Below, in pieces: positions 1 through 32,285 of a DNA stretch of 32,285 nt (the stretch's first letter is position 1; each line of letters opens with the position of its first letter). Source of the DNA: a virus; the IMG/VR virus record IMGVR_UViG_3300025120_000282, positions 1 to 32,285 of that record, one strand, 5' to 3'. Position numbers and translations under genes: made by a program. Under the pieces are notes generated by a model that was not told where the DNA came from, did no database searches, and saw only the letters and a program-made list of their open reading frames with translations.

Positions 1-93
1 ATGGAGAGAGATCATGATGAGGCAAAAAAAAATGCTCAAAAGCTAATAAAAGTATTAGCTGATCTAATTCAATCCCTATCCGATGAAATCTAA
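1..93 (+). CDS. C-terminal part of a small hypothetical protein (left edge)
   Basis: An open frame runs from base 1 to a TAA at 91-93 and encodes 30 residues (MERDHDEAKK ... SLSDEI). The first codon is ATG, but the frame is open at the window edge, so this may be an internal Met and the gene may begin further left. The peptide is charged and looks helical, with a KLIKVLADLIQSL amphipathic stretch. It overlaps the next gene by 11 bases, which suggests translational coupling. I do not recognise the family; a small helical accessory or structural protein is all that can be said. Confidence 0.45.
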   Translation: MERDHDEAKKNAQKLIKVLADLIQSLSDEI

Positions 94-1186
94 TAAAGAG
101 TACGGCAAAAGACTAAGACTTTCCCCTGAAGAAGTTGACTATATATTACAAAAGAGAGCAACTAATTTAGACAATATAAACAATAACACAGCTTTAGATG
201 TGCATTGCGAAGAGCGTGGTATAGATAAAAAAGATATAGTTAGCGTAAAACACTGGCAAAGCGGCAGTGGAGACTACAGATTTTCTATTGTAACTAAAGA
301 AAATTTGGGGCTAGATGAAGAACAAATATTTGGTAAGGTAAATGATTTTATTTCTAACTACTCTCCTGATTACATTCCTCTTAAAAATTTCAGAGAACGC
401 AAAGGTGGTCACTTGCTAGTTGTTAATCCTTCTGACATCCATATAGGAAAGTATGCTAATGAGAAGGAAACAAATCAAGAGTATAACAATGATATTGCCG
501 TAGCAAGGGTTATAGAGGGTGTTAAAGGTCTTATTGACAAGGCTAAGGGATTTGATATAGATAGGGTGTTGTTTTGCATAGGAAACGATGTGCTCCATAT
601 CGACAATGTTTATTCAACCACCACCAAAGGGACTTATCAGGATACAGATGGTAAGTGGTGGGAGCATTATGAGATTGCTTTGATGTTATATGTCAAGTGC
701 GTTGAGATGCTTAGAAAGATTGCTCCCGTAGACGTTCTTCACAGTATGAGTAACCATGACTACCAATCTGGATACCATCTAGCTCATACATTAAGAAGTT
801 GGTTTAGAAAAGCTACTGATGTCACTTTTGACATTAGTGTTGCACATCGTAAATACTATCAATATGGTAGCAATTTAATTGGCTTGGAGCATGGGGATGG
901 TGCTAAGATGGTAAACTTACCCTTGTTGATGGCACAAGAGCAGCCTTTACTCTGGTCGAAAACTACACATAGATATTTTTACTTACACCACATACACCAT
1001 AAGGTAAAGCATAAGTGGTTAGACGCAAAAGATTATATTGGTGTAACTGTAGAGTACATGAGAAGCCCATCATCATCTGATAGTTGGCATTCTCGAAAAG
1101 GTTTTACTGGAGCACCTTTAGCCTGTGAAGGATTCATTCATAGTAGATTAACAGGGCAGGTTGCTCGCTTAACACATTATTTTTAA
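83..1186 (+). CDS. calcineurin-like metallophosphoesterase
   Basis: This 367-aa protein carries the ordered motif series of the calcineurin-like metallophosphoesterase superfamily. D118-x-H120 sits in VVNPSDIHIGK after a hydrophobic strand. GND is at 167-169, standing in for GDxxD. SNHD at 223-226 replaces GNH[D/E], H270 lies in LEHGD, and a histidine cluster HHIHH at 302-306 replaces GHxH. Family members are two-metal phosphodiesterases or nucleases (SbcD/Mre11 type) or phosphatases; the substrate here cannot be read from sequence. The first 110 residues lie before the catalytic core and contain RLSPEEVDYIL, which could be a small helical DNA-binding element (inference). It overlaps the preceding small gene and lies on the strand opposite to the structural operon, so it probably belongs to a nucleic-acid metabolism or accessory cluster. 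All metal-ligand positions appear occupied, so it is likely active. Confidence 0.75.
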   Translation: MKSNKEYGKRLRLSPEEVDYILQKRATNLDNINNNTALDVHCEERGIDKKDIVSVKHWQSGSGDYRFSIVTKENLGLDEEQIFGKVNDFISNYSPDYIPLKNFRERKGGHLLVVNPSDIHIGKYANEKETNQEYNNDIAVARVIEGVKGLIDKAKGFDIDRVLFCIGNDVLHIDNVYSTTTKGTYQDTDGKWWEHYEIALMLYVKCVEMLRKIAPVDVLHSMSNHDYQSGYHLAHTLRSWFRKATDVTFDISVAHRKYYQYGSNLIGLEHGDGAKMVNLPLLMAQEQPLLWSKTTHRYFYLHHIHHKVKHKWLDAKDYIGVTVEYMRSPSSSDSWHSRKGFTGAPLACEGFIHSRLTGQVARLTHYF

Positions 1187-1209
1187 TGGTAATAATCTGG
1201 CCTAGTTAA

Positions 1210-1359
1210 ATGAAAACTTATTTAATAAAATATACTTTAAGAGATGGTAAGCAAGAAAGCGTTACTATAGAGACTAACGATCTATTTAATTCTTTGTTTC
1301 AGTATGAAAGAAACAGAGACGTTCAAAGCTGGGATCTAATACAATTAATTCCAGAATAA
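1210..1359 (+). CDS. small hypothetical protein (49 aa)
   Basis: This short frame starts at ATG 1210 with an A-rich context (AGTTAA-ATG), 23 bases after the metallophosphoesterase stop, and ends with TAA at 1357-1359. The product reads MKTYLIKYTLRDGKQESVTI and continues to LIQLIPE. It looks like a compact beta-beta-alpha-beta fold: a strand pair (YLIKYTLRDG, ESVTIET), a helix with aromatic residues (DLFNSLFQYERN) and a closing strand (WDLIQLIPE). Similar small proteins are common in phage accessory operons. The last 15 bases overlap the tail of the convergent 82-aa gene on the other strand. Function is not recognised. Its protein-like composition, same-strand spacing and clean start favour a real gene. 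Confidence 0.6.
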   Translation: MKTYLIKYTLRDGKQESVTIETNDLFNSLFQYERNRDVQSWDLIQLIPE

Positions 1360-1593
1360 AACCTTAGAATTTTTTTTAATTTTTACAAGCTCCTCACATT
1401 TTTCGTACTCTTCAGTATAAACAAAATGATCTATTAGTATATCATATATAGGATGATTATTATCTAATATAGGCTCGTCAGGATTATGTACAAAGTAAAC
1501 ATCATCGTCTGTTTTAAAAAAGTCTTCTAACTTTTTCTTTCCAGTTACCAAGAGGTATGAGTTATTCATGGACTCGTCTTCGTCAAACATCAT
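1345..1593 (-). CDS. acidic hypothetical protein (82 aa), last gene of the structural operon
   Basis: The start ATG (1593-1591) overlaps the TGA stop of the 2524-aa gene in an ATGA arrangement, so translation is probably coupled and the gene closes the late operon. The product is short and strongly acidic in its N-terminal half (MMFDEDESMNN; FKTDDDVYFVHNPDEPILD) and lysine-rich at the C-terminus (VKIKKNSKVLFWN). No signal peptide or membrane segment is visible. Two adjacent Met codons exist, and a further in-frame Met at residue 9 could also serve as start. It may be a small virion component or chaperone of the giant upstream protein, but that rests only on position. It overlaps the convergent plus-strand gene by 15 bases. 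Confidence 0.65.
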   Translation of the reverse strand: MMFDEDESMNNSYLLVTGKKKLEDFFKTDDDVYFVHNPDEPILDNNHPIYDILIDHFVYTEEYEKCEELVKIKKNSKVLFWN

Positions 1594-4500
1594 CTTTTTT
1601 GTATAGGTCTTCTAGGTTTTCTAGGACGTTTTTTCCCTGGATTTGCAGTTTTCCATTTTCTTGTATTTCTAGAATAATCATTGTAGTTTTTTAAATCTCT
1701 TTTGTATTTCTTTAGTTCTTGATTGTAAATTACTCTGTTGTATTTTGCTCTGTTATTCTTTTTTAATTTTTTTAACTCGTCCTTTGAGTAAGTTTTTTCA
1801 GGCTTTCTTTTTAAATCTTTATAGATATCTGCTAATAAAACTTTTCTAACATCTCTATATAAAGGGATAAATCCAGTGTTTCCTAAAAATTCTACTGGTA
1901 ATCTTTCATTAATCTCTCTACCTTGTCTTTTTCGTGCTTCAGATGTTTTTCTTTGAGGCTCAGTAAGTTTTTTTACACCAAAAGCTAAAGATTTTACTGG
2001 TGGAGAATAAGGCCCTAAAAAGTTAGGGGCTAACTTACCTACGTCTGTACCTCTTCCAGACTTATAATCTTGACCTGTTCTAACTAAAGGAATAATATTA
2101 TACTGTATAGCATCTCTATACTGGTCGTAGTCCCCATCTCTCAGTGCATCTCCAAACTCTGCGTTAAGCAATTCAATATTGTAATTCTGTATTGTTTTAA
2201 AAGCGTTACCAAAGTTTCTTCCTAAAAGTAAAGAACTAAAAGTTGTTGCAAGTGCCTGCCCAACTTGCTGGTCTAAATCTTTTTCTTCGTCTTCGCTCTC
2301 AACACCAAAAGCTTCCAGCATTAATTCTCCTGCAACCTTTATTCCTAATGAGTAAGCTGTCATTCTCAATGTAACAGCAGCCAACAGCTTAGCTCCTTCT
2401 GATCTTGATATACTGCTATCACCATAAGTAAATGTGTTTTGCATTAATCCTGCCATACCAACAACTGATGTATCAAACTCTTGCTTTAAGAAAGTAGTCA
2501 TAAAGTTATTAAAGTTTACCCAAATTTCTTCTATTCCCTTAGCGTCTTTACCTTGTAGTCTGGACATAAATGGATTGTCTGTAGCTCCAATCAAAGTAAC
2601 AAACTCGTCAGCTTCTTTCATAGCAGTGTCTAAAGCTTCTTTGTTTTCTGTTATGTAAGCCTCATCATTAGCAGCAATTTTATTATAGTCAATATCTTTA
2701 CCTGTTATCTCTTTAAATCTATCAGATAACTTACCTAATAAGAAAGGCTTCATCACCATCTTGTCAGGACTACTTATTAAGGTGTCCGCTATAAGAGCTG
2801 TAAAGTTTTGTAACTTTTTACCAGTAGCATCCCAAACCCCCATTACCTTTTCTTTAGCAGCACTTACGAATCTTTCTCCTTTATATGATTTTTTATTTAA
2901 CAATTCCAAATCAACTTTAGATGACATTAAGTTTGTTCCTGTTACCCTTGTTATTGTTTTACTATTTAAGTTGGTTAGTACATCTATTAGCTCTTCAGTA
3001 GACAGTCTATTTTTTTTAGATCTTCCTGAAGCAAAAGTTTTTGGATGAACCATCGCAAACATCATGTTTGACATATACTCAACCGCAGCTCTATAAGAAC
3101 TCACAAGCATTGTTCTATAGCCAAGCTTTTGTAGTCCAGACTGAACCATTTGCATAAAACTATTTTCTACAAAATTACTTCCCAAGACATTTTGTACAGA
3201 CTGGCTAATTGCTTGGTCAAGAGAATCTAAAAACATTTGAACTTCTGCTGGTGGACTTCCATTGTAGTCTTTAATAAGAGTATCTTTTAGTGCTTTAAAT
3301 GTTTGCTTAGCCTTTCTAACTGGCGTAGTCATAAAGTAATCTAAATTGGTAAACTTAGATCCTCGCTCTGATGCATTTATTGCACTGGTATAAATAGGAC
3401 TAACTAATCCAGTTCTTTCAATACCAGATTTAGACTTTGTTGATGGCCGTCTGTTTGCCTCTGTGCTATTTAAAAAGTCATTTATTACATCTTTATTTAT
3501 ATCAACTCGCTCTCTGCTCTTTGGTCTTACAGATATATGCGTATAGTTTTGTCGTGCTATAAATGCAGCATCTCTTTGTTGAGCTGCGTATACTGCCTTT
3601 GCTGTGTTATCAATATCTATTTGTTGTAATATTTTTAAAGCTTCTTTTTCTTGTTTGTTAAACTTATTATATATACTACTTACACTTACGTCTTTTTTAT
3701 CATAATCTTTTCTAATCTTTTTTAATACCTCAACCTCTCTTTTACTTTGAGGATCGTAGAGCTGGTTTGCTTCTAAGTATTGGATAGTAGCATCTAACCA
3801 TTCTATTGCGGGTTTTACTTTTTTATCTGTTAACCTATTTGTATCGTATTCAAGCTGTATTCTATAAAACATTAATCTTGCATCAGCTTCTGCCACTTTG
3901 TTTAGAGAAACTACGCCTAATTTTGTATAAGCTTTTTCTAATAACTTCCTAGCATTGTCTCTTAATTTGCTTTCTTTTTTATTAGAAACCTCCATTTGCT
4001 GTTGGTTAACAGCCATATCATTAAAGAATGCATTAAACATTTTCTTTGTGTTAAAGTCACCAAAAAGTCTGTCTATATTATAAAGCTGTCCTCTCTCTAA
4101 TGCGTTGTAAAATTTAGATTGTTTGTTAAAAGGATTAAATGTTTTTAGTTTAGAGTACAAGCCTTCTATGGTAGGTAGTTTTAATTTTTTACTTTTTATA
4201 TCGCTTACTAAAGGAGCGGCATCTCTTTGAGCTTGTATTTTAGACATTAGTCTAGACATTATACCAGGAGCATAACCATTATTTAAAGTATTTGCAAGTC
4301 TAATAATGTTATTTAAATCTTCATTAGGCAGACCTTCTAAGGCTTTAGTGTTCTTGATTAATTTTATAAACTCTCTAACATCTTCTCTTGTTTTTCTAAA
4401 AGGAAATGACAAAGGAGATTCTTGGTCTATTCTTTCTTTACTAATTTTAATTTTTTTAACCCCTTCAATAAGTTTTTTTCTTTCAGCTGCTTTTTGTTGT

Positions 4501-7500
4501 TCTGTCTTTACAGTCTTTACCCTAGGATTTATTGTATCTCTGTATACCTTCATAATAGACACATCATTCTCTGTTATAAGATCATTCTCTAATAAAAAGT
4601 CTATAGTTTTTTTATAAGCCACAGTTCCCTTAGCACTTATAAGAACATTATCTAAGAACAAGGATATAAGCTGAGGTATTCTAGAATATACATTGTTCAT
4701 TGACTCTAAAACATTACGAGCTTTTATAGCAACTAAACCAGCATCTTCTGCATTGTCTAACATTACAAGTCTATCACCTAAACCATTTATAATGTCTTTA
4801 TAGTCTTGATAAACTTCTTCAGGCACTACTGCTGGGTCTATTGTCACCACATCTCTAATTAAACTTTCTAGAGTAATATCTTTTCCGCTGATAGCATCTG
4901 CAATAATTCTACCAATACTTCTTTTTAAATTTACAGCTGCTCTCTTTGCTTTAGTTCTTAACTTACTAAATTCTGATTGTCTGTCGGCATCAATAAATAT
5001 TTTCTTGATTTTTTCTACCGTTTCATCTCGTGCTGCTTTATTTGCAAAAGCATCTTCTTCTACTACAAGCTCTAAAATCTTTCCTATTTCTTTATTGCCA
5101 AGCCTACCATCGTTTTTTAAAGTTTTTAAATACTCTTTTATTGTACCTAATCCTTTTCTGAATCCTTGATTTAACCCTTTTAAAATATTTAATTGTACAT
5201 CTTTAACCAACTGAGGGTCTTGTGACTGAAACAAATATGTTTGGTTTTCATCTTTACCATCAATAGCCTCTTCTGAAATATCTATAGTGGCATCTTCAGA
5301 CTTAACATTTTTAGGAACATCAGCTATATACTGACCACCCATAGCAGACCTAGCAGCAACTGTTTTATCTCTTTGCCCTAAAGGTGTTTGATTCATTTTA
5401 GGGTTTGCAGGTTTTGCTTTAGGGTATATTTTTCTTACGTCCACACCTTTATCAAAAACCATTATAGGTTTACCAGGCAACGAAAAAGGATAGGCTGGAT
5501 GATAGCCTGGGTCATTCTCATTTAACCTTACTACCTCTCCGTTCTTATCAAACTGAATTGCAGATACTACGTCTCCGTATTTAATATTTTTTAATGCTGG
5601 ATCGTTTACAACATTTTCTACGTTTCCATCAATTGTTTTTAATGGAGAGAATGGATATATCCCAAACTTATCAAACGACTCTTTACTCATAAAGGTTCGT
5701 GCAAATTCTCCTCTTACTTCAAAATTTGTAGTTTTAAATAAATCCTGTAACTCTTGATAATCTTTTATTTGTGTTGGTAATCCTTTCTTCTCTAATCCCT
5801 GTGCAACTTTTGTAAGTTTTAATTTTTGATTTATAAAGTCAACCATTTCTTTTGGTGAAGCACCTTTCTTTATTGCATTTGCTATTTCAGCATTTAAAAA
5901 ATCATAAAACTGTAGGTTTCCTGACACTCCTGCTGGTGCTTGAGCCATTACTAAACCAACACCGTCACTTGATGATATTTTTTGTAAAACTTTTTTTGCT
6001 GCTGTTTCATTTGAAAATACCCAGGCAGAATTACTGCCCTGTGATTGTGAGCCATATGGGTACATAAATCCACCGTTAAACATAAACTCTGTTCCTGATG
6101 GACTTTTGATCTTACCATAAGTTGCTTGATCAGCTGCAAAAACAAATGCGTTTGTACCACTTAATGTATTTATGTCACCTCTTACAATAGTGCTTAAGTC
6201 TATTCCACCCCTATCAATTTGTTCGTCTAAAATTTCTATCGGAGGCCCTTCATCCTTTATATTACTTGGTATAGGGCCATCAGCTCCTTCTACTGGTCTT
6301 CCCATATCAGCCACATCAAATGCACTTAAATCAACATCTCCAATTTCATTTCCTTGGGTTATGTCTTGAGCTAAAGCCGTTAAAAGTTCTTTTAAATTTT
6401 CATCGGTAGCTACAAAATCTTTAGTGATTAGTTTTATTTCAGGTGATGACGGTGCAAAAAAGTCTATTACTTTTTCTACCCAAGTCTTAACTGTTTTTTT
6501 CTCAGGAGCAGTAAAGGTGTCAAAGTTTTGAGCCATCATACCTATAAACTTAGTAAGCGTTTCTTCGTTCTGAACGCTTGGCCCTTGCTTTTTGTAGTTC
6601 TTCATGTTAATAAACAAGTCTATTTCCTTGGCCATTTTTGGATCTTTGATTTGTCTCATCAAAGTCTTAGCCATATTTCTTGTTATTTTAGAAACGTCTG
6701 AAAATTTATTATGAAGTATAGCGTGAAAAACTTCATGAGCTATTGTCTCATCTGTTGCAAATGACATATTTATATGTATATCATTATTAGATGGGCTAAA
6801 ATGCCCTCTTGCACTACCTCTCCTTTTTACTCTTTTACCTTTGTCATTAATATAGTCAAAACCTCTAGAACGTTTATAACTGGCTTCTGTTCTGTGAAGC
6901 ACTAAATTTGTTCCTGGCAGCAACTTACTTATAGCTTTTGCAGCATTTTCTGCTCTAGTTGTCATTTCTTTTTCTTGAGCTTCTTGATTTCTTAATGTGC
7001 CGTCTTTATTTCTACCCCTTGCATTATACGATGCAGGAAAAACCCTATAGTATGATGGGTCTATTCCCTTACTTGCTTGATCTTCTACTATATAAACCCT
7101 ATCACTAACCTCGCTTTGCTTTCCTATTAAAGGTTTTCTGCCTTTACGATTAGAGTCTTGTCTGTCCCTTTCTTCCTTGCCCATCTTTTTATTCTGATAG
7201 TTTCTATTTGCTACGTCTATTACAATAGTTCCATCATCATTTAATACAACAGTGTTCTTATCTGAACGTCTGTTTAGCCCTCCTTGAGAATCTAGACCTG
7301 GTACTATCGGAGAATTTCCATCCTCTACGTCAGCTACCTCTACGTCAGTATCAGAATCTGTGATACCACTTAGCTCTGCTATTTCATTTTTTATTTCTTT
7401 TAATCTTTTTTTACCAGCTTCAGTGTCATTACCCATAAGCTTGCTTTTTTCAACCTCTAATTCTACAATCTTATCGATATTTTTCTTTCCTCTAATTCCA

Positions 7501-9164
7501 GTTGTTTTAATTCCAGCGTCTTTAATTTTTGTTCTAATATTTTCTTCAAGACGAATACGCATGTATCTATCATTATATTTTTCTTCTACTTCTGGATCAT
7601 TTTTAATTATCATTTTTAATCCCATAAAAGTTACATCATCAGTCTTCTCAATAGACTCAAGAGTTTGTTCCCGAGTTTGAGTTACTGTTTCTCCTTGCGA
7701 ATCTTTTATTGCATATGAGGATGGAAAAAGTCTATTCCTTGCTGCATCTAACATTGCCTTTTTAACTGGAGTAGTAACTGGATCTGAAACTGTATTTATT
7801 GCATAACTTATTGGAGCTTTTCCTATACCTCCTAAGGCTTCAAAACCTATTTCTCTTACATCTTGTTCTTGTCCTACTAATGCTCTAGCAGCTGACTCAC
7901 CTACTCCTCCACCTATTGCTTCGGTTCCAAAGGTTGTTGCTAAAGCTCTTCTACCAACTAATTTTTTTGCTTTTATTATTCTACCACCCAGCCCTAATGA
8001 CAACCTATCTATTATACCAATAGCAGCACCTCTACCAACTGACTTTCTCCAAATCCTACCAAACGCTGCCTCATCATTTAGTATAGCTTTTATTCCCTTC
8101 TCATTAAACTCTAAATTATCTGTTGCGTCAATCTCTTCTTTTATAAACTCAGCAAATGAAAGACTTGATTCTAAAGTTCCTGACGCTACAGCAAAGGCTG
8201 TTCTTAAGGTTCCAGGATTAAATGCTCCCACAAGAGCACCTGGTATTGCTCCTATACCCCCAGCCAAAGAACCTGTACCCGCTCCAATAGCTCCACCAGT
8301 AGCAATGGTTCCAGCTCCAGCACTTATAGAAGCTGGGTTTAGTAATTGTGTTATTGTTTGTGCTCCAATTTGTAACAAGGCAGATGGGTTTTTCACAAGA
8401 CCTTCTAAGAATCCAGCCACTTTATTGTCAGCTGCGTCATAAATTTTATTAAAATTCATCATCTCATCTGTAGTTCCTTGGTTTTCTAAATTTTTTTGAG
8501 ATTGTAAAAAGGCTAAAACCTGCTCATCTGTAGCGTCACTACCACTAAGCATAAGACTAGCAGCCTCGTCAGCTGTATTTCCCTGCATAAAACCTTGTTT
8601 ACCAGCTCTATATACATCACCAATAAGATCTGTTACTGAATTTTTACCTACAATTTTCTCTAGGTATGTGTCTTTTTCTTGTGACCCCTCAATAAAAAAG
8701 TCTCCACCTCCAAACAACTCAGAGGTTTGATCTCTTTCTACTGGTACTACTTTAGATTGTTTAAATCCGTACTTATTAAAACCATCGTCAGCCTCTTCAT
8801 CTTCTTGTATAATTTCTTGATCTTCGTTTTTTTGATCAAAAGGTTGACCTGTAGTTGGATCTATAGGCGACTCAGGCTCAAGAGGTTCGCTTGAAGAGTC
8901 CGATGAAATAGGTGACTGACTCTCTGGTGTAGGAGATTCCATAGGCTCCTGAACCCCAATAGGTTCGGAAGAGTCTTTTTTTTTTAAGTTATAGGCCATA
9001 TTAAAATCATCAAAAGATTTAGTATAGAGCTTATCTCTTTTTATTACATCATATACTTGTTTTGCATATTGAGGATCTTCAAACTTCTTTTGGAAATCTG
9101 CAAATGATTTTGTATAATACTTTTCTCGTATTAATACATCGTATAATTTTTTTAATTTATCCAT
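1590..9164 (-). CDS. giant multidomain ejection/internal virion protein with zinc-metallopeptidase motif
   Basis: A 2524-aa protein is the largest product here. Residues 4-60 hold two copies of a unit of about 30 residues (LYDVLIREKYYTKSFADF and VYDVIKRDKLYTKSFDDF). An acidic, Pro/Ser-rich linker covers about 65-130. A Gly/Ala-rich hydrophobic stretch (about 255-345, with GAIGAGTGSLAGGIGAIPGA) could insert into membranes, and a second glycine-rich patch follows at about 370-440. A metallopeptidase signature HEVFH lies at 810-814, with E867/E868 as a possible third zinc ligand. The middle is alpha-helical and lysine-rich. A hydrophobic region and then a very basic tail (about 2430-2524, ending KKRPRKPRRPIQKR) close the protein. 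Position and size match T7 gp16 and the giant cargo proteins of crAss-like phages, so ejection with the DNA is inferred. Large polyvalent proteins of phages and plasmids also combine peptidase and membrane domains. No transglycosylase or RNA polymerase motif was found by eye. The start ATG directly abuts the upstream stop. Confidence 0.8.
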   Translation of the reverse strand: MDKLKKLYDVLIREKYYTKSFADFQKKFEDPQYAKQVYDVIKRDKLYTKSFDDFNMAYNLKKKDSSEPIGVQEPMESPTPESQSPISSDSSSEPLEPESPIDPTTGQPFDQKNEDQEIIQEDEEADDGFNKYGFKQSKVVPVERDQTSELFGGGDFFIEGSQEKDTYLEKIVGKNSVTDLIGDVYRAGKQGFMQGNTADEAASLMLSGSDATDEQVLAFLQSQKNLENQGTTDEMMNFNKIYDAADNKVAGFLEGLVKNPSALLQIGAQTITQLLNPASISAGAGTIATGGAIGAGTGSLAGGIGAIPGALVGAFNPGTLRTAFAVASGTLESSLSFAEFIKEEIDATDNLEFNEKGIKAILNDEAAFGRIWRKSVGRGAAIGIIDRLSLGLGGRIIKAKKLVGRRALATTFGTEAIGGGVGESAARALVGQEQDVREIGFEALGGIGKAPISYAINTVSDPVTTPVKKAMLDAARNRLFPSSYAIKDSQGETVTQTREQTLESIEKTDDVTFMGLKMIIKNDPEVEEKYNDRYMRIRLEENIRTKIKDAGIKTTGIRGKKNIDKIVELEVEKSKLMGNDTEAGKKRLKEIKNEIAELSGITDSDTDVEVADVEDGNSPIVPGLDSQGGLNRRSDKNTVVLNDDGTIVIDVANRNYQNKKMGKEERDRQDSNRKGRKPLIGKQSEVSDRVYIVEDQASKGIDPSYYRVFPASYNARGRNKDGTLRNQEAQEKEMTTRAENAAKAISKLLPGTNLVLHRTEASYKRSRGFDYINDKGKRVKRRGSARGHFSPSNNDIHINMSFATDETIAHEVFHAILHNKFSDVSKITRNMAKTLMRQIKDPKMAKEIDLFINMKNYKKQGPSVQNEETLTKFIGMMAQNFDTFTAPEKKTVKTWVEKVIDFFAPSSPEIKLITKDFVATDENLKELLTALAQDITQGNEIGDVDLSAFDVADMGRPVEGADGPIPSNIKDEGPPIEILDEQIDRGGIDLSTIVRGDINTLSGTNAFVFAADQATYGKIKSPSGTEFMFNGGFMYPYGSQSQGSNSAWVFSNETAAKKVLQKISSSDGVGLVMAQAPAGVSGNLQFYDFLNAEIANAIKKGASPKEMVDFINQKLKLTKVAQGLEKKGLPTQIKDYQELQDLFKTTNFEVRGEFARTFMSKESFDKFGIYPFSPLKTIDGNVENVVNDPALKNIKYGDVVSAIQFDKNGEVVRLNENDPGYHPAYPFSLPGKPIMVFDKGVDVRKIYPKAKPANPKMNQTPLGQRDKTVAARSAMGGQYIADVPKNVKSEDATIDISEEAIDGKDENQTYLFQSQDPQLVKDVQLNILKGLNQGFRKGLGTIKEYLKTLKNDGRLGNKEIGKILELVVEEDAFANKAARDETVEKIKKIFIDADRQSEFSKLRTKAKRAAVNLKRSIGRIIADAISGKDITLESLIRDVVTIDPAVVPEEVYQDYKDIINGLGDRLVMLDNAEDAGLVAIKARNVLESMNNVYSRIPQLISLFLDNVLISAKGTVAYKKTIDFLLENDLITENDVSIMKVYRDTINPRVKTVKTEQQKAAERKKLIEGVKKIKISKERIDQESPLSFPFRKTREDVREFIKLIKNTKALEGLPNEDLNNIIRLANTLNNGYAPGIMSRLMSKIQAQRDAAPLVSDIKSKKLKLPTIEGLYSKLKTFNPFNKQSKFYNALERGQLYNIDRLFGDFNTKKMFNAFFNDMAVNQQQMEVSNKKESKLRDNARKLLEKAYTKLGVVSLNKVAEADARLMFYRIQLEYDTNRLTDKKVKPAIEWLDATIQYLEANQLYDPQSKREVEVLKKIRKDYDKKDVSVSSIYNKFNKQEKEALKILQQIDIDNTAKAVYAAQQRDAAFIARQNYTHISVRPKSRERVDINKDVINDFLNSTEANRRPSTKSKSGIERTGLVSPIYTSAINASERGSKFTNLDYFMTTPVRKAKQTFKALKDTLIKDYNGSPPAEVQMFLDSLDQAISQSVQNVLGSNFVENSFMQMVQSGLQKLGYRTMLVSSYRAAVEYMSNMMFAMVHPKTFASGRSKKNRLSTEELIDVLTNLNSKTITRVTGTNLMSSKVDLELLNKKSYKGERFVSAAKEKVMGVWDATGKKLQNFTALIADTLISSPDKMVMKPFLLGKLSDRFKEITGKDIDYNKIAANDEAYITENKEALDTAMKEADEFVTLIGATDNPFMSRLQGKDAKGIEEIWVNFNNFMTTFLKQEFDTSVVGMAGLMQNTFTYGDSSISRSEGAKLLAAVTLRMTAYSLGIKVAGELMLEAFGVESEDEEKDLDQQVGQALATTFSSLLLGRNFGNAFKTIQNYNIELLNAEFGDALRDGDYDQYRDAIQYNIIPLVRTGQDYKSGRGTDVGKLAPNFLGPYSPPVKSLAFGVKKLTEPQRKTSEARKRQGREINERLPVEFLGNTGFIPLYRDVRKVLLADIYKDLKRKPEKTYSKDELKKLKKNNRAKYNRVIYNQELKKYKRDLKNYNDYSRNTRKWKTANPGKKRPRKPRRPIQKR

Positions 9165-10925
9165 TTAGTCAAGTTCTCCTGCTTCGGAGCTTATTTGCTT
9201 TAATATATTATACTGTGGCTCTATTAGTACATACCTTAAATAATTAAAAATTTCATTAGTACTATTGTAATTGCTACCCCTAAAACTAGATGCTCTTTGG
9301 TCTTGCTTCTTATCTCTAAATTTCTGTCCTTTCTCCCCAATACCTGGCACCGTTACTTCAACACCTTCTTCATCTACATATGTTATATCATCAATAGGTG
9401 GGTATGTTATTGTTTGATCACCAAATGTTATTCTTAAATAGTCAGGGCCTTCATCTATCATTTGGAAGTCTAATCCTTGTCCATTATAAGTTTGCTCAAC
9501 GCCTTGTGAGTCAATATATTTTACATTTTCGTATTCCCCATCAGCTAATTTATTGAGAGTGTTAGTGTCAAAAACACCAGTAATTGAATTTTTAAATACC
9601 TCTGCAATCTCATTATCAGTGTTACCAGCTGTTGTAGCGTCCAAATTTTCATCAATATAAGAATACACAGATTTATCACTATCGTCTCCAAACTTCTCAT
9701 TTCTATTTTGACTATAATTAGGCCCCATCATTTTTATAGCATCATCTTTTGGGTTCAATGTATCAGACTGTAAGTTAAGTTTATCTCTAGCTATTTCAGC
9801 CATCAGTTTTTGATACTCAGATATCGGTTGTTGACCAGGCTTAACAGTTGACTTGTCATCCAGCATCATAATCATTCTGTTCTTAACAGCCTGCTGTGCT
9901 TCAAATTTTTGTCCACCTACAAGTTTACCATCTTCATTATATTTAGCCCAGTTTGGTGCTGTTGTCACAGGAACAGCCATGTCTGTAGCTGAATCGTATT
10001 CCATTAAAACTTTAGTTGGATCAGCCGCTGCAATAGCAGGGTCAAATGTTGGTTCATAACCACCAATTAAATCACCTAGTACACTCATTGTTTTATTGTC
10101 ATTTGACAAATAACTATTAACAGTACCAAGTATATACTCTTGCACATCAGGTGAGTTAACAATTTGGGCGTGACCTTCTCTAGATATTACACCACCATCC
10201 CTTACAATTTTATTATCATCATCTCTTCTTGATGTTGCCTTTGATACAATTAAAGCTCCTAGTTGATCTACCGATGCATTAAGAGATGCGTCTAAAGCTC
10301 CATCTTTAGTTACGTTTTGTATTTGAGTGTTAAATCTATTCTGCAAGGCATTCATACTAACATGACGAGTAGGATCAGTAGAAACTGTCCCATCTTCATT
10401 TGGTCTTAATAAAGATAATGTACCTGTGTCTGGATTTACATATCCTTTAACATTTTTTAAATTACCAAATTCAGCATTTTGTTTATTTAGCCACACTTCA
10501 AAAGAAGATGCATCTCCATCATCAGCCCTCTTTACCATAGTTGCATAATCTGATTCCCACCTTTTACTTATGTTTCCAAATTGCTGCCAGTCTCCTAAAA
10601 CTCTTTGTTTGTTTTGTGCAAATTGTGTTTGAGTAATAAGACCCCTGTCAAATAAGTTTTGTTGTACTCTTAAAAATTCTGCTGAATCTCCTGACATTCC
10701 TAGAGCTAAATTTTGTAATGTTTGACTTGTGTAGTCCTCCATTTCATTAACCCTATCTGAAGCGTCAATAGTATCTTGAGCAATCTTTTCTCTTTCTGCC
10801 GCCCTGTCTTCTCGTATTTGTAGTAAGTCACCAGTAAGTTTATTTGCTACTGTACCCCAGTCAACCGTAGTTTTGTCTAAATCTCTTTCGACGTATGTGT
10901 TAAAGTTTATATTTTTTTTAGCCAT
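9165..10925 (-). CDS. internal virion (cargo) protein, 586 aa
   Basis: The protein is hydrophilic, begins MAKKNINFNTYVERDLDKTT, and is predicted helical over the first 170 residues (AAEREKIAQDTIDASDRVNEM; FLRVQQNLFDRGLITQTQF). The rest is mixed, with many Asp/Asn-rich loops. It has no signal peptide, no clear membrane segment and no catalytic motif that I recognise. Its TAA is immediately followed by the ATG of the giant 2524-aa gene, and its ATG overlaps the upstream stop as TAATG, so the three genes are translated as a tight block. The place between a gp14-like protein and a giant gp16-like protein corresponds to T7 gp15, an internal core protein ejected into the periplasm. The functional call is by position and composition; sequence similarity to T7 gp15 is not visible. 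Confidence 0.6.
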   Translation of the reverse strand: MAKKNINFNTYVERDLDKTTVDWGTVANKLTGDLLQIREDRAAEREKIAQDTIDASDRVNEMEDYTSQTLQNLALGMSGDSAEFLRVQQNLFDRGLITQTQFAQNKQRVLGDWQQFGNISKRWESDYATMVKRADDGDASSFEVWLNKQNAEFGNLKNVKGYVNPDTGTLSLLRPNEDGTVSTDPTRHVSMNALQNRFNTQIQNVTKDGALDASLNASVDQLGALIVSKATSRRDDDNKIVRDGGVISREGHAQIVNSPDVQEYILGTVNSYLSNDNKTMSVLGDLIGGYEPTFDPAIAAADPTKVLMEYDSATDMAVPVTTAPNWAKYNEDGKLVGGQKFEAQQAVKNRMIMMLDDKSTVKPGQQPISEYQKLMAEIARDKLNLQSDTLNPKDDAIKMMGPNYSQNRNEKFGDDSDKSVYSYIDENLDATTAGNTDNEIAEVFKNSITGVFDTNTLNKLADGEYENVKYIDSQGVEQTYNGQGLDFQMIDEGPDYLRITFGDQTITYPPIDDITYVDEEGVEVTVPGIGEKGQKFRDKKQDQRASSFRGSNYNSTNEIFNYLRYVLIEPQYNILKQISSEAGELD

Positions 10926-11782
10926 TAACTTAAAGAATTTAATCTATCTTGCATACTGAACCCGTAATTAACTGATGGAGAAAAACTATTTAAGGCCATA
11001 AAGTTTTCTGAATCATCTTCTCCAAAATCAAAAATATTTTCACTTTTAGGTATGGGATTAATCAATTTTTCTGGAGCCACCTTACTATCCGTTTTAACAA
11101 TTTCTAAAACACCATCTTTTATTTTATAGGCATTTGGATTCGTCATAAAATCACTTCTTGAAATATTTTGATCTATAAATAATTGTTCATTATCTTTAAA
11201 GGTTTTAGCTAAAGCTTTATCAGCCTTACTTAAAGGATTTAGTGCTTGTGCGTCTGCCGCTGCTGTTATGCCACCAATAACAGCATTAGCTGCTCCAGCC
11301 TGTAACATCCCAACCGTCTCATCAGCTTGTGCTGCTCTAGCAGCTTTATCTTGAGCTGCCGCAACATCCATCTGTATCAGCTGCTGATTCATATCATCTT
11401 TATTTTCAGCTTTCATTTTTTCCAAATCAAACATTTCTTTCGCCTTCGCCGCTCTTATCTGTTCCGTTTGTTGATTTGCCAACATACCTACTCTTCCAAT
11501 ACCAGAGGCTAAGGTTCTTGAATCAGCCTGTTGGAGTGCCTGAATGTTTTGTTGTTGTTGTTGTAGGGTTGCTAGCTCAGCCTGTTCATAGGCCTCCATA
11601 GGTATTTTAAGACCTTCGTAATAATCCTTTTGTACTTTTGTTTTTGCGTCATTAAGCAATCTTTTAGCTGCTTTGTCTGATTTTTCTTGAAATTGTCTCG
11701 CTTCCTGAGCCTGAATCAAGTTTATCCCTCCCCCTATTACTGTGCTTGATAAGGCCAAAATTGTTGCTGTTGTTAATGCCAT
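10925..11782 (-). CDS. gp14-like internal virion protein
   Basis: This 285-aa protein starts with a hydrophobic Gly/Ala/Thr-rich helix (residues 2-24, LTTATILALSSTVIGGGINL). A long Gln/Ala-rich amphipathic helix or coiled coil of about 120 residues follows, with QQQQQNIQALQQ near 76-87. A second small-residue segment lies at about 158-182 (MLQAGAANAVIGGITAAADAQ), and the C-terminus is more polar. This layout (N-terminal membrane-prone helix, Gln/Ala coiled coil, second Gly/Ala segment) is that of T7 gp14, which inserts in the host outer membrane during DNA ejection. The order GNAT-fold gene, this gene, 586-aa gene, giant gene repeats the T7 13-14-15-16 order. The stop overlaps the next start as TAATG. 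The call is from composition and synteny, not from a residue-level match. Confidence 0.62.
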   Translation of the reverse strand: MALTTATILALSSTVIGGGINLIQAQEARQFQEKSDKAAKRLLNDAKTKVQKDYYEGLKIPMEAYEQAELATLQQQQQNIQALQQADSRTLASGIGRVGMLANQQTEQIRAAKAKEMFDLEKMKAENKDDMNQQLIQMDVAAAQDKAARAAQADETVGMLQAGAANAVIGGITAAADAQALNPLSKADKALAKTFKDNEQLFIDQNISRSDFMTNPNAYKIKDGVLEIVKTDSKVAPEKLINPIPKSENIFDFGEDDSENFMALNSFSPSVNYGFSMQDRLNSLS

Positions 11783-12187
11783 TTATAATATTTTTATCAT
11801 TTCTTGTGTATTACTATCACCCTTCATATAACCTAGCTCTGCATATATTTCAATTAAAGACTTGCTTTTCAAAAGTGAATATACATATTTTTTTTCTAAT
11901 GTTGCGGCTAGACTTGTTATTGTCTGCACCAACATTAAGAGTGCTTCTTTTCTTATTTTTCTATCTTTAAATCTAAAGCTAGATATAATCCATTCTAACA
12001 AAACTACTTTAGAATTTGTTATATAAAGATATCCAGCACAGATTGGTTCATCATTATAATAAACCATGTACCCCATGTCTGGTAAAAAATCCTTTTTAGG
12101 GGCCGTCCATTTCCAATCTTTCCACCAACCACATAATATATTATCATAATCGTTATCACTAAGTGGTTTTATCTTTAAAGCCATCAT
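11783..12187 (-). CDS. phage GNAT-fold acetyltransferase-like protein
   Basis: This 134-aa protein resembles the short GNAT-fold proteins found beside tail and ejection genes in podoviruses, including the T7 gp13 family. Visible elements are an aromatic N-terminal segment (CGWWKDWKWTAPKKDFLPD, 19-37), the central strands GYMVYYNDEPICAGYLYITN (39-58) and VVLLEWIIS (61-69), the pyrophosphate-loop position FRFKDRKIRKEALLMLV (71-87), and a C-terminal IYAELGYMKGD (114-124) like motif B. The usual Q/R-x-x-G-x-G/A signature of acetyl-CoA binding is absent, so activity is uncertain and a structural role in the virion is possible. Two Met codons lie in tandem at the start. A promoter-like TATCTTTG ends only two bases before the first, so the second Met may be the real start. 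It abuts the gp14-like gene, whose ATG follows its stop directly. Confidence 0.65.
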   Translation of the reverse strand: MMALKIKPLSDNDYDNILCGWWKDWKWTAPKKDFLPDMGYMVYYNDEPICAGYLYITNSKVVLLEWIISSFRFKDRKIRKEALLMLVQTITSLAATLEKKYVYSLLKSKSLIEIYAELGYMKGDSNTQEMIKIL

Positions 12188-12189
12188 TG

Positions 12190-12197
12190 CAAAGATA
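12190..12197 (-). promoter_or_regulatory. candidate Bacteroidota -7 element before the ejection cassette
   Basis: The minus strand reads TATCTTTG, matching the Bacteroidota -7 consensus TAnnTTTG, in the 17-base gap between the 250-aa gene and the GNAT-like gene. It ends two bases before the tandem ATGATG, so transcription would start at or inside those codons and give a leaderless message. No clear TTTG -33 element is seen at the expected distance. Confidence 0.35.
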
Positions 12198-12204
12198 GTA
12201 AAAT

Positions 12205-12957
12205 CTATGGATAACTTTTCATCACGCTACTACCTACAGAAAATAGTTCAACAGGCGTTGTGTCTGTGTTTTCTAGCTTAAATCTCATGAAATATCCTCG
12301 TGCCCCATGAGACTCAGCAACAGGATCTTTATAGTAAAGAGCAAATTGACCTGCTAAAGGCATATTTAATACTACCGCAATGGTTAAAGTGTTAGTTGTC
12401 TGATTAATAGCTGTAACTATACCTGTAGGCCGAGATGATGTTGGTGTTACCTGATGGTACAAGGTGTCACCTATACTAATTATACTTCCTAAACTAACAT
12501 TAAAAACAACATCTATTCCTACAAAAGCTACATTAACAGCTGCAATCTGTCCTATACCATTAGCAGACCTTAACTTAAAGTTTACCGTTGTGCTTTTGTT
12601 TCTAATAAAAGAAAACCATTCTCCTTCTTTTTGCTCAAAATAAGTGCTTAGCATATCGCCTGAGCCAAGATCAGTTTCTAAAGAAAGAACTCCCCAGGAT
12701 GCATCACTTTCTAAAGACATCGTTTTAAAAAGTTTTATAGTTTGAGGCTCGACATTAAATACTCCTGTAATGTTAGAATTGTATTGTGTACCGTAATAAT
12801 TATTTCTAACTTCATTTGTGTTGTGTCTATAGAGCTGACCTTGATGAAAAGAATAAAAATAACTATTCATACCCATCATGTATTCAGGTAGAAAAGAATA
12901 AAAAGACGGCCATCCTTTCACTCCGTCACTATAAGATAATGTTTCTTTAATTGCCAT
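12205..12957 (-). CDS. crAss-like tail structural protein, 250 aa
   Basis: The N-terminal half carries a pattern I associate with proteins next to the stabilisation gene in Bacteroidota podoviruses: SYSDGVKGWPSFYSFLPEYM (8-27), a strand-rich FYSFHQGQLYRHNT (34-47) and VRNNYYGTQY (50-59). Residues 112-119 (GEWFSFIR) and 212-229 (PVAESHGARGYFMRFKLE) look like one domain interrupted by an inserted beta module at about 131-211. That insert (SIGDTLYHQV ... TGIVTAINQTTNTLTIAV ... FALYYKD) resembles repeats in the 317-aa head protein. It has no signal peptide or membrane helix. It is probably part of the tail hub or muzzle. The ATG starts one base after the stop of the 55-aa gene, which supports a common message. 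The exact role is unknown. Confidence 0.65.
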   Translation of the reverse strand: MAIKETLSYSDGVKGWPSFYSFLPEYMMGMNSYFYSFHQGQLYRHNTNEVRNNYYGTQYNSNITGVFNVEPQTIKLFKTMSLESDASWGVLSLETDLGSGDMLSTYFEQKEGEWFSFIRNKSTTVNFKLRSANGIGQIAAVNVAFVGIDVVFNVSLGSIISIGDTLYHQVTPTSSRPTGIVTAINQTTNTLTIAVVLNMPLAGQFALYYKDPVAESHGARGYFMRFKLENTDTTPVELFSVGSSVMKSYP

Positions 12958-12958
12958 A

Positions 12959-13126
12959 TTAACAGTTTACAAAAGCCAAAAGCCTTCCATTTAATTGTTC
13001 TCTTACTCTACCATTAGATGAATAAAATCCGTCAGGAGCTGGAGTAGTTAACGCCTGATCTGTATACATAGCATAAGCAAACTCAAAGTCATTTCCATCA
13101 TGCCAAAAATTTAAAAATTGTGCCAT
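12959..13126 (-). CDS. small structural-type protein (55 aa) with a GFY...NG...C ending
   Basis: This short frame starts at ATG 13126 and ends with TAA at 12961-12959. It fits exactly between the 1648-aa stop (5-base gap) and the 250-aa start (1-base gap). The product begins MAQFLNFWHDGNDFEFAYAM and ends with PAPDGFYSSNGRVREQLNGR, then LLAFVNC. The second half repeats the pattern at the end of the preceding 1648-aa protein (VGFYFSRAQSVIEVGANGEV ... FPCN), and NFWHD echoes its GFWHS. Such short C-terminal units ending in Cys are, in my recollection, frequent in tail proteins of Bacteroidota phages. It could be a small tail cap protein or a detached copy of a C-terminal domain. Confidence 0.68.
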   Translation of the reverse strand: MAQFLNFWHDGNDFEFAYAMYTDQALTTPAPDGFYSSNGRVREQLNGRLLAFVNC

Positions 13127-13131
13127 ATCTT

Positions 13132-16100
13132 TTAATTACAAGGGAATAAATTAACACTCAATACTTCTCCGTTAGCTCCAACCTCTATTACACTTTGAGC
13201 TCTACTAAAATAAAATCCTACATCAGCTGGTACACCCCCAAAACAACAATTAGCTGGGTTAGAACCGCAAGCTTTATACGCTATATCTCCAACCACAGGC
13301 TCGTTTGTTGATGGTGCACCAGGTGCTGCCGAATGCCAGAAACCTGCGTACGCCCCTGGATTGTTAAGCCATAAACCGTTAGGGCCATTTCCTCCATTAC
13401 AAGCCAAAGCAGCAGTTGTTTGCACAGCAGGATCCATTATAAAATTAGACGGGCCTATACAGGGTTGATTAACCGAACACCCAACACAAGCATCTGCCTG
13501 ACTTACTGAAGAATAACAAAAGTCGTTATTTTGTCTATCTCTTAAATCCCAAACTAAATACAATGTTTGTGTGCTAGACGTTATAGATAAATTGGCTGAA
13601 GTAGCTTTGTAAATTTGATTAACTCCATTAGCATCTGGCTGAGAACCTATAATAGGTGTAGACTCATTAGTTAATAACGTTAAATCAAAAGTAGACCCAC
13701 TAGACGCTGGAACAGCGTTACTTGTTATTGCATAAAATCTATTTTCTGTATCATTAAAAACATAAGTATCATTTGGAAACTTGTTAGCTTTCATTGTAAC
13801 TGTAGATCCATTACTAGGATATAATCCTATAGAAGTCTGTCCTGTATTAATTGAATACGCACTTACATTATTTGTTGCACTAAAAGTTACTTGATTTGAA
13901 TCTAAAGGACTAGTAAACTGTCCGTTACTCCATCTGTATTCGTAATGAATAGTTTGTGCTCCTGAACTAATTAATCCGCTAATTGGAGTTCCTAAAACAA
14001 CTTGTACTACATTTAAAGTTTGAGTTGTAACGCAATTAAAAAACAAATTATAAGAAGAAGATGAGTTAGGGGTAATAGTAATAGTAGCTGTAGTAGGGAA
14101 TGGAGCGGCTTTTTGAAATGTTATTACACTGGAAGTAGTTAGATTATTGCTTGTTGTAATATTATTGTTCCAGTCAATTATAGAATTTATATCCATTCCT
14201 GGTGAAGCAGAATTTATCACAACATCTACATTACCAGTAGCTGTTCCTAGCTCAACAGTTAAAGTTAAAGGTGTAGAGCTGTTAATTCTTTGTATTTGAG
14301 CACCACAATCTATAGTCGAGGCAGGGAAAGGAACAGGTGTAGAGTTAGAAGAAAAAACATATTCGTTCATATAAGGATCGTAACCCCCTAGTTTTTGTGT
14401 GTTTAGTTGGTCTGCAAATTTATCTCTAAAATAAGACCTCATTCCATAAGTAGATATAACCTCTAACTGATCGCTTTTCATTGTTGCACCAGTAAGTTTT
14501 AGTATAGCACCTCTCTTTGTATCACTAAAATACACATCTCTTCCCCAGCTTGTAAAACTTTCAGGGTTAAAACTTATTCCATACTCTTCTATTCTAGCTA
14601 CTTGCTGACCTAATATTTCTGGAACAGAAACTATAACTCCGCCGCCAGTAGAATCACTTAATAAATTTTTATTAACCAAGACATAAGATATTTTGTCTTC
14701 TTGTAAAAGTAATATATCTGTTTCTCTTGAATGTAATTTCATTATAGGCCCGTACACTAACTCACAGTCTTTAAAGTTTACCAAGCCTAAATTAAATTCA
14801 TTTAAATTATTTACATTACTTGTTCCGCTATATACCCCGCTATATGTTAAGCTCGCTAATCTGTCTGCTTCTTTAAATTCATTATTAGACACCGCTGTTA
14901 CTCTTTCTCCTAAAATAAAATCTTTTGCCGTAGACAAATCTCTATACCTATAGCTTTCAACTCCATTACCATAAGTAAAACAATCGTGAAAAGGTAGGGT
15001 AACGATTGCAGGAATACCTGAGGAAATAACCTGGTTTTGACCAACGATTGTTCCGTCCCCATAATGAGCAAGATCTCCATTTATATCAGGAAGAATATTA
15101 TACATTTCAGAAGAGTCATAAAACAAGCTTGGATCGGACTCAGCTGGTTTTGTCTCAAAAGCCATAAAGTTGTCGTTTATGCTAATAGAAATCTGTGCTT
15201 CAATACGCAAATGAAAGTTTACTCCAGGAGCAGGGTAACACCCTTCACTACACATTCTCATACCTAAAAACAAAGGACTTCCTGAGTTTATCTGTACCCA
15301 ATAAAACTGCATTTCTTCGTCAACTTCAGCAGGAGTATCTCCTGGTAAAAACACTTGATCGTAATATCTAAAAGTAATATCTTCATCTCCTCTAGAAACC
15401 ATAAAAAGAGCTGGGTTAATATTTTCTTGATTCCAAAAATCTCTAAAACTTACCGCATCTTGACTAGCTTTTACTATGTAGTTTTTAGGAGAACTCACAC
15501 CTAATAAAGACTTTCTGCAAAATACAGACGAATCATTTCTTCTTGTTTTAAATCTCATGCTTACGACTGATCCTAAAGGAATAGCAATAGGTGCTAATGT
15601 GATAGGTCTGTGAACAGGATACTCTATGAGAGGATTTTCTTGTAAATTTGTTTGGCCAAGAACATTATAAGTTCTTGCGTCAAGAAATTGAAGATCTATT
15701 ATTGAAAGAAGATTTGTTCTAGCACTATACCCTTGAGGTTGTAATTTCATATACAGCCCTGCTGGAGCACCTGTTGGCAGTGGGGATACTGGCGGAGTTA
15801 TGGTTGTATCTCCTGCGGCTAAAGCCTCTACCTCTAAAACTGTAGTTTCAACTAAACCTAGCACGGCATCTCCAGTGCTTTCAACTTTAACAGTCAGTAT
15901 ATCTCCCTTAGAAACTAAAGAGGTAGACTCTCCTTGAAGTCTAACGTATGAAATATTAGCTTGTTGAAAGTCTTGAAATATTTGATTGCTATATATAATA
16001 TTATAATCTCCAAAAGAAGGCTTTAAAACAAACTTATATTTTGTTGCCCAAGAAGGAGGCCTGTTTTCAATATTAATTTTTATTGTATTAATATCAATAG

Positions 16101-18078
16101 AAGTGCTTGAATCAAAAAACACAGTGTTGTTTGGAGACACTAATGCAGTTGACGCTCTTCCAAACTCATCCATATATATTATAGCCGCGTCATAATTTCT
16201 GTTACTATGAAGACTAGAAGAATCAGAAACACTTGAAAAAACAAAATTACAATCCGAAGACTCTCCTCTGTATGGTAGTATGTTTTGTGTTATGCTTGTA
16301 AAAGAATAACTAAAATATTCATACACATTCACTATAGCACCCCCTCCCCCAGGATTGTACTGGTACTGAATAGCTGGGACTTGAATTTTAAAAGTGTTTC
16401 CAGAAACAACTAATCTAAATCCTTGCTGCGATGGTGAAGAAGAAAATTTTCCAGAATTTACAAATTCATATTGTACTGGCGAACTAGGTGCATTAATTAC
16501 TTTATATAATTCATCCGTTAAAGAAAGGCCATACACCGCAGTTGGTGAAATAGGAGTAATAGTATTACTATCTCCTATAGCGGCAGCAAACTCATTACTT
16601 AATAAAAAATCATTAAAAGAAACATAATTGCCTTGAGCCACTACAATAGTTTCAATAGAAAATTCTGTTGATGGCGTGTTAGTTGAAAATGTAGTAGGAA
16701 AATTAGAACTACCTGTATCCCCTCCTAAAGGTGTATTATAAGGAGCAGGCTGAACAACGCCAGAAGTTAGTTTTACTCTTAATGTAAATTGAGAATTTAT
16801 TAATATTGGAAGAGAAATACCTAAATCATCTAAATCAAATGTAGCTGTATCTAAAGAAACCTGAAGTGACGCAGCAGGATTTATTATGTTTGTTGCGGTT
16901 GTTGTTAAAATTGCTGAAACATTAGCATTTACTACTGGTACTGAGCTAGTTGAGGCAGTAAAGTCAATAGGTATTTCCGCACCATCAGAAGTAGTTATGT
17001 TATATTGATCTACATAATTACCATAAATCAGTCTGTTTCCCATTATAGTTTGAGACTTTGCTAAACGAGGAACATTATCATACAACCTTAACAATTCGTC
17101 TTGACCTATAAGACTTAATATTTTTGAATTTGTAAAGTTTACTGTTTGCAAACTATTATCAGACCATCCTAAATCAGTTTTTTTATACCTTTCTATTACA
17201 AAAATATTATTGCTTACCGACTCTTTATAAAGTAATTCAACAGCAATAACTAATTTACCTCCCGTATTAAAAGTTACTTCAACACCATTAAATGTGTTCT
17301 CCATACCTTCGTTGTAATAATTACTAGGATCAAAAAAAAACGCCCCTGGTTCAAAAGCTGAAGTAGTGTATAATGATGTAGCACTATATTCGTTATCAAG
17401 ATATTGATAGCGATATGCAAAACACAAAAACCTATCAACTATATAATTCTCCTCTCCAGGAACATTAACTAATTTAATATCAGGACGAGCAAGCTCATAC
17501 TCTGTAACGCCTAAAGATGTAGTATAAGAACTAAATCCTGGAGGCTTAACGATAACATTTAACTCTTCTGCTGAAATCTGATCCACCCCAGCTAAAGGTT
17601 CTGAATAATTTCTTTTTATATTTATTTTTCGTGGAGGATTAAAGTCGTCTGTAAAAAACAGCAAGTCTTCTATTAAACTTACACCAGTTACTAAAAACTT
17701 TGGATCAAAATTTAATACGGTTTCACTAACCACATGATATGTTACAGACTGACCTGTAGTATTATACGATATAATCATATCAACTACTCCTGAACTTGAG
17801 GTTGCAGAAGAAGGGTCGTGAACAAACCAATAAATATTTTCGTTTACTCCATCTGAAAAAGCACCTATACAAGTAGCGTCTCCTGACAAAACTTGTCCAT
17901 TATAACTAATACTAGTAAGTTTCGTGTTGCCTTTTGAGTTTTCTACAGCACCGATCTCAGTAGTTTCTGTTGATCCTAGCCTTACATTAAGAGCGTCTAT
18001 ATATTGTCCTGGAGGTACTAAGCGTTCATCAACGCTTTTATTCATTTTACCAGCTATAAAATTCGTGTTAATATCCAT
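13132..18078 (-). CDS. tail stabilisation / muzzle-type protein (P22 gp10-like), 1648 aa
   Basis: The N-terminus MDINTNFIAGKMNKSVDERL ... PPGQYIDALNVRLGS matches the pattern of crAss-like stabilisation proteins. These start with an N-x-D-x-R-L-(V/L)-P-x-G-x-Y-x-D-A-x-N segment and have GAVENSKGN shortly after. P22 gp10-like proteins close the tail below the ring proteins. The chain is beta-rich throughout with many short Ser/Thr/Asn turns, as in propeller or jelly-roll structures. No transmembrane segment is seen. Around residues 720-780 there is a VGD-type beta module (SKGDILTVKV ... GDTTITPPVSPLPTG). The last 160 residues are cysteine-rich (DFCYSSVSQADACVGC) and end GFYFSRA ... NGEVLSVNLFPCN, a pattern shared with the neighbouring 55-aa protein. 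It follows the two ring-protein genes with one base between, the usual order in these phages. It probably forms the main tail tip and may contact fibres. Confidence 0.75.
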   Translation of the reverse strand: MDINTNFIAGKMNKSVDERLVPPGQYIDALNVRLGSTETTEIGAVENSKGNTKLTSISYNGQVLSGDATCIGAFSDGVNENIYWFVHDPSSATSSSGVVDMIISYNTTGQSVTYHVVSETVLNFDPKFLVTGVSLIEDLLFFTDDFNPPRKINIKRNYSEPLAGVDQISAEELNVIVKPPGFSSYTTSLGVTEYELARPDIKLVNVPGEENYIVDRFLCFAYRYQYLDNEYSATSLYTTSAFEPGAFFFDPSNYYNEGMENTFNGVEVTFNTGGKLVIAVELLYKESVSNNIFVIERYKKTDLGWSDNSLQTVNFTNSKILSLIGQDELLRLYDNVPRLAKSQTIMGNRLIYGNYVDQYNITTSDGAEIPIDFTASTSSVPVVNANVSAILTTTATNIINPAASLQVSLDTATFDLDDLGISLPILINSQFTLRVKLTSGVVQPAPYNTPLGGDTGSSNFPTTFSTNTPSTEFSIETIVVAQGNYVSFNDFLLSNEFAAAIGDSNTITPISPTAVYGLSLTDELYKVINAPSSPVQYEFVNSGKFSSSPSQQGFRLVVSGNTFKIQVPAIQYQYNPGGGGAIVNVYEYFSYSFTSITQNILPYRGESSDCNFVFSSVSDSSSLHSNRNYDAAIIYMDEFGRASTALVSPNNTVFFDSSTSIDINTIKINIENRPPSWATKYKFVLKPSFGDYNIIYSNQIFQDFQQANISYVRLQGESTSLVSKGDILTVKVESTGDAVLGLVETTVLEVEALAAGDTTITPPVSPLPTGAPAGLYMKLQPQGYSARTNLLSIIDLQFLDARTYNVLGQTNLQENPLIEYPVHRPITLAPIAIPLGSVVSMRFKTRRNDSSVFCRKSLLGVSSPKNYIVKASQDAVSFRDFWNQENINPALFMVSRGDEDITFRYYDQVFLPGDTPAEVDEEMQFYWVQINSGSPLFLGMRMCSEGCYPAPGVNFHLRIEAQISISINDNFMAFETKPAESDPSLFYDSSEMYNILPDINGDLAHYGDGTIVGQNQVISSGIPAIVTLPFHDCFTYGNGVESYRYRDLSTAKDFILGERVTAVSNNEFKEADRLASLTYSGVYSGTSNVNNLNEFNLGLVNFKDCELVYGPIMKLHSRETDILLLQEDKISYVLVNKNLLSDSTGGGVIVSVPEILGQQVARIEEYGISFNPESFTSWGRDVYFSDTKRGAILKLTGATMKSDQLEVISTYGMRSYFRDKFADQLNTQKLGGYDPYMNEYVFSSNSTPVPFPASTIDCGAQIQRINSSTPLTLTVELGTATGNVDVVINSASPGMDINSIIDWNNNITTSNNLTTSSVITFQKAAPFPTTATITITPNSSSSYNLFFNCVTTQTLNVVQVVLGTPISGLISSGAQTIHYEYRWSNGQFTSPLDSNQVTFSATNNVSAYSINTGQTSIGLYPSNGSTVTMKANKFPNDTYVFNDTENRFYAITSNAVPASSGSTFDLTLLTNESTPIIGSQPDANGVNQIYKATSANLSITSSTQTLYLVWDLRDRQNNDFCYSSVSQADACVGCSVNQPCIGPSNFIMDPAVQTTAALACNGGNGPNGLWLNNPGAYAGFWHSAAPGAPSTNEPVVGDIAYKACGSNPANCCFGGVPADVGFYFSRAQSVIEVGANGEVLSVNLFPCN

Positions 18079-18079
18079 A

Positions 18080-19000
18080 TTATTTCAGCCATTTACTCTG
18101 TCCTCTCATGTTCATTAATAGTCTTCCAGGGTGCATATTACTTAATCTTAGTTTTGCGTTTCTCAATAATGATGACTTATCCTTTCTAGCTCTATTAACT
18201 ACATATTCTTGAATACCATATTTTACATTTAATAATGAGTACCTTATGTATGCATATATAAATTCTTCAAATAATTTATTAACTTGTATCTTAGAATTAT
18301 TTCCTTGCTCCATACCATCTGAAACATATTCTAAAACTACAGATTGTCCCGCTAAATCTGAAGATAAATATATAACTCCCTCTTGTTTGTTTATTGTAAA
18401 CGTAGGATTTACATTTGCAGTCTCTGTGTTTAAACCAAATCTATCCCCTATTCCATATTCAAAATACCATTCACCATTACAGCAAAATCCTTCCTGCCCG
18501 TTGTAAGGCCCAGGCCCTAAATATAAAGCTCTCATTCCTCCCCCTTGTCTTGATAAATCCACTAAAGAGTTTTCAGGTTTTAACACATTACCATCTAAAT
18601 CAAATAAAATCTGTGCATTATTGTCTTGCAGATAAGAACTACTCCATTGTGTTTGTATGTTTTCAACTAATGGATATAAAACACCATCTCTGTAATACGA
18701 TATCCTAACATAATTAACATAATCTTGAGGTAAAATAAATCTTATTTGCGAGTCTACAGTTAATTGCAATACTTTAATTTCTTTCATCGCATCGTAATTT
18801 AACTCTTGTATTCCTCTCTTTGCGTGAAATAAAACTTGATACCTTTCTATGTTATTTAATATCTCATTGTTACCTTGATATATTAACATAAAATTAGACA
18901 CTATATCTTCTAAGCTTACATACTGATATGAACCCCAGTTCTCATCCTTAGGAGATACTTGATTGTTTTCGTAATATTGATAGTCAGTAATATATGCCAT
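18080..19000 (-). CDS. tail ring/tubular protein, 306 aa
   Basis: Residues 28-75 (VSLEDIVSNFMLIYQGNNEI ... RYQVLFHAKRGIQELNYDAMKEIK) are a pattern I recall from the conserved crAss-like tail ring (tail tubular) proteins. LPQDYVNYVRISYY (94-107) follows on a beta strand. The C-terminus is helical and basic (VKYGIQEYVVNRARKDKSSL ... MNMRGQSKWLK), suited to packing against a neighbouring ring. A CC pair in FCCNGEWYFEYG (near 172-183) is unusual for a cytoplasmic virion protein. It sits between another ring/adaptor gene (3-base gap) and the large stabilisation gene (1-base gap), which is the standard order for portal-tail connector proteins. I am confident in a connector or ring role; which ring it forms is inference. 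Confidence 0.75.
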   Translation of the reverse strand: MAYITDYQYYENNQVSPKDENWGSYQYVSLEDIVSNFMLIYQGNNEILNNIERYQVLFHAKRGIQELNYDAMKEIKVLQLTVDSQIRFILPQDYVNYVRISYYRDGVLYPLVENIQTQWSSSYLQDNNAQILFDLDGNVLKPENSLVDLSRQGGGMRALYLGPGPYNGQEGFCCNGEWYFEYGIGDRFGLNTETANVNPTFTINKQEGVIYLSSDLAGQSVVLEYVSDGMEQGNNSKIQVNKLFEEFIYAYIRYSLLNVKYGIQEYVVNRARKDKSSLLRNAKLRLSNMHPGRLLMNMRGQSKWLK

Positions 19001-19003
19001 TTC

Positions 19004-19990
19004 TTATACTTGTATTTGGTTTTCTTGCACTTCCTCTGTTGATCCAAAATTATACACTTGTTGCTCTCTAATTTCTATTCCTACATATTGACATATTTTT
19101 GCTATCAACCCTGGTTCATCAGACAATGGTAATTCAAAGTCTTGAAAGTCTGCTGCCGAAGCATCAAATAATGGTTCTCCTTCAACTATTGTAACAAAAG
19201 TCCATTTAGGTGCTTTAGGATATCTAACGTATTGTGTTTTTATAGCACCCGCAGCTTGTATGGTTGTTGGGTAAACCGTAATGGTATTACCGTCTAAAAC
19301 GTAAGCGGGAAATAATGAAGATGGAGATGTTATTGTAGAGCTAGTTAAATAAAATAATTTATTTTGACTTACTCTTTCTACCTCAACTATTGTGTTTGCA
19401 TCAAATATACTATAGTTTTCAGCAGGAGGTACAGTAGCTGATTGAAATATATCAGTTGCTAAATTTAAAGTAGTAGCGTCTACCACTGAATTAACAAATG
19501 ATTCAGTTAAAGTACCCGTATTAACAACTAAACTGCCTGTAAGCGGAAATACTGTAAAGCCAGTAGCTCCAGTATTAAAAGCTGGTGGAGAAGGTTGGCC
19601 AACTAAGGCAGCATTTATTAACTGTTTATTATTACTTGCACTTGTTGTTCCTGATGTAAGAAGTGTAGGGTAATGAAATATTTTATTTATTAAATAATAA
19701 TCTAACGGTAAGTTCCAAGAATTAGCTCCGTTACCTCCAATTAAAAAAGCTTGTACTGAAAAAGAATCTATTACCTCAACTAATCCTTTAGTTATATCAG
19801 CGTACCCCGTTCCCGAAAGTCTTTGGTTTTCTCTATTTATATATTGATTGTACTGATAAAAGTAATCCTCAAATAAGTCCATTTGTGCTTGTTGAGCATA
19901 CAAATTGAAGTCTTGAGGAGATAAGTACCCGTAATTATTTTTATTTATAATTGCCAATACTGTATTCCTAACATTATTAATCATAGCCAT
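19004..19990 (-). CDS. head-tail adaptor / tail ring protein, 328 aa, with inserted beta module
   Basis: The start (MAMINNVRNTVLAIINKNNY) and helical N-terminus (GYLSPQDFNLYAQQAQMDLF) are typical of P22 gp4/T7 gp11-like adaptors in Bacteroidota podoviruses. LPLDYYLINKIFHY (94-107) and IVEVERVSQNKLFYLTSSTI (201-220) look like one continuous core. Between them, at about 112-197, lies a sequence resembling the beta modules of the 317-aa protein (VVDATTLNLATDIFQSATVP, then ENYSIFDA). The downstream core continues VLDGNTITVYPTTI and VRYPKAPKWTFV. It opens a new transcription unit: a terminator lies about 34 bases upstream of the start codon and a TATATTTG promoter-like element about 23 bases upstream. 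It probably joins portal to tail. Confidence 0.72.
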   Translation of the reverse strand: MAMINNVRNTVLAIINKNNYGYLSPQDFNLYAQQAQMDLFEDYFYQYNQYINRENQRLSGTGYADITKGLVEVIDSFSVQAFLIGGNGANSWNLPLDYYLINKIFHYPTLLTSGTTSASNNKQLINAALVGQPSPPAFNTGATGFTVFPLTGSLVVNTGTLTESFVNSVVDATTLNLATDIFQSATVPPAENYSIFDANTIVEVERVSQNKLFYLTSSTITSPSSLFPAYVLDGNTITVYPTTIQAAGAIKTQYVRYPKAPKWTFVTIVEGEPLFDASAADFQDFELPLSDEPGLIAKICQYVGIEIREQQVYNFGSTEEVQENQIQV

Positions 19991-20013
19991 AGAAAATACA
20001 TTTTAAATATCTA

Positions 20014-20021
20014 CAAATATA
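20014..20021 (-). promoter_or_regulatory. candidate Bacteroidota -7 promoter element for the tail/ejection operon
   Basis: The minus strand reads TATATTTG, fitting TAnnTTTG, a few bases past the T-tract of the terminator at 20024-20058 and 23 bases before the ATG at 19990. A terminator followed at once by a promoter is a natural operon boundary. No TTTG -33 element is evident because the upstream bases are the terminator itself. Confidence 0.5.
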
Positions 20022-20023
20022 AG

Positions 20024-20058
20024 AAAAAAAAAGAGGTTACTTTTTTTAGTAACCTCTT
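20024..20058 (-). terminator. strong Rho-independent terminator after the 317-aa head gene
   Basis: An 11-bp perfect stem pairs AAGAGGTTACT (20031-20041, read on the plus strand) with AGTAACCTCTT (20048-20058), around a 6-base loop. On the minus strand the hairpin is followed by nine T residues, partly shared with the stem base. It begins 20 bases after the stop of the 317-aa gene. The plus strand has no comparable T-run beyond the hairpin, so it acts on leftward transcription. Confidence 0.85.
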
Positions 20059-20078
20059 AAGAATTGTTGTAAAAACTA

Positions 20079-21032
20079 TTAAGCTGCTGTTACGCTTTCT
20101 ACTGTTATAACCGCGTTTTCAAATATCGGCATTTGTACTCTTGCAGTAGAAGGGCCAGGAGGTTCAGGCATATCAACACCTATATATCCTCTCTTCATAG
20201 CATTTTGTATTGCAATAGCAACAGCACGTCCAGTTCCTTGATCTGAATGGTCTATTGTAACTTCATCATTATTAACTGTGTTTAACTGAATTATAGTTTG
20301 TTCTGCTCCAGCTCTGTCAGCTAAAACTATCTGATCCATTTGAATTAAATATGTTGAAGCTACAGTTGAGTCAAAAATATTATATGCGTCTCCAAGAGCA
20401 CCTACTGTAGAGCTGCATCTAAATCTATTTTTATCTATAATTACAGTAACTATTTCACTAAAGTTTTGTGTAGTGTTTTCATATACATCACCAACAGATA
20501 AAGTAGTTAAAAAAGACTGTCCATTACTATAAACTTCATTTGAAGGAGCTGAAATTGTAAAATTATCATTAAACAAGGTTGAGCTGTTAAAAATATCAGC
20601 CGTTAATGTTAATGATGTTTCGTTAATTAAAGCAGCTACAGTAGTTGTCGTAGAAGCTGTTGTGTTTGTTACAGTATCTCCAACTCTAACTTTACGAGCT
20701 GTAAATGTTGATCCTACAGCATTTAATTGATTTAATTTACGAACAGCAAAAGTTTCTCCACCTGCATTAAATAAATTTGTTGCAAAAGTTAACTTATTTG
20801 TTGCTACTGCCGTACAAGCTGCTTGCGTTGACGCAGTAATATTATAAGCTATATCTCCAACAACCACTCCTAAAGCAACAAAGTCTACCGCTGCATCATT
20901 TAACTCATTAGTTGCAGCCCCTGCATTTGTTCCTGAGGCTATTCCTGCCGAAGCGGCTGATGGTATTACTAAATCAAGTGTACCAGAAGATACAACTGTG
21001 TTAATTGGAATTTCTAAGTATTTCGCTCTCAT
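20079..21032 (-). CDS. beta-rich head protein with three tandem VGD modules, 317 aa
   Basis: The protein shows three internal repeats of about 57 residues: about 43-98 (VVGDIAYNITAS ... NKLTFATNLFNAG), 101-161 (RVGDTVTNTTAS ... TSLTLTADIFNSS, NFTI) and 163-221 (SVGDVYENTTQN ... YNIFDS). The common frame is VGD-x-V-x-N-x-T, then V-x-x-I, L-x-L, IF and Y/F-x-I. The flanks (MRAKYLEIPINTVVSSGTLD at the start and the final 95 residues) form another beta unit that resembles the neighbouring 92-aa protein, notably EVTIDHSD against LVTIDYVDG. It is Thr/Ala-rich with no membrane segment. The place between the capsid and ring genes, within the capsid transcription area, suggests a capsid decoration or auxiliary head protein. 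The gene begins 4 bases after the 92-aa gene and ends just before a strong terminator. Confidence 0.65.
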   Translation of the reverse strand: MRAKYLEIPINTVVSSGTLDLVIPSAASAGIASGTNAGAATNELNDAAVDFVALGVVVGDIAYNITASTQAACTAVATNKLTFATNLFNAGGETFAVRKLNQLNAVGSTFTARKVRVGDTVTNTTASTTTTVAALINETSLTLTADIFNSSTLFNDNFTISAPSNEVYSNGQSFLTTLSVGDVYENTTQNFSEIVTVIIDKNRFRCSSTVGALGDAYNIFDSTVASTYLIQMDQIVLADRAGAEQTIIQLNTVNNDEVTIDHSDQGTGRAVAIAIQNAMKRGYIGVDMPEPPGPSTARVQMPIFENAVITVESVTAA

Positions 21033-21036
21033 AAGA

Positions 21037-21315
21037 TTATGCGTTTACTATAGAAGTTACAGCCTTTGGTAGAATTAGCTCAAAGTATGGAGAAGTCCAT
21101 CCTGTTGATAATGCTGTTTCTATTGAGTTTACTATATCTAAATATACATCTGAATCTAATTGAGCTGCTGTAGTAATAGTTGTAGTCGTTCCATCAACGT
21201 AATCTATTGTTACAAGAGCCGCTGTAGCAGTTTGTGTAGCTACGGCTTTTATACCGTTACAGCTAATTAATTGACCTGTAAAAGGTGCGTTTGTTATTTT
21301 TAAGAATTTTGTCAT
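21037..21315 (-). CDS. small beta-rich head-associated protein, 92 aa
   Basis: The product begins MTKFLKITNAPFTGQLISCN and continues with strands typical of a small beta sandwich (AALVTIDYVDGTTTTITTAA) and a helix (YLDIVNSIETALSTGW). It ends in FELILPKAVTSIVNA. Its body resembles the two flanks of the adjacent 317-aa protein, suggesting duplication followed by module insertion in one copy. It is probably an auxiliary capsid or decoration protein, inferred from position just after the capsid region and from composition. The ATG at 21315 has an A-rich leader (CTTTTTATAAA-ATG), and a promoter-like TATCTTTG lies 32 bases upstream. It has no signal peptide. Confidence 0.65.
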   Translation of the reverse strand: MTKFLKITNAPFTGQLISCNGIKAVATQTATAALVTIDYVDGTTTTITTAAQLDSDVYLDIVNSIETALSTGWTSPYFELILPKAVTSIVNA

Positions 21316-21347
21316 TTTATAAAAAGGTTTTAATGATTATTAATTAA

Positions 21348-21355
21348 CAAAGATA
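21348..21355 (-). promoter_or_regulatory. candidate -7 element before the small head genes
   Basis: The minus strand reads TATCTTTG (TAnnTTTG) in the 46-base gap between the 251-aa and 92-aa genes. The same bases form one arm of an 8-bp inverted repeat (AAAGATAA at 21349-21356 and TTATCTTT at 21366-21373, plus-strand reading), which spans the upstream stop codon. The site could therefore be a weak hairpin rather than a promoter. Confidence 0.35.
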
Positions 21356-21361
21356 ATGAAT

Positions 21362-22117
21362 CTATTTATCTTTATTTAAAGCCTTTTTAAGCAACTTATA
21401 TGTTTCAATACCTTCATCAGATTGCATATATGAGGCTACTATATAATATGCTTCTTCTCCATAAGGAACAGTAAGCAATTTGCTTTTATTCTTTTTTAAA
21501 GAAAAATAAACATCCTTTTTGTTATTTTGAAAAGCTAACAGTCCATTGTCAAAAAATTGTGCTACTACATTAGTAAGCTCTAACATTGGATCGTTTAAAA
21601 CCTCCATAAATTCGTAAGGCTCATGTTTTGCAAAAAGCAATACATCTCTTTTTAATTCTGGTATAGACATTTTGTCCACTGCAACCCCTAAAAACACCCT
21701 ACACACACTTATTAATTTTTCAGTATCTAATCCTCTAGCTAATACTTGTGCATCTAACTCTAGTTCAACACTTTCTAATTCTTGAGCCGCATCTCTTTGA
21801 GTATTTATTTCTACAAATGTAGACCCGTTCCCTGGATGATAAGATAAAAACTTTTGTAGCACTTGATTTTCTTTACTAACAGCTAACATTCCGTCTTCAA
21901 AAACGATAGGTTCTAATATAGCATTACCATCTTGCTCATCTTCAAAAGGAGATTTTTGATTTCTTGCGTAACGCAAAGGTCTGTTTAAACCTTGATCTTC
22001 GTCAAAATACATTAATGGTGATCTTCTGTGGTGTCTTGACGCTAACATAAAAGATAAAGGAGATCTTTCTCCTGTTAACTTATACGATTTATTTACTAAT
22101 TTTTTTACTTTGTTCAT
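21362..22117 (-). CDS. conserved head-module protein of unknown function, 251 aa
   Basis: A basic N-terminus leads into SPLSFMLASRHHRRSPLMYF (19-38) and then DEDQGLNRPLRYARNQKSPF (39-58). A strongly conserved-looking patch EDEQDGNAILEPIVFEDG follows; I associate it with a family found in marine phages, but I cannot name a function. The remaining two thirds are helical (VLQKFLSYHPGNG; AQELESVELELDAQVLARGL; a FDNGLLAFQNNKKDVYFSLK stretch). No catalytic motif is clear and there is no membrane segment. It follows the capsid terminator and has an A-rich leader (AAATTAAATAAA-ATG) without an obvious promoter, so expression may depend on read-through past the terminator. Possible roles are head vertex protein or assembly factor; both are guesses from position. 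Confidence 0.6.
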   Translation of the reverse strand: MNKVKKLVNKSYKLTGERSPLSFMLASRHHRRSPLMYFDEDQGLNRPLRYARNQKSPFEDEQDGNAILEPIVFEDGMLAVSKENQVLQKFLSYHPGNGSTFVEINTQRDAAQELESVELELDAQVLARGLDTEKLISVCRVFLGVAVDKMSIPELKRDVLLFAKHEPYEFMEVLNDPMLELTNVVAQFFDNGLLAFQNNKKDVYFSLKKNKSKLLTVPYGEEAYYIVASYMQSDEGIETYKLLKKALNKDK

Positions 22118-22145
22118 TTTATTTAATTTTAAGTTTATTTAATTT

Positions 22146-22174
22146 AAAAAAAAGGGAGGAGTTACCCTCCCTTT
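22146..22174 (-). terminator. strong Rho-independent terminator after the major capsid gene
   Basis: A 9-bp stem (AAAGGGAGG at 22151-22159 paired with CCTCCCTTT at 22166-22174) closes a 6-base loop. On the minus strand it is followed by a run of eight T residues, partly shared with the stem base. It lies 19 bases after the capsid stop. The GC-rich stem stands out sharply in this AT-rich genome. Confidence 0.85.
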
Positions 22175-22193
22175 CTAGTTTACTACCACCTAC

Positions 22194-23666
22194 TTACTGT
22201 TGGAATATAAAGAAGTTATTCGCTCCTAAAGTACACACAGCTCTTTCAGACAAGAAGTTTACAGTCATACTATCCGTAGTATTTGTTCTTGCACCACCAG
22301 CAGAACCAGTAATCCAAGTTTTGTAACGTCTGTCTTCTGATTCAGAAGCTCTGTATCTTACATGAAGGAAAGGTCTCTTTGCGTTCTTACCTAAGATTTG
22401 GTCATATACAGTAGTTGATCCAGCTGGAACCATAAGCCCATTTACTGCACCACCTTCTAAACCTCCTCTCATTGTAGGATCATTTAGGTATTTCCAGTCA
22501 GACTTATAGAAGTCATAACCTCTTCTAAATCCTGTGAAACCTAAATTAAGAGCCATTTCTTTATCATTATCAAATAAACCGTATGAAGTACCACCTGCTC
22601 CGTAAGAGTTTTGTGCTGCTAACATATCATCTATATCAAATGAGAAATTTCTATTAACGAATAATACATTTTCTTCAATAGATCCTTGTCTGTCTAATCT
22701 CTGAATAACTGAGTCAAAACCTGCTAAAGTAACTGGGTTACCTCCACTCCAGATGTTTCCTCTGTTTTGCACAGAAAAGAAAATTCCATCAGAACCAGAG
22801 CCATTTGCTACACCAAGTCCAGAACCTACTACTTGACCTTGTAAGAAATCTGCCGCACCAGAAGCCGCACCTGCTGGAACTGCTTCCACCATAGCTGTTT
22901 CTAGGTAATCTTCAAAACGTAGTCTTGTTTCATGCTCTGATTTTAGGTACCATAAGTATCCATTAGCTCCATTCTCAGTAGTAACTTCTATCCACCCGAT
23001 TTGAGCCATATCAGAACCATTAACAGTATACTGGTCTTTTATAATAATTGGTTTGTTATCAAATATTAGATCTTGAGATTCTAAAGATCCAGCCATTCCT
23101 GGCGTTCCTTTTCTAAATTCAGATCCGTAAATAAACATTGTAGCTGTAGTTCCTACTCCAGTCCATGCTTGTCCAGCTGTCTCATAATAGGCTACTGTGA
23201 ATGTACCTGGAGCTGCTGCTGTTGGAGCTGCTGTTACGATTGCTTTATTAGATAATGTTGTTCCATTAGTATCAAGAGAAATCATTATCGTTTGACCTAC
23301 TCTAATTGCACCAAAACCATTTGCTGGTGCTGATGATGTAGGAGGGGTACTTGTTAATTGACCAGCTGGAATAACCCAAGTGGCTGCGTCAACACCAGCT
23401 ATAGATCCTGTTGTCATAGCTGTATATTTAGTGTGTAACCTTCCTTGTTCTGCCCACTTAATCATATCTGAGTTAGTTGGCATTTCAGCACCTACCATTC
23501 TTAAGAATGAAGCTACTGATCTATTTCCATAACGCTCAAATTCTTTTTCATAAGTATCTGGTAAATACTGATTTAGAAAATCAAAGTTAGTTATGTAGTT
23601 TGTTGGTTGGGCAACTTGCTGAGCACTTGGCTGCAAATTAAACCCAGGGACTGCGTTTACTGGCAT
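22194..23666 (-). CDS. major capsid protein (HK97-fold, crAss-like), 490 aa
   Basis: It lies directly after a scaffold-like gene and carries patterns of crAss-like capsid proteins. The N-terminal helix has FLNQYLPDTYEKEFERYGNR (30-49) and the core has GSEFRKGTPGM (181-191). The segment IIIKDQYTVNGSDMAQIGWI follows from residue 207, and the C-terminal half has EHETRLRFEDYLETAM and YRASESEDRRYKTWITGSAG. Residues about 85-182 are Thr/Ala/Gly-rich and beta-like (VGQTIMISLDTNGTT ... VAYYET ... ATMFIYG). They interrupt the helical E-loop and core order, so they are probably a surface insertion domain. There is no N-terminal cleavage site that I can identify. A strong terminator follows immediately, as expected for the most abundant virion protein. 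The HK97 fold itself is inferred from family resemblance. Confidence 0.85.
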   Translation of the reverse strand: MPVNAVPGFNLQPSAQQVAQPTNYITNFDFLNQYLPDTYEKEFERYGNRSVASFLRMVGAEMPTNSDMIKWAEQGRLHTKYTAMTTGSIAGVDAATWVIPAGQLTSTPPTSSAPANGFGAIRVGQTIMISLDTNGTTLSNKAIVTAAPTAAAPGTFTVAYYETAGQAWTGVGTTATMFIYGSEFRKGTPGMAGSLESQDLIFDNKPIIIKDQYTVNGSDMAQIGWIEVTTENGANGYLWYLKSEHETRLRFEDYLETAMVEAVPAGAASGAADFLQGQVVGSGLGVANGSGSDGIFFSVQNRGNIWSGGNPVTLAGFDSVIQRLDRQGSIEENVLFVNRNFSFDIDDMLAAQNSYGAGGTSYGLFDNDKEMALNLGFTGFRRGYDFYKSDWKYLNDPTMRGGLEGGAVNGLMVPAGSTTVYDQILGKNAKRPFLHVRYRASESEDRRYKTWITGSAGGARTNTTDSMTVNFLSERAVCTLGANNFFIFQQ

Positions 23667-23687
23667 CTTTTTTTATGTTTTAATTGT

Positions 23688-24833
23688 TTATAATTTTTTT
23701 AAACTTCTAATTTTTAGTCCTCTACCACTGTCATTAAAGTTTGAGCCTAACGCTCTTATCTTTGATCCGTCTTTCATAACGCTTTGTTGAGATTGTCTTA
23801 TATCCATATTAATGTTTTTAGATTTTTTAGAAACATTATCTACGGTATCAGACACTCCTTGGTCATAAAAAAACTTAGCATACTTTTCTGGATTCATCGC
23901 CATTGATAAAGCCTTATGATAACCATTAACATCAGTAATCATTCCATCTTTATCCATGTAATTACTCAAAAAATTATTAACATCAGACTGCTTGCTTTTT
24001 AATTCTTGAGAATCTCCAGGCTTAAAAGTAAAATTCTTTTCTCCTACATTGAACTCAAAACCTTTGAACTCACTGCCAAAAACCTCATCAGTTTTCTTGA
24101 GAAACCAATCATACTTTTTTTGGTTTGCTTCTTTAACAGTTTTAGACTCCTGTATGTAACTTTTATAAGCACTTAAACTTTCTTTGTCAGATTCAGATAA
24201 CCCACTCCCACTTGACTCAAGAGGAATTTTAAATTTATCTTTTTGAACAACGAAATATTTTTTCGCTTTTGCAAGTTCTCTTTTTTTAGCTAATTTTAAT
24301 TTCTTAATATCTTTTGGATCATCTTCTTCCTCATCGTAAGAAAATTTATCCTCCATCAAATCTTGAATATCTATAGCGTCTAAACCTTCTTCGGTTTCAC
24401 CATAATAACTAGCTAATAACTCATCAGAGTCCATGGTATCAAAGTCTCTTTGTAATTTATAAAAGTCTTCAATACCACGCCCTGTATCCTGTTTATATTT
24501 TAGATATGCCGAAACATCTTCAGGTAATTCGTCATTGTCTTTTGTTTGCGTAAACAAATCATCTACTGAAGAGATATCTTTATCATATCTATTTTTTATA
24601 TATTTAAGAACGTCTTCGTCATTTAACTCTGACGAGGGAGTTTCTTCCGTTACAGCTGACTCGGACTGATCCTCATCTTCTGTGTTTTCCTTTTCCGTTG
24701 TTTGTACTTCTGCTACAGGATTAGAAACATTTTCTTGTTGTTCTTGCTTTTCTTCATGCTTATCTAAAAGTTCTTGCTCTATCTCCTGTCTTGATTTTTC
24801 TTCTTTTGTAACTTCTTTTACTGTAATTTCCAT
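23688..24833 (-). CDS. scaffolding protein, 381 aa
   Basis: The gene lies between portal and capsid, the usual scaffold position. The first 75 residues are highly acidic and Glu/Gln-rich (LLDKHEEKQEQQE; TEDEDQSESAVTEETPSSEL). The middle is charged and helical with an acidic SYDEEEDDPKD followed by a Lys-rich helix (IKKLKLAKKRELAKAKKYF). The C-terminus is basic (GRGLKIRSLKKL), as in scaffold domains that bind the capsid shell. No enzyme motif is visible, so no protease is fused to it. The start ATG has a long A/T leader (AAATTAAATAAAATAAA-ATG), and a promoter-like element sits 20 bases upstream, so scaffold and capsid may be transcribed from their own promoter. Confidence 0.75.
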   Translation of the reverse strand: MEITVKEVTKEEKSRQEIEQELLDKHEEKQEQQENVSNPVAEVQTTEKENTEDEDQSESAVTEETPSSELNDEDVLKYIKNRYDKDISSVDDLFTQTKDNDELPEDVSAYLKYKQDTGRGIEDFYKLQRDFDTMDSDELLASYYGETEEGLDAIDIQDLMEDKFSYDEEEDDPKDIKKLKLAKKRELAKAKKYFVVQKDKFKIPLESSGSGLSESDKESLSAYKSYIQESKTVKEANQKKYDWFLKKTDEVFGSEFKGFEFNVGEKNFTFKPGDSQELKSKQSDVNNFLSNYMDKDGMITDVNGYHKALSMAMNPEKYAKFFYDQGVSDTVDNVSKKSKNINMDIRQSQQSVMKDGSKIRALGSNFNDSGRGLKIRSLKKL

Positions 24834-24853
24834 TTTATTTTATTTAATTTATA

Positions 24854-24871
24854 CAAAGTTAATACTTATTT
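24854..24871 (-). promoter_or_regulatory. promoter-like element before scaffold/capsid (copy 1 of an 18-bp repeat)
   Basis: The minus strand reads AAATAAGTATTAACTTTG, whose end TAACTTTG fits the Bacteroidota -7 consensus TAnnTTTG. Exactly the same 18 bases occur before the portal gene at 27369-27386. It ends 20 bases before the scaffold ATG, in a true intergenic gap of 53 bases. No standard TTTG -33 element is present, so a phage-modified or phage-specific sigma recognition is possible. Confidence 0.6.
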
Positions 24872-24886
24872 ATTTAATTTTTTAGA

Positions 24887-27325
24887 CTATCTTGGGTTGA
24901 ACTCAGCCATATCAAAGCCATCTAAACTATCTTCATTAGACTCAAAATTTATTGGAGGTAAATTGTTTTTTCTTTGCGTAATTAATTGAGACTGTTCAGA
25001 AGATTGTTGACTTACCCTTTTGTCTTTAGCTTTTTCTCTCGCTTGCTCTCTATTACTTAAGGCTTGCTCTTCCCCTCCTCTTAATTGAATAGCAAATTGA
25101 AACTCTGTCATCATTAGCTGTTCTTTTAGTGCAGCTTCGTTTTTAAGTTTTTCTATTTCAAAACCAACAGTGGCTTGTGCAACTTGCATTTTAGATTGTG
25201 TTTCTGCTTGAATTTTAGCCATTTGTATTTGAGCCTCAGCTTGTTGTGCTTGCATATTATTTTGTTGTTGCATTTGCATCTGCTCTGCTTGTTGTTGTTG
25301 CTCCTGTTTTTGTTTTTGCTTTCTTTTAACTTTGAGTAATTGGTTAGCCATCTTGATATTTTTAATTTCTCTAATATCAATAGCATCCTCTAGGTCTATA
25401 CCACCTTTAGACAAAGCCATCTGTATATTTTGCTCCAACATAGCTTTTTGTTCTTCATCAGGAGACATTTCAATAAATATACCAAAGTCATATAAATATA
25501 AATTCTTTATATCGTCTAATATACCTACGTTATACTTTCCTATTTGCATAGCAAACTCGTCAGCAAAATCAGAGTATTCTAAGACATCTGCCGTTCTTAT
25601 TGACAAAGCTTCTGATAAAGTTTGTGTAAGGTATAAACTAGCTTCTAGTATATGCCTAGTTGCTGTATTAGAATTTAAAGCTGCTAATTTTTGAACACCA
25701 ACTAAAGCGTTTGCGTCAGGAGTTGATCCATCTCTAGCCTCATTTAGCCCTGTTACTTGCCTTATCATATCTAAGTAATGATTGTAGTTCCCTATTAACA
25801 TTTGCATTTTCTGACCCCCACTAGAAGATGTAAGTTGTGTTATTGGAACTCTTGCTTGATTAAATTCTCCGTCTTGAGTATAACTTCTTCCTACTACACT
25901 ACCAGTTTGAAAATATAATCTTAAAGCGTCTTCTGGGGAATAAGCATTTCCAGAACCTAAATCTACATCATTCATTCCGTCTGCGTCTATAAATACACCA
26001 TCTGGAACTACTTTAGAAATAACTTGTTGTAACTTTAAGTGTGTCATTTGAATTAAATCAGCAAAAGGAATCATTCTTCTAACTAAAGACTCTATATTAC
26101 CCTTATACATTCTTGGTGCTGTTGCTACATAATTAGGCATAGCGTATTGACTTGCCGACTGAGGACGCACCATGTTTTTTGATAACTCCCACTTTATCAA
26201 CAAGTTAGTACCCATAACCATAACCCCGTCATACCATACGTCAATTCTTTTTTCTACTCTTTCAAAATTACCTTCTTCCATCATTTCTTCAGGCGGATTG
26301 AACTGATCGTCTTTAGGAACTGTAGTAAAGTTACCTTCAGCAGTTTGTTTTTTCTTATATACAAAACTATTAGTAGACTTGTAATTAAAATACATTAAAG
26401 TACAGGTGTCTTTTCTAAACATACTGTTTTCGTACATTTGAGATACGTTATAATACTGATACCAGGCTTGACTATATTTTGAGATTTCTTCTAAGTCTTC
26501 ATTAGTTAAATCTGGTTTTATTTTTAAAACTTCCCCAATAGGAATCGTTTTAATTTCTCCCCAATAAAAACAATCTTTAAAATAAGGATCTTCAGTGTAA
26601 CTATAAACAACATTAGCTGGATCTACATATTTTACATCAATACCATCTCCTAAAAGAAAATCATGCTTTACCATAGAAACCCCTATAGTCATTAAATCCA
26701 TATCATTTCTTTTACGAATTTGATTATAATGGTTTTCATCTAATAAAGTGTTGATTGCACATTCATTAGCAATTTCTACAGCAGGCTTGTAATTCATCTG
26801 CATATAAAGCTCCATTTCTAAATCTGTTTCTGGTAACGTTTCAGGATCTACTTGAAAAACTCCTACATCAAAATCTTTTTCTATTTGTTTAAATAAAGGT
26901 TTTGCTATAACATTCGTTTCAATCATTTGCTGAAACTTACCTCTTTTTTCTGAAGACATAGCGTCTTGTGCGTATGTTTTAACAGAAAACAATCTATCTG
27001 ACATTCCATTAACAACTATATCTACAAACTTAGGAATAATAGGAACTGGAGTCCAGTCTAAATTTAAATAAGACAAGTCTCCATCAACTGATAATTCGTT
27101 TTTATATTTAGCTATAGATTGTTCTCCTCTAGCGTATAATCTTAAACGATTGAACTCTAACCATTGACTGTAAAACCTACATTGACTCCCGCCTCCTTTT
27201 CTAAACCATTCGTATTGAATAGCCTGACCTACTCGTAAACCAAACTCTTTTGTTTTTTTCTCAGAATCTGATACAAATTGATCTGGAAAAGCAGCAGATT
27301 TTATATCTATTGTTATTCCTTTCAT
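24887..27325 (-). CDS. portal protein (crAss-like), 812 aa
   Basis: It follows TerL with a TAATG overlap and precedes the scaffold, the canonical portal position, and its length fits large crAss-like portals. Landmarks are an N-terminal helical wing (QYEWFRKGGGSQCRFYSQWL, 37-56), a beta-rich wing with VDPANVVYSYTEDPYFKDCF (234-253), a stem/crown region with RMIPFADLIQMTHLKLQQVI (417-436), and a conserved-looking loop RQVTGLNEARDGSTPDANAL (522-541) followed by GVQKLAALNSNTATRHILEA. Residues 668-715 form a Gln/Met-rich segment (KQEQQQQAEQMQMQQQNNMQ), and a long charged helix follows, consistent with an extended barrel or crown. The portal forms the dodecameric DNA gate at one capsid vertex. No second function is evident. 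Confidence 0.82.
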   Translation of the reverse strand: MKGITIDIKSAAFPDQFVSDSEKKTKEFGLRVGQAIQYEWFRKGGGSQCRFYSQWLEFNRLRLYARGEQSIAKYKNELSVDGDLSYLNLDWTPVPIIPKFVDIVVNGMSDRLFSVKTYAQDAMSSEKRGKFQQMIETNVIAKPLFKQIEKDFDVGVFQVDPETLPETDLEMELYMQMNYKPAVEIANECAINTLLDENHYNQIRKRNDMDLMTIGVSMVKHDFLLGDGIDVKYVDPANVVYSYTEDPYFKDCFYWGEIKTIPIGEVLKIKPDLTNEDLEEISKYSQAWYQYYNVSQMYENSMFRKDTCTLMYFNYKSTNSFVYKKKQTAEGNFTTVPKDDQFNPPEEMMEEGNFERVEKRIDVWYDGVMVMGTNLLIKWELSKNMVRPQSASQYAMPNYVATAPRMYKGNIESLVRRMIPFADLIQMTHLKLQQVISKVVPDGVFIDADGMNDVDLGSGNAYSPEDALRLYFQTGSVVGRSYTQDGEFNQARVPITQLTSSSGGQKMQMLIGNYNHYLDMIRQVTGLNEARDGSTPDANALVGVQKLAALNSNTATRHILEASLYLTQTLSEALSIRTADVLEYSDFADEFAMQIGKYNVGILDDIKNLYLYDFGIFIEMSPDEEQKAMLEQNIQMALSKGGIDLEDAIDIREIKNIKMANQLLKVKRKQKQKQEQQQQAEQMQMQQQNNMQAQQAEAQIQMAKIQAETQSKMQVAQATVGFEIEKLKNEAALKEQLMMTEFQFAIQLRGGEEQALSNREQAREKAKDKRVSQQSSEQSQLITQRKNNLPPINFESNEDSLDGFDMAEFNPR

Positions 27326-29571
27326 TATCTTATTATTTCACTTATTCTACTCTTATTATTATATCTTGCAAAGTTAATACTTATTTTTGAATTTTGTTTA
27401 GTAGGTGTGTATAAGTGCTTTTGATTAGCCATGATTGCTAAACCCGAACTTATTGCAGCGTCAAACCTTGTTCTATTATTAATATCAAACTTTGCCCAAT
27501 CCTCTAATGTTCTTTGAAAAAACATATCTCCCATTAAATCTTTCTCTCTGTAGTCTCCTTCAAAATCTAAACCTATATACTTTTCTATATACGACTCTAT
27601 AGCTGCCGCATGAGATTGTTTAACATCTGTAGAGGTGTTAGGTATTCCTCCTAACTCTTTTTCTGTTTTTGATAATTTATTAAATCTTTTGTCTGGCCTA
27701 TTCATACTAAATCCTCTATATCCTCTATTTTTAAAATGGTACAATAGTCTAGGTTTATTATTTTCACATAAAATTGGCATTCCGTAAAATACACAAGCCA
27801 TTAAAACTTCTTCAAAAAATATTTCTGCTGTTTGCGGTCGTGCTATGTATTCTAAAAAAAAATGATTAGAAGGAGCATCATCCATATTAAATTTTGTCAA
27901 ACCATGTAGGGCACCGTTAGACCCCTTACCCACAACCACGCCTGAAATGTCATAAGAGTCACAACCAAAAGTTCCTAAATGTTCATTTCCAGGATATTTA
28001 ACTCCGTTACGAACAATAACATTATTCTGCATACTTATTCCTGGTGTCCAAGTTACTAAAAATCTTCCACTTTTATTAGGGTAAAAAATAACCTTAGTGT
28101 CTTTTACACCATTCTCCCAAGAAAACGATCCTCTTGTTGTATGTTGGCCTAGCATCAAAGAGTCATTGTAATCTATTTGCTGATATATTTTAGTTAAATT
28201 AAATAATGACTGTTGAGACTCATCTCTAAAAGCATGAGACTCTGTTCGTGGAAATTGTCTGTAAAATTCGTTTAATGCATCTGCATCTTGAGTTAAAGAA
28301 TTTACCTCATTTTCCCAGTAGTTTATAGCTCCTGTTTTTATATCTTCCCCGTCAATACCTACTATCGGTTTGTCAGGAGTATGTAAAACAGGCATTCCAT
28401 ACTTATCAATATACCCTTCAAAATTCCATTCCATTGGAATAAATAAATTATATAACCCAGATTTTGTTTGACCATTTTGATTTCTTTTTGAAGCATCAGA
28501 ATCATCAAATAATTTTTTAAAATTACTACCTCCTTTGTCTAATGCATTTGAAGTAGACCCCATCATGCATTTACCTATAATCTTACTTCCTAACCTCAAA
28601 CAAGTTTTAGTTACTCGCCAGTTGTTTAGAATATTTTCAGGCCTTTCCCATTTTCCGCTTTCGTCGTGTAATAAGTATTGCAACTTCTCCCCATCATAAG
28701 AGTTATCAGATGTATTTTTCCAATCTATTGTAGTGTCTAGGCCATCAAGTTCCTCACTTCCAATATCATACATATTTTTTTTAGTAATTTTAGATGCAGG
28801 AACTCTATATGCTAATTCTGTTTTAGGCTTATCCATACCATCTTGAATGGGTTTAAAAAAAAACGGGTAATTATTAGATATAGGAACAACTTTATCTGTA
28901 AACATTTTTTTTGCATCAGCACCTGTTTTAGAAAGTATACCTATACGAGCATCTCTTGTTATAGTAGCTTGATTTACTCCTTCGCATGAACTCATAAAAG
29001 AAAATCCAGACCTCCTTATTTTTAAGTAACACATACCAAAGCTTCTTTTGTCAGCCTTAGATGCCTCCCAAAAAATATAAAACAATCTATTTGCTTCTCT
29101 AAAATCAGGATGACCTATATCTATTTTAGTCCATTGTAAATACATATAATGAGTACCAGTTATATAAGTAGGAATACCATTATTTTTAAACCAATGTCCT
29201 TGCTCTCTTTTGTCAAACTCTTGCTCTATGTAGTCAACCCATTCTGCTTTAAAATTAGAAGGAGCTTCGTGCCATTGAAATATACTTTGTATTCTTTTTA
29301 AAACCTTAGGTAATAAAGTAGGTGACCAGGTTTGCTCTGACTTAATTTTTTTTTCGTTTACAAAATTTTTAGGAGTTTTTGGTAATGCAATTTTTACATT
29401 ACTAATTTCATATACATCTCCAACTGTCCCGTCTTTAGATATTACAACAACATCATATTTTTCATTATACCCATACAACCATGTACGAGCTCTGTTTTTA
29501 TTAGACAATACACCTTTAGGTATATAATCTTTTAATATTTTATATAATTTATTTTGATCTTGATTCTGCAA
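27325..29571 (-). CDS. terL: terminase large subunit, 748 aa
   Basis: This is the packaging motor ATPase and nuclease. HYMYLQWTKIDIGHPDFREA (141-160) and WEASKADKRSFGMCYLKIRR (168-187) lead into a deviant Walker A region, RRSGFS (186-191), which lacks the usual GK[S/T]. The Walker B motif is LQYLLHDESGKW (298-309; D303, E304), and GKCMMGSTSNALDKGG (333-348) is the coupling motif. The nuclease half has the first acidic residue in GTFGCDSYDISG (533-544; D538), a second acidic position near FFEEVL (585-590) or LCEN (601-604), and D704 in RFDAAISSGLA. A segment of roughly 100 residues precedes the ATPase and is longer than in many TerLs, but consistent with crAss-like ones. The start overlaps the upstream small-terminase-like gene by 23 bases, and the stop overlaps the portal start. 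Confidence 0.9.
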   Translation of the reverse strand: MQNQDQNKLYKILKDYIPKGVLSNKNRARTWLYGYNEKYDVVVISKDGTVGDVYEISNVKIALPKTPKNFVNEKKIKSEQTWSPTLLPKVLKRIQSIFQWHEAPSNFKAEWVDYIEQEFDKREQGHWFKNNGIPTYITGTHYMYLQWTKIDIGHPDFREANRLFYIFWEASKADKRSFGMCYLKIRRSGFSFMSSCEGVNQATITRDARIGILSKTGADAKKMFTDKVVPISNNYPFFFKPIQDGMDKPKTELAYRVPASKITKKNMYDIGSEELDGLDTTIDWKNTSDNSYDGEKLQYLLHDESGKWERPENILNNWRVTKTCLRLGSKIIGKCMMGSTSNALDKGGSNFKKLFDDSDASKRNQNGQTKSGLYNLFIPMEWNFEGYIDKYGMPVLHTPDKPIVGIDGEDIKTGAINYWENEVNSLTQDADALNEFYRQFPRTESHAFRDESQQSLFNLTKIYQQIDYNDSLMLGQHTTRGSFSWENGVKDTKVIFYPNKSGRFLVTWTPGISMQNNVIVRNGVKYPGNEHLGTFGCDSYDISGVVVGKGSNGALHGLTKFNMDDAPSNHFFLEYIARPQTAEIFFEEVLMACVFYGMPILCENNKPRLLYHFKNRGYRGFSMNRPDKRFNKLSKTEKELGGIPNTSTDVKQSHAAAIESYIEKYIGLDFEGDYREKDLMGDMFFQRTLEDWAKFDINNRTRFDAAISSGLAIMANQKHLYTPTKQNSKISINFARYNNKSRISEIIR
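27369..27386 (-). promoter_or_regulatory. promoter-like element before portal (copy 2 of the 18-bp repeat)
   Basis: The minus-strand sequence AAATAAGTATTAACTTTG is identical over 18 bases to the element before scaffold, and again ends in the -7-like TAACTTTG. It lies inside the 3' end of terL (codons for KISINF), 43 bases before the portal ATG. The coding context does not require this exact sequence, so repetition in front of two assembly genes favours regulation. Function is untested. Confidence 0.5.
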
Positions 29572-29827
29572 ATCCCTTTGGTGTTGATGATTTATTTTCT
29601 ACTACTATTCCTTCTAATAAGTTTTTTTCTTCTTCTATTCTTTTTAATATTTCAAAAGCATCCATAATGCATAATTTTTTTGTTGCCGCAGCGTTTTTTA
29701 ATTTGTCAGCCGCTAACTGATCATCAGCATCATACTTAATAATATCTTCTTTTGCTACTTTAATTAATTGGGCTACAGCTTTTTCTCCAGCACTAATAAT
29801 TTGAAATCTTAATTCTTTATTATTCAT
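29549..29827 (-). CDS. putative terminase small subunit, 92 aa
   Basis: This small protein precedes TerL and overlaps it by 23 bases. It is predicted almost wholly helical: KELRFQIISAGEKAVAQLIK, then VAKEDIIKYDADDQLAADKL, then KLCIMDAFEILKRIEEEKNL. The C-terminal tail (VVENKSSTPKGFAESRSK) is basic and polar. Helix size, coiled-coil potential and place next to TerL fit a small terminase, which recognises DNA and stimulates TerL. A classic helix-turn-helix is not evident, so the call rests mainly on position. It overlaps the GroES-like gene by 8 bases. It could instead be a different small packaging factor. Confidence 0.45.
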   Translation of the reverse strand: MNNKELRFQIISAGEKAVAQLIKVAKEDIIKYDADDQLAADKLKNAAATKKLCIMDAFEILKRIEEEKNLLEGIVVENKSSTPKGFAESRSK

Positions 29828-30389
29828 TAAGTATTGTTGTTATATTATTCGTAAACATTCTATACAAAATCTCACCGTCTACTTTAAATTCATATTCGCT
29901 GTCAGGCTCAAAAACAACTATGTCATTTTCTTTAACTCCTAGACTTTCTAATTGTTTGTTAGAATATTTTATAGTTCCTTGTAAAGGTTCGTATTTACCG
30001 CTTTTTTTTAAAAAAGAATCTTTTACCTCTAAGGGTTTTATAAAACAATATTTCCCTGGTGCAGTCCACTTTTTATTGTGGTTGTATAAAAAATATTGAT
30101 CATCTTCTATAAAAAATAAATTATCTTTAAAATAACTTTTACCGCTTTTTCTTCTTCCATACATATCGTTATAAAACTTAAACACATTATGATGAACTAA
30201 TAGTATATCTCCTATTTCTATTTCTCCTTCATAGTACAGTGGTAAAGAAACTACTTTTGCAAATCTATTTGAAACCGTATGGTCTTCTTCAGACACACTT
30301 GTAACAAAATCTGCCTTATCAAATTCTAATATATTATTGTATCTTCTGTTGTTTACAGGCTCTACAATAAAGGAATGTAAGGCCCTCAT
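29820..30389 (-). CDS. protein with two GroES-like halves, putative phage co-chaperonin
   Basis: Both halves of this 189-aa protein follow the GroES pattern. First unit: HSFIVEPVNNRRYNNI (5-20), KVVSLPLYYEGEIEIGDILL (45-64) and FFIEDDQYFLY (92-102). Second unit: CFIKPLEVKDSF (115-126), GTIKYSNKQLESLGVKENDI (138-157), VVFEPDSEYEFKVDGEILYR (158-177) and NITTILNE. The ending parallels GroES ...VGDIVIF...K.EKIDNEEVLIM...DILAIV. GroES caps the GroEL folding chamber, and T4 gp31 shows that phages can encode a replacement for capsid folding. Here the gene sits directly upstream of TerS/TerL and the head genes, which fits that role. The loop between 66 and 92 (HHNVFKFYNDMYGRRKSGKS) is basic, flexible-looking and longer than the usual mobile loop. 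Double-domain architecture is my inference from internal similarity. The start overlaps the previous stop as TAATG. Confidence 0.55.
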   Translation of the reverse strand: MRALHSFIVEPVNNRRYNNILEFDKADFVTSVSEEDHTVSNRFAKVVSLPLYYEGEIEIGDILLVHHNVFKFYNDMYGRRKSGKSYFKDNLFFIEDDQYFLYNHNKKWTAPGKYCFIKPLEVKDSFLKKSGKYEPLQGTIKYSNKQLESLGVKENDIVVFEPDSEYEFKVDGEILYRMFTNNITTILNE

Positions 30390-30613
30390 TAAAAGTTTAT
30401 ATTATATTCTAAAGTAATTGGAAGCGTATATAAAAACTCTTTCCATATCAAAACCTCTTCGTTTTTTATAACCCAGAGTTTGTAAGATTGAGATGATTCG
30501 TTTGCTTGTATTAAGTGTATTTTGTATTCCCCACCCAGGACAGACTGATTAACTATATAATGCATTGATCCAGATTTATAATCTGAACCAATGGAAATTT
30601 TTCTAATATCCAT
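30389..30613 (-). CDS. conserved small hypothetical protein, 74 aa
   Basis: The product MDIRKISIGSDYKSGSMHYI is followed by strands VLGGEYKIHLIQ, QSYKLWVIKNEEVLIWKEF and LPITLEYNINF, suggesting an all-beta fold. The pattern K-I-S-I-G-x-D-Y-K-x-G-x-M-H-Y-I looks like a conserved phage family, but no function is known to me. The leader AAATAAAATAAA-ATG is shared with several late genes, and its stop overlaps the start of the GroES-like gene (TAATG). The place in the packaging cluster suggests an assembly accessory role. Confidence 0.65.
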   Translation of the reverse strand: MDIRKISIGSDYKSGSMHYIVNQSVLGGEYKIHLIQANESSQSYKLWVIKNEEVLIWKEFLYTLPITLEYNINF

Positions 30614-30614
30614 T

Positions 30615-30752
30615 TTATTTTATTTTATCTTCTACTAAACCTTTATTAATCTCAACTGTTATTTCTTCTACTATAGCTAAAGTGCTAATTGGTAAAGATT
30701 GTAATAGTCGGTTAATATTTTTAATAGACTCTTCATTTAATTCTACTTTCAT
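30615..30752 (-). CDS. small hypothetical protein, 45 aa
   Basis: A complete short frame starts at ATG 30752 with an A/T-rich leader and ends with TAA at 30617-30615, one base before the next ATG. The product MKVELNEESIKNINRLLQSL is followed by PISTLAIVEEITVEINKGLV and EDKIK. It is a helix-rich peptide with alternating hydrophobic and charged residues, consistent with a small oligomeric helical bundle. It fills the gap between the fibre gene and the 74-aa gene exactly, which supports a real gene. Function is not recognised. Confidence 0.6.
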   Translation of the reverse strand: MKVELNEESIKNINRLLQSLPISTLAIVEEITVEINKGLVEDKIK

Positions 30753-30763
30753 TTAATTTAATT

Positions 30764-32285
30764 TTATGCAGCATACATAGGAATTTTATAATCTACTCCG
30801 TTTATTTTTACTGTCCATGTTGTTGTTGTTATTGCTGGAGTTGCAACAGTCACTGTACCTACAGCATTTGTAGAAGAACCAATAGCAAGCTGATTTGCAT
30901 CTGTAGTGGTGGCTCCTGTTCCTAGTGCTACTCCTCCTACAAATTTAGATGAAGCATCTTTACCAATAGCAATACCATTGTCTTTTGCTCCCCCTGAGTC
31001 TCCAGCTGTTGCACCTGTACCTATTGCAATAGAGTTTGAGCCTTCAGCAAGTGAGCGAGTACCAACAGCAATCGTTCCTCCGCTTATTGTTGATCCAGTT
31101 ATTCCTGCGGATTGATATCCTATTGCTATATTTCCTACGCCTGACCTAGTTATATTAGGATGATCAGTAGCGTCACCTTCAGCTTCAACACCTATAGCAA
31201 TTCCTTTTGTTGATGTGTTGTATGTTTGGGTTTCTACAGTCTGACTACCTATAGAAGCTGCACGCCCTATAGCTATTTGACCCTCTCTTGCACTTGCCCC
31301 TCCAAAACCCATCGCATTATACCCTATACAAACATGATATGCACTATTGCCACTTGAACGGAAATTGTTATAACCTTGAGCCGCAAGTTGACCTATATAA
31401 ACACCACCTCCTTCATTAACTCCATTAGCAGTTGATGCCTTATATTGTTTGGCTCTATCGCCTATAGCAACGTCACCTAGATTATGCTCATGCTTATGAG
31501 TAGCGTCTCCAATCATAGCACTATTACCTATTGCAACTCTTAATTGCATGTCAACATTAGTAGGAAGTCCTGTGCTATTACCTAAATTCCTACCCGCATT
31601 ACTACCTATTAAGATGTCGCCAACTGGTATTGCATCTCTTCCCGCTAAACTTCCTATAACAATATTACTACTTCCACCAGCAGAAATCTTAAGTGTGTCT
31701 CCACCAATAGCTATATTGTTAGTTCCTGTGTCATTCGCACTGTTTGCGTTTTCCCCTATAGCTATATTTTTAAATCCTGTAGTTAGAGCCGAATTAGTGT
31801 TATCTCCTATTCCTATATTATTAATACAAGCCGCATTAGAATAATCCCAACCAGCTGCATACGATCCTATTTTTATATTGGTATCAGATGCTCTTGAAAT
31901 TAAACCAAGATCTTCACCTGTGTTATCCAGAATAGTTATTCCATTAATAGGTGTTGTTGTTAAAGCACTAGTACCTACTGAAATAAATGATCCAGTAAAA
32001 GTAGCTGAAGCCCCTGTTGATACCACCTCATTAATACTACTAGAATACAAAGTTAAATCGTTTTCAAAACGACCAATATTTCTTATTTTATAATTACTTG
32101 AAGAACTTACATCTACACCTGACAATCCTCTCCAGGTTGTTGCGGTTATTGTTCCTACTGCACTAACCGAGGCTACGGTTATAGTAGCTGTTGAGGTTCC
32201 AAAGTTTACAGAAAAAATATCTCCTATTGTCCAATCTTTTCCTCCACCATAGATTGATACCCCAGTAATTCCTCCTGTTGCACTA
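30764..32285 (-). CDS. tail fibre/adhesin with YadA-head-like repeats (5' part beyond right edge)
   Basis: The reading frame is open to the right edge, so the N-terminus is missing. At least 506 residues are present. A TTG at 32125 lies in the frame but is not a convincing start, because coding continues upstream (GGGKDWTIGDIFSVNFG). From about 31840 to 30880 the protein shows about 17 turns of the degenerate repeat [N/G/Q]-[I/V/L]-[A/V/I/Y]-[I/V/L]-G, for example NIAIGENANSANDTG, NIVIGSLAGRDA, GIAIGKDASS and GVALGTGATT. This is the left-handed beta-roll pattern of YadA-type trimeric adhesin heads, also used in phage fibres. The C-terminus WTVKINGVDYKIPMYAA is a compact closing unit. It probably forms a trimeric fibre that binds the host surface. 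It is the first gene of the visible leftward series. Internal repetition makes homologous exchange likely. Confidence 0.75.
   Translation of the reverse strand, partial: SATGGITGVSIYGGGKDWTIGDIFSVNFGTSTATITVASVSAVGTITATTWRGLSGVDVSSSSNYKIRNIGRFENDLTLYSSSINEVVSTGASATFTGSFISVGTSALTTTPINGITILDNTGEDLGLISRASDTNIKIGSYAAGWDYSNAACINNIGIGDNTNSALTTGFKNIAIGENANSANDTGTNNIAIGGDTLKISAGGSSNIVIGSLAGRDAIPVGDILIGSNAGRNLGNSTGLPTNVDMQLRVAIGNSAMIGDATHKHEHNLGDVAIGDRAKQYKASTANGVNEGGGVYIGQLAAQGYNNFRSSGNSAYHVCIGYNAMGFGGASAREGQIAIGRAASIGSQTVETQTYNTSTKGIAIGVEAEGDATDHPNITRSGVGNIAIGYQSAGITGSTISGGTIAVGTRSLAEGSNSIAIGTGATAGDSGGAKDNGIAIGKDASSKFVGGVALGTGATTTDANQLAIGSSTNAVGTVTVATPAITTTTWTVKINGVDYKIPMYAA

Follow-up and report, generated by a model that had tools for sequence, protein, structure and literature searches.

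A putative roaming beta domain in virion proteins of crAss-like phages

Here we describe a small beta domain, about 65 residues long, that recurs in unrelated virion proteins at differing sites and in differing copy numbers, and whose insertion sites are found cleanly empty in other homologues. On balance, we favour the reading that this module is a virus-borne, self-folding domain, repeatedly inserted into loops of virion proteins and acting there as an acidic coat or weak adhesive. The stretch of DNA analysed, hereafter the window, comprises positions 1-32,285 of the IMG/VR virus record IMGVR_UViG_3300025120_000282 (32,285 nt). A first-pass annotation of the window had proposed that one beta module is shared by five of its virion proteins. 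Judged by HMM and hhalign comparisons, two of them (the 317-aa and 328-aa proteins) carry it, whereas the 250-aa protein, residues 720-780 of the muzzle protein and the capsid protein do not. The earlier observation is thus partly confirmed. Its interpretation, that unrelated virion proteins have come to share a module, is partly supported: it fails for three of the five window instances but holds through the relatives of the window phage, in which the mobility of the module is stronger than first claimed.

The window belongs to a crAss-like phage (Crassvirales), with muzzle, portal, terminase and ring proteins of crAss type. PHROGs and Pfam families for phage portal, terminase, capsid and ring-region proteins were found in it, and the Pfam families crAss_MUZ and crAss_MUZ_C matched, above the cut-off, the 1648-aa protein and residues 50-120 of the 250-aa protein, respectively. 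On the minus strand, the genes run in the order terminase, portal, 381-aa, capsid, 251-aa, 92-aa, 317-aa, 328-aa, 306-aa, 1648-aa and 250-aa, the 381-aa protein holding a scaffold-like position between the portal and capsid genes. A 189-aa protein at 29820-30389 matches a phage co-chaperonin GroES family. The closest isolates are found among Flavobacterium, Maribacter and Cellulophaga phages.

The module is best seen in the 317-aa protein (20079-21032, minus strand), a putative head or virion decoration protein. As the first-pass annotation had it, three copies lie here in tandem, at residues 41-99 (20736-20912), 100-161 (20550-20735) and 163-221 (20370-20546), all on the minus strand and all inserted in a base domain made up of residues 1-24 and 222-317. 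The three copies match one profile, the first and second being alike at z=7.1 and the second and third at z=4.3. The module starts with ...GT-TxATxxNKLVD, has a core of the form VGDxVxNTT...VTxV...LTLS and ends in Gxx-Y-x-I-Y. Its composition is marked by acidity (mean net charge -4.9, with 98% of the copies negative), a high content of threonine, serine and asparagine (33% together), very little tryptophan (0.2%) and almost no cysteine.

In an AF2 model of the 317-aa protein, copy 1 has strands at residues 43-45, 61-64, 69-77, 80-83 and 94-98, and equivalent strands come in identical order in every repeat, that is, five strands for each 58-62 residues or so. The pLDDT is about 90 in copy 1, about 74-90 in copy 2 (mostly 80-95 over these two copies) and lower, 56-77, in copy 3; the base domain was poorly modelled from the 12 sequences used. 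We tentatively call the predicted structure a small five-strand barrel. Strand order fits the SH3-like or small beta-barrel class, while the best PDB match of the tandem-module model in Foldseek, a Klebsiella phage depolymerase, is weak (E 4e-3, low TM). Against BFVD the same model gave twenty matches below 1e-3, many to environmental phage proteins and a few to iridovirus proteins; the latter, uncharacterised and from insect and fish iridoviruses, may reflect a chance likeness of small barrels. No name or match for the module turned up in Pfam, PHROGs, NCBIfam or PDB sequences. Pfam scans of 22 members, and then of seven consensus-like modules and one two-module protein, returned no family, and nothing meaningful was matched when the PDB was queried with module, head, capsid and ring sequences.

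The second carrier in the window is the 328-aa tail-barrel ring protein (19004-19990, minus strand; phrog_14543), whose AF2 model matches the phicrAss001 tail barrel 7qoj in Foldseek (E 8e-6, prob 1.00), the fold being common to the phicrAss001 ring proteins gp34/35/40/43. Its single module occupies about residues 133-197 (19400-19594, minus strand) within an insertion that spans about residues 108-200. The HMM built from the three copies of the 317-aa protein found this region at E=2.7e-5 and an HMM from the head family only at E=2.7e-4 (in a set of 2208 proteins), the best E for reversed and shuffled control proteins being 0.081. A module profile made from many relatives, with all proteins of this kind (earlier read as adaptors) left out, aligned with the region at E=8e-19 in hhalign. 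In the model (mean pLDDT 82), the module forms a separate strand set between core strands 110-115 and 202-206, in line with the earlier view that it interrupts one continuous core. Homologues in which the module is cleanly absent do exist: 109 distinct ring proteins have one module, all at one site, and roughly 80 other homologues, 220-270 aa in length, lack the insert of some 70-90 residues between the two core strands. In the closest filled and empty pair (L224 and L350), the proteins are 66.5% identical outside a clean insertion of about 70 residues. The module was found in every close relative of the window ring protein, and the ring proteins of the Flavobacterium, Maribacter and Cellulophaga phage isolates are without it.

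The HMMs gave no significant match in the other three proteins, whose claimed modules fail the HMM check that the first-pass annotation itself had set out. For residues 131-211 of the 250-aa protein (12325-12567, minus strand), the E-value was 0.064 and then 9.4, with an hhalign probability of 32%. This region, far from interrupting a core, is kept in every homologue, phages L002 and L003 included, and represents an ancestral section of the muzzle C-terminus of crassviruses. Residues 720-780 of the muzzle protein (15739-15921, minus strand) had no HMM match and about 1% in hhalign, and residues 122-184 of the capsid protein no HMM match and 0.2-0.4%; compared by hhalign with the profile from the relatives, both regions score no better than unrelated control regions. 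There is an insertion in the capsid protein, but it is of another kind: residues 85-195 (23082-23414, minus strand) align in all homologues and correspond to the crassvirus I-domain, an E-loop insertion that covers residues 79-180 of the phicrAss001 capsid protein (PMC10172136).

At the head locus, the relatives have one, two or three modules at a single place in one base domain. The protein next to the 317-aa protein, of 92 aa (21037-21315, minus strand), is a paralogue of this base with no module. In hhalign, its family matched the module-stripped base of heads with one or two modules at E 1.4e-17 and that of three-module heads at E 9e-9 (prob 95.7), while unrelated controls matched nothing. 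The bases of three-module and of one- or two-module heads gave no significant match when compared directly, and the link between them therefore runs through the 92-aa family. The module copies form a series of zero, one, two and three on one base domain, of which the 92-aa protein of the window is the zero-copy form. One relative (L033) has two small genes of the 92-aa type in tandem plus a two-module version. Five others (L045, L102, L333, L361 and L202) encode further proteins of the head region whose bases, bearing one or two modules, are too diverged to group. In L121 (1030-2238, minus strand), the three modules of a 402-aa head protein follow a glycine-rich stretch of a different kind, VVAGGAGYAIGNTFTING, which is apparently an inserted domain of another type.

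The 1648-aa muzzle protein of the window (13132-18078, minus strand; crAss_MUZ) has no module at all, and in relatives five muzzle sites are filled, equivalent to window residues ~500-518, ~550, ~1000-1020, ~1300-1311 and ~1478-1506. All five are empty in the window. Alignment and mapping place two of them at residues ~1301-1311 (14146-14178, minus strand; filled in L026 and L030) and ~1002-1013 (15040-15075, minus strand; filled in L058 and L068). The module-bearing muzzles amount to 16 entries and 11 distinct proteins. The crassvirus muzzle is split into two genes in the window (12205-12957 and 13132-18078, minus strand). In the phage elemoF (L003) both parts make up a single protein of 1493 aa, of which the 250-aa protein corresponds to the C-terminal part. 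From about residue 1245 on, the 1648-aa part consists of a new C-terminal extension, and the muzzle of Maribacter phage Panino is split elsewhere than in the window. Insertions in the IG2 and crass regions of the muzzle have already been noted to affect surface properties (PMC10172136).

Beyond the ring protein, the head base and the muzzle, the hosts of the module include a spike base (NF048002), a protein of about 810 aa (phrog_38559), a 793-aa protein and several single proteins, mostly in uncultured, mostly marine, crAss-like phages. After masking of the modules, the hosts fell into 18 clusters; since some of these clusters hold a single kind of head-type protein in diverged form, we take as a safe count that sequence comparison places the module in at least six unrelated families. 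The ~810-aa protein has four module sites. Two of its members, L236 and L239, share 71.5% identity once the module is set aside, and have it at residues 552 and 647, about 95 residues apart. In L157 (9715-13415), a module-free member of 745 aa adjoins a 487-aa protein with two modules, and the domain may thus shift between adjacent genes. The spike-base family, 85 aa long and module-free, is split by one or two modules in the relatives. The residues flanking the module still match NF048002 (52.2 bits in L001 and 47.3 in L146, cut-off 28), and the empty form is seen in an 88-aa elemo homologue, against 156 aa with the module. Two modules also occur in a spike-base-like protein of a near-identical relative (58 kb) of the window phage; this protein lies outside the window. 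The 793-aa protein adjoins a non-crAss terminase (phrog_2); judged by the PHROGs of genes beside this and other such hosts, the phages concerned are not crAss-like.

The DNA pattern for VGD(I/V)VxNTT was found in at least 120 stretches of viral contigs, and among the matches listed a true module was present in 101 of 114 new loci; the loci overlap, with several per contig, and distinct sequences were counted where possible. The same pattern, run against 257 Gb of genomes from bacteria and archaea, gave 38 matches, none of them a true module, a result that, the pattern being strict, indicates a tendency of the module to be absent from cells and is no proof of it. Apart from chance matches, a tblastn search of 50,697 phage records with single modules and a consensus returned nothing but the metagenomic Manatee Spring genome, and the module alignment contains no conserved run of sufficient length for a scan for related sequences. 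Modules in different host families are at most about 61% identical over the whole module, and modules of one genome are no closer to each other than to others. With identities this low and no enrichment within genomes, nothing points to recent transposition; the insertions rather seem to have been fed, over long times, from a wide shared pool. We infer that they came about by illegitimate or homologous recombination.

Could the modules resemble each other without common descent? Small barrels rich in threonine, serine and asparagine might do so; the module does have a biased composition, and the rejected regions of the window, all three, are of just that kind. Nevertheless, identities of up to 61% extend over the whole module between non-homologous hosts, reversed and shuffled controls gave nothing below E 0.08, and the adaptor-free profile, with its E of 8e-19, recovered the ring protein; the profile results contradict convergence, which we consider the least probable of all the readings weighed here. 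Hardly better is the prospect of repeated loss in place of insertion, every host having had the domain ancestrally. The tree of modules labelled by host is a weak one: its 80 columns are too few to resolve it, it has 37 changes where 14 would be the minimum, and the starred branches force few of them. Its counts do not separate gain from loss, which leaves some room for such losses. However, sites differ within one family while other sites are empty, so that an ancestor with modules everywhere would be needed, and the family models, such as the 85-aa NF048002, are without the module. Ancestry with repeated loss is therefore very improbable.

Under the insertion reading that we favour, the domain would fold alone with its ends close together, and could be spliced into a surface loop leaving the host fold intact; the strand layout and the clean junctions suggest that insertions are tolerated because the domain is self-folding and its ends meet. 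With 12 ring subunits per ring and six muzzle subunits in phicrAss001 (PMC10172136), one insertion would lead to many displayed copies. The inserted modules may make up an acidic surface coat or a weak adhesive and in this way adjust how readily particles attach to, or come free from, the polymers of the host surface and each other. In the window phage, such a coat would decorate the tail-barrel ring protein once and the head-region protein three times. Surface decoration, as we infer it, fits the virion nature of the identified host proteins and the acidic composition, and exposure of the insertion sites can be argued from homology to phicrAss001. A wider proposal, that a hitherto undescribed, virus-restricted domain is a plug-in common to the particles of aquatic phages, passing from one unrelated virion gene or phage group to another and letting a phage re-coat head, neck, tail tip and spikes with one surface chemistry, seems to us evenly balanced.

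Resemblance to the T4 protein Hoc makes us prefer surface coating or weak adhesion, with two live rivals. Each copy might instead bind host polysaccharide, multiplication of copies giving avidity through the capsule. Many copies on outward-facing proteins, hosts such as the spike base and the muzzle, and a weak likeness in Foldseek and PHROGs to tail-fibre, depolymerase and endosialidase proteins would all agree with glycan binding, but the structural likeness is poor (PDB matches at E >= 4e-3 with low TM) and, with 0.2% tryptophan, there is no conserved aromatic binding platform. We regard it as possible, if somewhat unlikely. Still less likely is that the modules act as structural cement, contacting neighbouring subunits and stabilising ring, head or muzzle with no host contact. 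The retention of the module in every close ring relative suggests a fixed role there, and the crassvirus capsid I-domain, together with an auxiliary protein, is a stabilising insertion of this sort (PMC10172136). Yet neither the place nor the number of modules is fixed in the muzzle, the head base or the ~810-aa protein, and homologues work without them.

A second, unrelated add-on family, at work in ring, muzzle, spike-base and head proteins of uncultured phages, would make the remodelling of phage surfaces by domain insertion a general and testable process. As a concrete marker for it, the module offers a profile, sites and empty alleles; it also accounts for several "hypothetical" genes and for length variation in crAss-like phages. 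Add-on domains of phage particles are known mainly as Ig-like domains.

Among known systems, the Ig-like domains of T4 Hoc are likewise acidic add-on beta domains on a conserved virion-binding domain; Hoc is an acidic fibre of such domains on a capsid-binding base and was proposed to control clustering and dispersion of particles (PMC10385173). The Ig fold of Hoc takes 80-100 aa, while the module has about 65 aa and no Pfam match. No Ig profile matched it, and the five strands of the AF2 model are not the 7-9-strand sandwich of Ig-like domains. Unlike Hoc, the module is also found as a loop insertion in proteins of the ring, the muzzle and the spike base. The crassvirus capsid I-domain is also a beta-barrel inserted in a crassvirus virion protein (PMC10172136), but it is unrelated to the module by profile and is present at one fixed site in all homologues. 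The BACON domain of crAssphage is likewise repeated in tandem in a crAss-like phage protein (PMC6949934); no BACON profile matched the module in the Pfam scans and, unlike the BACON repeats, the module roams between unrelated protein families. The spike base RCAP_Rcc01079 (NF048002), in turn, is an 85-aa host family without the module, and it is the copies of the relatives that are split by it. The best reading of these comparisons is that the module is a new roaming virion domain, which works like the Ig-like add-ons of phages but belongs to a different family.
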